DNA of 50,740 bases from a virus. A program made the translations under genes and the position numbers. Below are positions 1 through 50,740 of the stretch, piece by piece. The notes beneath the pieces were generated by a model. It did not search any database. It saw nothing but the letters and a program-made list of their open reading frames with translations, and was not told the origin of the DNA. The DNA lies in IMG/VR virus record IMGVR_UViG_3300030419_000468, positions 1 to 50,740 of that record; one strand, 5' to 3'. Numbering within the stretch: position 1 is the stretch's first letter; every line of letters starts with the position of its first letter.

Positions 1-489
1 TTTTGCATTACCACTTATTGATATTCTTATATCATTACTAATATTCTTCTTAGTGAAGTGTGGCATCCAATTAGGAAATATAATTAATGTTCCAACGCTT
101 GGAGTCTCCTCCATGCTAATGAATTTGTTATGTATTGTAGTTTGCCATACAATGTTTCCACAATTTGGTTCTGTCTTACTATAATACACCCAAGATAAAT
201 GAGGTGGTAGTCCTTCACTATCATGTGTATGAATCATTGTTGATTCATTTGGTTCTAATATATGTGCCCATTGATTGTAAGTAGAAAAGTATTTGTTAAC
301 TTTTTCTTGTATAACTTTATCTACTTCTTTTAATAGGTGATCACATGCTTCTGTTTCTGGATAGAAACTATCTTCTGCAAATGTGTTTCCTCTATCATCA
401 TCTAGCTTCATGTTTTTTCTTAGCAATACATCTTCGTTTATTTGATCATTGTCTATATTAGACAACTGAGTTGTAAACCTACCGCACAT
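1..489 (-). CDS. Putative 2OG-Fe(II) oxygenase (C-terminus outside window)
   Basis: The frame is open from an ATG at 489 to the window edge, giving 163 residues of a protein that continues to the left. The layout fits small phage 2OG-Fe(II) dioxygenases (PF13759-like): an HTHD motif at residues 87-90 (iron ligands), a conserved VYY strand near 101-103, a PH pair at 143-144 (distal His) and R155 followed by SISGN (2-oxoglutarate contact). Such enzymes hydroxylate protein or small-molecule substrates; the substrate here is unknown. There is no clear Shine-Dalgarno before M1, and an internal ATG (residue 27) is an alternative start. The gene follows the queE-like gene by 10 bases and is probably cotranscribed with it. 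Confidence 0.7.
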   Translation of the reverse strand, partial: MCGRFTTQLSNIDNDQINEDVLLRKNMKLDDDRGNTFAEDSFYPETEACDHLLKEVDKVIQEKVNKYFSTYNQWAHILEPNESTMIHTHDSEGLPPHLSWVYYSKTEPNCGNIVWQTTIHNKFISMEETPSVGTLIIFPNWMPHFTKKNISNDIRISISGNAK

Positions 490-499
490 GAATATTGGA

Positions 500-1432
500 C
501 TATACACCTATCAAGTTCCCCCATAGATATGTGTGCACTCTTGCTGATACACTATATCCTCTTGCTTGAGCCATACTAGCAACATCACCATCACATAGGT
601 CTTGTCCCTCTACTGTAGCTCCTACAGGCATAATCCATACAGGCCAATCAATGCCTTGTTCTCTATATAATTCTACCACTTCATCTAACTCATCCCATTG
701 TTCTTGTTTAGGACCTAATACAAACTTCAACTGACCTGCTGGTACACCATCTTCTTGTGGTCGTCTATGTCTGTGTACTAATAAATTATAATCAATTAAA
801 TTCTCTGGCTTAATTGCTCTACTTCTTTTCTCTCCAGATACTGTCCATAGTTTAGGTGAACAAGACCAGAATAGTTTAGAAGTAAATGAACCTCTATTAC
901 CAAAAAATTCCATAAACTCTGGTGTTAGTTTTTGTGTACCATTAGTTTCAAATGTCACCCAACCAGGAACATCAGGTCTTCTATTTCTATATTCTTTCAT
1001 AATAGCAACAGCTGCTCTTTGAGCATTTCTCATTAAAGGTTCACCACCAGTAAATACTAAGTGTGCTCTTTCACCAGACTTAGGATGTAAATATTTTCCT
1101 TCTGGATTCCATTCATTAGTCATATGTGCTTGTAGTCTATCACATATCTGTTTAGCTGTCTCATGCTTCTGTAAGTGTCTAAATTTCTTTGCCCAACTAT
1201 AAGAAGAGTCACATCCTTTTTCCCATACTGGAAGTTGTGTCACATCAGATATACTATCAGCATCAAAGTCTTTATATGGTAGCTCCCAATTATCTACATC
1301 TGTTGGATCGTCTTGACCAAACCCACTACATTGTAAATTACATAAAAAGAATCTTACCCAAGTACTTGGAACACCAGTAAAGTATCCTTCACCTTGTATA
1401 GAATAAAAGGTCTCACTAAATGTTATAGGCAT
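500..1432 (-). CDS. queE: QueE-like radical SAM enzyme (7-carboxy-7-deazaguanine synthase family)
   Basis: From the ATG at 1432 the protein begins MPITFSETFYSIQGEG, the typical QueE opening, then GVPSTWVRFFLCNLQC and later a TGGEPL motif that binds S-adenosylmethionine. QueE makes 7-carboxy-7-deazaguanine, a precursor of queuosine and of 7-deazaguanine DNA bases in some phages. The cluster motif is unusual: two cysteines lie in CNLQC, but the third is apparently in GCDSSYSW 39 residues later, after an insertion. The frame extends upstream to a GTG at 1495. I prefer 1432 because AGGGA lies seven bases before it and the family starts here. The partner genes folE, queD and queC are not in the window. 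Confidence 0.82.
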   Translation of the reverse strand: MPITFSETFYSIQGEGYFTGVPSTWVRFFLCNLQCSGFGQDDPTDVDNWELPYKDFDADSISDVTQLPVWEKGCDSSYSWAKKFRHLQKHETAKQICDRLQAHMTNEWNPEGKYLHPKSGERAHLVFTGGEPLMRNAQRAAVAIMKEYRNRRPDVPGWVTFETNGTQKLTPEFMEFFGNRGSFTSKLFWSCSPKLWTVSGEKRSRAIKPENLIDYNLLVHRHRRPQEDGVPAGQLKFVLGPKQEQWDELDEVVELYREQGIDWPVWIMPVGATVEGQDLCDGDVASMAQARGYSVSARVHTYLWGNLIGV

Positions 1433-1467
1433 ATTGTGATCCCTATTTGGTAAATTTGAATGTGCTA

Positions 1468-1554
1468 TTATCTCTGACACCATACCTCCAGCCACCAGCG
1501 AAAGTATCTTCTACCTTCTCCATATGCAGCGCTTCTTAATCTATTGTATATCAT
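1468..1554 (-). CDS. Possible 28-residue basic peptide overlapping the def stop
   Basis: An ATG overlaps the def stop codon as ATGA and is preceded by the purine-rich run AGAGAAGAAG. The frame encodes 28 residues beginning MIYNRLRSAAYGEG and rich in Arg and Trp. ATGA overlaps are common between real genes in this window, and the peptide fills the gap between def and queE. No family is recognised, and the length makes chance quite possible. It overlaps the upstream extension of the queE frame. Confidence 0.25.
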   Translation of the reverse strand: MIYNRLRSAAYGEGRRYFRWWLEVWCQR

Positions 1555-2150
1555 CTTCTTCTCTTTCCGTGTTTACTTCTTCCTTCGCTTTCTCTTCTAA
1601 CTCTTCTTAATAAATTCTGTTGTTTCTTTTTTGCTCTTTGTAATACTATATTGTTGACACCATCAAGATAGTTCTCTCCATCCATATGTTCCATCTCATG
1701 CATGAATATTCTTGCTGTAATTCCACTAAATCTTTTTACAATTGGTTCACCAGTTGGAGAAAAGAATCTAACTCTTATCATTTGAGGTCTTTTCTTTTTA
1801 ATATACAGACCAGGATAACTTAAACATCCTTCATCCATTAATACTTCTTCACCAGCATGAGCAGTTATTCTTGGATTGAAACAAGCAAAACCTGGATCTC
1901 CTTCTGTGACAAATACTCTGTATGGTAATCCTAATTGGTTAGCAGATAAACCTATCCCTCCAAAGTATCTCATATGAGCTAACATATCCGTAGCTAACTC
2001 TACTGGATCTACTGGTGGATTTTTTAAATCAAAGTTTTCTAATTTAGTTGATAGTAATGGATGGTTCGCTGGAACAAGATTCCATTTCTTCTCGAATTCT
2101 ACTTTCGTTGCATGTGCTGCTGCTTTCTTTGGGTCTACTTCTACCGTCAT
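1551..2150 (-). CDS. def: Peptide deformylase
   Basis: All three deformylase motifs are present: GIGLSANQLG (residues 65-74), EGCLSYPG (107-114, metal-binding Cys) and HEMEH (151-155, metal-binding His pair and catalytic Glu). The enzyme removes the formyl group from N-terminal methionine of new proteins in the cytoplasm. Phage deformylases are known from marine T4-like phages. This one has a long N-terminal lead of about 45 residues and a strongly basic C-terminal tail (KKKQQ..RRVRR..GKRRR) that bacterial enzymes usually lack. The start overlaps gp46 by four bases (ATGA). A sigma70-like promoter inside gp46 (2235-2263) could express def and queE apart from the recombination genes. Confidence 0.93.
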   Translation of the reverse strand: MTVEVDPKKAAAHATKVEFEKKWNLVPANHPLLSTKLENFDLKNPPVDPVELATDMLAHMRYFGGIGLSANQLGLPYRVFVTEGDPGFACFNPRITAHAGEEVLMDEGCLSYPGLYIKKKRPQMIRVRFFSPTGEPIVKRFSGITARIFMHEMEHMDGENYLDGVNNIVLQRAKKKQQNLLRRVRRESEGRSKHGKRRR

Positions 2151-3862
2151 TCCACTATCCTAGAAAAGTTTTTATGCTTCTCGAATCTCACTACGTTTGA
2201 GAATTTATCAAGAAGCTGATCTGTCTTATGGGATATTATAATGATATTTGTATCAGAAGTCAACTCTTTTATTATTTTTAAGAATTCATCTGTACCTTGA
2301 GTGTCTAAACTACTATCAAATATCTCATCCATAATTAGAATATTTGTACTGGCACTATTCTTTAACTTAGCTATTGCTCTCCAAGTAAACAATAATGCTA
2401 AATCTATTCTCATTTTTTCACCTTCAGAAAAAGATGCGTATGAGAATTCATCTCTGTGTCTGGATCTTATAGTCTCTTTAAAGTCTTCATCTAAATTAAA
2501 GTCTACAAAAAACTCCATTGCAGCCAAGTATTTATTAATCAACTTGTTCATTATTGGAACGTACTGTTTAATAATTCTAGCCTTAATACCAGTATCCATT
2601 AACAATGTTCTTGCTGAGTCATAAACAGATTGCTGTTTCTTTAAATCTGTTTTCTGTTCTTTTTGATCTGCTATGTCTTGATTAAGTTGATCTAGTCTTG
2701 CTGTTGCTTCTTCTTCGTCACCATCTTCAAAAGACTTTGAAGCCAATTCATTATTAAGTCCTTCAAGTATTTCCTCAAGGACAATGATGGAAGTTCTTTC
2801 ATTTGCCCGTTCCGAGTCAACACGCTTTGCTTCTTCTTTGATTGATTTAAGCCTTTCCATTCTAGTCGAGTTAGTGGCAATTTCTTCTTCGAGCTGCTTA
2901 AGGCCGCTCGTTGTTTCGGTGATAGCTGTATTGGCTTCATCTTGTTTTGTTGCTCTATACTCATCTGTAATCTCCTGACCGCATGTACTACATTCAGTAT
3001 TATCTTCATAAAACTTTAACTGCTTTTTAAGATTAGTAATCTTTCTTTCTATCTGTCCTTCTAAGGTTAGGAATTGTTGAATTCTATTGGAGACAGATTC
3101 TAATGGTTCACATTGTTTAAATAATTCTGCAGCTTCTATTTCAAGTTCTTCCATCTGCTCATTATGAGCTCTGATTTGAAATTCTGTATCATCAATCTTA
3201 TGTTTGAGCTCAGCAAGCTGAATGTCTACATTTTCTTTTACTTTATCTATATAGGTTTCCTGGACGCTAACCTTTTCATCTAATAAATTTAATTGATAGT
3301 CTACTTCTTGCAAAGCATTCTTATTCAATGCTATCTTATCTTTTAATAGACCAGCCATTGTACTAAAGATTTGTATATCCAATAAGTCTTCTATAACTGT
3401 TCTTCTATCAACAGTACTTAATTGCATAAATGGAATAAAGTTTCTCGATCCTAATACTACAATCTGTGTAAATGATTTGTAGCTCATCTTTAGAATGTTC
3501 TGTTCTAATATCTTTTGATAGTCTTTTGTATGTGCATCCTGGTTAAGTAGTTCACCGTTTTGATATACTTCAAATGTTCTTGGTGCATGTCCTCTACATA
3601 CTTTATATTTGTTAGATCCTATTCTAAATTCTACTTCTGTTTTAAGATGTTTCTTATTAACACTATTAACTAATTGTGGATTGTTAACCTTTCTAAAAGG
3701 TTTCATATACAATGCATATGACAATGCATCTAGGAATGTAGATTTACCTGCTCCGTTCTCACCAACGATTAATGTATCTTGATAAGACTCTAAGTCTAAT
3801 TCTGTCCATGTGTTTCCATACGACAGGAAATTCTTGAATCTAATCTTCTCAAATATTATCAT
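2147..3862 (-). CDS. gp46: Recombination endonuclease subunit gp46 (SbcC/Rad50-like ATPase)
   Basis: This 571-residue protein has the layout of T4 gp46: a Walker A motif GENGAGKST at 34-42, long coiled-coil arms, a zinc hook CSTC at 291-294, a second coiled coil, a signature FSEGEK near the C-terminus and Walker B ILIMDE around 508-515. Size matches T4 gp46 (about 560). With gp47 it forms the Mre11-Rad50-type nuclease that resects DNA ends for recombination-dependent replication and degrades host DNA. The ATG at 3862 follows AAAGG by seven bases. It lies 9 bases after gp47 and overlaps def by four bases. Confidence 0.96.
   Translation of the reverse strand: MIIFEKIRFKNFLSYGNTWTELDLESYQDTLIVGENGAGKSTFLDALSYALYMKPFRKVNNPQLVNSVNKKHLKTEVEFRIGSNKYKVCRGHAPRTFEVYQNGELLNQDAHTKDYQKILEQNILKMSYKSFTQIVVLGSRNFIPFMQLSTVDRRTVIEDLLDIQIFSTMAGLLKDKIALNKNALQEVDYQLNLLDEKVSVQETYIDKVKENVDIQLAELKHKIDDTEFQIRAHNEQMEELEIEAAELFKQCEPLESVSNRIQQFLTLEGQIERKITNLKKQLKFYEDNTECSTCGQEITDEYRATKQDEANTAITETTSGLKQLEEEIATNSTRMERLKSIKEEAKRVDSERANERTSIIVLEEILEGLNNELASKSFEDGDEEEATARLDQLNQDIADQKEQKTDLKKQQSVYDSARTLLMDTGIKARIIKQYVPIMNKLINKYLAAMEFFVDFNLDEDFKETIRSRHRDEFSYASFSEGEKMRIDLALLFTWRAIAKLKNSASTNILIMDEIFDSSLDTQGTDEFLKIIKELTSDTNIIIISHKTDQLLDKFSNVVRFEKHKNFSRIVE
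2235..2263 (-). promoter_or_regulatory. Sigma70-like promoter inside gp46
   Basis: On the minus strand TTGACT (2258-2263) and TATAAT (2235-2240) are separated by exactly 17 bases, the same geometry as the intergenic early promoters here. It lies within the last part of gp46, with the -10 box about 85 bases before the def start. Function is inferred; coding constraint could have produced it by chance. Confidence 0.45.
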
Positions 3863-3871
3863 AATATACCT

Positions 3872-4939
3872 TTACGAAACTTGTAGTGCTTCGTCATACA
3901 AAGCTCTTAACAAACTTTGTAATTCATTCTTTTCATTTTTTATTTCTAAATTGTCAACGTATGTGTTGAGTATAGTTAATGTATCTTCTGCTTCATCAAT
4001 TATATCTTCATCATCTTCTAAATCTAAATGCAAATGATCTTGTACTACTTGTACTTGCATTGGATTAACTTGTTCTAATTTTTCTATATAAAGATCAAAC
4101 AGTGTAGGATTGTCTTTCGTCTTTATAATAACTTTAACTACTTTATTTTCAAACTTGCTAAAGTCTTTTGTCTGTTCTAATAATCCAGCCATATCTAAAT
4201 TTGTATCATCATACCATATCTTATTAAATAATGTATGTGGATTAGGAATAAATTCTATTGTTCTTGTATCAGTATCTAGTATATGAAAACCTTTTTGATC
4301 GTCATAGTCACTCCAAGTCATTTCATATTCTGTTCCTAGATAATTTATATTACCATGTGCTGACTTATGATGGAAGTGTCCACTACAAACTAAATCAAAT
4401 TTCTTTAACCAACTATCTGATATACCATGATCTAATACAACATGCTTACTCATTTCATATCCAGATAATTCTAAATGACCTAATAGTATCTGTGCATCAG
4501 TTTTATCAGCCATAACAAATGTCTGCTCTTCATTAGCATCACATATCCAAGGTACCAACATTATTTTTGATCCATCAAACTCTACAACATCTGGTTGAAC
4601 ATATGTAGTAATGTTATCATATTCTTCTAATAATAAATCAATACTATTAACTTCTAATGTATTTTTATAAACACTATCATGGTTTCCAACTATGACATGC
4701 ATATGTATTCCTCTATCAGCTAGAGGTTGAAAGAACATTTCTTTTGAATACTTTAATGATGTAAATGAAATATATTTTCTTCTATCAAATGTATCACCTA
4801 AATTAATAACTGTATCAATCTTTCTCTTATCAATCTCTGGAAAGAATACATTATCATAAAATTGCTTCATATGTTGAGCAATCTTCTGGCTATCGTTTCT
4901 TGCACCAAAGTGCTGATCTGTTACTAATGCTATTTTCAT
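3872..4939 (-). CDS. gp47: Recombination endonuclease subunit gp47 (Mre11-like nuclease)
   Basis: The calcineurin-like phosphoesterase motifs appear in order: TDQHFG with D8 and H10, NLGDTFDRR with D49, GNHDS with N86 and H87, then GHLE and GHFHHK, which complete the two-metal site. Length (355) is close to T4 gp47 (339). It is the nuclease partner of gp46, acting on DNA ends during recombination and replication. The C-terminal part is acidic and helical, as expected for the region that binds the ATPase coiled coil. The start overlaps the stop of the SET-domain gene as ATGA, so translation is probably coupled. Confidence 0.96.
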   Translation of the reverse strand: MKIALVTDQHFGARNDSQKIAQHMKQFYDNVFFPEIDKRKIDTVINLGDTFDRRKYISFTSLKYSKEMFFQPLADRGIHMHVIVGNHDSVYKNTLEVNSIDLLLEEYDNITTYVQPDVVEFDGSKIMLVPWICDANEEQTFVMADKTDAQILLGHLELSGYEMSKHVVLDHGISDSWLKKFDLVCSGHFHHKSAHGNINYLGTEYEMTWSDYDDQKGFHILDTDTRTIEFIPNPHTLFNKIWYDDTNLDMAGLLEQTKDFSKFENKVVKVIIKTKDNPTLFDLYIEKLEQVNPMQVQVVQDHLHLDLEDDEDIIDEAEDTLTILNTYVDNLEIKNEKNELQSLLRALYDEALQVS

Positions 4940-5328
4940 ATTGTTGCTAAATTTTTTGGTCCATCAAAGTTATCAATTATATCTTCATATCCATCTGTAT
5001 AAAAACAAGTAAGTTCTGTTCCTTTCTTTATAGGTATTATTGCCCACATGTGAGTAGCAATTCCTAATTGTGTTGGTCTCTCAGGTCTTGGATGTCTTAA
5101 CAGAGCACAGTTAGGAGTTTCTGAATGATTAATAAATCCACCCAATGGCGTCCTTGCATAATCTCTTCCCATGTGTCTCTCTTGATCTGGTATAAGAGCT
5201 ATATGTGTTATACCTAAGTATGAGCCAGCTGGTATATCTATTACTGCATATAGACCATGGCCTTTGCCTTCGCTTATCTTAACCTCTACACATTCTGGCA
5301 GAGCTTTATAATGATGCTCTTTAAACAT
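4936..5328 (-). CDS. SET-domain protein (putative protein-lysine methyltransferase)
   Basis: This short protein (130 residues) shows the SET-domain hallmarks: GKGHGLYAVIDIPAG at 21-35 (N-terminal SET strand and S-adenosylmethionine site), GGFINHSETPNC at 63-74 (the NHS..PNC motif), and IKKGTELTCFYTDGY at 100-114 containing the usual tyrosine. SET enzymes methylate lysine side chains of proteins. It is a bare SET core without the flanking cysteine-rich pre- or post-SET modules. It lies between gp55 and gp47, overlapping both neighbouring frames by a few bases, so it is expressed with the late sigma and recombination nuclease. The substrate is unknown. Confidence 0.82.
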   Translation of the reverse strand: MFKEHHYKALPECVEVKISEGKGHGLYAVIDIPAGSYLGITHIALIPDQERHMGRDYARTPLGGFINHSETPNCALLRHPRPERPTQLGIATHMWAIIPIKKGTELTCFYTDGYEDIIDNFDGPKNLATI

Positions 5329-5518
5329 TCTTTGCTTTTTCCATCAATTCATCTAACGCATCCCAATCATGGACACCTAATACGGTGACCTCAAACTTAT
5401 CGTCTTCTAGGAATTTTACTTCATGTGGCAAGTCATAACCTTGCTCGTGAAGTACTTGAGCGTTAACTGTGAATTGTCTGAAGTCGTCTTTACTTAGTAG
5501 TATCGTTTTTCTTTCCAT
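5321..5518 (-). CDS. Conserved-looking small protein of unknown function
   Basis: From the ATG at 5518 this is a 65-residue protein beginning MERKTILLSKDDF. The frame reaches back to a TTG at 5533, but the ATG at 5518 has GAGGA five bases before it, so I chose that. It overlaps the end of gp55 and the start of the SET gene, typical of coupled translation. Composition is mixed, with no membrane segment; the C-terminal half (HDWDALDELMEKAKNV) looks helical. I recognise no family. It sits in the late-sigma/recombination operon. Confidence 0.65.
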   Translation of the reverse strand: MERKTILLSKDDFRQFTVNAQVLHEQGYDLPHEVKFLEDDKFEVTVLGVHDWDALDELMEKAKNV

Positions 5519-6077
5519 TCTCATCCTCAACAAAATTTTCTAAATTAACCTTCTTCGTTTTTCTAGCAGCTTTCTTTTCTGCTTCTTTCTTTTCAAAGTT
5601 TTCAACGAAGTCGGTCATGTATGGCGTATGTAAATTAATATACGCTCCTTGATCTCCTTTCGAACCTTGCTCTCCGTGTTCAGCTAGTTCGTCAAAGACC
5701 AATGACCTTTCCAATGACTTGTGTTTGATATAGAGTTGTTTCTTCTCTCTTTGTATTCTTCGTAAAAATGCATAATATATAATTTGTGTAAAGTACGCAA
5801 AAGGGTTAGTTGATTTCTCTGGATTGAAGTTGCCAATATAATTGACACAGTTTTCAATACCATCACTAATCATCTCGTCCCTGTATGTGTAGTTTATGAA
5901 GTTAGGCTTAGTTGATAATCTTGTTGAGATCTTCAATAGGCACTCACCAATGTACTCAGGTATTCTAGGTTTATCGTCTCCAGACTCCTCAGCTTCTTTT
6001 ACTGCATTGAGATATTCGACCATCTCAGCATACAGCTTTTTATTGTCTACGTAATGTTCACTTTTTGCTCTAGGCAT
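5490..6077 (-). CDS. gp55: RNA polymerase sigma factor for late transcription, gp55
   Basis: The core matches T4 gp55 closely: IPEYIGECLLKISTRLS, KPNFINYTYRDEMISDGIENC, then NPFAYFTQIIYYAFLRRIQREKKQLYIK. This corresponds to the sigma region 2 that binds core polymerase and opens the -10 element. Length (195) is near T4 gp55 (185). The protein directs host polymerase to TATAAATA late promoters, many of which precede structural genes in this window. A lysine-rich tail follows the core. The gene starts 3 bases after the stop of the LSm-like gene and overlaps the small gene that follows it. Confidence 0.96.
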   Translation of the reverse strand: MPRAKSEHYVDNKKLYAEMVEYLNAVKEAEESGDDKPRIPEYIGECLLKISTRLSTKPNFINYTYRDEMISDGIENCVNYIGNFNPEKSTNPFAYFTQIIYYAFLRRIQREKKQLYIKHKSLERSLVFDELAEHGEQGSKGDQGAYINLHTPYMTDFVENFEKKEAEKKAARKTKKVNLENFVEDENGKKNDTTK

Positions 6078-6080
6078 GAT

Positions 6081-6512
6081 TTAATGTATAGTTGTGTTTG
6101 CGTTTGGATCTTGAATTGATTCATAGTATTCCATTTCTTGTTCAATATCATCTTGTGCTCTTCTCTGATCCACAGCGTCCTTTAATGTTTTACTAATCAT
6201 ATCTTCTAATCTATTTTGCTCATCTAAAGATATGACAGCTCCTCTTTCTTTTGTAAACCTTTTAAAATGGTTTATTGTATTATCCTCTAAATCGTATTCT
6301 AAGGCAACGATTTTTTCCTTTTTTATTGTAGCAGAATTCTTTTTGGTAAACATTAGCCAGTGTGAAACTGACAACATAGGACCTAAAGCTGAATTGTTTT
6401 TATGAACTAAGACTGGATTTCTTACTGTAATCTCTAAAGGTGTTGGTCCTTCTTCAACAATTGCAATGAGTTCTTCACCGCTTGTTAGTTTTATAGTTGC
6501 TAAATTCTCCAT
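6081..6512 (-). CDS. LSm-like small phage protein, function unknown
   Basis: The N-terminal half has the pattern of a short LSm/Hfq-like beta barrel: IKLTSGEELIAIVEEG, then ITVRNPVLV, then SHWLMFTKKNSATIKKEKIVALEY. The C-terminal half is charged and helical. I recall similar LTxGEE...NPV proteins between replication genes in marine T4-like phages, but no defined role. An RNA- or protein-binding role is inferred from fold only. The start forms TAATG with the uvsW stop, so it is translated from the same message. Confidence 0.6.
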   Translation of the reverse strand: MENLATIKLTSGEELIAIVEEGPTPLEITVRNPVLVHKNNSALGPMLSVSHWLMFTKKNSATIKKEKIVALEYDLEDNTINHFKRFTKERGAVISLDEQNRLEDMISKTLKDAVDQRRAQDDIEQEMEYYESIQDPNANTTIH

Positions 6513-7969
6513 TAGTTTTTTAATGCCACCTTATAGATTTTATAGTTAAACTTCTCTTCATTATACATCTTAACTCTTTCTGCAAAATGTTCTAATGTAT
6601 AATTCTTTTTAGACTTCCATGCCATGTTATCTGCAATATCAAATAATGTTGCTACTTCTTTACCATCACCTGTTCTAAGACCTCTACCAATACTTTGCAG
6701 CACTCGGATCCTAGACTTAGATGGAGAACAAAATACTATATTATGTAATCGCTTAATATTGATACCTGTACTAAAGGTTCCAAAGCTAGCAACTATGATA
6801 GCATTCTCTTCATCTTCAACAATATGTCTTATCTCTTCTCGAGAATTTCCATCTACCTCTCCAGAAACAAAAAACACTTTCCTATCTTTATCAATACTAT
6901 TTCGTATAGTTGATTCAATTTGATCATATAATGGCTTCCCATGTTTCTCTACAAATTGATATAGCATTAAAGTATTACCATTTAAACTTAATGCTAAGTT
7001 TTTAAGGAACCTATTTCTTGATTCATTGCGAACAAGAAAGTCTACCTCGTCTTGGTATTTATCTTTTATATGCTGTTTCTTAACTGGATCTGGGTATTGT
7101 AATTCAATACATTTTACATTAAACTCTGATAGTGTTCCTTTCTTAATTAGTTCATCTGTTGTAGTCACTTTCTCTACTGAACCAAATAGACCTTCTAAAA
7201 CTAATCTATGTGTTTGTGTTCCATCTAATGTTCCTGTGAAGCCAAATCTATATGGAGTATCAACTAACTTAGTCATTATAGATGTTAATGATTTACTTTT
7301 AAATTGATGAGCTTCATCTCCTATAACTACATCAAATTGCTCGAACCATTTCTTTGGCATCTTATGAATAGATTGCCATGTACTAATAGTTAGTAGGTGT
7401 GATGTATCTTTTTCTACACCTGCAGTTATTAAATGTGGATCACCAACATACCCATATGATTTAAAGTCTCCGGCCATTTGTTGTACTAATGATATTGTTG
7501 GTACAATGATAAGAGTCTTTTTACTTAGGTATGCAGCTAGTAGATATATGATAAGTGATTTACCACTTGCAGTTGGCGATAACATCAATGCACGCTTCTT
7601 CTTCACTGCATGAGCAAAAGCATCCAATTGATAGTCACGGACTTCAAATGGTAAATCGAGTTTGCTGGCAAATTGTTTAGCTTCTGCAATACTAAACTCA
7701 TCATCAGCATAAGCTGGATCTATTTCTAAATTGTAATCTCTTTCATTACAGAATTGTTGTACGTGTGGAAGTAAGCCAGCATATATCTTTTTGGTCTGTG
7801 CATTGAATAATCTTATCTTACCGTCCCAGAATTTATTTCTTACTGCTGGCATAAATTGCATTCCAGGAACAGTGAAAGTAAAATAGTCTGCTAGTTCAAA
7901 ACACGAACCGCCATCACAGTCTACTGTCATGTAAACTTCGTTTACTTTCTTAACTGTTAAGGTTTCCAT
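6512..7969 (-). CDS. uvsW: UvsW DNA/RNA helicase
   Basis: A superfamily 2 helicase of 485 residues. Visible motifs are Walker A SPTASGKS (131-138), DEAH (218-221), FTGTL (244-248) and motif VI QSIGRGLR (around 435). The N-terminal segment with FWDGKIRLFN matches the small double-stranded-DNA-binding domain of T4 UvsW. UvsW unwinds R-loops and branched DNA, promoting the switch to recombination-dependent replication, repairing stalled forks and processing recombination intermediates. It lies directly after uvsY (TAATG junction), so recombination mediator and branch-migration helicase are expressed together. Confidence 0.95.
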   Translation of the reverse strand: METLTVKKVNEVYMTVDCDGGSCFELADYFTFTVPGMQFMPAVRNKFWDGKIRLFNAQTKKIYAGLLPHVQQFCNERDYNLEIDPAYADDEFSIAEAKQFASKLDLPFEVRDYQLDAFAHAVKKKRALMLSPTASGKSLIIYLLAAYLSKKTLIIVPTISLVQQMAGDFKSYGYVGDPHLITAGVEKDTSHLLTISTWQSIHKMPKKWFEQFDVVIGDEAHQFKSKSLTSIMTKLVDTPYRFGFTGTLDGTQTHRLVLEGLFGSVEKVTTTDELIKKGTLSEFNVKCIELQYPDPVKKQHIKDKYQDEVDFLVRNESRNRFLKNLALSLNGNTLMLYQFVEKHGKPLYDQIESTIRNSIDKDRKVFFVSGEVDGNSREEIRHIVEDEENAIIVASFGTFSTGINIKRLHNIVFCSPSKSRIRVLQSIGRGLRTGDGKEVATLFDIADNMAWKSKKNYTLEHFAERVKMYNEEKFNYKIYKVALKN

Positions 7970-8403
7970 TAGATTCCAACTTTAAACTTTTCCCAATTAA
8001 TGGCAGCGTTTATATTAAATCCTCTACCGTTCAAAGATTTGATAATAGATTCTAAGAAATCTACTTTCTCTTTTTGCATGGCTAGTTTAAGTTGACTGTC
8101 AACCCAATCTTGGTTTCTGTCAATGTAAAATGTAATATCTGATTTGAGTATTTTTAATTGAAAAGGTTCCCATCCTTTTTCTTCACACATCTCATAATCA
8201 AAATTACCTTGATAGTATTCCCATAGGTCTGTGTATAATTGTTTAGAAACTAATTCCATTTGTCTTAGTTTCAATCTCTCTGTAGAGAATATTTTAAAGT
8301 ACTTAGAATGTAGTTGAGGGATCTTAGATGCTTCTTCACCAAGAGCCGTTCTATCTACTTCTGCGTCTTTACTCCATAGTGTTTGTATTTCTTGCAGTGT
8401 CAT
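7969..8403 (-). CDS. uvsY: UvsY recombination mediator
   Basis: The C-terminal block ESIIKSLNGRGFNINAAINW matches the UvsY family signature (I.SRGF.I...), and length from the ATG at 8403 (144 residues) is close to T4 UvsY (137). UvsY loads the UvsX recombinase onto gp32-coated single-stranded DNA. The frame extends upstream to 8454, but those starts lack a ribosome site; the ATG at 8403 follows GAGAAG. The gene overlaps the upstream membrane-protein gene by 35 bases and the uvsW start by one base. Confidence 0.9.
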   Translation of the reverse strand: MTLQEIQTLWSKDAEVDRTALGEEASKIPQLHSKYFKIFSTERLKLRQMELVSKQLYTDLWEYYQGNFDYEMCEEKGWEPFQLKILKSDITFYIDRNQDWVDSQLKLAMQKEKVDFLESIIKSLNGRGFNINAAINWEKFKVGI

Positions 8404-8617
8404 ATTTCTTCTCATAATATAATCTAATTGTTGCCTTTCGCCACACAGCAACAAAAAATAATATACTTGTAGTGGCTATTGTAATCTGAAACGCATTAAA
8501 AGACAACAGTTCAAGACAAATATATACAATAATAAAGTTTAAAGGAAACATAATTAATGTTCCTAAAAACGTATCTACTATTGCTTCTTTAACTGCTCTT
8601 TTCTTTTTTCGATTCAC
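8369..8617 (-). CDS. Small two-helix membrane protein
   Basis: An 82-residue protein with a basic N-terminus (MNRKKKRAVKEA) and two hydrophobic segments at about 16-37 and 42-60, ending in a charged tail. The layout resembles DUF7220-type phage membrane proteins that I recall next to uvsY in marine T4-like phages. It is probably in the inner membrane with both ends in the cytoplasm. Function is unknown. It overlaps the start of uvsY by 35 bases. Confidence 0.6.
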   Translation of the reverse strand: MNRKKKRAVKEAIVDTFLGTLIMFPLNFIIVYICLELLSFNAFQITIATTSILFFVAVWRKATIRLYYEKKYDTARNTNTME

Positions 8618-8631
8618 AAATTACCATAATA

Positions 8632-9168
8632 TTATCCAGTGGTTTCAATATCGAACTTTCTAAATTTGAAAGTCGCTGTACATTCAACATAGTCAACATC
8701 TGCTAATGTTGTATTGAATGGTACGTCAGAAAGTGATGTAGGATAGCAGTCAGTGAACTTAACAAATCTATTTGGATTCATTGCACTGTTTAATATTGTA
8801 AGAGTTGCATCACTGTATACATTATCATCTTTAGTCATATCAAACGTTCCTGCATTACCCCATGCAGTTGCATCATCTGTAAAATTGTCTATCCTTGTAA
8901 TAGCTCTCATCCAATTGTATATCTCTAAGTAGTTATCCATATTCTCATCTACTCTAAATGTAAGAACAAGATCACCAAATGTCACTAGGTCACCAGGCAT
9001 TTGAATTTTAGCTGAGAATGGAGTTCCAACTGGTAGCTCACCAACTATCATAGATGGAATAGCTACACCTTGAACAAAGAAGTTCACGGTTGGTAGTTTC
9101 TTTATACTAAACTTAGCACCTAAGGGTGATAAGAAGTTGGTTGTTTTTGGATCAGTATTAATACTCAT
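8632..9168 (-). CDS. Virion structural protein, tail-tube-like fold
   Basis: The 178-residue protein reads like a member of the gp19-type tube-fold family: PLGAKFSIKKLPTVNFFVQGVAIPS, then LVTFGDLVLTFRVDENMDNYLEIYNWM, and a closing beta strand VECTATFKFRKFDIE. The VDENMDNY.EIYNWM block is one I associate with structural proteins of marine T4-like phages. It is not the main tube protein, which is at 17971-18522. It could be a baseplate or tube-initiator paralogue; this is uncertain. It stands alone next to uvsY, away from the tail genes. A CATAAATA late-like box (9174-9181) lies only 5 bases before the start. Confidence 0.6.
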   Translation of the reverse strand: MSINTDPKTTNFLSPLGAKFSIKKLPTVNFFVQGVAIPSMIVGELPVGTPFSAKIQMPGDLVTFGDLVLTFRVDENMDNYLEIYNWMRAITRIDNFTDDATAWGNAGTFDMTKDDNVYSDATLTILNSAMNPNRFVKFTDCYPTSLSDVPFNTTLADVDYVECTATFKFRKFDIETTG

Positions 9169-9200
9169 ATACTTATTTATGCTACCAGTTGTTATTAACC

Positions 9201-9416
9201 TTACTTAGTATTCACAAACTCATTCAATTCATTAGCGTATGCTATAACATCAGCTGGTGTAATTGTTTCATATGGAATTGGTTTCTTATCATCCGGATGA
9301 TTGTCATTGTGTGCATAAGTTGCATCAATCTTCCTTTGTAAGTTATCGTAAAGCATGCCTTGTGCCATGCTTAGTAAGTCGGCACGGATCTCGTACCCTG
9401 ATTTATTATCTGACAT
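9201..9416 (-). CDS. Small conserved YEIRADLL protein
   Basis: A 71-residue protein beginning MSDNKSGYEIRADLLSMAQGML. The GYEIRADLL..A signature is one I associate with a conserved small protein in many T4-like marine phages; its function is not known. It appears soluble and helical. It has a strong ribosome site (AGGAGG, four bases before ATG) and its own promoter region at 9444-9478 combining a consensus sigma70 promoter with a late box, so it is probably made from early infection onward. Confidence 0.75.
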   Translation of the reverse strand: MSDNKSGYEIRADLLSMAQGMLYDNLQRKIDATYAHNDNHPDDKKPIPYETITPADVIAYANELNEFVNTK

Positions 9417-9443
9417 ATTTCCTCCTGTGTGTGTAATGTGTCT

Positions 9444-9478
9444 TGTAGTATTATACTACAGGAGTATTTATATGTCAA
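9444..9478 (-). promoter_or_regulatory. Consensus sigma70 promoter with overlapping late promoter and palindrome
   Basis: On the minus strand TTGACA (9473-9478), 17 bases and TATAAT (9450-9455) form a perfect sigma70 promoter. The spacer contains TATAAATA (9465-9472), the T4-type late box. A perfect palindrome, TGTAGTAT-T-ATACTACA (9444-9460), encloses the -10 box and resembles an operator or a leader hairpin. It lies 28 bases before the YEIRADLL gene, and the -35 box overlaps the stop of the 49-residue gene upstream. Confidence 0.8.
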
Positions 9479-9624
9479 CAATAAAGTTTGTCGAAAACTA
9501 ATTTTGCTTCTTCTAATGTGTATGGTTCTTCACCGTATGCTTTCTTCTCATACGTGTTCATGTCATACCAAATAAGAAAGTTTTCTAAAATGCTTATTGA
9601 TTTGTCGTATACAAATTCTGGCAT
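9475..9624 (-). CDS. Short 49-residue protein after DNA ligase
   Basis: The ATG overlaps the ligase stop as TAATG and is preceded by GAGGA seven bases upstream. The protein begins MPEFVYDKSISILENFLIWYD and ends KLVFDKLYC; it is acidic and probably helical (a YTLEEAKLVFDK stretch near the end). No family is recognised. The stop codon lies within the -35 region of the next promoter. Good ribosome site, overlap and complete gap filling support it as a real gene. Confidence 0.6.
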   Translation of the reverse strand: MPEFVYDKSISILENFLIWYDMNTYEKKAYGEEPYTLEEAKLVFDKLYC

Positions 9625-10730
9625 TAGTCGTTCCTCACACCTACACCCCAATCTATTACTACAGGAAATCTAGGAATTCCGTCTGGAGTCTTTTCGAAAT
9701 ATCTAACTGTCACCCAATTAGGTTTTACTTCCTGTTCAAATAATTCTTTTAATACTGCTTGGCTTCCTCTTACACCACTACCAAATGTTCTACCATCTCC
9801 TAGTTCTAATGTAAAGTGTTTAGCATACCCAGCCCAGTTGCCTGAACCTTCTAGTACTTCTACAACATCAAACTCTTCAGTAATAAATTCTTTTCTTTTA
9901 AGTAGGTTTTTACTTCTCTTATTTTCATAAGGAGTATTATTTCTAACCATCTGTCCTTCAAAACCATTTCCTATATATTCAGCATAAAGACTATCTAACT
10001 CAGATTGTGTATTACAAAAGTCAGTCATAACTATATGAACTGGACCTTCAGCATCTACTTCATCTTGAATAAAGTTCATTCTATCTTCAAACAATTCATC
10101 ACCAGCCATATCATATACATGATACTCAACAAGTTGCTGACATTCTGATGCCTCTTCTGGAGTAGGTTTTACTTTTCTAACAAGACTTGTAATCTTATTA
10201 AAGTCTTCTCTTAGGTCGTGATTGTAAAGTTCACCATCTAAAATAGCATCTGGATTTCTCATAAAGAATGTTTGCAATTCAAAATATATATGATCACAAG
10301 TTGTAATTCTTTTACCTGCTCTGGTAAACAATCCATCCTTTCTAGCAATACATCTAATACCATCTAACTTAGGTTGGCTTATCATATCCAACATCATCTT
10401 TTGTTCGTCTCTAAGTTTAGAATAATCATGTGCTAATTGTGGCTTGAACTTATCATAGGTATCAACTTTTTTAATATCTTCAAAGTATTCTTTACCTACT
10501 TTTTTATCCCAATCAGCTTGAGCTTCTTTAGCAGCTTGTTCGTAAGCTGTAGTAGCATTTGCTCTACCTTCGTTCTTAGCTGTAGCTTCTTTCCATTCAC
10601 TTACAACTAAGTTGCCTTTATGAATTCCAGCTTGAGTTCTGGTTGCTGCATCTTTATATTGAATAGTCCACTCACGGATTTTTCCTTTTGTGTCTCTTTT
10701 ATATAATGTTGGTAAACTAATTATTCCCAT
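9624..10730 (-). CDS. ATP-dependent DNA ligase
   Basis: Nucleotidyltransferase motifs are clear: QPKLDGIR with catalytic K121 (motif I), LDGELYNHD at 164-172 (motif III), NGFEGQMVR at 255-263 (motif IV) and LLKRKEF at 276-282 (motif V). The first 60 residues (TLYKRDTKGKIREWTIQY) resemble the WGR-like N-terminal module of phage ligases. The enzyme seals nicks during replication and recombination using ATP. At 368 residues it is smaller than T4 ligase (487). It overlaps the GSPEDRGSAD gene by 10 bases and belongs to the sigma70-promoted block. Confidence 0.92.
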   Translation of the reverse strand: MGIISLPTLYKRDTKGKIREWTIQYKDAATRTQAGIHKGNLVVSEWKEATAKNEGRANATTAYEQAAKEAQADWDKKVGKEYFEDIKKVDTYDKFKPQLAHDYSKLRDEQKMMLDMISQPKLDGIRCIARKDGLFTRAGKRITTCDHIYFELQTFFMRNPDAILDGELYNHDLREDFNKITSLVRKVKPTPEEASECQQLVEYHVYDMAGDELFEDRMNFIQDEVDAEGPVHIVMTDFCNTQSELDSLYAEYIGNGFEGQMVRNNTPYENKRSKNLLKRKEFITEEFDVVEVLEGSGNWAGYAKHFTLELGDGRTFGSGVRGSQAVLKELFEQEVKPNWVTVRYFEKTPDGIPRFPVVIDWGVGVRND

Positions 10731-10924
10731 ATCTTTCTATCCTGTTCTTCGTCCCATCCTTTTTTATAAAGAGCAATCTCTTCAACTGTCATTTTATCTT
10801 CAGTAATTTTTTCACCATTACCAGTTCCGTCTGGATACCAATGTGGATTAAAACTTCTGTGATAGTAGCGGTCAGCGGAACCCCTGTCTTCAGGGGATCC
10901 GTGTATTGGTAATTCGTAACTCAT
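10721..10924 (-). CDS. Small conserved GSPEDRGSAD protein
   Basis: A 67-residue protein with the pattern GSPEDRGSADRYYHRSFNPHWYPDGTG, which I associate with a widespread small phage protein of unknown function (G.P.DRGSAD.YY.R...PH). It is rich in His, Tyr and Asp, with no membrane segment. It overlaps the preceding gene by one base (TAATG-like junction) and the ligase by 10 bases. Confidence 0.75.
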   Translation of the reverse strand: MSYELPIHGSPEDRGSADRYYHRSFNPHWYPDGTGNGEKITEDKMTVEEIALYKKGWDEEQDRKIWE

Positions 10925-11436
10925 TATGCTACACTCCTTTGATTAGTGTAAGCTACTTCCTCTTTGAAAGCATCCTTACCAGGAATGAATCTAATCATAT
11001 CTTCACCAGTATCGTGACACTTGAATCTTTTAGTAGTCACGTTAGACCAAAACTCGTCATTACCTTTCTCTTGTAAGACAGCTGACTTGATCATCTGATC
11101 CTTAGTAATGTATCCACAGAGATAGAAGTCAAGCAACATATCACCGAAAGGTATTCTACCATTAGACTTCCATCTAACAATATCACCATCAAAGAAAGCA
11201 TCCTTAGCTCTACCTTCAATTGAGTCACCTTCGTATGAAGGAAACTTTGCAGAAAGTCTGTCTGCTTCAGTAGCATTCTTGTTAGTGAATAAACCAACTT
11301 CAGCTCCATATGGAATGGCTCTGTAGCTTCTACCAGCTAAGTTATATTGGTCATCAGGTGATACACCATTAGCTGCTTCTCTTCTAGGATTACTTTCCCA
11401 GTTATAAAAGTCTTTATTAATTTCAAAGTTTTTCAT
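10924..11436 (-). CDS. Hypothetical protein, early region
   Basis: A 170-residue soluble protein I do not recognise. It has an Asn/Arg-rich start (MKNFEINKDFYNWESNPRRE), a middle with GDIVRWKSNGRIPFGDMLLDFYLCGYITKDQM, and two cysteines. It has a good ribosome site (AAGGAG, seven bases before the ATG) and its own TTGACT-N17-TATAAT promoter, so it is likely an early gene. Early phage genes often act on host functions, but nothing in the sequence shows which. Confidence 0.7.
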   Translation of the reverse strand: MKNFEINKDFYNWESNPRREAANGVSPDDQYNLAGRSYRAIPYGAEVGLFTNKNATEADRLSAKFPSYEGDSIEGRAKDAFFDGDIVRWKSNGRIPFGDMLLDFYLCGYITKDQMIKSAVLQEKGNDEFWSNVTTKRFKCHDTGEDMIRFIPGKDAFKEEVAYTNQRSVA

Positions 11437-11454
11437 ATTTTCTCCTTACTTATT

Positions 11455-11510
11455 TCCTTAACTTATACAACTATTATACTAAATTATTGATTTGAAGTCA
11501 ACAGTTTTTT
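11455..11510 (-). repeat. Promoter repeat, copy B
   Basis: About 55 bases matching 11911-11966 with five internal mismatches, all outside the promoter boxes. It includes the TATAAT box, the TTGACT box and the downstream GTATAAGTTAAGGA leader. Copies are 456 bases apart. Confidence 0.85.
11473..11501 (-). promoter_or_regulatory. Sigma70-type early promoter
   Basis: TTGACT (11496-11501), 17 bases and TATAAT (11473-11478) on the minus strand, about 37 bases before the 170-residue gene. The -35 box and spacer are also coding: they make up the last codons of the upstream gene (VDFKSII and stop). Confidence 0.8.
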
Positions 11511-11895
11511 GAATTTCTTTTACAAGATTTCTACCTCTATCAGTGAATAGAAATCCACATTTCCAAACATAATGCTCGACGTCCCAATCAGCATCATTAG
11601 CTTGCATGTGCCATTTGATAGCAGTTGCTCTATCTTGAGCTCCTATCTCTTGAAGATCAGCAATCTCTAAATCCCAATGATCAGCATTCTGCTCTTCTCT
11701 CTTCTGCTCTTCTTCATAAACACGCTCAGCTATATCGCCTAATCTATCGAGCTCAGCTCTAAGCTCTTCAACAGACATATTGTCATACTGAGGACCTCTA
11801 GGTCTGAAACCATATGCACTTTTATGCGTATCAGAGATATACTGGAGCAGTTGCTCCTCTTCTGATAAATCTTCCCATTCTTTATATTCTGCCAT
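11479..11895 (-). CDS. Conserved early phage protein (DTHK..YGFRPRG)
   Basis: A 138-residue acidic protein with DTHKSAYGFRPRGPQYDNMS, a pattern I associate with small phage proteins of unknown function found across many phage groups. A coiled-coil segment (SVEELRAELDRLGDIAERVYEEEQKREEQ) follows. It is the first gene after the gp23 terminator and has a strong sigma70-type promoter. Its last seven residues are encoded by a near-copy of that same promoter, which serves the next gene. Confidence 0.75.
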   Translation of the reverse strand: MAEYKEWEDLSEEEQLLQYISDTHKSAYGFRPRGPQYDNMSVEELRAELDRLGDIAERVYEEEQKREEQNADHWDLEIADLQEIGAQDRATAIKWHMQANDADWDVEHYVWKCGFLFTDRGRNLVKEIQKTVDFKSII

Positions 11896-11910
11896 TTTTA
11901 ATTCCTTATC

Positions 11911-11966
11911 TCCTTAACTTATACACCCATTATACTAAACTCTCGATTTGAAGTCAACAGTTTTTG
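11911..11966 (-). repeat. Promoter repeat, copy A
   Basis: The upstream copy of the 55-base element at 11455-11510. Here it is fully intergenic, between the gp23 terminator and the DTHK gene, so it is the more likely parent copy. Confidence 0.85.
11929..11957 (-). promoter_or_regulatory. Sigma70-type early promoter
   Basis: TTGACT (11952-11957), 17 bases and TATAAT (11929-11934) on the minus strand, about 34 bases before the ATG at 11895. It immediately follows the terminator at 11970-12000, so it restarts transcription after the capsid gene. Confidence 0.85.
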
Positions 11967-11969
11967 ATC

Positions 11970-12000
11970 AAAAAAAAGGGACCAAAAAGGTCCCTTTTAA
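11970..12000 (-). terminator. Rho-independent terminator after gp23
   Basis: GGGACC (11978-11983), a five-base loop and GGTCCC (11989-11994) form a GC stem that A/T pairs extend to about ten pairs. On the minus strand it is followed by a run of eight T (complement of 11970-11977). It lies 18 bases past the gp23 stop and ends the head-gene transcript. The plus-strand copy also ends in T residues, so it could work both ways. Confidence 0.93.
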
Positions 12001-12017
12001 AAAATATGTAAAAAAGA

Positions 12018-13343
12018 TTACATAATGTTTTTAACTAATACTCTTCTGTAGTATTTGTTTGCGTTGTCATCCAATGCACCAGCTGCTGATAGAGCACTTG
12101 TTCCTCTTGCAAAAGGATTCTCAACTACGCCGTAACGAGTTTTGAAACCAATTTTAGGTTGGAAAGTGTCTTCACCAACCGCTCTCACCATTTGTAGTGG
12201 AACGTATGGGCAGTAGAATAATCCAGCGTCAAATGCGCTTGATCCTTTGTAACCAACTGTCATGTAGTGAACACCACTTGAAGGGGCAAAGTATGGATCG
12301 ATAAACACTCTGATTCTTCCGTTAAGAACACCAGCAAAAGTATTACCAGTATCATCAACAGATAGATTGTTAGAGTTTAAAGCTGGAGTGTAATCTAATA
12401 CACCAGCCATTTGAAGAGCAGAAGCGACGTCAGAAGAACATAACATTATGTTCCCTTTACCTCTTCTTGTTCCTCTTGCGATCTCGTTAGCTTCCCTTTC
12501 AATTTGGAACATAAGACCTTTGAATTTTTCAACCATCCATCTACCGTTTGAATCAATGTCAAGATCAAAAGTACCAGCTGTGCTAGTATTTTGTTGAGCA
12601 CCAGTAACAGCAACTAGGTTAACTGTTCTGACGATTTCTCTGTTGATCTCTGCAAGGATTTCAGTAGATAAAATGTTTGCTAATTCTGTCTCTGCGTCAA
12701 GACCATGAATTGCTTTAAGGTCTTGTGCTAGTTCCATTGAGTATTCAGCTTTAAGAGCTCTTGACTTAGCTGTAACAGCAATTTTCTCGATTGAGAAAGC
12801 CATTTCAGCAAAAGCAGTGTTTCCACTTGAACCTAAAGCCTCAGCTTGAGCAATTGACATACCTTCGGCAAAGTTATAAGAAGTACTGTTACCTGATGGT
12901 TGAGTACCTTCTTGTGATTGACCTAAGGTGTTGTTACCAGAACCTGCGACTACAGTTGAATGCTCTGTGTTAGCTTCGTTATAGAATGCCTCAGTACCAG
13001 TCTGGTTTGTATATCTGCTTCTCATAGCAAATATTAAGCCAGTAGGACCAGTCATTGGCTGAACGCCAACTAGGTCGTATGCTACTAAGTTAGGCATTGC
13101 TCTTCGAACTAAGCTAATTAATACTGGATCGTAGTTGTCTACGTTTGAGCCAGTAGCATTAGTTGGAGCAGCCTCTAATAGAGATGCAGGGCCGAAACCT
13201 TGCTCTTCTTTTAAAGAACGCTCTGTGTTTTCCAAACATACTGCTGTAACTGATTTCTTGTGACTGTCACCAATCTCTGGTAAGTCAGCGTGCTCAATTA
13301 TCGGCTGCCATTTGGACTGTAGTTCTTCGTATTGGTATTGCAT
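12018..13343 (-). CDS. gp23: Major capsid protein gp23
   Basis: The N-terminus (LQSKWQPIIEHADLPEIGDS) and the block LVRRAMPNLVAYDLVGVQPMTGPTGLIFAMRSRY match T4 gp23, which forms the hexagonal capsid lattice. A prohead-protease site of the (L/I)xE type is visible at SLLE-A (E57/A58), so about 57 residues should be removed on maturation. At 441 residues it is shorter than T4 gp23 (521); no gp24-like vertex gene is in the window. The ATG follows AAGGAG by five bases. No late box lies directly upstream, so it is probably read from the gp22 promoter. A strong terminator follows. Confidence 0.97.
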   Translation of the reverse strand: MQYQYEELQSKWQPIIEHADLPEIGDSHKKSVTAVCLENTERSLKEEQGFGPASLLEAAPTNATGSNVDNYDPVLISLVRRAMPNLVAYDLVGVQPMTGPTGLIFAMRSRYTNQTGTEAFYNEANTEHSTVVAGSGNNTLGQSQEGTQPSGNSTSYNFAEGMSIAQAEALGSSGNTAFAEMAFSIEKIAVTAKSRALKAEYSMELAQDLKAIHGLDAETELANILSTEILAEINREIVRTVNLVAVTGAQQNTSTAGTFDLDIDSNGRWMVEKFKGLMFQIEREANEIARGTRRGKGNIMLCSSDVASALQMAGVLDYTPALNSNNLSVDDTGNTFAGVLNGRIRVFIDPYFAPSSGVHYMTVGYKGSSAFDAGLFYCPYVPLQMVRAVGEDTFQPKIGFKTRYGVVENPFARGTSALSAAGALDDNANKYYRRVLVKNIM

Positions 13344-13367
13344 GATAGCTCCTTATTTTACCTAACG

Positions 13368-14468
13368 TTATTTTCTAACAGTTCGCGATATAGCGTCTGC
13401 ATAATTGGCTATAGAACCTGTTAACTTAGGTTGAGTTTCCTCATCTAATTCAACTGGATCTTGGTCTTCAACATCTGCTGAAGCCCCAGCCGCCTTGTTG
13501 TCGAAATATGATTCTTTCAAAGTATTTAATTTCTTTTCGAAATCTTCGACGTTATCATAATCTAGTCCTTCCGATAGAGCACGGAGTTTTTCAATTTGTG
13601 TTTCTGCTAAACCATCAGATGCTTCAGCAAAAATGTTCTGTACTTGAGCTTCGACTAAGTCGGAGCCAAGTTGAATCTTAGAAGATGTTTCTTCTTCCAA
13701 TTTTCCTTCTAATTCTTCGATTCTGTTTTGAAGGTCTGTGAGAATGTCTGAGTCAGCTTCTTCTGGAATTACTACATTGTGTGCTTCCATTAGGCCTTTA
13801 AGACCGCTCATAAAAGATTCAGCTACTTCTACTTTAAGAGAGCTCTCTATAGCAACTTGGTTCTCTTCCATCCACTGCTCGCTAAGGTAGTTGATGTACT
13901 CATCTACTTTAGCAGTCATGTCTTCTGCAATTTGTTCTTTAGCTTCTGCTAATTGTGAATCGAATGCGTCAGAATACTCTGCATTCATTTCAGATAATCT
14001 TGCATTGACCGCAGCTTCAAAAACTGTTTCTGCTTTTTCTCTTAATTCTTCGTCGAGATCCTCTCCGAATATAGCGTCAATATCTTCTTTAACTCCGCCT
14101 TTATGTCCAGGTGCCATTTCATTGCTTCCTCCTTGACCAGGTGTGACTGAAGAAGCGGAACCAGTTCCACCTTCTACTTTACCTTCGCCTGCAGCTTTAT
14201 CAGCTTTACGCGCAGGTGCTTTCTTACCTGACTTAGATGAAATTAAATCTTCACCTTTGGACTCAGAGCCGGATTTTTCATTTGCTCCACCTGGGGCAGG
14301 AGCTGTAAAGCCTGGAGTTTTATCTGCAGGTCTTTTGTTGCTTCCTTTAACCACAGGATCAGCAATAGCCGAATTCTCACCGCTGGCCTTAAACTCGTCA
14401 AGTTCTACTTGCTCTTCGGCCACAGCTTCGATTTCTTCGTTATTCGAACTTTCTAGTTCATTAGCCAT
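13368..14468 (-). CDS. gp22: Prohead scaffold core protein gp22
   Basis: A 366-residue acidic, helix-rich protein between the prohead protease and the capsid gene, the T4 position of gp22. The first third is Gly/Ser/Lys/Pro-rich and looks disordered; the rest is coiled coil (DIDAIFGEDLDEELREKAETVFEA, then ILTDLQNRIEELEGKLEEE). LxE and similar sites for the gp21 protease occur. It forms the internal scaffold on which gp23 assembles and is degraded on maturation. It is longer than T4 gp22 (269), mainly from the N-terminal low-complexity region. Confidence 0.88.
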   Translation of the reverse strand: MANELESSNNEEIEAVAEEQVELDEFKASGENSAIADPVVKGSNKRPADKTPGFTAPAPGGANEKSGSESKGEDLISSKSGKKAPARKADKAAGEGKVEGGTGSASSVTPGQGGSNEMAPGHKGGVKEDIDAIFGEDLDEELREKAETVFEAAVNARLSEMNAEYSDAFDSQLAEAKEQIAEDMTAKVDEYINYLSEQWMEENQVAIESSLKVEVAESFMSGLKGLMEAHNVVIPEEADSDILTDLQNRIEELEGKLEEETSSKIQLGSDLVEAQVQNIFAEASDGLAETQIEKLRALSEGLDYDNVEDFEKKLNTLKESYFDNKAAGASADVEDQDPVELDEETQPKLTGSIANYADAISRTVRK

Positions 14469-14509
14469 TTTCTTCTCCTCGTGTTTGAGTCTATACTTTC
14501 TGTGTATAT

Positions 14510-14517
14510 TATTTATA
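14510..14517 (-). promoter_or_regulatory. Late promoter before gp22
   Basis: TATAAATA on the minus strand, 42 bases before the gp22 start. It probably drives gp22 and gp23, which lack another box between them. Confidence 0.75.
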
Positions 14518-14527
14518 AATTATAGGT

Positions 14528-15190
14528 TTACAGGGTATTTAGGAATTTCTCAAACAGAGCAATTGAATTTTCGTTCAATTTTCTGGCTGATTCTTTCCCG
14601 GTTCTTACTATTTCCTCTACAACTGCTTGACTTTGCCAAGAGTTAGTAGCGGCGTCGTAAACCCATTCTACGCCCTCCATTACACCATTCACAAATGCGT
14701 TTGGTGCAGAAGGGTCAGCTACGATATCACCTGCCGTAGCAAGTTGAAAATCACCCTGCACTTCGTTAATACCATCACTGTTCATTCTTAGAGACCCCAT
14801 ACCTCTTGAAGAGACACCTAAGTTAGCGCCTTCATCAATTAAAGATTTTACAATCTTACCATATGGAGTATCCATGATCTTTGCTTTCCCGACATAATCA
14901 TTACCTTCTCTTTTAAGACTTTTCATCATATGAGAAACTCTTTCTAAGTTTATTGTTGGTCCTTCTGGATGACCCAACTCTCCATATGCTCTATTGTTCT
15001 TAATGAAAGTATCGTTATATCGATTTACTTCTTTGTCTAATGTTTCCATTGGATACATTCGACCGTTTCTGTTCTTTATGCCGCCTTGCATGAAAATACC
15101 TTCGATAAAGTAATTCTTTCCATTGCCGTCTTTAGCTTCTGTTATCACTGCTTCTACATTATCAAAATTTTGTTCTGCAATTAGCTTCAT
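14528..15190 (-). CDS. gp21: Prohead core protein and protease gp21
   Basis: Matches the T4 gp21 serine protease family: GIKNRNGRMYP near 37-47, AYGELGHPEGPTI with catalytic H74, and NLGVSSRGMGSL with the catalytic serine at 127 or 128, followed by QGDFQLATAGDIVADPSAPNAFVNGVMEG. Length (220) is near T4 gp21 (212). It cleaves scaffold and capsid proteins inside the prohead at (L/I)xE sites. It lies between the small prohead-core genes and gp22, as in T4. Confidence 0.95.
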   Translation of the reverse strand: MKLIAEQNFDNVEAVITEAKDGNGKNYFIEGIFMQGGIKNRNGRMYPMETLDKEVNRYNDTFIKNNRAYGELGHPEGPTINLERVSHMMKSLKREGNDYVGKAKIMDTPYGKIVKSLIDEGANLGVSSRGMGSLRMNSDGINEVQGDFQLATAGDIVADPSAPNAFVNGVMEGVEWVYDAATNSWQSQAVVEEIVRTGKESARKLNENSIALFEKFLNTL

Positions 15191-15194
15191 ATTC

Positions 15195-15488
15195 TTATCC
15201 TTGTATCGCTACAGCTGCTCCTAATAAAGTAGTAGCTGTTCCCCAGACTTCGTCTGTAGGATCTTTCTTTAATAATACTGCTTCAGCTGGACCGACAGAT
15301 ATCATACCTACGACTACTGCGTCTGTAGATACTGTGCTATTAGCTGATGCTGTTTGTACTGTTACATTTGAATATGCTGTATGAGAGTTGTATACTCTTA
15401 CGCATGTTGCATTTGAGAAATTTGATGCATGAGAATTGTTAGCGCATAATGCTGCTTGTGAACCTTTGACTTTAATTATCTCAGCCAT
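15195..15488 (-). CDS. Small virion-associated protein
   Basis: A 97-residue beta-rich protein starting MAEIIKVKGSQAALCANNSHAS, with Thr/Ser/Val-rich strands and a closing ILLGAAVAIQG-like end. Similar small proteins starting with IKVKG.Q occur in the head region of marine T4-like phages, as I recall, and are probably structural. It sits between the prohead-core genes and the protease, so a capsid-associated role is likely but not shown. Junction to the next gene is 4 bases. Confidence 0.65.
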   Translation of the reverse strand: MAEIIKVKGSQAALCANNSHASNFSNATCVRVYNSHTAYSNVTVQTASANSTVSTDAVVVGMISVGPAEAVLLKKDPTDEVWGTATTLLGAAVAIQG

Positions 15489-15916
15489 TATTCTTCTCCT
15501 GCTATTTCTTCAATAGTGTTTAATGCAAACTCAACTGCTACTTCTGGTTGCTCGTCAAGTAAAGTATCAAATGCTTGTAAATTGTCGTCTGTTAAATTTT
15601 CTCTTACGAAGTCAACTGCTGCTTCTGCTGCTTCGTATACTGCTGCATCTTCACCATCTTTGTAATGGCCTGCACCAGCATTGTCATGTGTGTAATCTTT
15701 CTTTACACTAGCACCTTGGAATACAGCGTCTTGTTCTGCTTCGTTTTCGTATGCTGGATGATTCATTTTTTGAATACTAGACATGTGCTTGTCTACAAAT
15801 CTTTTTTCAGCTTCTGACTTTGGATTAGCATAGTTAGATATTGTTCCAGCTTGTTGTTCTGGATCAGGTACTAAATCAATTTTCTTTAACTCGACTATCT
15901 GTCTAAGTGATTTCAT
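15488..15916 (-). CDS. Hypothetical protein in the prohead-core cluster (gp68 position)
   Basis: A 142-residue acidic protein. The N-terminal half is polar and probably disordered (PDPEQQAGTISNYANPKSEAEKRF); the C-terminal half is helical and Ala/Glu-rich (VDFVRENLTDDNLQAFDTLLDEQPEVAVEFALNTIEEIAGEE). It lies where T4 has prohead-core gene 68, and composition fits an internal head protein, but I see no clear sequence match. Its start overlaps the stop of the acidic gp67-like gene (ATGA) and its stop abuts the next ATG. Confidence 0.65.
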   Translation of the reverse strand: MKSLRQIVELKKIDLVPDPEQQAGTISNYANPKSEAEKRFVDKHMSSIQKMNHPAYENEAEQDAVFQGASVKKDYTHDNAGAGHYKDGEDAAVYEAAEAAVDFVRENLTDDNLQAFDTLLDEQPEVAVEFALNTIEEIAGEE

Positions 15917-16260
15917 TGTTCTTCCTTTTCTTCTTCTGATTCCTCAGGTTCTATTTCTTCTACTTCAACTTCACCAGGCTCTTCAATAGCTTCTTGATCT
16001 GCTTCATAAGTCTCTTCTGATTCTTCTTGATCTGGTTCCTCTATATCAACAGGTTCTAAATCTAACTCAGGTTGGACCTCAACAGGTTCGGCATCTGGTA
16101 TGTCTTGACCAAACATATCATTTGATATTGCGTCTTTCATACCTTGGACTTGATCACCTATCTTATCAAGCAGGATGTCATTCATAACTTCACCTGCTGC
16201 ATTTGGTTTATCATCCATTGCCAAATCAACTATTTTTCTTGCTGTTGCATCATCTGCCAT
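15913..16260 (-). CDS. gp67: Acidic prohead core protein, gp67-like
   Basis: A 115-residue protein with a short helical head (KIVDLAMDDKPNAAGEVMNDILLDKIGDQVQGMKDAI) and a C-terminal half made almost wholly of Glu, Asp, Pro and Val. T4 gp67 (80 residues, very acidic) lies at the same place directly after portal gene 20 and is cleaved into the internal peptides of the mature head. Assignment rests on position, acidity and size. AGGAG precedes the ATG, and a late promoter lies 15 bases upstream. Confidence 0.75.
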   Translation of the reverse strand: MADDATARKIVDLAMDDKPNAAGEVMNDILLDKIGDQVQGMKDAISNDMFGQDIPDAEPVEVQPELDLEPVDIEEPDQEESEETYEADQEAIEEPGEVEVEEIEPEESEEEKEEQ

Positions 16261-16275
16261 AATATTCTCCTATTA

Positions 16276-16283
16276 TATTTATA
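16276..16283 (-). promoter_or_regulatory. Late promoter before gp67-like gene
   Basis: TATAAATA on the minus strand, within the 27-base gap after gp20, 15 bases before the ATG at 16260. The leader would be very short. Confidence 0.65.
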
Positions 16284-16287
16284 TATC

Positions 16288-17889
16288 TTACACCTGCTCC
16301 GGCGGTGCATCTGGGTATCCATTTCCTTGTTCAGGTGGTTGATCCCCCATTTCTGCACCATCTACAGGAGGTTGATCAGGCATTTGATCTAATTTTTCCT
16401 GTTCAGCTTCTGTATCTGCTTCCATTTCAGCGTGCATTTCTTCAATTTCTGCTTCAGTTTGTTTAAGAACATGAGTCTTAACCCAGTGGCTACTAAAGTA
16501 TTTACCTAAGTATGGATCCACGTCATTGACTGCACTTAACTTTTCTCTGAAGATTTCTAATTCTTTTAGTTCTGCAAAATGAGAATCAGTAACAAAATCG
16601 AATCTCATTTCTCTTCTTAACTTAGGCCAATCATCTGCTGTGATTACACCTGTTAATATTAATTGTTTCTCTAAAGCATGTTCAAAGATTCTAGCAAACT
16701 TTAATCTAATTCTAGCAATAAACTTTTGGAATTTAATTTCGTCTCTTGATATCTCTGAAGCTCTACCGATAGCAAATCCTGTTTCAGGTTCTAATCTTGA
16801 AACTGGAACATTCAATGCTCGGTATAGCTTTTTCTGGAAGTATAGGACATCATCCATCTCTCCCAGGTTTTGTCCAGCTGGAAGAGTAGTGATCTCAGTA
16901 CCCTTCCCGCCTTCTCTTCTTGGTAGCCAATAATCCTCTAACATGGTCATAAACTTTCGATCATCTCTAAGTTCGCCTGTTGTAGCATCATACACAAGTC
17001 TATTCTTGTGTTTGGCCATCATGTCTCTTAGGTATTGTTCAGCCTTTACCTTTGGTAGATTACCAACGTCAATGTAGAATATTCTCCTCTCTGGTGCTCT
17101 TGATATTCTATAAATGACTGTTGCATCTTCGAGTACTCTCAGTTGGTTTAAAGGTTTAATTGCTTTATGCAAGTGTGATAATACCATTTTATTATCTTCA
17201 CTCATTAAACCAGATGTGCAATGTAATATACTATCCTTAGCTATCTTTAAGCCTTGTGTAGTACCTTGAGCGGGATTGACAACTCCTGGCCCGCCTTTAA
17301 ATCCTTTTTCGTTATATAAGTAATACTCTTGTCGTGTCTGATGTAATTGAATCCTATTTGGCCCTTGTCCTTTATTTTTCTTTTTGACTTGCCTTACCTT
17401 TCGGATTTTTCTAGGATCGATATATCTGAGTTCTTGAATCCCGTTCATAGGATTGTCCTCATCTATAATTACATGATAGTATAATCTTCCGTCGATATAC
17501 CAATGTCTGAATATTTCGTATGACTGTCTTTCGAAGTCTAGCAGATCCTTTACATTCATAAACTGTTCGTGGATTTTATCCTTAATATTGTCTGCGACTT
17601 GTACTTGATCTAAGTCTAACTCTACCGTATGTGATTCCGGATCGTAAACAATCGATTCGTTCACTACATCATCAATAGCATTCTCGCACTCAGGCTGCAT
17701 GGACATATTTCTATACCTGGTGACGAGCTCACCTTCTGTTTTTGATGTGTGTTCAAGATCAACGTATTGACCGTAGACGCCGCCTTCCGCGACAACTACT
17801 GCACCGTCGTCTTGTGATTTAGGAACGAAAGAGCCCAGATCCTTGTCTGTCTCCTTTCGTTTGATTTCGAAACCGAATAATTCTGCCAT
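16288..17889 (-). CDS. gp20: Portal vertex protein gp20
   Basis: A 533-residue protein matching T4 gp20 (524): RYRNMSMQPECENAIDDVVNE near 58-78, the YHVIIDEDNPMNGIQELRYIDP block around 154-175, and RIFYIDVGNLPKVKAEQYL in the centre. It forms the twelve-subunit DNA-entry ring and docks the terminase and the neck. The C-terminus is Pro/Gln/Glu-rich (PDQPPVDGAEMGDQPPEQ). Its late promoter at 17905 overlaps a long hairpin. Order with gp19 upstream and prohead genes downstream matches T4. Confidence 0.96.
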   Translation of the reverse strand: MAELFGFEIKRKETDKDLGSFVPKSQDDGAVVVAEGGVYGQYVDLEHTSKTEGELVTRYRNMSMQPECENAIDDVVNESIVYDPESHTVELDLDQVQVADNIKDKIHEQFMNVKDLLDFERQSYEIFRHWYIDGRLYYHVIIDEDNPMNGIQELRYIDPRKIRKVRQVKKKNKGQGPNRIQLHQTRQEYYLYNEKGFKGGPGVVNPAQGTTQGLKIAKDSILHCTSGLMSEDNKMVLSHLHKAIKPLNQLRVLEDATVIYRISRAPERRIFYIDVGNLPKVKAEQYLRDMMAKHKNRLVYDATTGELRDDRKFMTMLEDYWLPRREGGKGTEITTLPAGQNLGEMDDVLYFQKKLYRALNVPVSRLEPETGFAIGRASEISRDEIKFQKFIARIRLKFARIFEHALEKQLILTGVITADDWPKLRREMRFDFVTDSHFAELKELEIFREKLSAVNDVDPYLGKYFSSHWVKTHVLKQTEAEIEEMHAEMEADTEAEQEKLDQMPDQPPVDGAEMGDQPPEQGNGYPDAPPEQV

Positions 17890-17904
17890 GCTTACCTCAT
17901 TATA

Positions 17905-17934
17905 TATTTATAGGGGATACTACTATCCCCTATA
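17905..17934 (-). promoter_or_regulatory. Late promoter overlapping an 11-bp hairpin before gp20
   Basis: TATAAATA on the minus strand (17905-17912), 16 bases before the gp20 start. Its upstream half is inside a perfect inverted repeat with 11-base arms (17909-17919 and 17924-17934, TATAGGGGATA) and a four-base loop. The GC core GGGGAT/ATCCCC makes it the most stable hairpin in the tail-gene region. Confidence 0.75.
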
Positions 17935-17942
17935 AAAGAAGT

Positions 17943-17966
17943 AAAGTCAACAACTAAGTTGACTTT
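17943..17966 (-). terminator. Hairpin after gp19 (possible terminator)
   Basis: Nine-base perfect inverted repeat AAAGTCAAC (17943-17951) and GTTGACTTT (17958-17966) with a six-base loop, five bases after the gp19 stop. On the minus strand it is followed by ACTTCTTTT, a weak T run. It may end or attenuate the gp18-gp19 message before the gp20 promoter. Confidence 0.5.
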
Positions 17967-17970
17967 ATTT

Positions 17971-18522
17971 CTAGTTTCCGCCTGCGTTGCCTGTAGAACC
18001 ACCAGATATTTCCCACCAGTCGTACTGGAAGGTCACCTGGAATTCTTGTAGTACGTCAGTAGCATTCCAATCTACTTCCATTTCAGTTATATTAACTGGG
18101 AAGATTCCGTTGAATGTATATTCACGGATTGGTACGCCTGTCTTACTAAACTGTGTGACCTGTGCACTAGACTTGTATGATAAGTCTGCTGCTGATCCAA
18201 ACCCTCTAATGTTGCCAAGGTGTGAATTAATTTGATTCATCCACTCTTCCATAGCGTTTCTAATTAGAAAGTCTTCGTCGTTAATTACTGTCACGTTCCA
18301 TTCAGCAAATGTTCTGTCGCCTGCTATTTTAACTTTTCTTCCGAAGTATGGTACTTCAATGAACCCTAAAGTTGAAGCTGGTACTTGTGAAGCTCTTATT
18401 AAGAAAGGGCTCTTTAAGTCTCCAGCACTGTTAGCTGGGTTAGTAATGTTTACTTGGAATAGAGTTGGTCTAGCACCACCGAGGGCTAACTGTGACCTAA
18501 TTTCATTAATGTTAAAAGCCAT
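17971..18522 (-). CDS. gp19: Tail tube protein gp19
   Basis: A 183-residue protein starting MAFNINEIRSQLALGGARPTLFQVNI, with FLIRASQVPASTLGFIEVPYFGRKVKIAGDRTFAEWNVTVINDEDF typical of T4-like gp19, and a C-terminal LQEFQVTFQYDWWEI strand. Length is close to T4 gp19 (163). It stacks in hexameric rings to form the inner tube through which DNA passes. It follows the sheath gene, as in T4. A short Gly/Ser tail closes the protein. Confidence 0.95.
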   Translation of the reverse strand: MAFNINEIRSQLALGGARPTLFQVNITNPANSAGDLKSPFLIRASQVPASTLGFIEVPYFGRKVKIAGDRTFAEWNVTVINDEDFLIRNAMEEWMNQINSHLGNIRGFGSAADLSYKSSAQVTQFSKTGVPIREYTFNGIFPVNITEMEVDWNATDVLQEFQVTFQYDWWEISGGSTGNAGGN

Positions 18523-18538
18523 TTTGTTCTCCTATTCC

Positions 18539-18546
18539 TATTTATT
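18539..18546 (-). promoter_or_regulatory. Degenerate late promoter before gp19
   Basis: AATAAATA on the minus strand, one base off the TATAAATA consensus, overlapping the gp18 stop and 17 bases before the gp19 start. Support is weak. Confidence 0.35.
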
Positions 18547-20473
18547 AAAACTGTCCAACAATTTCAGAGAATTCTACACCACTTCTGACTGCAACAAAGT
18601 TCAATTGAATGAAGTTGATGCTTCTTGATGGTTTAATGTAGATGTCTCCTACGAATTCATTTCTATCAATAACTTCTCCAGTATTGTTTGTTTCGTCACA
18701 AACTACTTTAAAGTCTTGAATACCTCTTCTTCCTTGGATGTCTCTCAAGAATGGTTCAACCAAGTTCTTGAATTGACTTCTAGTGAAGCTATCGTTAAAT
18801 TCAAACAATGTGAATTTAGCTGCTGTAGATATTGCTTTCTCTAGTACTATGAATAGTCTTCTTACATTCAATCTATCGAATGCGCTTGGTTTTCCAAGTA
18901 GTGTTTTATCACCAAACAAGATTGTACCTTGTCCTGGGAATGTAACTACTGGGTTTATATCATTTTGATATAAGATATCTCTATCAGCTTTCTTAGGATT
19001 GTAAGGAAGTTTAACTACGTTCTTAATAGCACCTCTGTTATATCCTGCTGGAGAGAACCATGCGTCTCTTAGTTCATCTGATCGAACTGCTAGTCCTGCA
19101 ATGTCTCCGTTTAATGGAACATATCTGTATACGTCGTTATATTTGTCGTATGCATATTTGTAACCAGAATCCAATATTGCGTATGAAGAGTTTGTTAAAG
19201 CATTTCTAAATGCTATAATTGCATCTCTTTCTCCGCCTATGTTATTAACAACATCTGCATATGCTGGTGAAGCAAATAGTACACAATCTTTTCTATCTTC
19301 ACAGATATTATCGATAATGTATTTTGCAACTCCTGAATCTGCTGTTCCACCTAATGCTTTACCTTGAAGGATTAAGCTGATGTCTACATCTTCTGCTGAC
19401 TTAAAGTAATCATAACCAGCTGAAATATCAGCTAATGTCATGCTTCCTTCTGCTGCAGAGTCGACACCTAATTTAAGTGAATCGTAAATTGCGTTGTCTG
19501 TTGTTAATGCTGAACTTGCTGCCGCTGTTGTATTAGCTGCAAGGCCATATGCATTCTTAGCCCAAATATAATTAGATTGATTCTTAATAACATCTAACCA
19601 GAAATTTGTTTCTCCTGATTCTGTTTTAGCATCTGTTGCTCTTGACAAGCCTTCGTATACTTCTAATATTTGTCCTTTAGTTCCTGTGATATCTCCATCT
19701 TCGTCTGATACGACTACATGGATTTCATCACCTGCACCACCTTTGTCGTCGACATAAGTGGATGTTCCTGGAGCTGCTCTTACTTGATCCCAGTACTTCC
19801 AGTATCTGCTGAAAGCAACTGTTGATAAATCAACTGCTCCTGTGTAGTTGTCTTTGAATGTCATTGTTGTGCTATTCGCAGCAGTGACCTCTAAGTAAGA
19901 AATTCCTACTGTAGAGTTTCCAAATTTAATTTTGTCTCCTACATTAACAAGAGAAGTACCACCTGATGTAGTTTCGTTCTGTGATGTAGTTGCAATGTTA
20001 TTACCAGCAGCAATGGTTAAAGTACCTGTTGATGCTTCAAGATAATCATTTGCTGATCTACATACTGAAACTTGTAAGCTGTTTCCAAGCGCACCTGGAT
20101 ATCTAGCTACAAAGTGATCATTACTTGTTAAAGAGACTGAATCTATGAAATCAGCGTTCTTAACTAATACTGCTGCCGAACTACCGTTAGAAACAGCGTT
20201 CTTGGCTGCAGAGCTAATTACTCTGTTGACATAGAGTTTATTACCGTATGCTAGAAAACTAGCAGCAGTAAAGAATGTTTCCGGGTTTAGATCCCCGTCG
20301 GGCTTATGAAAACGGTTGACCAATGTTTCCTCGCTGTCAACTAAGACACGCTCGTTAACAGGTCCCCATTTAAAAACCCCTGCTAAAGCGCCTTCTGTAG
20401 TAGAAACTGCTGGTACAACTGTACTCAGATCTATTTCTGATACATTAACGCCTGGACTGACCTGAAATGCCAT
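18545..20473 (-). CDS. gp18: Contractile tail sheath protein gp18
   Basis: Starts MAFQVSPGVNVSEIDLSTVVPAVSTTEGALAG, the classic T4-like gp18 opening, and ends with a C-terminal domain (DKTLLGKPSAFDRLNVRRLFIVLEKAISTAAKFTLFE, then FVGDIYIKPSRSINFIQLNFVAVRSG) that makes the sheath mesh. Length (642) matches T4 gp18 (659). It forms the contractile sheath around the gp19 tube. A late promoter lies 43 bases upstream. The gene sits between gp17 and gp19 as in T4. Confidence 0.97.
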   Translation of the reverse strand: MAFQVSPGVNVSEIDLSTVVPAVSTTEGALAGVFKWGPVNERVLVDSEETLVNRFHKPDGDLNPETFFTAASFLAYGNKLYVNRVISSAAKNAVSNGSSAAVLVKNADFIDSVSLTSNDHFVARYPGALGNSLQVSVCRSANDYLEASTGTLTIAAGNNIATTSQNETTSGGTSLVNVGDKIKFGNSTVGISYLEVTAANSTTMTFKDNYTGAVDLSTVAFSRYWKYWDQVRAAPGTSTYVDDKGGAGDEIHVVVSDEDGDITGTKGQILEVYEGLSRATDAKTESGETNFWLDVIKNQSNYIWAKNAYGLAANTTAAASSALTTDNAIYDSLKLGVDSAAEGSMTLADISAGYDYFKSAEDVDISLILQGKALGGTADSGVAKYIIDNICEDRKDCVLFASPAYADVVNNIGGERDAIIAFRNALTNSSYAILDSGYKYAYDKYNDVYRYVPLNGDIAGLAVRSDELRDAWFSPAGYNRGAIKNVVKLPYNPKKADRDILYQNDINPVVTFPGQGTILFGDKTLLGKPSAFDRLNVRRLFIVLEKAISTAAKFTLFEFNDSFTRSQFKNLVEPFLRDIQGRRGIQDFKVVCDETNNTGEVIDRNEFVGDIYIKPSRSINFIQLNFVAVRSGVEFSEIVGQF

Positions 20474-20515
20474 TTCAATTCTCCTTTTCTATTGGTAGAT
20501 TATAAAGCTCTGTTA

Positions 20516-20523
20516 TATTTATA
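20516..20523 (-). promoter_or_regulatory. Late promoter before gp18
   Basis: TATAAATA on the minus strand, 43 bases before the gp18 start, in the 60-base gap after gp17. Confidence 0.8.
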
Positions 20524-20533
20524 AAACTCGATA

Positions 20534-22207
20534 CTAGAAGAGTGACTTGTACTCGTCTATACCCTCATAGTCCCAGCCTTCAACAGCTACTCTTGTTCCA
20601 CCTTTAAATTCGTCATCTTCTTGCCATTCATCATTAGTATTACCATCATCTATTATTCCAAATGGTACTAATTGATCTTCCATGGCTTGTTGATTCAATT
20701 CGTATAAGTTCTTTCTTATATCTATGTCAGTTAGTTCTTTGAAATAATCTTGGTTAGTTAACCAAGCAAAAAATACTAAGCACATTGCTAAGTCATCATT
20801 CTGACCGGGCTCTGCTTCAAAGTTTGTTCCTCTTTTATTAGCAACAAATGTTGTTAATTCTGACAAGATATCAAAGTCGTTTATTATTATTCTATCATTC
20901 TCTACAATAGTCTTTAACATAGAACATCCTATTCTTTTCATTGCAGGTGTTGTTCTAATACCTAATTGACTATCGCCTCCACCGAATCCACCACCAACAA
21001 TCTGACCAGCACGACCTTTCCACTGTGCAGATATTATAGATTCATATTCCATATCGTGATGTAATATGTCAGCTACTTGTTGACCTATATCATTTATTTC
21101 TATTAATACATGAGCATTATTATATGCTCTTGCTGCATTGTATATTGCTTTAGGATATAATACTGGTGCAATTGTATTACTTCTATATGTTGCAACTACC
21201 TTATAAGGTACTTCTGTTACATCTATAACTGTAAACGCACTGTAATCATTTCCTACACCTCTACTTGTATCTGCTGTTATTGTATAGATATGTTCGGGTG
21301 TTGGCTTTTCAAATATTTTTAAATTTTCGTTTTCTTCATCTGGATTCTTAAATACTAAATTTCTTAGCTTATGTGGATCAATCAATGTACTTGATGATCC
21401 TAAGAATTCACATTCAAACTCAACTGCAAATTGTTTCTCTGAAGTGTTTCTTATAGTTTGTGCTTTCCATTCTTCATCTCTTCCTGGAACGTCCCACCAG
21501 TTAACACTTACTGTTGCATAATCATTATATCCTTTCTCTGCATCATGCCATAGTTTATAAAACATATTCATACCATTTGGTGTAGATGTAATCAATACTC
21601 TTGATGATCTACCAGATGATATTGTAGGATATACAGAGTTAAAAAATTCTTCTTGTACTGTTGATGGAACGAATGCAAACTCATCTAAGTATACTAAGTT
21701 AATAGACATACCCCTGATTGCAGATGCTGATGTAGATGATGCAAATATTTTAGATCCATTCTCTAAAACAATATTACCTTTGTTCCATTCTACTATACCT
21801 TGTTGTAAAAACCAAGGTAAGTTTTCATATGCTAATTGTAATCTTCCTAAGATTTCTCTAGCTGTTGCTGATTTGTTAGCAAGGATTGCTATATTAAAGT
21901 CTGGATTAAATAAAGCATAGTGTAGCATTATTGCTACCATTGTTGTTGTCTTACCAGTCTGCCTAGGCATCTTACAGATAACAAATCTGTTATCATTGAC
22001 TTCATGCATTATCTGTTTTTGATAATCATAAGGCACATATGGCATTAAACCTTCATCAATATTAATAATCTTTAAATACTTTTCGCAAAAGTATATGATA
22101 TCCTTACTACACTTAACAACCTCTTGGATTTCTTCTTTTGAGAAATCGATTGTTATGTTAGCTTTTTTTAGCTTAGGGTTTCCTAAGTAGTGATTAACTG
22201 TCGACAT
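20534..22207 (-). CDS. gp17: Terminase large subunit gp17
   Basis: ATPase motifs are PRQTGKTT (81-88, Walker A) and LVYLDEFAF (171-179, Walker B), followed by LITSTPNG (206-212, coupling motif). The C-terminal nuclease starts with YTITADTSRG, giving the metal-binding D313, and later has an LIEINDIGQQVADIL block and a DDLAMCL aspartate pair. Length (557) is near T4 gp17 (610). It pumps DNA into the prohead and cuts headful lengths. It overlaps gp16 by 14 bases. Confidence 0.97.
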   Translation of the reverse strand: MSTVNHYLGNPKLKKANITIDFSKEEIQEVVKCSKDIIYFCEKYLKIINIDEGLMPYVPYDYQKQIMHEVNDNRFVICKMPRQTGKTTTMVAIMLHYALFNPDFNIAILANKSATAREILGRLQLAYENLPWFLQQGIVEWNKGNIVLENGSKIFASSTSASAIRGMSINLVYLDEFAFVPSTVQEEFFNSVYPTISSGRSSRVLITSTPNGMNMFYKLWHDAEKGYNDYATVSVNWWDVPGRDEEWKAQTIRNTSEKQFAVEFECEFLGSSSTLIDPHKLRNLVFKNPDEENENLKIFEKPTPEHIYTITADTSRGVGNDYSAFTVIDVTEVPYKVVATYRSNTIAPVLYPKAIYNAARAYNNAHVLIEINDIGQQVADILHHDMEYESIISAQWKGRAGQIVGGGFGGGDSQLGIRTTPAMKRIGCSMLKTIVENDRIIINDFDILSELTTFVANKRGTNFEAEPGQNDDLAMCLVFFAWLTNQDYFKELTDIDIRKNLYELNQQAMEDQLVPFGIIDDGNTNDEWQEDDEFKGGTRVAVEGWDYEGIDEYKSLF

Positions 22208-22628
22208 TCTTTTTCTTTTTAATTGGTTTTACTTTTCTTGCTCCACCATCTAATAAATCAGTAAGTTCTTTTGTAGATCCTATGAATAAATTATTTTCTA
22301 CTTTCTTTGGTTTATGTGCTTCTGGATCCATGTCTTTCATTTTCTTTTGAATATCTAATAAGTCTTTATTAGCACCAGATAATGTTCTTACTAAATCTGC
22401 TACTACTTCAAAAGATCGTGGGTGTTGTGATTGGTTAGCTAAATCTACTATACCGTTCAATGCATCAGTTCCTCTTTCAATTATATTATACAAATTCTCT
22501 CTTGCATATTGAAAGTCGTTTTCTAGTTTTTCGTCTTGTGCTGGTTCTGCTTTTACTATCTCTCCAGTTTTAGGTTCTAGTGGAGTTAAGTCTAAAGTTT
22601 CAGCTATTTTGTCATTATGTTCCGCCAT
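22194..22628 (-). CDS. gp16: Terminase small subunit gp16
   Basis: From the ATG at 22628 (MAEHNDKIAETLDLTPLEP) the protein is 144 residues. The central helical block DFQYARENLYNIIERGTDALNGIVDLANQSQHPRSFEVVADLVRTL is typical of T4-like gp16 (164 in T4), which regulates the terminase and recognises DNA for packaging. An extension to a TTG at 22643 exists, but GAGG lies nine bases before the ATG. The gene overlaps gp15 and gp17. A late promoter within gp15 lies 46 bases upstream. Confidence 0.92.
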   Translation of the reverse strand: MAEHNDKIAETLDLTPLEPKTGEIVKAEPAQDEKLENDFQYARENLYNIIERGTDALNGIVDLANQSQHPRSFEVVADLVRTLSGANKDLLDIQKKMKDMDPEAHKPKKVENNLFIGSTKELTDLLDGGARKVKPIKKKKNVDS

Positions 22629-23448
22629 CAAAGTAATCCTCAAAATCTATGATATATCCAAAGTTGTCAGTACTATTTATACTATTTGCAGAAATAGATG
22701 CTGCAGCATTCGTTGTTGGACTACCATTCGCAAGTAATCCTGGTTTGACCTTAACTCCAGTAGAACGCGTATTTGAGTACGCTCCATTTGCATGTTGACC
22801 GAATACTCCAACATTTGCAGTTCTAATTGCTGCAGTCTCTTTTATAGGTCCAAACAGGTATCCTTTCATTCTAAAACCTAGATTCCATATCAAAGCTCTT
22901 CTAGTTTCAAAATCTCCTTCATACGTATCTTGTGATGATAGAGATTCTAATACTATTGGTACATCAACTTTTATTCCCATGTCTGGTACTAAATCAATTG
23001 TTGCTGTAAACTCTGGTGTGAAGAAAGGTATTATTTGTTCTAATATTTGTGTAGCATCTTCTGCATATCTTGTATAGATATTAAGATCAAAAGATATGTC
23101 ATATGGTACTGGTTGGAATGTATGTTTTATTTTACCACCAGTAGCTGCATTGCCTGCATCTTTCTTCCATTTGTTCATTGTGTTTAACTTCCTAGCTGGA
23201 TCATACATTAGTGTTGTCATCTCAAAAGAGATCCTAGGAAGTAATACTGCTTGTTGTTCTGTTAAGTTTGGATTCTGTTCTAATCTTGCTGTGACCTTTT
23301 CTCTAGGTGCATAAGTTAATGGACACTTAATAGTTTGTATAACATTGTCATTACTATTACGTCTCTGTATATGAATATCATTAAACAGTGTACCAAATAA
23401 AATGATATACTTTCTTAATGATGTATGATAAAACTTATGACCGAACAT
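22615..23448 (-). CDS. gp15: Tail sheath stabiliser / tail completion protein gp15
   Basis: Starts MFGHKFYHTSLRKYIILFGTLFNDIHIQRR, very like the T4 gp15 N-terminus, and continues with PRISFEMTTLMYDPARKLNTMNKW. Length (277) equals T4 gp15 (272). It caps the sheath and joins the tail to the neck. The last 60 residues are Asn/Ser/Gly-rich and look flexible. The start abuts gp14 (one shared base) and it overlaps gp16 by 14 bases; order 13-14-15-16-17 is as in T4. Confidence 0.95.
   Translation of the reverse strand: MFGHKFYHTSLRKYIILFGTLFNDIHIQRRNSNDNVIQTIKCPLTYAPREKVTARLEQNPNLTEQQAVLLPRISFEMTTLMYDPARKLNTMNKWKKDAGNAATGGKIKHTFQPVPYDISFDLNIYTRYAEDATQILEQIIPFFTPEFTATIDLVPDMGIKVDVPIVLESLSSQDTYEGDFETRRALIWNLGFRMKGYLFGPIKETAAIRTANVGVFGQHANGAYSNTRSTGVKVKPGLLANGSPTTNAAASISANSINSTDNFGYIIDFEDYFDGGT
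22674..22681 (-). promoter_or_regulatory. Internal late promoter for gp16-gp17
   Basis: TATAAATA on the minus strand inside the 3' end of gp15, 46 bases before the gp16 start. The distance matches the other late promoters here (38-51). Confidence 0.6.
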
Positions 23449-24197
23449 TAGAAGTTCCCACCTTCACTAAATGGATCTGCGTCACTAAAGTCAATAAAGT
23501 TATCTGCTTGACCTTCAATGTATGTTGATTCTTCATCTGTCACGTCATCTATATCTTGTTCAGTGTATCCACTTAATAATATTCTTGTTCCATCTTCCAA
23601 ATGTATTGGTAGTGCTGGATCACCAGTTTCCATAACAAACTGAGAGTTCATGTATATGTCTGTTGATCTTCTTGTTTCGAGTTTATCTATTTCATATAGA
23701 CCAGTGTTAAATCTTTCACCACTATACTCGAACATATCTAGTCTTAGTTCGTAGAATTGTAATGCACCCATTTGATAGAATACTGGTTCGTGTTCTACAA
23801 AGTTAACACTGTATAACTTCTTGTTTAATGGGAAGTAAATTAAATCGCCTTCTCTTGGTCTTGCTATATTAGCTTTTGATTCATTACCAACTTCTTGTTC
23901 AAATGTCCATCTAGCAACAGACATTGTCATTGTATCTCTTTGCTCTACTCCAAACTTAGATAGGAAGTCTCCCTCACCACCGAATCCTTCAACATTGTTA
24001 ATATACATTGGTACTGTATAATGATCTGAGTATGTACCTAAATCACTTTCACCATAAAGGTTATCATAATCGTAATATGTTTTAGGTAAGTAATAGGCCT
24101 CAATACCATAGATGCCAATAGACTCTATGGTAAGGTCTTCTATTAGTTTTTGCTCTTGGCTGTTAGCAAAATTGTTAAAGAATACATTCTGAGCCAT
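23448..24197 (-). CDS. gp14: Neck protein gp14
   Basis: A 249-residue protein with the gp14 opening (NVFFNNFANSQEQKLIEDLTIESIGIYGIEAYYLPKT) and DFLSKFGVEQRDTMTMSVARWTFEQEV, then EGDLIYFPLNKKLYSVNFVEHEPVFYQMG. T4 gp14 is 256 residues. With gp13 it forms the neck that closes the filled head for tail attachment. It lies four bases after gp13 and shares a base with gp15. Confidence 0.94.
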   Translation of the reverse strand: MAQNVFFNNFANSQEQKLIEDLTIESIGIYGIEAYYLPKTYYDYDNLYGESDLGTYSDHYTVPMYINNVEGFGGEGDFLSKFGVEQRDTMTMSVARWTFEQEVGNESKANIARPREGDLIYFPLNKKLYSVNFVEHEPVFYQMGALQFYELRLDMFEYSGERFNTGLYEIDKLETRRSTDIYMNSQFVMETGDPALPIHLEDGTRILLSGYTEQDIDDVTDEESTYIEGQADNFIDFSDADPFSEGGNF

Positions 24198-24201
24198 TTT
24201 A

Positions 24202-24942
24202 TTATCCTACCATATCTTCTGGTGGGTATACGTATGCTGTTGCCATTTCTTCTTCAAGTTGTTGTCTTTCGGCAAACGCATCATCATATAACTTCTGCCC
24301 GTTAAATTGAACTCCTCCCGGTAATTGCATTCCTTCGAATTTGATTAAGTTTGATCCCCATTGTAATTTAATTAGACATGAAGCATATCTTAACAGCCAC
24401 CTGTCTTTCCAAACATCTGTATATGTGTCTGGATCTATAACTCTATATGCTTTAAAAACAATATAGTTTCCTGTGTCCATTCTATCCCAGTCCATATCAA
24501 TATAAGCTCTATTCATATGTCTGTTATATCTTAGTCTTTGTTTACCCACTAATATTTCTTCAATGAATCTAATGTTTTGGAAGTTCATATAGAATGGTAC
24601 TAATTCATATCTACTTAAATCATATAAATCATTCAACGCAATTTGATATCTAACATTAAATAAGTTGTTTGTGCTTGTTGCATCACCAACATCAAACATG
24701 TCTACAATACCAATTATATTTTCTGGTATGGTAATGTATCCATTATCTTTATCCGTAGCTGTGACTTGATGTTTATAATATGTCACTTCAAATGCATCAA
24801 AGTGATAATCAGCATAATAGTCTAATGCTTCATCAACCCTATCATCTACTTGGTCTTCATCTACATTGATCTCAATAACAGGCTTTCCTAACCTTCTAAG
24901 ACAATGTTCTTTGAATGTTGCTTTTGTTGTTGGTCTACTCAT
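24202..24942 (-). CDS. gp13: Neck protein gp13
   Basis: From the ATG at 24942 (MSRPTTKATFKEHCLRRLGKPVIEINVDEDQVDDRVDEALDYY) this 246-residue protein matches the conserved N-terminal half of T4 gp13 and the YRVIDPDTYTDVWKDRWLLRYASCLIKLQWG block. The frame extends to a TTG at 24963, but family starts and GGAG upstream favour the ATG. It is shorter than T4 gp13 (309), ending after the ERQQLEEEM helix. It forms the head-completion ring with gp14. Confidence 0.93.
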   Translation of the reverse strand: MSRPTTKATFKEHCLRRLGKPVIEINVDEDQVDDRVDEALDYYADYHFDAFEVTYYKHQVTATDKDNGYITIPENIIGIVDMFDVGDATSTNNLFNVRYQIALNDLYDLSRYELVPFYMNFQNIRFIEEILVGKQRLRYNRHMNRAYIDMDWDRMDTGNYIVFKAYRVIDPDTYTDVWKDRWLLRYASCLIKLQWGSNLIKFEGMQLPGGVQFNGQKLYDDAFAERQQLEEEMATAYVYPPEDMVG

Positions 24943-24950
24943 ATTATTAT

Positions 24951-25262
24951 TTATTCTCCCCAAGCAATACTACCGTTAGCATAGTATGTCTTAAATACTC
25001 TACCGGTATTATCTTCTAAATCTGTTCCAACTCTTATATCACCTTCAACATCTAATGCTGCTTGTGGGTTGGTTGTTTGTATTCCTATTTTATCACTTGT
25101 AGTATTTGCAACTAATAAATCATCAGCTGCTCCTGTCCCTAATCTTGATACAGCAGTATTACTAACTTTATCTGATTTTATAGAGACGTCAGTATTGCCC
25201 AATGCTTTACCTCTTGCTCCTACTGCTATTAAATCTGCTAAATGTCTTGCTTTACTTGGCAT
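24951..25262 (-). CDS. Small fibre-like virion protein with YYANG(S)IAWG end
   Basis: A 103-residue protein with a helical start (MPSKARHLADLIAVGARGKALGNTD), a SDKIGIQTTNPQAALDVEGDIRVG segment typical of phage fibre stalks, and a C-terminal block FKTYYANGSIAWGE. The same end occurs in the next upstream gene (LKVYYANGDVAWG), so the two proteins share a C-terminal module. They lie where T4 has wac (neck whiskers), so a neck- or fibre-associated role is plausible. Stop is nine bases before gp13. Confidence 0.65.
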   Translation of the reverse strand: MPSKARHLADLIAVGARGKALGNTDVSIKSDKVSNTAVSRLGTGAADDLLVANTTSDKIGIQTTNPQAALDVEGDIRVGTDLEDNTGRVFKTYYANGSIAWGE

Positions 25263-25265
25263 ATG

Positions 25266-25928
25266 TTATCCCCATGCTACATCACCATTAGCATAATATA
25301 CTTTAAGTGATCTATTGCTATCGTCTATTAATGTACCATTAACTACGACGTTAGCCCCGAAGTATGCTTTTCCGTTAACTGAAAATAAATGATCTGGATT
25401 AGTATTAGCTATTCCAATATTATTATTTGAAGCTACGGAAATATTATTACTACTGAATATGTTAAATGAATGTATCTGTAAGATATCATTATTACTTGCT
25501 CCAGAAGTAAGTACTACATTAGAACCATTTGTTGCTGTGTAGTCTTCTGTATTCTCTAATAGAATACCGTTTAAATAAACTTTCAATGAATCTGCACTTC
25601 TATAATTTAAACTTGCAGAATTGTTATCATTACCAGCGAAATTAGTTTGTCCATTAGCTGCAGTGTATTCATATTCTACGAATGCACCTTGTGGTATACT
25701 TGTTAATGTATATGTACTGTTAGCAGTATTGTATATTAATATACCATTGTTAACCGTTGGGTCATCATCTACATCTAATAATTCTGCAAGATTACTAGTT
25801 GTACCAGCTCCACCTGAAGTTGTGATTGTAATTGTATTCTGTGCAGCTAATTCATTCTCTTGTAATCCTCCACTAGAAAGATTAACTTTAACATTAAGAG
25901 CTGCATCATTAAATAAAGTATTAGACAT
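25266..25928 (-). CDS. Fibre-like virion protein, wac position
   Basis: A 220-residue beta-rich protein. Its middle (AFVEYEYTAANGQTNFAGNDNN, then LKVYLNGILLENTEDYTATNGSNVVLTSGASNNDILQIHSF) is a common phage fibre module. The C-terminal part has NNIGIANTNPDHLFSVNGKAYFG and ends LKVYYANGDVAWG, shared with the gene after it. Probably exposed on the virion near the neck. It forms ATGA-type or one-base junctions with neighbours. Confidence 0.7.
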   Translation of the reverse strand: MSNTLFNDAALNVKVNLSSGGLQENELAAQNTITITTSGGAGTTSNLAELLDVDDDPTVNNGILIYNTANSTYTLTSIPQGAFVEYEYTAANGQTNFAGNDNNSASLNYRSADSLKVYLNGILLENTEDYTATNGSNVVLTSGASNNDILQIHSFNIFSSNNISVASNNNIGIANTNPDHLFSVNGKAYFGANVVVNGTLIDDSNRSLKVYYANGDVAWG

Positions 25929-26257
25929 TACTTAGTCACCTCCGGTGTCACTGTTACCATTCCTTCTAATATTCTTGATATTGAGCCAGAGCTATTTGTT
26001 AACTCTGCATCCCAAACATATCTACCAGCAGACATTGCAGCTGTTACAGAATTGTTTAGTGCTAAAGTTAATGTAGAATTTGCAACAGTCAATGTACAAG
26101 TGAATGCTGTTGAGTTAGATGATGAATGTGTTTTTCTAATTTGCGAAGCTGCAGAATACCCTGTCAGGTTTAAGTCTACGCCTGATGAATCTGTTAAGTT
26201 TATTGCCGTTGAAAAATCTGTGCCTTGATCAATTATTATATTAACTCTGGTGGCCAT
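25928..26257 (-). CDS. Small beta-sandwich virion protein (BppU N-terminal-like)
   Basis: A 109-residue protein with the pattern NIIIDQGTDFSTAINLTDSSGVDLNLTGYSAASQIRK, then LTLALNNSVTAAMSAGRYVWDAELTNSSGSISRILEGMVTVTPEVT. This matches a small domain widespread in phage baseplates and necks (BppU N-terminal-like). It starts the transcript read from the late promoter at 26297 and lies ahead of the wac-position proteins and gp13. Confidence 0.75.
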   Translation of the reverse strand: MATRVNIIIDQGTDFSTAINLTDSSGVDLNLTGYSAASQIRKTHSSSNSTAFTCTLTVANSTLTLALNNSVTAAMSAGRYVWDAELTNSSGSISRILEGMVTVTPEVTK

Positions 26258-26281
26258 TCAATGCTCCTTTTAAATCTGTAT

Positions 26282-26289
26282 TATAAATA
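26282..26289 (+). promoter_or_regulatory. Late promoter, plus strand
   Basis: TATAAATA on the plus strand, 28 bases before the only plus-strand gene. It is one half of a divergent pair with 26297-26304. Confidence 0.75.
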
Positions 26290-26296
26290 CTATTAC

Positions 26297-26304
26297 TATT
26301 TATA
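26297..26304 (-). promoter_or_regulatory. Late promoter, minus strand, before neck operon
   Basis: TATAAATA on the minus strand, 40 bases before the 109-residue gene at 26257. Only seven bases separate it from the plus-strand box, so the two polymerases would have overlapping footprints. Confidence 0.8.
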
Positions 26305-26317
26305 AGAGGAATTAGTT

Positions 26318-26653
26318 ATGCAATTGCGAAATGACTTCAAATACGCGTTAATAGAAGAATATAAAACTTACTGGAACGCATACGACAACCCAAACGAATT
26401 TTACTCTGATATACTATCTATGGATTCTAGTATGTTCGAGCACTTTGCAGCACGAAGAATGTCTGCAAAAGGAATGCAAGGATTGACAGAACTTAGATTA
26501 CTTGACCAAAACACTTTATGGTTTGTAATGTATGGTAAAACTAAACGTGCTTTAGAATGCTTAGAAAGTATTAATCAAGATAAAATAGAATTCTTAGGAC
26601 ATAAAAATAGATTAGAAGTTAAAAGAAAACTAATCGATTTACAAGATCAATAA
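26318..26653 (+). CDS. Hypothetical protein, the only plus-strand gene
   Basis: A 111-residue, mostly helical, charged protein (MQLRNDFKYALIEEYKTYWNAYDNP, then MFEHFAARRMSAKGMQGLTELRLLDQNTLWFVMYGKTKRALECL). I do not recognise it. AGAGGA lies seven bases before the ATG and a late box 28 bases before, so it is probably a late gene. Its TAA stop abuts the stop codon of the convergent oxygenase-like gene with no terminator between them. Reversed orientation suggests a recent insertion or a separately regulated gene. Confidence 0.72.
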   Translation: MQLRNDFKYALIEEYKTYWNAYDNPNEFYSDILSMDSSMFEHFAARRMSAKGMQGLTELRLLDQNTLWFVMYGKTKRALECLESINQDKIEFLGHKNRLEVKRKLIDLQDQ

Positions 26654-27436
26654 TTATCTTTGAGAGTGACCAGGCCTACTATGTACGCCTAGAAATGTTG
26701 CTGACTCTCCTTTTGCCTTTTCTTCTGATGTTAATTCTTCAATAATATCTTCCCAGATATTTTCATCAAATACAACCCATCCTAATGTTATTCTTGGACC
26801 ACCATATGCAGCATGCCACATAATTTTATTATGTTCTTCCTTCTTACCATAGTATCCAAGTTTGCAATGCCATCCAGGAACGTCATCTATATGTACTAAT
26901 TTCATATCTGGATTTGCTCTTATTGAACCTGGCTTTTCTCCACTGCTGTCAAGGTGACGCCAATAACCTTCACCTGTTGGGTTCCATGTAAACAAACAAT
27001 TAAATCCTGGAACATTCCAATTAGTATGCCAAGCAATATATCCGTCTTTAGGATAATACATCTTTAATGCACAAAATTTATATCCAATATATGAACCTAA
27101 TGTATCATCTAACTCAATAGACTTTTCAAGATATTTTTGAATCCATTCTTTTTCATTAGCACTAAATCTATCTCCTTCTTCTTGTAAAGTCTTTCTTAAA
27201 GTAGGTTCATTTAGATCATAACCATAACTATCAGGTGGGTATCCATCATGTGTTTCTGCTGGACTACTCTTTAAGCATTCTACTGATGCTGCGTATTCTG
27301 ATCTATTCTCATTATAAAATTTGCCCTTTGTTCTCCAATTAGGTAAATTTACGTCAGGTGGATTTTGTGATACCCAATCACTATACTTATTTAAAACGGT
27401 CAAAAGATCCGTAGGTAGTGTCAAAACCTGTCTCAT
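26654..27436 (-). CDS. Putative Fe(II)/2OG oxygenase-like protein
   Basis: A 260-residue protein whose second half fits a double-stranded beta helix: DGYIAWHTNWNVPGFNCLF with H137-x-N139, GEGYWRHLDSSGE, then IMWHAAYGGPRITLGWVVF with H208 and R215. That gives an HxN...H...R arrangement where HxD...H...R is usual. A role in hydroxylating a protein or glycan is inferred. The N-terminal 120 residues are Trp/Asn-rich and not recognised. It overlaps the glycosyltransferase gene by 50 bases, so the two are coupled, and the operon includes the giant fibre upstream. Confidence 0.6.
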   Translation of the reverse strand: MRQVLTLPTDLLTVLNKYSDWVSQNPPDVNLPNWRTKGKFYNENRSEYAASVECLKSSPAETHDGYPPDSYGYDLNEPTLRKTLQEEGDRFSANEKEWIQKYLEKSIELDDTLGSYIGYKFCALKMYYPKDGYIAWHTNWNVPGFNCLFTWNPTGEGYWRHLDSSGEKPGSIRANPDMKLVHIDDVPGWHCKLGYYGKKEEHNKIMWHAAYGGPRITLGWVVFDENIWEDIIEELTSEEKAKGESATFLGVHSRPGHSQR

Positions 27437-28229
27437 CTATAATATAAGCCTCCCGCTTGTGTGTTTGTTCTGGATCAATAGTATAATGCAAAAATGCTTT
27501 AGTTGTTCCAGGACGTAGTTCAGTCTCTTTATACCCAGTGACAAAATTATATTTTGCATCATTAGGCATCCTTCCAATCTTAACATCCATATCTGGATTT
27601 TCATACAATGCTCTCCAAAAAGCAAATGTATCCCAGTATGTTAATCCTTTCGGGAAAGGACTGGTATTCTTTTCAACAGTGTGTTTCTTATACCAATACA
27701 ACCACTGTTCCCATAACTTCTGTGTTCTCTCATTCTTTCTCCAAACGAACATTCCACAATGCCATCTGAATTTATGAGCTTTACCTTGTCTATATAACTC
27801 AATATGATCTTTATTATAATGTTCAAGTTCTTCAGCTGGTATACCAGGTCCTACTTGGTCATCATGTGTGAAGTAAACAACCTTAGCATTATAAGGTCTA
27901 TTCTCTGACATGACAACATCATTATCACCTAAAAGATCAAATACTTCTTCTATCTCATCACTTAAAACAAAACCATCAACATCAAGATAACAAGTGACAT
28001 CAAATGGTGTTCTTTCTAATGCCCATAGTTTTGTTCTAACATGAACCGGTACTGGTGTGATAAGATGATCAAATAATTTTCTATCTTCATCTGTCACCCA
28101 CTCTTCGTGTGTGAACACTGCTACTTTAGCATCTGGTACTTCATCCTTTAAAGACTCAACGCACATAACAAGAGCGTCGTAGAAAGGTTTAGATACAGTA
28201 GCTACTAAAAGATAACCTCTACTCTCCAT
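27387..28229 (-). CDS. Glycosyltransferase, GT-A fold (GT8-like)
   Basis: A 280-residue protein opening YLLVATVSKPFYDALVMCVESLKD, a nucleotide-sugar-binding strand and helix, followed by TKLWALERTPFDVTCYLDVDGFVL with the metal-binding DVD at 83-85, as in GT8 and related families. A later RWHCGMFVWRKN block and an FLHYT near the C-terminus are typical acceptor/metal residues. It should move a sugar from a nucleotide sugar to a protein or glycan in the cytoplasm. It lies between the 177-residue gene and the oxygenase and overlaps both. Direct proximity to giant Tyr/Lys-rich fibres suggests these as acceptors (inference). Confidence 0.82.
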   Translation of the reverse strand: MESRGYLLVATVSKPFYDALVMCVESLKDEVPDAKVAVFTHEEWVTDEDRKLFDHLITPVPVHVRTKLWALERTPFDVTCYLDVDGFVLSDEIEEVFDLLGDNDVVMSENRPYNAKVVYFTHDDQVGPGIPAEELEHYNKDHIELYRQGKAHKFRWHCGMFVWRKNERTQKLWEQWLYWYKKHTVEKNTSPFPKGLTYWDTFAFWRALYENPDMDVKIGRMPNDAKYNFVTGYKETELRPGTTKAFLHYTIDPEQTHKREAYIIDETGFDTTYGSFDRFK

Positions 28230-28752
28230 CCTTCTCAGCTTCCTTAATAATTATAGCTATTCCAAAAGCCTGAGCTTCTTCTGGTGAGGTTGCCGATCTA
28301 AGTTTTCTTTTTAATGTTTTGAATTCTGTTCCTTTAACTTGAGGCAAGTCTAAAAATGTAGATTTAATATTCCATAATGCAGCTCTTCTATCTTCTCTTT
28401 CTCGTATGGTCTTTTCTTCTTCAGCAGCTTTACCTAATTCTCTTTGTATTTGAACCTGACGTGCAGTGTTATGTCTAATCTCATCTTCACTAAATTGTTT
28501 TCTAATATCTCTATACAGTGGATGTTTGTCGTCTGTTGGAATATTCTTTTCTTGCGTGGCCATTCCATCTGGTCTTAATAATACACAAGCCATCTCTGTT
28601 CTACTATTGTTAGTGTAATGTGGATTGGTTATCATTGGTAAAGTTGGATCCAATGAAAAGTTAGGAATGGGGAGTTGTTTTAACTCACTTTGTTTTGGTG
28701 TTTCAACTGTGACTCCTTCTGGAATCTTAGCAGTCTTCGTTTCTTCTGTCAT
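28219..28752 (-). CDS. Hypothetical protein between giant fibre and glycosyltransferase
   Basis: A 177-residue charged protein. The first 45 residues are Pro/Thr/Lys-rich and disordered-looking (PKQSELKQLPIPNFSLDPTLP), then a helical, Glu/Arg-rich segment (ARQVQIQRELGKAAEEEKTIREREDRRAALW), ending with KLRSATSPEEAQAFGIAIIIKEAEKDGE. Not recognised. It has its own combined sigma70 and late promoter, so it may be made early as well as late, unlike the fibre before it. Confidence 0.7.
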   Translation of the reverse strand: MTEETKTAKIPEGVTVETPKQSELKQLPIPNFSLDPTLPMITNPHYTNNSRTEMACVLLRPDGMATQEKNIPTDDKHPLYRDIRKQFSEDEIRHNTARQVQIQRELGKAAEEEKTIREREDRRAALWNIKSTFLDLPQVKGTEFKTLKRKLRSATSPEEAQAFGIAIIIKEAEKDGE

Positions 28753-28775
28753 AATATATGCCTCTTGTTGTAATC

Positions 28776-28804
28776 ATTATATATGAATCTATTTATAAAG
28801 TCAA
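28776..28804 (-). promoter_or_regulatory. Sigma70 promoter with late promoter in its spacer
   Basis: TTGACT (28799-28804), 17 bases and TATAAT (28776-28781) on the minus strand, with TATAAATA (28790-28797) inside the spacer. It begins 4 bases after the giant-fibre stop and leads into the 177-residue gene (ATG 28752), glycosyltransferase and oxygenase. Confidence 0.8.
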
Positions 28805-28807
28805 CAG

Positions 28808-31800
28808 TTAAGCTGTTCTAATCCATAATTTTAATGTGCTGATTGTCTCTACTGCTGATTGTACAGTTGATCCAGTCCATGTTTTACTATATGCAGCACC
28901 TAACCAGTTAGATTGATACTGTGCAGTAAATTGACCTTCGTATGCTTTCTCCCACTGTTTTACAAATTGACCAGTGTATTGAGCTTCATAGTTAGTTGTG
29001 AATGTGCCTTCATATACTTTTGTATATGTACTTTCAAATTGTCCAGTATATACACCTTCCCATAACTTCTGATATAGTTTACTATACTGACCAGTATATG
29101 CTTTTTGATATTGCTTTGTCCAGTTTTGTGTAAATGAACCTTCATACTGTTTTTCATATGCTTTAATATATGTTCCAATATATGCTCTATCAAATTGTCC
29201 TTCGTATGCTTTAGTATACTGTCCTAAGTACCAACCTGTATATTGTCCTAAGTATTGACCAGCCCATGCTTTAGTAAATTGTTGTAAGAATGTTCCTTCA
29301 TATTGTCTATTGAATGAACCTTCAAACAGTGCTGAGTATGAAGCAATGTAATCTTTATTATATTGTCCTACATACTGACCAACATATGCTTTAGCAAATT
29401 GTCCTGTAAATTGTCCTTCATACTGGCCAGTGTATTGACCTAGATATGCTTTTTCAAATGCACCTGTAAATTGTCCTTCGTACTGACCAACATACACACC
29501 AGTATATACTCCTTGATAAACATGAGCTCCTTCATACTGACCTAAGTAGGATCTGTCATATACGCCTTCATATGTTTTTGTATATTGTGTGCTAAACTGA
29601 CCTGTATATTGTCCATCATATGTTCCACTAAATGTTCTTGTTCCTTCCCATAATTTAGCATATGCTTTAACATAATTTAAACTTACATATGTTGTTGCAA
29701 ACGCACCTTCAAAACTTCCAGTGTATTGACCAGTATATGTTCTTGTTCCTTCAAACTGACCAGCGTATTGTTTTACATAACTTACTACATATAATTTTTC
29801 AAAGTTGTTTGTGTATTGACCAGTAAATGTTCTTGTTCCTGTATATGCTTTTGTATATTGTTTTGTAAATGCACCTTCATATTGTTTACCATATTGACCA
29901 GTATATGTTCTAGTTCCTTCATATTGTCTAGCATATACGCCTTCCCAGTTTCTAGCAAATGACCCTTCATATAATTTTGCATAATCTTTTACATAGTTCT
30001 TAGTATATGCTCTTATATACTGACCGGTGTATTGAGAAGTAAATACTCCTTCATATACTCCTTCATAAAGTTTAACATAAGTCTTACCATACTGACCTAT
30101 AAACTGTTTGAGATATTGTGTTGTAAATGCTCCTTCATAAGCCTTAGTGTAGTTTGTATCAAACGAACCTTCATATAATGCTAAGTATTGTTTTCCAAAT
30201 TGTCCTTCATATGTTTTAACATATAGTCCAGTGTATGTTTTAGTGTATGATGTCGAGAACACTCCTTCGTATGATTTTTCATAATTGGTTCCATAAGATC
30301 CATCATATGCTTTTTCATAGTTAGTACCAAATTGACCTGAGTAGTCTTTACTATAGTTGGCTGCAAACACTCCTGCGTATGCTCCTTCATATATTGTTCC
30401 AAACACTCCTTCGTATTGTGTATTGAATACACCTTCAAATTGTTTTGCATAGTTAGTTGTGAACACTCCTTCATATTGAGTTACGTAATCTTTAGCATAG
30501 TTAGTTGTATACACTCCTTCGTATGTTCCAACATAATTAGTTCCATATACTCCTGTGTATTGTTCTGTAAAGTCTTTTTGATAGTTTGTAGAGTATACGC
30601 CATCAAAGTTTTTAGCATAGTTAGTACCATACTGAGTCTCATATTGGCTAGTGTAATCTTTTTGATAGTTAGTTGTAAATACACCTTCGTATTGATCTGT
30701 ATAGTTTGTTTCAAATGCTCCTTCAAAAGCTCCTGCATATTGTTGTCCAAACTGACCAGTATATTGTCCTTCGTATTGTTTTAGATATTGCTTAACATAT
30801 TGTTTAGCATATTGTGTTACAAATGAACCGTCAAATGAACCTTCATATACCTTTGCATATAATCCAACATAAACTTTACCATATGTTGTATCAAATGATC
30901 CTTGGAACACTCCACCGTATATATTTGTATATTGGCCAACATATGCTTTCTGATATTGTGTTGTAAACAACCCAGCATAGTCTGTTGTGAATCCGCCCTC
31001 ATATTGAGTTATATAATCTTTAGAATAGTTGTCTGTAAACTGCCCTGTAAACTGTCTGTCGTAATTGCCCTCATATTGTTTAGCATATTGTGTGACATAG
31101 TCCTTAGCATAGTTGTCTGTAAATGAACCTTCGTATGTTTTAGTCCATTGATTAATATAAAGTTTAGCATAGTTAGTTGTATATGTTCCTTCGAACACTC
31201 CACCATATACATTTGTGTATTGACCAACATAGTTCTTAGCATATTGTGTAGCAAATGAACCTTCGTATTGTGAGGTGTATGCTCCTTCCCATGCTTTGGC
31301 ATAAGTTGAGGAATATTCTTTTTGGTATTGATCTGTAAACTGTCCTACATATGTTCCAGTAAATTGTCCTTCCCATTGGCCAGTGTATTGTCTTTCCCAA
31401 TTCTTAGTATAGTTTGTAGTAAATAATCCTACATAATTCTCTGTATATGTTCCAGTGTAATCTCTTGCATAGTTGGATGTAAACTGTCCTTCGTATTGTT
31501 TACCATACTGACCAACATAATTCTTTTGATAGTTCTCTGTATACGTTCCTTCAAATACACCACCGTATATGTTAGTATATTGTCCTACGTATGCTTTTGC
31601 ATATTGAGCGGTATAATCTTTAGCATAGTTAGTTGTAAACTGTCCAACATAATTTTTAGAGTACTGGCCAACATATGCTTTCTGGAATACTCTTTGATAA
31701 TCTGTTGTAAATACTCCTGTGTATTGATCTGTAAATGATCCTTCAAATTGTCCAGCATATTGAGTGACATAATCTTTAGCATAATTGGTTGTGTAATCTT

Positions 31801-34800
31801 TAGCATAGTTTCTTGTGTATGTTCCTTCAAATACACCACCGTATATGTTTGTATATTGTCCTACATAGTTCTTAGTATAGTTGGTTGTAAACTGTCCTGT
31901 ATATTGAGTTGTGTATACTCCTGTATATTGGCCTGTATATGCTTTCTGCCAGATCTTAGTATACTGTCCAGTATATCTCTTGGTGTAATTTCCTTCATAT
32001 GCTTTTGTAAATTGATTTGCATATGCTTTTTGGAAGTTAGTTGTATATACTCCAGTGTACTGTGATCCATATACTCCTTCATATGCTTTTGTATATTGAG
32101 TAGTATATTGTCCTGTATATTGACTTTCATATGTACCATCATACTGTCTAGTAAAGTTTGTTGTATATCTCTTCGTATAGTTAGTTGTGTATGTTCCACT
32201 AAACTGACTTTCATAAACTCCTTCATATGCTTTTGCATATTGTTTTGTATACTGTCCTGTATAGTTTCCAGTAAACTGTCCTGTATACTGACCACTATAT
32301 GCTTTTGAGTAAGATGTGGCATACTGACCTTCGTAGGCTCTTGTGTATGTTGTAGCATATTGTCCACTGTATGCTCTTGTGTAAGATGTACTATATGACC
32401 CAGTAAACTGTCTTGTATAGGTTGTATTATATGATCCAGTATACTGTCTTGTATAGTTCCTTGCATACTGACCACTATATGTTGTTGAGAAGTATCCTGT
32501 ATATTGTCCTGTATACTGTCTTGAGTAGTTTCCAGTATAACTACCTGTGTATTGAGAGTTATATGTTCCACTATATGTTGTTGAGAAGTATCCTGTAAAC
32601 TGTCCTGTATATTGTACTTGCGCTGAGAAGTATCCTGTATACTGTGCTCCACCTTCTCCACCACCAGCGAACTGTCTTGACCACGTACCACCAGATGAAA
32701 ATTGTTGTGACGGCCCAGGTCCACTAAACTGTCTAAGACCCATATAGGCTTTGTCATTCATTTCAAAGACTCTTGAACCAGTGTATTGAACTGTTGTTGA
32801 TCCAGTGTAGTTTAAACCAGGACCAGTAAACTGATTAGAGTATTGTGTTGTTCTTGTGACTCTGGTATATGATCCAGAATAACCTCTTGTCCATTGTTTA
32901 TTATATGTTCCACTATATTGTCTGGTATAGTTAGTTGAGTATTGAGTTGTTCTTGTGACCCTACTATAGTTTCCAGTATAATGTCTGGTATAGTTAGTTG
33001 AATACTGCCCGCTGTATGCTCTTACAAAATTGTTTGCATATGTTCCGCTGTATGCTCTTGTATAACTTGAATTATATGATCCAGTATACTGTCTTGTATA
33101 GTTTGATGAGTATGAACCAGTATACTGTCTTGTATAGTTTGTTGAGTATGAACCAGTAAACTGTCTTGACCACTGTGTGCTATATGTCCCACTATATTGT
33201 CCTGCATAGTTAGAACTATATTGTCCAGTAAACGCTCTTGTGTATTGACCAGTGTATGCTTTTTGATAATTGGTATCATACTCTTTTGTATAGTTAGTTG
33301 CATACTGTCCTACGTATGCTTTTGTATATTGACCTGCAAATTGTTTAGCATAGTTTGTATCATAAGAACCAACATACTGTTTTGTATATTGTCCTGTAAA
33401 CGCTTTTTGGTATTGTGTTGTGTATACTTTTGCATAAGTTGTATCATATGAACCAGTATATGCTCTATCATAGTTTCCACTATATTGTACATCATAATTT
33501 CTTGTAAATACACCTTCGTAAACACCAGTGTATGCTTTTTCATATACCCCAGTATATTGTTTAGCATAGTTAGTAGCAAAAGATCCTTCCCACACTCTAT
33601 CATATTGACCAATGTATTGGCCAACGTATGCTTTCTGATATTGTTTTACATATTGTTTAGCATATTGTGCTACATAGTTTTTAGCAAACTCGTTTGTATA
33701 TTGGCCAATCCATGCTCTTTGGTATTGTCCTGCATATGCTTTTTGGAATGCTTTTATATAATCAGTTGTGTATATACCCTCATATGTTTTAGCATATGAA
33801 CCTTCATATGTTTTTTGATATTGCGCTACGTAGTTTTTCTCGTACTGTGTTGTAAATGATCCTTCCCATATTCTATCATATTGGCCTACATATTGACCAA
33901 CGTATGCTTTTTCATATTGTCTAGCAAATGTACCTTCGTATGCTTTTGTATATTGTCCGGCATATTGTTTAGCATATTGTTTAGTATAAACACCTACGTA
34001 TGCTTTTTGGTACGAACCTTCATATTGTTTAGCCCATTGTACTAGATAAGTTTTTGTATACTGATCGGCATATTGACCAGCCCATTGTCTAGCATAAGCG
34101 CCTTCCCATTGCTGCGCATATTGTGCTGCCCATTGTACTGTCCATTGTGCTGTGTATGCTCCAACATATGCTTTTTCATATACACCAACATAATCTTTAG
34201 TATATTGAGTAACAAATGAACCTTCCCATACTCTATCATACTGACCAACATATTGTCCAGTATATGCTTTCTCATATTGTTTTACATAATTCTTTTCATA
34301 TTGTTTTTCATACTGACCTATCCATGCTTTCTCATATTGTTTTACATAATTCTTAGCATAGTTGGTTGTATATTGTCCTGTAAATCTTCCTTCGTATTGA
34401 CCCGTCCATTGTTGTTGATATTGTGCTACATAATTTTTAGCATATTGACCAACATATAATTTTTGATATGCGCCCTCATATTGTTTTGCATAGTTCGAAG
34501 TAAATGATCCTTCCCATATTCTGTCATACTGTCCTACGTATTGACCAACATATACTTTTGTATATCCTGTTCCAAATTGTCCTTCATATTGTTCTGTATA
34601 TTGGCCAACATAACTACCGACGTAGTTTTTAGCATAATTTTCTGTATAGTCTTTAGAATAGTTGGCTGAAAACTCTCCAGCATAAACACCCTCATATTGT
34701 TTTAAGAAATTGCTTTCATACTGACCGACGTATGTTTTTGTCCATACCTTTTCATATTGACCAACATATGCTTTTTGATAATCTTTAGCATAGTTTTTTG

Positions 34801-37324
34801 TAAACTGCGCAGTGTATTGTTTTAAGAATTGTTTTACATATGATCCACCATATGCTTTTAAGAATTGATTTACATAATTCTTTTCATATACACCAGTGTA
34901 TTGTTTTAAGTATGAAACATCATATTGACCAACATACGCTTTCTGATATTGTGCTACATAGTTCTTAGCATACTGTCCTGTGTATGCTTTTAGATATTGT
35001 TTTGTGTATTGGCCAACATATGATTTTTGATACAGACCAGCAAATACTGTTCCCCATTGACTTAAATATATTCCTGTCCATTGATTGATCCAAGTCTTAG
35101 CATATATTCCTGTATACTGTTGTAAGTAGTTTGTCGAGTAAGTTCCAGTAAACTGTTTAAGATATTGAGTAGCATATGCGCCAACATAATCTTTACTATA
35201 TTGTTTTGACCAATCACTTAAATAATTCTTTTGATATGCTCCAGTGTATTGTGCTTCCCAAACTCTTTCATATTGACCGACATATGCTTTTGTCCATTGA
35301 TTTTCGTAAACACCAACATAATCTTTTGCATATGCTTTGATGTAAGCACCTTCAAAATTCTTTTCGTAATTCTTTTCCCACTGACTTGTATATTGTCCTG
35401 TGTATGCTTTTTCGTATACTCCTACAAATAATTTATTATATGATGTTGTATAGTCTTTTGCATATGCACCTGTATATTGACCTACGTAATTTGCTTCTAA
35501 GTAATAGCCAGTAAACTGCTCACTCGCACTATCATATTGTCCTGTAAATGTTCTTGTTCCTTCGTATTGTTTAGTATACTGACCAAGATACGCTCCAGCA
35601 TAGTTGGTTTCATAAGAACCATTATATGTTCTTGTTCCTTCGTATTGTTTAGCCCATTGTTTTAAATAATTTGTAGCAAGATATGCTTTTGAAAATTGAG
35701 CTGTATATTGTCCTGTAAATGTTCTTGTTCCTTCAAATTGTCTTTCGTATTGACCAATATATTGTGCAGTCCAGTTTCCAATATACAGCTTCTGGTATTG
35801 ATCTGCATACTGTCCTGTGTATGTGCGGGAACCACTGTATGTGCCTTCGTATACGCCCGTATACTGCTTTGTATATTGCTCAGTGTACTGACCTGTGTAG
35901 TTACCCGTAAACGCGCCTTCAAACTGTTTTACGCCAGTATAATTCCCAGTGTAGTTCCCTGTAAACGAACCTTCAAATTGTTTACTGAATTGCGCTTGCC
36001 ATTGAGTAGTAAAAGATCCTTCATATTGTTTTGAATATTGACCTGCAAATTGTTTTGCATATTGTGTTACAAACGACCCTTCAAATGTTCCTTCATATGT
36101 TTTGGTATATGCTTTTTCAAAAGCACCTTCATATTGTCCAACATATGATCCTGTATACTGACCAATAAATGCTCCAGTATATTGTGCTGTAAAGTATCCT
36201 GTATAACCACCTTCGTATTGTTTATTGAAAGCACCTTCGTATTGTTTTTCGTATACGCCTGTGTATTGTTCTAACCAACCTTTTGAATATTGAGCAGTCC
36301 ATTGTTTTGTAAACTGGCCAACATATGTTCCCATGTATTGTTTTTCATAGTTAGTTAAGAATGTTCCTTCATACTGCTTAGTATAATTTCCAGTAAAGAC
36401 TCCAGTGAACGCTCCAGTATATTGTTTGTTATAATCTTTTGAGTACTGGCCGATATATGCTTTTTCATATTGTGTAGCAAATGTGCCTTCGTATACTTTT
36501 TGGTATTGCTTAGTGTAAATACCAGACCATTGCTTTTCCCAGTTGGCTGCATAATCACCAACATAGTTTGCTGTATATCCTATATCAGCTAATGTGTTTC
36601 TTTTATCTAATATTGTTCCACCAACTTGTACCCAGGTTTCTCCTGCGCCAGCTGGATTGGTTGCTGCTATTTTATATTGACCTATTCCTGTTGAGGATAT
36701 TTGATTTCTTAATCTTGCTGCTAAAGTTTTTATCTCAGCATCTGTCATTTCTTTAATCGCGCCACCATCAAGTTTAGATGTCCTTACAGTGGATGGTGCA
36801 GAAACACCCGTTGTCTTTCTCCAAAGTGTATATGTTGTGTTGGCTGTTAGGGATGAGTCAACAATTGTGGATCCTGTACTTGTATAAAGGCTATTGTTGG
36901 GGTTGCTTTCTGCAAGTATGTAAGATCCTAGACCATTTGAAGTTAGATTCGCAAGTGCTCTTGAAATAAGAACAGTGTTTAGATTATTACTATGCTCTGA
37001 TGCATAGCCACTGTCGTTGAGGAACAACGGATACACTAAAGATGTTTCTGCGACCGAACTGAGATTTTGTTTAAGCGTGTAGTTAGTTGAGGTTATTGCA
37101 TTTGTTGTGGGGTGTGTTCCAATACTCTCTGTTCTGATAGTATCGGTAAAGGTGCCCATTGATGTACCATCACCATTAATGTTGATTGTACCTGAGCCAG
37201 TAGTGCTTGTAGAAAACTCAGTTAGAATTTGATGGACGGCGTAATCCATCTCGGTAGTTTGCATCTCTTGCAATCCGAGAAAAGTACCGCCTCCGGTTGT
37301 TTTTATTCTAAGTGGGTTCCCCAT
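28808..37324 (-). CDS. Giant aromatic-tetrad repeat virion protein (2838 residues)
   Basis: The largest gene in the window. Residues 1-249 are a non-repeat head (MGNPLRIKTTGGGTFLGLQEMQTTEMDYAV...), of the type I recall at the N-terminus of virion structural proteins in marine T4-like phages. From Y250 to W2816 the chain is almost unbroken four-residue repeats with an aromatic residue (Tyr, Phe or Trp) at position 1 and mostly Gly or Lys at position 3, for example QYTGQYTKQYEGTF. A Ser/Arg- and Gly-rich centre lies near residues 1480-1560, and two irregular zones (462-613, 2468-2603) carry GTRT insertions. The final 22 residues are non-repeat. It is probably a long tail or side fibre. A late promoter lies 51 bases upstream, inside the preceding gene. 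Function is not shown. Confidence 0.85.
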   Translation of the reverse strand: MGNPLRIKTTGGGTFLGLQEMQTTEMDYAVHQILTEFSTSTTGSGTININGDGTSMGTFTDTIRTESIGTHPTTNAITSTNYTLKQNLSSVAETSLVYPLFLNDSGYASEHSNNLNTVLISRALANLTSNGLGSYILAESNPNNSLYTSTGSTIVDSSLTANTTYTLWRKTTGVSAPSTVRTSKLDGGAIKEMTDAEIKTLAARLRNQISSTGIGQYKIAATNPAGAGETWVQVGGTILDKRNTLADIGYTANYVGDYAANWEKQWSGIYTKQYQKVYEGTFATQYEKAYIGQYSKDYNKQYTGAFTGVFTGNYTKQYEGTFLTNYEKQYMGTYVGQFTKQWTAQYSKGWLEQYTGVYEKQYEGAFNKQYEGGYTGYFTAQYTGAFIGQYTGSYVGQYEGAFEKAYTKTYEGTFEGSFVTQYAKQFAGQYSKQYEGSFTTQWQAQFSKQFEGSFTGNYTGNYTGVKQFEGAFTGNYTGQYTEQYTKQYTGVYEGTYSGSRTYTGQYADQYQKLYIGNWTAQYIGQYERQFEGTRTFTGQYTAQFSKAYLATNYLKQWAKQYEGTRTYNGSYETNYAGAYLGQYTKQYEGTRTFTGQYDSASEQFTGYYLEANYVGQYTGAYAKDYTTSYNKLFVGVYEKAYTGQYTSQWEKNYEKNFEGAYIKAYAKDYVGVYENQWTKAYVGQYERVWEAQYTGAYQKNYLSDWSKQYSKDYVGAYATQYLKQFTGTYSTNYLQQYTGIYAKTWINQWTGIYLSQWGTVFAGLYQKSYVGQYTKQYLKAYTGQYAKNYVAQYQKAYVGQYDVSYLKQYTGVYEKNYVNQFLKAYGGSYVKQFLKQYTAQFTKNYAKDYQKAYVGQYEKVWTKTYVGQYESNFLKQYEGVYAGEFSANYSKDYTENYAKNYVGSYVGQYTEQYEGQFGTGYTKVYVGQYVGQYDRIWEGSFTSNYAKQYEGAYQKLYVGQYAKNYVAQYQQQWTGQYEGRFTGQYTTNYAKNYVKQYEKAWIGQYEKQYEKNYVKQYEKAYTGQYVGQYDRVWEGSFVTQYTKDYVGVYEKAYVGAYTAQWTVQWAAQYAQQWEGAYARQWAGQYADQYTKTYLVQWAKQYEGSYQKAYVGVYTKQYAKQYAGQYTKAYEGTFARQYEKAYVGQYVGQYDRIWEGSFTTQYEKNYVAQYQKTYEGSYAKTYEGIYTTDYIKAFQKAYAGQYQRAWIGQYTNEFAKNYVAQYAKQYVKQYQKAYVGQYIGQYDRVWEGSFATNYAKQYTGVYEKAYTGVYEGVFTRNYDVQYSGNYDRAYTGSYDTTYAKVYTTQYQKAFTGQYTKQYVGSYDTNYAKQFAGQYTKAYVGQYATNYTKEYDTNYQKAYTGQYTRAFTGQYSSNYAGQYSGTYSTQWSRQFTGSYSTNYTRQYTGSYSSNYTRQYTGSYNSSYTRAYSGTYANNFVRAYSGQYSTNYTRHYTGNYSRVTRTTQYSTNYTRQYSGTYNKQWTRGYSGSYTRVTRTTQYSNQFTGPGLNYTGSTTVQYTGSRVFEMNDKAYMGLRQFSGPGPSQQFSSGGTWSRQFAGGGEGGAQYTGYFSAQVQYTGQFTGYFSTTYSGTYNSQYTGSYTGNYSRQYTGQYTGYFSTTYSGQYARNYTRQYTGSYNTTYTRQFTGSYSTSYTRAYSGQYATTYTRAYEGQYATSYSKAYSGQYTGQFTGNYTGQYTKQYAKAYEGVYESQFSGTYTTNYTKRYTTNFTRQYDGTYESQYTGQYTTQYTKAYEGVYGSQYTGVYTTNFQKAYANQFTKAYEGNYTKRYTGQYTKIWQKAYTGQYTGVYTTQYTGQFTTNYTKNYVGQYTNIYGGVFEGTYTRNYAKDYTTNYAKDYVTQYAGQFEGSFTDQYTGVFTTDYQRVFQKAYVGQYSKNYVGQFTTNYAKDYTAQYAKAYVGQYTNIYGGVFEGTYTENYQKNYVGQYGKQYEGQFTSNYARDYTGTYTENYVGLFTTNYTKNWERQYTGQWEGQFTGTYVGQFTDQYQKEYSSTYAKAWEGAYTSQYEGSFATQYAKNYVGQYTNVYGGVFEGTYTTNYAKLYINQWTKTYEGSFTDNYAKDYVTQYAKQYEGNYDRQFTGQFTDNYSKDYITQYEGGFTTDYAGLFTTQYQKAYVGQYTNIYGGVFQGSFDTTYGKVYVGLYAKVYEGSFDGSFVTQYAKQYVKQYLKQYEGQYTGQFGQQYAGAFEGAFETNYTDQYEGVFTTNYQKDYTSQYETQYGTNYAKNFDGVYSTNYQKDFTEQYTGVYGTNYVGTYEGVYTTNYAKDYVTQYEGVFTTNYAKQFEGVFNTQYEGVFGTIYEGAYAGVFAANYSKDYSGQFGTNYEKAYDGSYGTNYEKSYEGVFSTSYTKTYTGLYVKTYEGQFGKQYLALYEGSFDTNYTKAYEGAFTTQYLKQFIGQYGKTYVKLYEGVYEGVFTSQYTGQYIRAYTKNYVKDYAKLYEGSFARNWEGVYARQYEGTRTYTGQYGKQYEGAFTKQYTKAYTGTRTFTGQYTNNFEKLYVVSYVKQYAGQFEGTRTYTGQYTGSFEGAFATTYVSLNYVKAYAKLWEGTRTFSGTYDGQYTGQFSTQYTKTYEGVYDRSYLGQYEGAHVYQGVYTGVYVGQYEGQFTGAFEKAYLGQYTGQYEGQFTGQFAKAYVGQYVGQYNKDYIASYSALFEGSFNRQYEGTFLQQFTKAWAGQYLGQYTGWYLGQYTKAYEGQFDRAYIGTYIKAYEKQYEGSFTQNWTKQYQKAYTGQYSKLYQKLWEGVYTGQFESTYTKVYEGTFTTNYEAQYTGQFVKQWEKAYEGQFTAQYQSNWLGAAYSKTWTGSTVQSAVETISTLKLWIRTA
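29516..29923 (-). repeat. GTRT irregular zone, C-terminal arm
   Basis: Residues 2468-2603 of the giant protein. Four [ET]GTRT[FY] steps, a five-residue YVSLN step and EGAHVY break the tetrad period, matching the style of the N-terminal zone. Confidence 0.8.
30905..31867 (-). repeat. Four TN[IV]YGGVF boxes in the C-terminal arm
   Basis: Boxes of the form YVGQYTN[IV]YGGVF end at F codons starting at 30905, 31193, 31553 and 31829 (residues 2140, 2044, 1924, 1832). In protein order the gaps are 23, 30 and 24 tetrads, the reverse of the other set. Confidence 0.85.
32640..32880 (-). other. Gly/Pro-rich centre of the giant protein
   Basis: Encodes the only long non-tetrad stretch in the repeat domain: TGPGLNYTGSTT, FEMNDKAYMGLRQF, SGPGPSQQFSSGG and AGGGEGGAQ. 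The mirror centre of the repeat landmarks (32703.5) falls between two Gln codons of GPGPSQQ. Confidence 0.8.
33578..34540 (-). repeat. Four DR[IV]WEGSF boxes in the N-terminal arm
   Basis: Boxes of the form Y[VI]GQYDR[IV]WEGSF end at F codons starting at 33578, 33854, 34214 and 34502 (residues 1249, 1157, 1037, 941). In protein order the gaps are 24, 30 and 23 tetrads. Confidence 0.85.
35486..35941 (-). repeat. GTRT irregular zone, N-terminal arm
   Basis: Residues 462-613 of the giant protein. The tetrad period is broken by VKQ, SGSRTY, three EGTRT[FY] six-residue steps, a five-residue YLATN step, DSASEQ and a YLEAN step. Confidence 0.8.
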
Positions 37325-37330
37325 TAATCA

Positions 37331-40189
37331 CTAAGCCTTTAATTTAAACGCGCTATCCCCAAACACGCTACCAGTATTTATAAAACTTACTCTGCTTGCA
37401 TCATAACCTTTTATGGCCGATCCAGGCAAGCCTCCGTCTCCTGATATTGCGTATTGAGAATAGTGTGTTCCAGGATTAGCAACATTCTGACCTGAATCGC
37501 TATCATCATTGTAGCCTCCAGCGCCTGCTCCTAACTGACCTAGTCTCCCACCATTTCCTCCGTGTATGCCTAATGCAGTTGTTGCATTAGATCCGTTTCT
37601 ATCTGAACTACTTTCGGATACGAAAGCAGTATTATTCCATCCAGCGCCAACACCGCCAGCGCCACCTCTACCAATATTTCCAGCGACAGGGTATCCACCA
37701 CCACCGCCTCCACCGCCACCACCGGCGATTTTACCATAGTTTTCAACATAAAGTTCAACACCTGTTCCTAACTGAATTGCATCCCCACCATTACCACCAG
37801 TCTGATTAGTTGAGAATGTATCTGTATTACCTGATGAAGCTCCAGCTGAACCAGACATACCTATAATGTTGCCATCTGGCTTAACTAATATTCTAACTCT
37901 ATGTGGAACGGTTCCATATATTGGACTGAATCCTTCTAATGAAAGAGCTGCTGTTGTATTAGCTGAATATACATATCCACCACTAATTGTTATATTAACC
38001 ATCTGAGGTCTAGTACCTCTACTCTTTCCTAATCCATCTAATACTGATGCTAAATTATAATTAGCTGTATTACTTGTTATTGAAATATCTGTTCTTTCAT
38101 AACTAACGTGTGTTGTTTTCCATTGACCGTCTTCTTTAACTGATACTCTACCAACATCTCTCCAAGCATCATTTTCTTTGACTTTCATTTCTTTAACTTG
38201 TTTCCAAGCTCCAGCTTCTTTAAGTTTTGCTACTCCACCTTCGTCTGTTAGTTCTCCAGTCTTAGTATTTGCTGCTGTTGTTGTTGTAACATAGCTTGTG
38301 TGGAATTGTTCACCACCTGCGTAGTTAGAAGTGTAATGAGCTGTTCCTGTAAACGAACCACTTACTCCTTGATACACACCACCGTAAATTTTATGCCATG
38401 CTCCTTCATATTGTTTGTCATAGTTGCCAAGATATAATTTTGAATATTGTGTACCAAACTGTCCTTCATAAACACCTGTGTACTCTTTAGTATATTGTTT
38501 TGTAAATGCTCCTTCATACTGTCCTAGATACACTTTTGTATATTGGCCAGTATATTGTTTTACATACTGTCTGGTAAATGTTCCTTCATAAATTTTACTA
38601 AAGTCTGAACTATACTGTCCTGTGTATTGACCTACCCATGCTTTTGTATATTGTCCAACGTATGCTTTTTCATATGCTTTTGCATACTGTGCACCAAACG
38701 TTCCTTCAAACTGTTGATTGAATACTCCTTCGTATGTTGCACCATCAAAAGTTCCAGTAAATGAATGAGGTACTAAGCCACTAAACTGACCAGTACCGTC
38801 TGTACTAGTTCCATATGTTGCAAGGCCTAGATATTGTCCTGCCCACGACTTCGTATATTGTCCTGACCATACTTTTGCAAATATTTTATTATAATTTTTC
38901 TCATATGCTTTTTCATATTGTTTAGTATAATGTGCTATGTAATATAATATACCACTGTATTGTCTTTGGTAATTCTTTGCAAAATTTCTAGTATATTGTT
39001 CTGCATAGTTAGTAGTCCATGTACCCTCGTAGGTTGTAGCCCATTGGTGCGTACTAGTAGTTTCTGAATATGATGCATAATTTTTAGCGAACGGTCTTGA
39101 ATAGACACCTGTCCAAGTTGGAACCCATTGTCCAACAAATACTCCTGTATAGACTGAACCGCCCTCAGGACCTCCAGAGCCAGATTCATAAACACCAGTG
39201 TAGTCTTTTAGATATCCTCCTGATGGCCCTTCAAAGTATCCTTCATACGGAACACCGCCGGTATATTGTCCCATGAAAGTTTCCGGCTCACCTGGAAATA
39301 ATTCTCCATGATAGTTTCCAGTGTATTGGTTGGAACCAGATACATATACGCCTACAAAGTCTGCAACTGCTTCAAATGTTCCTTCAAAATTTCCAGTGTA
39401 ATCTCTTGCATAATTTCCGGTCCATTGTTTTAAATATGCTTTTTCAAATTGTCTTACATACTGACCTACGTAGCTTTTCTGATATTGTCTAGTATAATTC
39501 TTTTGATATTGTCTAACATAATTTTTAGTATAGTTGGCAGCTAGTTCACTATATGTGCTATATACTTTTTCATATTGTTTAGTGTAGTATCCTATAAATG
39601 TTCCTTCGTATTGAGCTGCGAAATCTCCTTGATACTGTCTATCATATGTTCCTTCCCACTGTCTATTATAGGGACCACCATCAAATTGTCCTTCAAATTG
39701 TCTTACGTAAGCACCTTCATATGTTCCAACATATTGACCTGTAAATGAACCAGTGTATTGTCCTGTCCATGTCTTTGCGTATTGTTTTATATACTGAGTA
39801 GCAAAAGACCCTTCATATGTTGCTCCAAAATATCCTTCGAATACTCCTTCAAAAGTTCCTGTGTAAGTTTTAGTATATTGTCCTACATATGCTTTTTCAT
39901 ATTGTCCAGCAAATACTCCTTCATATTGAGTAGCAAAAGATCCTTCAAATTGTGATGAATATTGTTTAGCGTATTGTGTGGTAAACACTCCTGTATATTG
40001 ACCAGTATATTGTTTACCATATTGCTTGACATAGTTGCCAAGATATGTTGCTGTATATTGTGCTAGATAAGTTTTAGTGTATGCACCTAGATAATGATGA
40101 ATAGGAGTATCTGTTATGGCACCCTCGTACGAGGAGGCAAACTGTCTGTCTGCTCCTGCGTATGCTCTTGCGTAATTTATCTCTGCCAC
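37331..40189 (-). CDS. Aromatic-tetrad fibre with Gly-rich adhesin-like C-terminus (952 residues)
   Basis: Starts at a GTG (40189) after GGAG. Residues 6-633 are the same aromatic tetrads as in the giant protein, with a Gly/Pro-rich break at about 285-346 near the repeat midpoint. Residues 640-700 carry a KxxxxAWKxV / VKEDGQWKT motif found in phage tail proteins. The C-terminus has long glycine runs (AGGGGGGGGGGY near 800, then GNIGRGGAGGVGAGW and GIHGGNGGRLGQLGAGAGGY) recalling the polyglycine receptor-binding domain of gp38-type adhesins. It is probably a tail-fibre or adhesin protein. It ends six bases before the giant gene. Confidence 0.8.
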   Translation of the reverse strand: MAEINYARAYAGADRQFASSYEGAITDTPIHHYLGAYTKTYLAQYTATYLGNYVKQYGKQYTGQYTGVFTTQYAKQYSSQFEGSFATQYEGVFAGQYEKAYVGQYTKTYTGTFEGVFEGYFGATYEGSFATQYIKQYAKTWTGQYTGSFTGQYVGTYEGAYVRQFEGQFDGGPYNRQWEGTYDRQYQGDFAAQYEGTFIGYYTKQYEKVYSTYSELAANYTKNYVRQYQKNYTRQYQKSYVGQYVRQFEKAYLKQWTGNYARDYTGNFEGTFEAVADFVGVYVSGSNQYTGNYHGELFPGEPETFMGQYTGGVPYEGYFEGPSGGYLKDYTGVYESGSGGPEGGSVYTGVFVGQWVPTWTGVYSRPFAKNYASYSETTSTHQWATTYEGTWTTNYAEQYTRNFAKNYQRQYSGILYYIAHYTKQYEKAYEKNYNKIFAKVWSGQYTKSWAGQYLGLATYGTSTDGTGQFSGLVPHSFTGTFDGATYEGVFNQQFEGTFGAQYAKAYEKAYVGQYTKAWVGQYTGQYSSDFSKIYEGTFTRQYVKQYTGQYTKVYLGQYEGAFTKQYTKEYTGVYEGQFGTQYSKLYLGNYDKQYEGAWHKIYGGVYQGVSGSFTGTAHYTSNYAGGEQFHTSYVTTTTAANTKTGELTDEGGVAKLKEAGAWKQVKEMKVKENDAWRDVGRVSVKEDGQWKTTHVSYERTDISITSNTANYNLASVLDGLGKSRGTRPQMVNITISGGYVYSANTTAALSLEGFSPIYGTVPHRVRILVKPDGNIIGMSGSAGASSGNTDTFSTNQTGGNGGDAIQLGTGVELYVENYGKIAGGGGGGGGGGYPVAGNIGRGGAGGVGAGWNNTAFVSESSSDRNGSNATTALGIHGGNGGRLGQLGAGAGGYNDDSDSGQNVANPGTHYSQYAISGDGGLPGSAIKGYDASRVSFINTGSVFGDSAFKLKA
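37375..37382 (-). promoter_or_regulatory. Late promoter for the giant protein, inside the preceding gene
   Basis: TATAAATA on the minus strand, within the last codons of the 952-residue gene (FINTG), 51 bases before the ATG at 37324. Confidence 0.6.
38340..40175 (-). repeat. Aromatic tetrad repeats of the 952-residue protein
   Basis: Roughly 600 residues of [YFW]-x-[GK]-x repeats, with short irregular steps at about residues 169-174, 213-220, 411-421 and 454-477, and a longer Gly/Pro-rich break at 285-346 (about 39152-39337). Confidence 0.85.
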
Positions 40190-40202
40190 TCAGGCTCTCC
40201 TA

Positions 40203-40538
40203 TTAACTTAGAGTCTGATACCAAATGTCTCCATTATTGCCGACGTCATTGTTCGCTGGTGCAGAACTTGAGATGTGAACTTTTTGATTTGGAATATGTG
40301 CAAATGATCCTGCTCCTGCAGCATTAGTATTTGCATATGTGATTCCTGTTGTGTTTACTGAAGCAACGACTGACTGAGTTAGTCTGCCTTTTTTATCTAC
40401 TGTTATAGTAAACATTTGAGTATTGTTAGCTACAATTGATCCAGCACTATTTGCATATGTATTTGCTAAAGCAGCATCTGTGACTTTAGCTGTACTGTTT
40501 ACTACATCAACGCTACCGTGTGTAATTGTATTAGCCAT
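40203..40538 (-). CDS. Small fibre-associated virion protein
   Basis: A 111-residue protein rich in Asn, Ala, Thr and Val (MANTITHGSVDVVNSTAKVTDAALANTYANSAGS), with FTITVDKKGRLTQSVVASVNTTG, a common phage fibre motif, and ending NDVGNNGDIWYQTLS, typical of short fibre C-termini. It overlaps the end of the S74 fibre by 8 bases. It is likely part of the same fibre or its attachment. Confidence 0.7.
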   Translation of the reverse strand: MANTITHGSVDVVNSTAKVTDAALANTYANSAGSIVANNTQMFTITVDKKGRLTQSVVASVNTTGITYANTNAAGAGSFAHIPNQKVHISSSAPANNDVGNNGDIWYQTLS

Positions 40539-43500
40539 CTACATCTTCCTCAACTTCAGGTTCCTCTACATCAGGTTCCAATTCTTTTACTCGTTCTGTC
40601 AGCTCTTTAACGGCCTCAATTAATAATGGTATCAGGCTATTATAGTTTACTGTTTTATGTCCTCTACTATTTATATCTACAGCATGAGGCAATACATCTT
40701 CGATCTCTTGAGCTATAACTCCGTAGTCTGGTGTTCCTGCTCTCATATCTCCAATGTTATTGTTCCATGTAAATGAATACCCACCTAATGAGTTTACTTT
40801 ATCTAAAGCGGTGTCTATTTTCAATACATTATCTTTTAATTGTTGGTCTGATGAATAGTTAGCTACTAAGTCTTGTTTAGCGTATATGAAATCTGATACG
40901 ACAGCTGTTGTATTTGCAACTGTATCTCCAACAACCACACTTGTATCAAAGTATCCAGATCTAAATGATTTCGCTGCTGAACCCATATCATATGAGTTAG
41001 TAGTCTTAGCTAACAGATGACCATTAGCTGCTGCATTAGCAAAATCTATTGTGACTGTGTTTGCTCCATTACCAATTTGAATAACATTATTACCAGTACC
41101 AGCAGTCGCTGCACCAGTAAGTTTTGTAGTGTTAGTAATTGTTAAGTTAGCAGATCCTAATGTGCTTGCTGTTAAAGTAGTATCATCTGGTAATGTTGCT
41201 GCAACTCCAACTTGTAAGTGATCAACAACTAAATTGTTAGATGTTAATGCAGTTGCGTTAGCACTTATACCAGTATTAGAGAATATAACATTACTTGTAT
41301 TTGCTAATGTAATATCATCACCAACTGATAGATCACCAACAATAGCTCCTGATGCAGCATTTACTTCTCCAGTAATGTCTACATCTCCACCTGCTGTTAT
41401 ATCGCCTGATGTGTTAGCTGAAGTTAAAGCAGCTGCCCATCTTCTTGATGCATGTCCTAATACTTTTCCATTAGCACTTGGTTCAATGCTACTTACTACC
41501 TGTGCTGTGACATTTACTACATCTGCTGCAGCACTACCTATAACTGTATTACCAGAAACTGTTAAGTCAGCACCTACTGTTGCACTTCCAACTATTGCTG
41601 CAGATGCAGCATTTACTTCTCCAGTAATGTCTACATCATCAGCTGCTGTTACGGTATTTGAGAATGTTGCTGCTTTAAGTACTGCCAGTGTTCCATCTGT
41701 ATCAATACCACCTTTTGATATGTGAGTATTAACAGTTGAATTACCAACATGTAAAACTGATGAGTTAGCAATTGTATTACCAACTGCTGCTGTTCCTTTG
41801 ACTAACATATGTGCTGTAGTCATACCTACATTAGCACCAACATTAATAGAGTTAACTAAATCTACTGCACCTGTGATTGCTGCACCATCAGCTGCAATTG
41901 TTAATTTACCGCCCATGTTAGTTGTAGTTCTAACTCTTAATGTTGCTGTGTTAGCTTCTCCAGTGATGTCTATATCTGCACCACCAGTTATGTCTCCTGT
42001 AGATGTAAATGCACCAGATGTGTTTGCTGTTGCAAAAGATGCAACCCATCTGTTTGTAGTATTACCTAATGCAATGGTATTACCATGCAATGGCATTAAT
42101 CCAAATGATGAATTACCTACAACACTTTTTACAACTAATCTGTTATTTGAATCTGCTACACTACCTATTGCAATAGACTTAACATTACTTGATACGTTTG
42201 ATTGTATTGCTTTGTATGAACTGTTTCCTACAATAAAGTTTTTTGCAGAGTTTATTGTGACGTTGCCGTCTAATACTGTGTTTGTTGAAACTGTTAAATC
42301 ATTTCTTACTACTGCATTATATACGTTTGCTTCTTTACTATCAGCAGCATCTATGTCTCCAGATACTGTGACGTTTCCACCTATTGTTGCAGCACCTACT
42401 ATTGCTGCTGTCGCTGCATTTACTTCACCTGTAATATCTACATCAGCTCCTGCTGTAATGTCTCCAGATGTATTTGCAGTTGTTAATGCAGCTGCCCATC
42501 TTCTGTCAGCGTGACCTAATACTTTACCATTTGCTGATGGTTCTATGCTACTTACAATTAATGCTTGTACGTTAGCAATGTCTGAATTGTTTGATCCTAA
42601 AACTGTATTTGCATTTATTGTAAGGTCACCATCAATGTTTGTTGCTGAATTAATATCTAAATTCGTACCATGAATATTCATGTTGGTAGAATCTATTAGT
42701 GTGTTTGTTCCTGACACATTAAAGTCTGTTGATGTAATATCAGTTAGTGCGTTATCAATATCAACATTAGCATTTGCATCAATAATTGTATTGAATATGT
42801 TAGTTGCTGCGTTAGATGTAAATGATGTAGCAGATGAATTAATTACTACTTCGTCTGCACCAATATTAAAATCAGCTGCATCTGAATGTATGTTTACATT
42901 AGCAGTAAATACTGTATTAGCATCTATGTTTGTTTCTGTTCCAGTAATAGCTAAGTTAGTTGATGTGATATCAGTTAATGCATTATCTACATCTAAGTTT
43001 GCATTTGCATCTATCTTAGTATTAAAAATGTTTGTTGTAGCATTTGAGGTAAATGTTACTGCAGTTGCATCTACTTCTACTGCTGTGCTGTTAGCTTTTA
43101 AGACACCATCATTAATGTCTATTGTTGCAGCATCTATGTTAACATTAGATGTGATGTTGAATTCACCAGCTGCAACTACTGTGTTTGTTGCATTAATTGT
43201 TGTTAATGCATTGTCTATATCTACATTTGAATTAAAGTCATTAACTATAGCATTACTCTGGAATTGATTTAATGATGAACTAATTGCTATATTATTTGAT
43301 GTACTATTCTGTGTTGCAGTAAGTTGTCCTACAACGAAGTTATTAATTGTTGAGTTAGATGTCACATATGCATATGAGTTAACAAATACTGAGTTAGTAG
43401 ATATACTTAAATTAGCTGCAGCTGCAACAGTTCCATAAATTGTACTGTTTGCAGATACACCTTTTAATTCGTTCTCTACTAATAATGTGTTTGCACTAAA

Positions 43501-43671
43501 GAAACCATTTACATAAGCATTACCTGTTGTACATGCACCTTGTGAATTTGCAACAGTAGATACGACAACTTTTTCCATGTCGTATGTAATTCTGTTAGTA
43601 AGGTCTAACCACTCTCTAAATGTATCAGATGATGGTACAACGTTGGCGTTTAAATAATTATTACTTGCCAT
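40531..43671 (-). CDS. Tail fibre with C-terminal S74 intramolecular chaperone
   Basis: A 1046-residue fibre. The N-terminus (SDTFREWLDLTNRITYDMEKVVVSTV) resembles attachment domains of marine phage fibres. The shaft is a long beta-rich repeat of Asn/Thr/Ala/Val (DITGEVNAA, IDANAN.DIDNALTDITST). The C-terminus (SDQQLKDNVLKIDTALDKVNSLGGYSFTW, then PDYGVIAQEIEDVLPHAV and VNYNSLIPLLIEAVKEL) is a Peptidase_S74 chaperone, which trimerises the fibre and cuts itself off at Ser-Asp, here S941/D942. It ends in an acidic tail. Internal duplication of a VSSIEPSANGKVLGHA.RRWAAAL block is visible. Confidence 0.9.
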   Translation of the reverse strand: MASNNYLNANVVPSSDTFREWLDLTNRITYDMEKVVVSTVANSQGACTTGNAYVNGFFSANTLLVENELKGVSANSTIYGTVAAAANLSISTNSVFVNSYAYVTSNSTINNFVVGQLTATQNSTSNNIAISSSLNQFQSNAIVNDFNSNVDIDNALTTINATNTVVAAGEFNITSNVNIDAATIDINDGVLKANSTAVEVDATAVTFTSNATTNIFNTKIDANANLDVDNALTDITSTNLAITGTETNIDANTVFTANVNIHSDAADFNIGADEVVINSSATSFTSNAATNIFNTIIDANANVDIDNALTDITSTDFNVSGTNTLIDSTNMNIHGTNLDINSATNIDGDLTINANTVLGSNNSDIANVQALIVSSIEPSANGKVLGHADRRWAAALTTANTSGDITAGADVDITGEVNAATAAIVGAATIGGNVTVSGDIDAADSKEANVYNAVVRNDLTVSTNTVLDGNVTINSAKNFIVGNSSYKAIQSNVSSNVKSIAIGSVADSNNRLVVKSVVGNSSFGLMPLHGNTIALGNTTNRWVASFATANTSGAFTSTGDITGGADIDITGEANTATLRVRTTTNMGGKLTIAADGAAITGAVDLVNSINVGANVGMTTAHMLVKGTAAVGNTIANSSVLHVGNSTVNTHISKGGIDTDGTLAVLKAATFSNTVTAADDVDITGEVNAASAAIVGSATVGADLTVSGNTVIGSAAADVVNVTAQVVSSIEPSANGKVLGHASRRWAAALTSANTSGDITAGGDVDITGEVNAASGAIVGDLSVGDDITLANTSNVIFSNTGISANATALTSNNLVVDHLQVGVAATLPDDTTLTASTLGSANLTITNTTKLTGAATAGTGNNVIQIGNGANTVTIDFANAAANGHLLAKTTNSYDMGSAAKSFRSGYFDTSVVVGDTVANTTAVVSDFIYAKQDLVANYSSDQQLKDNVLKIDTALDKVNSLGGYSFTWNNNIGDMRAGTPDYGVIAQEIEDVLPHAVDINSRGHKTVNYNSLIPLLIEAVKELTERVKELEPDVEEPEVEEDVDG

Positions 43672-43891
43672 TTGTTAACCCCTCTGTCAATGTTATTAAC
43701 ATACTTTTAATCTCTACCATATCTTGTTTTAAATTCATAACTTCAGTACTTAATTCTTGTACTTGATTGCCTTTTGCTCTTTGTGCTTTGTATTGCATAA
43801 ATGCAGCCTTATCATTATTTATTATACCGAGCGAAGATGTGTCTCTATAATATTTGCTATCTTCTGTTTGTACTAATGTGACCTTTTTCAT
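43661..43891 (-). CDS. Small coiled-coil protein between virion genes
   Basis: A 76-residue protein: MKKVTLVQTEDSKYYRDTSSLGIINNDKAAFMQY at the start, then a heptad-like helix (VQELSTEVMNLKQDMVEIKSMLITLTEGL). I recall similar small proteins with K.YYRD...N.D..AF..YK next to fibre genes in marine T4-like phages; function is unknown. It shares one base with the large gene upstream and overlaps the S74 fibre start by 11 bases, so a fibre-assembly or structural role is plausible. Confidence 0.7.
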   Translation of the reverse strand: MKKVTLVQTEDSKYYRDTSSLGIINNDKAAFMQYKAQRAKGNQVQELSTEVMNLKQDMVEIKSMLITLTEGLTNGK

Positions 43892-46800
43892 TATAATGAT
43901 ACTGCTATTGCTCTGTAGTCTTGAAGCACTGGTGCTTTAGCTGTAGACTCAGATGTCATTACTATTTTAATCATTAATTTTGAATACCCTACAAACTTCT
44001 CAAAGTCTTTATTGTAGTATGAAGCTAAGTAAGCTGTAGGTGCTTTTGGATCTCTGAACACACCATTGATAAATCCACTGTCTACTTTACCATGCATCTT
44101 ACCAACTGCTGCAGTAGGTGAATCAATAATGTCTAGTACTGTATTACTTGTCACAGATGATACTCTACTAATTTGATAATCTGTTGATGTATTTGCACCT
44201 TCAATCTTAATTAGATCACCCGCTGAGTAATCTGCATCAAATAATGTGCCGACACCTTTAATCTGTGTATTACCTTGTGTTTCTATTTGGCCAGCTTTGT
44301 TTGTTGTTTCTGGTGTATCTAAGAATTCAAATCCATATTCTATAACATCTTTTCTTTCTGCGTCACTACTAAACAGATTCTTATTTTGTGTCGCTTGTAA
44401 TGGTGACCAATCTGTGTCATCAAGACTCTTAGTATCTGCTGCATTTAAAACTTTAGCATAAACTTTAATATCTGTATTAGCTGGTTTGTATGCATTTACA
44501 AATACTTTAATATCTTCTGCATCCATACCATCTGCTAATGATATAACTCTTGAAACATATTTTGATGTTGAACTGCCTGAGTTTGTTTTGTGTTCATTAG
44601 TTGTGACATTATTAATAATGTTTTCATATACTAACAGACCTTGTGATTGTAAATCAATCATTGGTGCTGTCCATCTGCTCTTAGCAGATAATTGATGTCT
44701 TAATACTAATGACTTAGTTAATGTTGTTCCTGATATCTCATTAGACTTAGATTTAACTTCTAATGTTTCTAATGGATAGTTTCTATCATTAGTTGATATT
44801 AATACACCATTAGTATTATTGGATCCTAAGAATGTTCTAACTGCTGTACCTGGAACCACTGTTTTGTAAAGTCTTGGTTCGTGATAGCTGATGTTAGTAT
44901 TAACTGGTTTATCAATAGTTGTATTTGCATTACTATCACAACCAATAATAACATCTTGATTAGCGAATAAGAAAGTACTGTTTGTTGCTGTACTGTCTGC
45001 TACAAATAAAGTATCTGTTGGTGCATCAAGAGACTTAAATGTTCCTGTTGGTGTAAATTTATATTTACCTGATGCATCTGTAAATTTAGGTGCTCCTCTT
45101 AATGTCATATATGTTGCATTCGCTACACTGTTAACTTCTACAACATCAAAAACTCCAGCTGTACTATTTGCTAGAACAATCTTATCACCAGCTGCTAATG
45201 CTGGAGATGTAAAGTTTGTACCTGTTCCTACTATAATATTATTACCAGCATTAATTGCAACATTACCAGATGCATTAGCTACTTGTTTAAATATTTCTTC
45301 ACCTTGTTGGAATGTACCGTTTATTGTACCATTGTTAGCTGTAAACCACTCATAGTCTTCATTTACTAGATCAACTGTTGAAAGAGTATCTGTAAAGTAT
45401 GCTCCTTTAAGTTTAAATTTAGTATCTTCATCTAAGTACTCTGTCCATGTTCTGTTATTTGTTGATAAGAACAATGTACCAGCTCCCCAGTCTTGGTTAG
45501 TTGGAATACCTGTGTTTAAATCTTTTTGACCAGCCTTAGCTGTAAATACTTTATACTCTGGTGAATTTCCTTCTGGCATAATCACAAAACAGTATTCTTT
45601 TTCTGTATCTACTGCTACTGGAGCTTTAAAGTTAATTGTTGTTGCTGTTGATCCGTCTGTGGATGTATTAACTTGTGAGCTCTTTAATCTTATTTTACTA
45701 AATGGTAATACTCTTGGTCCTGGAGCTCCGTTTATTGTTTCTCTAATTTCTACCAATGTACCCATTGTTGCATCTTTTGAAGAGAAGAATAAATCAAGAG
45801 ATGTTAAATATCCAACTTTAGACTCTCCGAACATTCCTGGTTCTAATAAGAATGTTTGAGCTAATGGATCTCCACTTGGTCTACATCCTCCATCTATCTC
45901 TCTTCTCATATCAGCACCACCTAAGTCAGCGCCTCTATTCATACGGCCACCGCCTCTTCCTCTTCTTCCTCTCATTGGAGCACATCTTTCTCTAGCTACA
46001 GGTCTTCCTGGTGATACTACTGAGTTTGCAGCTGGTGCTGTAATTGGATTAGTATTTGGTTGTGGTACAATTGTTATAGGTGTGACTACATTGTTTGTTG
46101 GTAACGTATTCACAACTGGCACAACTGCTGGTGGTGCAGGCAATGCTGTCACCGTCTCACTTGTATTTGATGACCTTCTCATAAAGATATCAGTTGATTC
46201 TGAAGATGATATCTCTGGTGTTCTTGTTGATTGAATTATATCATTAGTTTCAACTGAGAAGTTATAACAATTAAATCTTGCTGATGCAGATGATACTGTA
46301 TCTGAAACCTGACTTAAATTGCTAATGTCAGCAATAACTACTTTTCTTTCTCCAGCAAAGAATGTTTCTGCTGGTAATCTTATTATACCTGCTAATTCAC
46401 CTGAAGCATTTGATGTAAGAGCTGTTCCTTTAACATTTGATCTTTTGATCATTGACCTTGCTCTTGTAGTTGTTAATGATTCAATGTCATCTAAACTATC
46501 AATAGAGTTGTATATTGTTGCAGGCGCTGTATGTGCATTAACGTCTACCTCATCAAAATATACATAGTGTCTTAAACCTGGTCTTAATCCAGTAGCTACA
46601 AATCTTAAATCTATACCTGGTATATAAGGTTGGAAAGAAACGTCTGTGACAAATTCACCAACTTTCTTACTTGTAGTCTTAGCTCTACCTGAAAGCGTGG
46701 TCGTAGTTCTTTGAACTGTTTGTGTTTGTACGGTTTCAAAAGTGTCTGTTCTTATTGTATCTGTCTCAGTACTTGAAGTTAATCTAGTATCTGTTTCTTC

Positions 46801-49800
46801 AGCTACTACTTCTTCACTAGTAAACTGTGCTGGCATTGCTTTTTGTAGTTCTTCTAACAATGCTAATGTTCCAGATGCAACATCAATATCAATTTGTACT
46901 GGTTGCTCTGGAGCTTTTACTGTATCTGTAGTACTTAAATAATCTGGGAATAATGTTAATATACCATTATACTTCCAGTATTGTGAAGTACATCTTCTAT
47001 CTTGCGTTGCTTTGTTTTGACTAATAAGTTGAACTTGTTTTAATCTAGGTGTAATAACATCACCCTGTTTGTTAACATTAGCACCACTGTTGTATTTTAA
47101 ATCAATGTGATACTGTTCAAATCTTGCTGTTAGCAATTGTCTTGCTGTATCATATCCAGCTTTAAATTCTGCATTTAATGGATTACCAGTTGTCATTGAA
47201 GCAAAGTTATCAACTATAAATCCGTTCTTAAATCTGTTTAATGTTGAATCAGTTCTACCTTCAAATGCTTGGTCTGATGTCATTTTTTCTAATAAGTTCA
47301 ATGAAGTATAATACTCAAGGTTATTGACTCTATCATCAATAGCTTTGATATCCTTCATTGTATATCTCTTCAACTGTGTAGCTCTTAGTCTTGCTGCTAA
47401 GTCTGGTCTCTTATAATATCTTCCAGATGCTACATCTAATGTTGGATATACTGGGACATCAATGGTACCTAACTGCATTGACAGAGGTGGTAGATCTGGC
47501 AGTTTAGGATTGACGTTTGGCTCACCGCTTATAATTCTTATAGCACCGTCTTCAATAATTAATCTATCTTTTCTTGGTAGATAATATGTTACATTTGATG
47601 TCCACAGTTTATTTGGTACTGTCACATATGAATCTGAATCAATAACTTCTGTACTAGCTGGATCTGCTGTTGCAGTTCCTATTCCATTAGAGAACGCTCC
47701 TCCTAATGTAGCTGTGTTGCCAACATAAGGTCTGAAGTCAATTGCATCTCTTAGTGAGAATTCTTTACCATCACTAGGAGATACAAATACTGGAATACCT
47801 TGAGTTGTAATAGCACTAGTGTTTGCTGTATTAGCATCATCAATAATGCCATGATATGATTGGTATGTAAAGAATCCTTTACCAGAACCAGACTCTTTAA
47901 AGTGTCTAAATTTAACAGCTAAATGTTTTCCGGATGCAACTGTGTATCCGCTATTAGGTTTAATTCTTATTGTTGATAGTCCATATAGACCATCTGTTTG
48001 TCCATCTACTAATTCAAATTTACTTGTTACGTCTGTCCAATCACTTTCTGCAACTGATGTGTATGTTGCATCTGGACCTATTAATACTGATACAAGCTCG
48101 TGACAATCTGGTACACCTAAGCACCATGGACCCGCAGTTCCACCGGCGTTAGCATCTGTATCAATACCAACCTCTGTAGTTTGATATGCTTTTGTTCTAC
48201 CGCCCTCAGTTGTATCTACAACATTATGATGAACAGCAACTGCACATGTACCTGAAAGATCAACATGAGCGTCAGTAGCACCTGTCATGCCTACTTCAAT
48301 TGTTAATGTCTGGCCTGATGAACTTGTTGTTGCGTTAGCATATGTTCTATCGTGTAATGATATTGGATACCCTGCAGGGAATGTTCTTTTAATTGTTGCG
48401 TTAGCATTATGATCAACACCAACATTAACTGTACAATTAAATGCTGTACTGTTAACAACATTATTAACTTGTCTTAGTGTTGTATCAATGTATACCCAGT
48501 CACCGGCTCTTAAACCTGCTGTAGTTGCGGCTGTAACTAATTTTGTACCTGTACCATCTACATCAGCATTGGTGTCTGAATTTGAACTTGAGTTTATTGA
48601 TGCTGTTGGTATTATTACTAAATCTTTTTCTTGTGTTTCGTTTAGAACAGTATCACCATATCCAAATGTATGGTCGCCTGATAATGATAAAACTAATGTA
48701 CCATTAGCAGCTATTGTTCCTGTTTGTCTTTTTCTAAATGTATATGTACCAGATGCATTAACAGCTGATACACCTTTCTGTCCAACTGGGAATACAAGTT
48801 TGTTAAAACTTGGATCTTTTATTTCTGCTTTACTTGATTCTAATACTATGTCAGCAACACCTTCTGCTGCTAAGTTTGATTCTGCTCCAGTTGCACTGTA
48901 TTCTGTTCCTGTGTAATGCCATAATGATTTTGCTTGCGATCTAAATGCTTTACCAGAATTCATTTTTATATCATAAAGATACATATTCCAATCACATCCT
49001 GCAGCTGAAGGATTGCTGTCTTCCATTGTAAGTGCTCTAACTCTTGCAGTACCTATTACATTAGCAGTTACGCCATCATATACAACGTGTGTATTGTTTG
49101 CTGCTGTTGAACCTGTAAAGCTATTAGCTCCACCGCTAACTCCATCCATTGCTGCATCAAGAATAAGAACCATGTCATTTGTTTCTGCACCAAACTCACC
49201 AACTAGCTCATTTACTTTAACATAGTTTCCATAGTTAGCTGATACTTGTTGAGTCTTTGATGTTGTTATATTTGCTTTTGGTAATTCTACTCTTGTAGTT
49301 CCTGTAAGTTCAAATCTCTTACCTTGTATATAACCTATACCTTGACCAATTGTCGTTGATATGTGTGTAGTGTTTCCTACAATTTCTTCTGTAGATAATT
49401 GGAAAGGCTCTACAACATAATCTCCACTTTCTTCAAAAGTCCTAGCTGCAATTGCATCACCAAGTGATGACAATACTGCACTTTGGTTTTTATGAACAAC
49501 ACTGCCGTATTTGAATTCTGCTATTTTTAAGAAGTTATTAGATGCTTCAGCATTAGTTGATGTATTAACAACCAATACTGGATCTAGTTTTAATCTATCT
49601 GCACCTGGTGCATTTTCATTTGCAAATCCAGATGCATTGTCTAATAATGTTGTATCAACACTATTGTTAACTGTGCTTTCTGTTGTCTTTATTCCTACTA
49701 TTAGATCATTTGGTCTATTAGTATATTTTGATACTATAATTGATTGTTCTGGGAATCTTTGGAAGAATCCTTTTTGGAATACAACACCATCATCAACTGA

Positions 49801-50595
49801 CATCTGATATGATTTACCAGTTATATTAAATTCTGCATTAGCACTTGCTTCTTCAAAGCTACTATTAGCAACAGTCACTCTCATAGTTTCTTGTAGATTA
49901 ACTCTTAGAGCAGCTGCTTGTGTATTTGATGAAGATGTTATTGAAGCTGTTGGATAATCGTCTGCAGTAAATCCTGATCCATTTGCCGTAACAGCAATCG
50001 ATTCGAGAGCACCATTAGCTAATGTATTAACTGTTGCTGTTGCATTACCGCCGTTAGTAGATGTTATAACAACTACGTCATCATTAGAGAATCCTAAACC
50101 TGGTGTTGTGACTTGAATGTTTGCTATGCTAGTAGTTGATGGATATATTTCTAATATTTCACCATTTGAATATGCTGTTGTAGTATTATCTGATTTAATA
50201 TAATTAAAGAATAATGTATTTAAGTCTGGATTTTGTGATTCTAGTCCTGATGCTGTATCTGCTACTCTTGATACCAAGTTAGCAGTTTGACCTCTAATAT
50301 AACTTCCCTCACCAATTAAAGCAGTATTAACATCTGTGCCAGCTATATTTTTATCTAATATTTTAACATACTCAAGATCATTTCTGAAGTTGAAATTACA
50401 TCCTTTAATTATTGACCCTTCTTTAAATATGTGTTGACCAAATCTTTCTACTTGGTTCTGTAATATAGTTTGAGCTTGAGTAAGCTCTCTAGCCTGTAGT
50501 GCTACGGCTGGCTTAAAAAGTACTCTATGATAATTCTTTGATTCATCAAAGTCATCATAGTACGGGTTTACATTTAGATCTGTCTCTGTTGCCAT
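43891..50595 (-). CDS. Large virion structural protein, DUF4815-like (2234 residues)
   Basis: The N-terminus (NPYYDDFDESKNYHRVLFKPAVALQARELTQAQTILQNQVERFGQHIFKEGSII) matches the DUF4815 domain of large baseplate- or fibre-associated proteins in marine myoviruses. It continues with beta-rich modules, an SFQPYIPGIDLRFVATGLRPGLRHYVYFD block near residues 1330-1360, an Arg/Gly-rich patch at about 1539-1570 (RGRRGRGGGRMNRG), then DPLAQTFLLEPGMFGESKVGYLTSLDLFFSSK and another set of beta modules. It is probably a baseplate-peripheral protein carrying fibres. ATG at 50595 has only a weak AGAG upstream. Confidence 0.85.
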   Translation of the reverse strand: MATETDLNVNPYYDDFDESKNYHRVLFKPAVALQARELTQAQTILQNQVERFGQHIFKEGSIIKGCNFNFRNDLEYVKILDKNIAGTDVNTALIGEGSYIRGQTANLVSRVADTASGLESQNPDLNTLFFNYIKSDNTTTAYSNGEILEIYPSTTSIANIQVTTPGLGFSNDDVVVITSTNGGNATATVNTLANGALESIAVTANGSGFTADDYPTASITSSSNTQAAALRVNLQETMRVTVANSSFEEASANAEFNITGKSYQMSVDDGVVFQKGFFQRFPEQSIIVSKYTNRPNDLIVGIKTTESTVNNSVDTTLLDNASGFANENAPGADRLKLDPVLVVNTSTNAEASNNFLKIAEFKYGSVVHKNQSAVLSSLGDAIAARTFEESGDYVVEPFQLSTEEIVGNTTHISTTIGQGIGYIQGKRFELTGTTRVELPKANITTSKTQQVSANYGNYVKVNELVGEFGAETNDMVLILDAAMDGVSGGANSFTGSTAANNTHVVYDGVTANVIGTARVRALTMEDSNPSAAGCDWNMYLYDIKMNSGKAFRSQAKSLWHYTGTEYSATGAESNLAAEGVADIVLESSKAEIKDPSFNKLVFPVGQKGVSAVNASGTYTFRKRQTGTIAANGTLVLSLSGDHTFGYGDTVLNETQEKDLVIIPTASINSSSNSDTNADVDGTGTKLVTAATTAGLRAGDWVYIDTTLRQVNNVVNSTAFNCTVNVGVDHNANATIKRTFPAGYPISLHDRTYANATTSSSGQTLTIEVGMTGATDAHVDLSGTCAVAVHHNVVDTTEGGRTKAYQTTEVGIDTDANAGGTAGPWCLGVPDCHELVSVLIGPDATYTSVAESDWTDVTSKFELVDGQTDGLYGLSTIRIKPNSGYTVASGKHLAVKFRHFKESGSGKGFFTYQSYHGIIDDANTANTSAITTQGIPVFVSPSDGKEFSLRDAIDFRPYVGNTATLGGAFSNGIGTATADPASTEVIDSDSYVTVPNKLWTSNVTYYLPRKDRLIIEDGAIRIISGEPNVNPKLPDLPPLSMQLGTIDVPVYPTLDVASGRYYKRPDLAARLRATQLKRYTMKDIKAIDDRVNNLEYYTSLNLLEKMTSDQAFEGRTDSTLNRFKNGFIVDNFASMTTGNPLNAEFKAGYDTARQLLTARFEQYHIDLKYNSGANVNKQGDVITPRLKQVQLISQNKATQDRRCTSQYWKYNGILTLFPDYLSTTDTVKAPEQPVQIDIDVASGTLALLEELQKAMPAQFTSEEVVAEETDTRLTSSTETDTIRTDTFETVQTQTVQRTTTTLSGRAKTTSKKVGEFVTDVSFQPYIPGIDLRFVATGLRPGLRHYVYFDEVDVNAHTAPATIYNSIDSLDDIESLTTTRARSMIKRSNVKGTALTSNASGELAGIIRLPAETFFAGERKVVIADISNLSQVSDTVSSASARFNCYNFSVETNDIIQSTRTPEISSSESTDIFMRRSSNTSETVTALPAPPAVVPVVNTLPTNNVVTPITIVPQPNTNPITAPAANSVVSPGRPVARERCAPMRGRRGRGGGRMNRGADLGGADMRREIDGGCRPSGDPLAQTFLLEPGMFGESKVGYLTSLDLFFSSKDATMGTLVEIRETINGAPGPRVLPFSKIRLKSSQVNTSTDGSTATTINFKAPVAVDTEKEYCFVIMPEGNSPEYKVFTAKAGQKDLNTGIPTNQDWGAGTLFLSTNNRTWTEYLDEDTKFKLKGAYFTDTLSTVDLVNEDYEWFTANNGTINGTFQQGEEIFKQVANASGNVAINAGNNIIVGTGTNFTSPALAAGDKIVLANSTAGVFDVVEVNSVANATYMTLRGAPKFTDASGKYKFTPTGTFKSLDAPTDTLFVADSTATNSTFLFANQDVIIGCDSNANTTIDKPVNTNISYHEPRLYKTVVPGTAVRTFLGSNNTNGVLISTNDRNYPLETLEVKSKSNEISGTTLTKSLVLRHQLSAKSRWTAPMIDLQSQGLLVYENIINNVTTNEHKTNSGSSTSKYVSRVISLADGMDAEDIKVFVNAYKPANTDIKVYAKVLNAADTKSLDDTDWSPLQATQNKNLFSSDAERKDVIEYGFEFLDTPETTNKAGQIETQGNTQIKGVGTLFDADYSAGDLIKIEGANTSTDYQISRVSSVTSNTVLDIIDSPTAAVGKMHGKVDSGFINGVFRDPKAPTAYLASYYNKDFEKFVGYSKLMIKIVMTSESTAKAPVLQDYRAIAVSL

Positions 50596-50605
50596 TTTTT
50601 ATTCT

Positions 50606-50740
50606 CTAAAATTTAATCATTACCTTTATTCTTTCTGTTTGACTATCATCTCTTGTTATCGGTGATATATTTTCTACGTACATAATCTCACCTGAGTTAG
50701 GTACTATGTCTGGTCCTGCTGTGTCTGTAAAATATCCTAC
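50606..50740 (-). CDS. C-terminal fragment of a probable baseplate protein
   Basis: The minus frame is open from the window edge to a TAG at 50606, giving 44 residues ending GEIMYVENISPITRDDSQTERIKVMIKF. The GEI.Y.EN..PI.R...Q.E.IK..I.F ending is one I associate with baseplate-wedge or other structural proteins of T4-like marine phages, possibly gp8, but the fragment is too short to be sure. It ends 10 bases before the large DUF4815-like gene and is clearly in the same operon. Confidence 0.6.
   Translation of the reverse strand, partial: VGYFTDTAGPDIVPNSGEIMYVENISPITRDDSQTERIKVMIKF

Follow-up and report, generated by a model that had tools for sequence, protein, structure and literature searches.

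An open reading frame (ORF) in the window, i.e. the whole stretch of DNA that was analyzed, a 50,740-base virus record, was found to encode a SET-family protein with the SET fold and conserved active-site residues. Judging from this fold and these residues, its activity would be SAM-dependent methylation of lysine. We consider it likely that the protein is a minimal SET-fold SAM-dependent protein (lysine) methyltransferase, putatively competent, which is carried as virus-specific mobile cargo and has a host protein as its target.

The SET gene and its neighbors

The SET ORF is situated on the minus strand at 4936-5328, coordinates that were confirmed exactly, and consists of 130 codons with an ATG start. 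In the 130-aa product, GxG is found at aa 23-25, RTPLGGFINHSETPNC at aa 59-74 and the catalytic Tyr, assigned by alignment, at aa 110. Also on the minus strand are a gp55-like late sigma factor (5490-6077; phrog_234, E 9.9e-63), a 70-aa ORF between gp55 and SET (5321-5533) without any Pfam, PHROG or NCBIfam match, a gp47/SbcD-like nuclease subunit (3872-4939; E 4.9e-110) and a gp46/SbcC-like ATPase subunit (2147-3862; E 1.9e-166). The SET start overlaps by 8 bases the 70-aa ORF that follows gp55, and the TGA stop overlaps the ATG of gp47. The 70-aa ORF occurs in relatives both with and without SET. Gene labels were assigned by eye, except for gp55, gp46, gp47, UvsW, UvsY and gp17. The terminases nearest to that of the window are those of cyanomyophage and related marine T4-like phages.

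Elsewhere on the minus strand of the window, a 2838-aa ORF (28808-37324) is found next to one of 952 aa (37331-40189). The former and much of the latter consist of a degenerate repeat of about five residues, rich in Tyr/Phe, Gly and Lys (e.g. QYTGQYTKQYEG). These repeat-built ORFs are probably tail-fibre-like proteins, and strikingly simple ones.

Since homologous frames in related phages show dN/dS ratios of 0.28-0.39, the SET ORF is more than a chance frame. The pairwise Nei-Gojobori estimates, some of them with dS near saturation, were 0.28, 0.34, 0.39 and 0.32 for SET (against loci L003, L092, L002 and L105, respectively), 0.04-0.15 for gp55, 0.08-0.12 for gp47, 0.06-0.07 for UvsW and 0.16-0.33 for orf143. 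SET is thereby under purifying selection, evolving several-fold faster than gp55, gp47 and UvsW, and from its ratios it appears to be functional but fast, like orf143. A partial relaxation is possible, dN/dS being just moderately low.

Family assignment, fold and active site

The Pfam SET profile matches the window protein with E 4.4e-7 and 30.7 bits, against a curated cut-off of 22.4, and was found in all 35 aligned family members (E ≤ 0.01). In the window protein the match is limited to the C-terminal half of the profile (aa 64-110), while the N-terminal GxG half is visible in a phmmer alignment to NSD2 and in the predicted fold. By employing PHROGs v4, the protein could be assigned to phrog_28741, a family labelled as of unknown function (profile positions 2-94 of 100, E 1.3e-19), which all 35 aligned members match as well; the NCBIfam search of the window protein gave chance matches only. 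An AlphaFold model, with the 35-row alignment as input, had a mean pLDDT of 81.4, with residues 81-83 below 50 and both termini weak. Foldseek against the PDB placed SETD8 best (E 1.7e-6), and the matches in BFVD were SET proteins from giant viruses and uncultured Caudovirales phages; phage SET genes have thus already been annotated as such.

VIA-align of 996 chains ranked vSET of the chlorovirus PBCV-1 (PDB 3kma, 1n3j) first, with Z 10.4 (93 residues aligned at rmsd 2.8), although it is tied with several other SET enzymes whose Z lies within 1 of it. Both vSET and the window protein are compact viral SET proteins that lack sizeable additional domains. The two are 24% identical over the structural alignment (93 aligned), and the profile matches vSET with E 6.5e-7, although KMT2 chains outscore it by profile and it is not among the single-sequence phmmer matches of the window protein at E up to 1. 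The SET domains of SETD8/KMT5A and MLL (KMT2) share the fold and the motifs (profile E 2.9e-10 for KMT2D), but these are cellular multi-domain histone enzymes, unlike the window protein.

Active-site conservation was counted in 184 domains, of which 124 were unique and 120 of these covered aa 59-110. N67, H68 and E105 are invariant among these 120; S69, Y110, R59 and G63 occur in 119 each, and H42 and G25 in 117 each (the latter with three gaps). The exceptions include NHG in L105 and Phe at position 110 in L257. The NHS count is inflated, since the patterns fetching most loci contained NHS; R59, E105 and Y110 were mostly not selected for (except, for E105 and Y110, in the L061 scan, whose pattern was NEEITAFY), and all those matches inspected that came from the phage collection by pattern-free tblastn carry NHS. 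The compact SET core with NHS and Tyr proposed in the sequence-only reading is thus borne out by the above-cut-off Pfam match and the predicted fold, and exceptions to NHS or Tyr among the relatives, which that reading had named as evidence against an enzyme, are confined to single domains in this partly NHS-selected set. Other hallmarks of the clade are an N-terminal Y-x-x-L-P and RTPLGG[FW]xNHS, in proteins of about 100-130 aa.

Distribution and genomic neighborhoods

A tblastn search of 50,697 phage records gave matches in seven records with the window protein as query and in eight with a relative as query. Six distinct phages are represented among these matches, namely P-RSM6, P-SSM7, AG-345-P14, Kolga, MW202744 and PH1, and the named hosts are Prochlorococcus, Pelagibacter and Pseudoalteromonas. 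Viral contigs added 151 relatives, of which 80 were kept.

The neighborhoods are diverse. In P-RSM6, SET precedes two baseplate genes, gp25 and one for a wedge protein; it follows nrdB in P-SSM7 and a gene for an AAA protein in the Pelagibacter phage Kolga, and in none of these three are gp55 or gp47 linked to it within the 7 kb flanks. In the contigs it adjoins genes for a PAAR protein, dUTPase, thymidylate synthase or HNH endonuclease. Since P-SSM7 and the contigs with the order PAAR-SET-gp25 share a SET lineage, the gene has moved even within one lineage. When up to four genes on each side were clustered at 91 loci, no constant genomic partner emerged, as none spans most SET lineages. An HNH endonuclease gene lies directly downstream of SET at 29 loci, but in two SET lineages only (e.g. 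6303-6584 in L034), and gp25/gp6-type genes are near SET at seven loci of three lineages.

Two podophage proteins, of PH1 and MW202744 (phrog_34170), belong to the same SET domain family by profile, but are 250-280 aa long, lack RTPLGG and have an extra N-terminal domain of short tail-fibre/adhesin families (phrog_12032, phrog_24280). The genes for these fusions (L085:6584-7342 and L089:4446-5285) are situated inside the structural module. When the SET part of the podophage protein was searched against the PDB, no match was obtained.

A cellular source was sought with a scan of genomes for a single NHS pattern, which gave two loci, and with a family profile search covering the Alphaproteobacteria, in which 19 of 289 genomes had weak, generic SET matches. 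Scores reached at most 29.8 bits in these alphaproteobacterial genomes, but 33-44 bits for the two podophage fusions and 103-139 bits for the eight compact proteins from phages. Within the genomes sampled, the compact clade is thus restricted to viruses. The best reading of this distribution is that of a virus-specific clade which constitutes mobile accessory cargo of marine tailed phages.

The gp55-gp47 junction

The window arrangement was compared with the best 80 of at least 591 gp55 relatives, i.e. 27 near loci (gp55 at least 75% identical) and 53 more distant ones, many of the loci being near-duplicates, so that the counts do not represent independent events. SET follows gp55 in five of the 27 near loci, with the window's type in L090-L093 (of which L090 and L091 correspond to the contigs L002 and L003 above) and another type in L105. 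In the other 22 it is missing, and in six of these the gp55 match is separated from gp47 by just 3 bases. The 53 more distant loci, a few of which stop before gp47, gave no SET match. The functional coupling of SET to gp55 and gp47 that the sequence-only reading had suggested is thereby not supported, as SET is not constantly present between the two genes among these 80 relatives and has other neighbors in known phages. The Lys-rich tail of gp55, which had been put forward as a candidate substrate, has 8-10 Lys in the six rows with SET (the window included) and 7-10 in the 22 rows without. It shows no co-variation with SET, being conserved in its presence as in its absence, and there is thus no sign that gp55 is the substrate.

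In L105 (3539-3853), a different SET gene, with NHG for NHS, occupies the same gp55-gp47 junction. Its product is 42% identical to the window SET, whereas gp47 is 85% identical, and the tree groups it with L017, L171, L172, L227 and L228 (SH-aLRT 81). As a tree that unites L105 and the window type in one clade was not rejected (p-AU 0.374), an independent second acquisition at this junction is not claimed. In L227-L229, from a different phage group, SET has gp46 on one side and a peptide-deformylase-like gene on the other, so that some attraction of SET genes to the gp46/gp47 module is possible.

Promoters and timing

The late-promoter motif TATAAATA occurs 11 times in the window, against 8.4 expected. 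With 16 of 100 shuffles reaching as high a number, the total is not above chance, and only the placement is telling: perfect copies lie at most 90 bases upstream of nine of the 43 gene starts examined, mostly those of virion genes. No perfect late promoter is found directly before the SET gene, nor between it and position 9465, although one-mismatch sites are closer. At 9450-9478 (minus strand) there is a promoter-like site, by consensus match only, in which TTGACA-17-TATAAT (12 of 12) encloses a perfect TATAAATA at 9465-9472. Upstream of the long operon, at the end of which SET and gp47/gp46 are situated, no other perfect promoter-like site is closer. Because a perfect sigma-70-type site here contains a perfect late site, the SET operon may be transcribed both early and late, for which these motif matches are suggestive only. 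The late timing suggested in the sequence-only reading is thus not supported, given the placement of the perfect late sites and the sigma-70-type promoter that overlaps the one at 9465; of that reading, the SET core with its catalytic residues is supported, while the gp55/gp47 unit, the gp55 substrate and the late timing are not.

A pair of perfect TATAAATA sites, on opposite strands and a few bases apart, is found at 26282-26304 before a divergent gene pair. The plus-strand copy is just upstream of a 111-aa plus-strand ORF at 26318.

Possible roles of the phage SET protein

The reading of SET as a mobile, host-directed methyltransferase implies that the clade would enter and leave genomes at varied places, in the window at the gp55-gp47 junction, where for want of its own promoter the gene would be co-transcribed and translationally coupled with its neighbors. 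Methyl transfer would be SAM-dependent and proceed through the SET lysine channel, as suggested by established SET enzymology together with the fold and residues. The lack of a constant phage partner, the patchy presence and the fast change argue for a host-facing role, and SET probably acts on a host protein, although each genome may encode a phage partner at some other place. That this protein would be hit during takeover we infer solely from the missing phage partner and the fast evolution. Our best guess is a nucleoid or translation protein, by analogy with vSET, which acts on histone H3, and Go1-SET, which acts on MC1-alpha. vSET is reported to be packaged in the virion and to trimethylate H3K27, and the evidence that it shuts off the host is circumstantial (PMC7019647). 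Go1-SET is a prokaryotic SET protein whose own substrate is a DNA-associated protein, although it is a cellular archaeal protein and not phage-borne. Bacteria are not known to have histone H3, and the host of vSET is an alga with histones. In vitro, Go1-SET methylates the DNA-associated MC1-alpha, as described in a paper in which the word "phage" is absent (PMC3980110). A bolder version, which we regard as doubtful, makes the family a prokaryotic counterpart of vSET, i.e. a clade confined to viruses of marine bacteria, spanning podo-, sipho- and myophages, that methylates one conserved host protein. Methylation of such a protein (e.g. a nucleoid or translation protein) would then shut off or redirect the host, and the invariant RTPLGG...H42 face would be shaped for the common substrate.

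It is unlikely that the substrate of SET is instead encoded in the same operon, be it gp55 or the gp46/gp47 nuclease, with methylation serving to adjust late transcription or recombination. The overlapping genes and shared transcription would suit such a role, as would the second, differently branching SET gene that L105 has at this junction and the one beside gp46 and the deformylase-like gene in L227-L229, but most near gp55 relatives (22 of 27) do without SET, none of the 53 more distant loci showed it, the Lys-rich tail of gp55 does not differ between loci with and without SET, and P-RSM6, P-SSM7 and Kolga show no linkage to gp55/gp47 within the 7 kb flanks. Delivery with the DNA as a virion-associated enzyme, as reported for vSET (PMC7019647), would fit the cyanophage members that have a PAAR gene on one side and baseplate genes of the gp25 and gp6 types on the other, and the fusion of two podophage members to a domain of short tail-fibre/adhesin families. 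We nevertheless consider it improbable, as the window gene lies among replication and recombination genes without its own late promoter and other members adjoin nucleotide-metabolism genes. Some SET-fold enzymes methylate histidine, and the family deviates from typical SET proteins around NHS (RTPLGG, and frequently NHSE or NHSN); yet the best structural matches are lysine methyltransferases, which makes methylation of another residue, or of a non-protein amine, very unlikely. Least probable is a decaying or non-catalytic protein that only binds: its faster evolution than that of its neighbors, the NHG of L105 and the Phe for Tyr of L257 would agree with decay, but active-site residues are kept across very divergent members and dN/dS is well below 1.

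Significance

The window SET adds a member to an already known enzyme type, phage SET genes having been annotated before. In the main text of the Kolga paper (PMC8163748), "SET domain" does not occur. The enzyme type is best known from histone biology and is here found in a marine T4-like phage, with the same family present in phages that have cultured hosts, i.e. the Prochlorococcus phages P-SSM7 and P-RSM6 and the Pelagibacter phage Kolga. If the protein is active, a post-translational takeover route for which we found no experimental study of a phage SET enzyme (in the titles and abstract openings listed for papers accessible without subscription) would exist in these viruses, namely the use of protein lysine methylation by bacteriophages.

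Follow-up and report, generated by a model that had tools for sequence, protein, structure and literature searches.

The 50,740-nucleotide stretch analysed here (the window; IMG/VR record IMGVR_UViG_3300030419_000468, positions 1 to 50,740) is a viral contig of 50.7 kb that encodes T4-like portal, terminase and sheath proteins. Its minus strand encodes a 952-residue protein, here called protein A, in which a long array of aromatic tetrads is followed by a glycine-rich end resembling a phage adhesin. The question raised by this locus is what such a repeat builds, and where on the virion it would leave the adhesin to which it is joined.

Protein A, its neighbours and the tetrad family

Protein A is read from a GTG codon, and the strand opposite its open reading frame is full of stops. 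Its residues 1-640 contain 119 aromatic i,i+4 pairs, compared with a mean of 33 and a maximum of 51 in 2000 shuffles, which confirmed the aromatic-tetrad protein described by an earlier, sequence-only reading of this DNA. The tetrads follow the consensus [YFW]-[T/E/A/V]-[G/K/R]-[Q/T/N/V] in runs of 35, 10, 14, 7, 8, 10 and 31, and the array spans about residue 6 or 17 to about 606-609. Its midpoint (~312) falls within an irregular centre of 71 aa with 32% Gly plus Pro (residues 276-346), in agreement with the break that the sequence-only reading had placed at about residue 316. The W-rich motif which it had also described after the tetrads was found as W662, W676 and W690, at a spacing of exactly 14 residues. 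Overlapping open reading frames on either strand inside the repeats were set aside as by-products of repetitive codons. The coordinates are collected in Table 1.

Table 1. Features of protein A, protein B and the adjoining fibre genes in the window.
Feature	Position	Strand	Remark
Long tail fibre	40531..43671	minus	C-terminal Peptidase_S74 chaperone
111-aa protein	40203..40538	minus	ends SSSAPANNDVGNNGDIWYQTLS; proposed trimeric fibre-tip dock for protein A
Protein A, proposed tetrad fold-back domain plus gp38-like adhesin	37331..40189	minus	952 aa, GTG start
A residues 6-275, proposed outward tetrad arm	39365..40174	minus	mirror register with second arm
A residues 276-346, Gly/Pro-rich midpoint	39152..39364	minus	proposed hairpin tip
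A residues 347-609, proposed return tetrad arm	38363..39151	minus
A residues 649-697, three 14-residue Trp/Phe repeats	38099..38245	minus	proposed docking knob
A residues 698-952, gp38-like beta domain, glycine runs	37334..38098	minus	PF05268 at 702-945
Protein B, tetrad protein	28808..37324	minus	2838 aa
B layout			N-domain 1-249; arms 250-1489 and 1572-2810 on either side of the proposed tip (1490-1571); C-terminal cap
B residues 1490-1571, midpoint	32612..32857	minus	proposed hairpin tip

Two anchors led to relatives of protein A, namely the S74 fibre gene, by its conserved start, and a degenerate DNA pattern of the tetrads; a search for related loci with the whole protein A as query gave no match. 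Other viral contigs hold eight full-length copies (946-1240 aa), one copy that breaks off within the glycine region and four fragments of the N-terminal part. As the fusion is an intact open reading frame in eight further distinct contigs, an assembly artefact was ruled out. The GTG start is conserved in nearly all orthologues, with ATG only in L144, and in protein A and its orthologues the start codon lies 9-14 bases downstream of the ~110-aa gene. Neither the tetrads nor the gp38 fusion was found in the examined fibre-block proteins and annotation of phiM12, Cr30 and Mosig, the cultured phages with the nearest baseplate protein. A weak tblastn match to an unannotated ~330-base stretch of Enterococcus phage Riverwalk was set aside as chance.

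The minus-strand order in the window is a 2234-aa DUF4815/VrlC-like protein, the S74 long tail fibre, the 111-aa protein (whose gene shares its first 8 bases with the end of the fibre gene), protein A and protein B; downstream of these come a protein of 177 aa, a possible glycosyltransferase and a protein of 260 aa. The sequence-only reading had treated A and B as a pair that may form one fibre system, and the order of S74 fibre, ~110-aa protein ending GD[IV]WY, A and B indeed recurs in all loci that extend far enough to contain it. Downstream of the tetrad genes of many loci lie a gene of ~150-177 aa, a possible glycosyltransferase and a conserved gene of ~210-260 aa (26654-28752 in the window). 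The same set was observed at L116:8254-10803, at L009:28975-30855 and in L109, L111 and L123, including phage C48C1; the Pfam and PHROG matches of the three genes are weak. These genes may modify tyrosine-rich fibres.

Protein B and a protein of phage C48C1 (Kyanoviridae) belong to a B-type tetrad family whose members measure 325 to 3347 aa. They combine an N-domain of ~250 aa, a pair of tetrad arms and a C-terminal cap in which the last residues read ...LWVRTA, ...YTLYVRTA or variants of these. The arrays consist of two near-equal halves (residues 250-1486 and 1572-2807 in protein B, 164+163 tetrads in L130, 128+126 in L120, 116+115 in L022). Protein A likewise has two arms and is without the B-type N-domain or cap, so that the repeat is common to both proteins and the architecture is not. 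CDS0201 of C48C1 (OQ984149, 3347 aa, 'hypothetical protein') has the same tetrads, N-domain, cap and neighbouring genes as protein B, but it carries globular inserts and no gp38-like end, and is therefore kin of B rather than of A. The tetrads of A and B matched no Pfam or PHROG profile; some small and other members gave only short Gly-zipper or weak chance Pfam matches, and no PHROG match.

Several irregularities of the family were also recorded. The C48C1 protein (L009:18837-28880) has several globular inserts between tetrad runs, and a stretch of ~70 aa (KTRHRSYLYYSTDTSTNQQFF...) is present twice in tandem. In L064:288-6530 a +1 phase slip every seven tetrads produces a 29-residue repeat over much of the array. 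The B-type N-domain (residues 1-250 of L042, L086 and other small members) contains a tandem-looking motif, LxEMSDAEIQ...GIGxYxLxxSAPxGGTW.

A gp38-type adhesin at the C-terminus

The Pfam GP38 profile (PF05268) matched residues 702-945 of protein A with 42.7 bits (cut-off 25), and all eight full-length orthologues passed the cut-off; the same region matched the PHROG 'tail fiber protein; host specificity'. Protein A was modelled whole by AlphaFold with a 14-sequence alignment, giving pLDDT about 52-91 over residues 651-860. In a Foldseek search of this model against the PDB, the single match at E<=0.001 was PP01 gp38 (9v85_A; E 8e-4, probability 1.00, 23% identity); the overall rmsd of 13.3 is large because the model is partly of low confidence. 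The C-terminal module of protein A is thus a gp38-type adhesin by profile and by fold match, as the sequence-only reading had supposed from its glycine runs, and the module itself is of an already known kind. These runs lie between about 797 and 924, with ten glycines in a row near 823-832; over 861-920 the model has pLDDT 31-44, and a polyglycine-II sandwich, which in gp38 comprises about ten glycine motifs, was not resolved there.

PP01 gp38 is built from a beta-helix, a polyglycine sandwich and loops that contact the receptor, and is very similar to S16 gp38 (PMC12892980), whose attachment domain is a helical bundle (PMC6851490). Protein A shares with gp38 of T2/S16/PP01-type phages (PDB 6F45, 9V85) a beta domain with glycine runs by profile, a gene placed directly after a fibre-tip-like gene, and glycine motifs better conserved than the segments between them. 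In contrast, protein A carries a fused tetrad domain of ~640 aa, most likely a hairpin, and its attachment part, the three Trp/Phe repeats at 14-residue spacing, is predicted as three beta hairpins in place of the three helices with apical Trp that gp38 has there.

A further difference concerns variability. Known gp38 adhesins have hypervariable loops that separate conserved glycine motifs, a trait which is no part of the Pfam profile. Hypervariable glycine loops had been expected here, but in this between-species sample of about ten divergent orthologues residues 640-952 are the best conserved part of protein A (42-81% pairwise identity and 313-326 aa in full copies, against 27-52% and 626-921 aa for the tetrad part). 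Glycine columns are the best conserved of all, and the centre of the array varies most in length (55-293 aa). That expectation therefore fails for the orthologues examined.

Mirror register between the two arms

The dependence of arm 1 residues on arm 2 residues was measured in every possible antiparallel register. In protein A alone, the third tetrad position is concordant for Gly/non-Gly in 25 of 30 mirror tetrad pairs, from 35/604 to 151/488 (phi 0.67, Fisher p 7e-4), a value reached by 18 of 5000 permutations over 36 registers, and every other register has p>=0.11. The F/Y palindrome is weak in this protein, so that its signal is that of Gly/non-Gly at position 3. When nine A-family members were pooled, one register stood out (r 0.42, n=207, z 6.0; other offsets z<=2.5), with a peak at the same offset in seven of the nine.

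The signal is stronger in protein B, in which position 3 gives phi 0.64 (n=276) and z 10.6, with 3.6 for the next best of 263 registers. Blocks of 30 pairs from residue 713 to 1429 contain 28, 29, 29, 28, 29 and 27 concordant pairs, and the distal tetrad pairs agree in 170 of 180 cases. In L130, L120, L022 and L095, the best four of 241 registers are the four around the midpoint, and aromatic identity at a shared +4 offset reaches z values of 10.3, 10.3, 7.1 and 7.8, respectively; F/W versus Y matches in 453 of 501 pairs, where 271 were expected. These four proteins have the same pairing rules, with positions 2-2 and 4-4 at sum C-2, 1-1 at C+4 and 1-3 at about C+2. Mirror matches in small relatives are complete (19/19, 18/18, 15/15, 12/12, 12/12 and 10/10).

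A mirror register between the arms therefore exists in protein A, protein B and many relatives. The covariation does not come from kinship, because the arms of one protein are compared with each other, and descent is excluded as its cause because reversing a DNA repeat cannot reverse the protein sequence. The register of the aromatic/Gly face and that of the other face differ by 6 residues, and several tetrad members show a superperiod of 12-13 residues which protein A does not have.

Insertions were observed in both arms of some members. L039, L077 and L119 have two-residue insertions (e.g. TGAKNY, TGTSAY) in both arms, as is expected if the arms pair. Protein B has phase-shifting insertions near both arm bases (residues 462-613 and 2468-2603), roughly mirrored, and its register shifts by one tetrad there.

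The proposed fold-back hairpin, its rivals and its possible place on the virion

The most likely reading of these data is that the tetrad repeat is a fold-back beta hairpin, with its tip in mid-chain and both termini at the base. The 'long doubled shaft' of the sequence-only reading is revised in this sense: the two arms are not two copies of a shaft, and a single hairpin, with one arm leading out and the other leading back in mirror register, is most likely. In the AlphaFold prediction of protein A, the tetrad part was left without a usable model (pLDDT 22-40). A small relative, L042 (392 aa), was modelled with 28 sequences at pLDDT 79.5 and pTM 0.73, with N-domain and cap confident. Its arms are paired antiparallel strands with a residue sum of about 631, compared with 630 from covariation, at an arm pLDDT of only 42-59, and a cap strand at the hairpin base is confident. 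The model found no fold match, the best hits being E 0.097 against the PDB and E 6e-3 (probability 0.09) against BFVD; its confidently modelled B-type N-domain likewise matched no fold.

We infer that the two arms are wound into a ribbon coil of ~12-13 residues per turn with aromatic pairs across the axis, which would explain both the offset between faces and the superperiod. A two-start coil would predict a second even-face register one turn away, for which the signal was not clear. Lys and Arg are frequent on the aromatic face of the tetrads, and this sits uneasily with burial of that face.

The alternative that survives best gives the tetrads a different function: the aromatic surface would itself bind the receptor, as a putative glycan-binding surface, and the gp38-like part would serve chiefly to anchor and cap. 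Among orthologues of protein A, length does vary most in the tetrad region and at its centre, the gp38-like part is the best conserved, and glycosyltransferase-like genes flank the family. The strict mirror conservation of aromatics in relatives, however, fits packing better than free surface binding, and we consider this alternative rather unlikely.

The main structural rival is an antiparallel homodimer in which arm 1 of one chain pairs with arm 2 of another in the same register, and it predicts covariation identical to that of a hairpin. A break at the midpoint would be superfluous in such a dimer, but all members of the A family have an irregular centre (55-293 aa); small relatives have a common compact tip motif such as YTLFYGGSIGGYFTG, and the L042 model joins the cap region (pLDDT 80-96) to the base of the same chain. 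Pairing within one chain, which the model of this relative supports, is thus favoured, and the homodimer appears unlikely.

As far as is known, most phage fibre shafts of solved structure are parallel trimers whose C-terminus forms the receptor-binding end. A parallel homotrimeric tetrad shaft, similar to a triple beta-spiral and with the gp38-like module placed distally, at the C-terminal tip, would conform to this pattern, and gp38 does cap such a trimer (PMC6851490). But a parallel trimer predicts no single sharp mirror register, while the best parallel register of protein B reaches z 3.5 against 10.6 for the antiparallel one; a trimeric protein A would also carry three gp38 modules where one caps gp37, and we regard this arrangement as improbable. 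Least credible, and very improbable in our judgement, is a mirror signal that arises as a side effect of composition or of repetition with a short period: the superperiod of several members does raise side peaks 12 residues off, yet the top peak lies at the array centre, far above the parallel registers (also in L120, 10.3 against 4.7), protein A has the peak without the period, and descent, as argued above, offers no explanation.

Returning to the single-chain hairpin, its nearest formal likeness is to SMC/Rad50-type antiparallel coiled coils, which share equal arms, a mid-chain turn, a mirror register and joined termini. Those proteins are alpha-helical ATPases and are unrelated, whereas the tetrad proteins are predicted to be beta and are presumed virion proteins. 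No relevant paper turned up in a literature search that covered tetrapeptide repeats and tail fibres of fold-back or palindromic design, and the hairpin family and its gp38 fusion are new relative to the searched libraries and papers. It is about evenly balanced whether these proteins constitute a new fibrous class, namely a single-chain virion fibre folded back in mirror register as an antiparallel beta ribbon of ~12-13 residues per turn, with arms of up to more than 1200 residues and a host-contacting tip in mid-chain, of which protein A would be a variant joined to a gp38 adhesin.

How protein A might be attached is suggested by its neighbours. The ~110-aa gene before it is conserved in 13 loci, and its product ends in SAPxxxxxGxxGD[IV]WYQT or a near variant. 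PHM2_035 of Prochlorococcus phage P-HM2, encoded after a fibre gene with the ending GGSDGDIWYKY, is a gp38-like protein with the same three-Trp repeat and then a glycine-rich end; it differs from protein A in its length of 306 aa and in having no tetrad domain before the repeat. On contigs L142 and L143, too, a glycine-rich protein with the Trp motif comes after a GD[IV]WY end. This gene order, recurrent also in unrelated phages, points to the GD[IV]WY end as the likely docking site for the Trp repeat of protein A; a comparison of the 111-aa protein with solved gp37 gave no sequence-level match.

Considering all of the above, we have proposed a plausible model in which protein A is probably the gp38-type adhesin of a T4-like marine myophage, carried on a fold-back hairpin and docked on the tip encoded upstream. 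It would act as a putative receptor-binding tail-fibre adhesin. The first arm (from ~6) would run outward from the base, the chain would turn in the Gly/Pro-rich midpoint, and the second arm (to ~609) would come back in exact mirror register, so that the N-terminus and the C-terminal module would meet at the base and the hairpin tip would be the far end. With both termini at the base, the gp38-like module would lie beside the N-terminus and not at the far end of a shaft. The Trp/Phe repeat may dock protein A on the presumably trimeric C-terminal tip (SAPxxxxxGxxGDIWYQT) of the upstream protein, as gp38 caps gp37, and the hairpin, sitting before this repeat, would spring from the docking point. 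The fibre end would then bear both a glycine-rich adhesin and an aromatic hairpin that projects from it and has a tip of variable length, beside which protein B may form a longer fold-back whisker. The tip of A or of B could touch the host, and candidate receptor contacts of protein A are the glycine loops, the hairpin tip, or both.

A mirror-paired fold-back fibre, if this reading is true, places the tip in mid-chain and can grow or shrink through matched tetrads in the two arms; it also leaves a covariation code at residue level, legible in a single sequence. A DNA pattern of consecutive [YF]xGx tetrads occurs in at least 120 stretches of environmental viral contigs, which makes the family a large one there, but searches of 50,697 annotated phage records, with either the N-domain of B or a small family member as query, found it only in C48C1. 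A large part of the machinery with which these marine myophages contact their hosts has therefore stayed unnamed, and the gp38 fusion offers a handle on their receptor binding.
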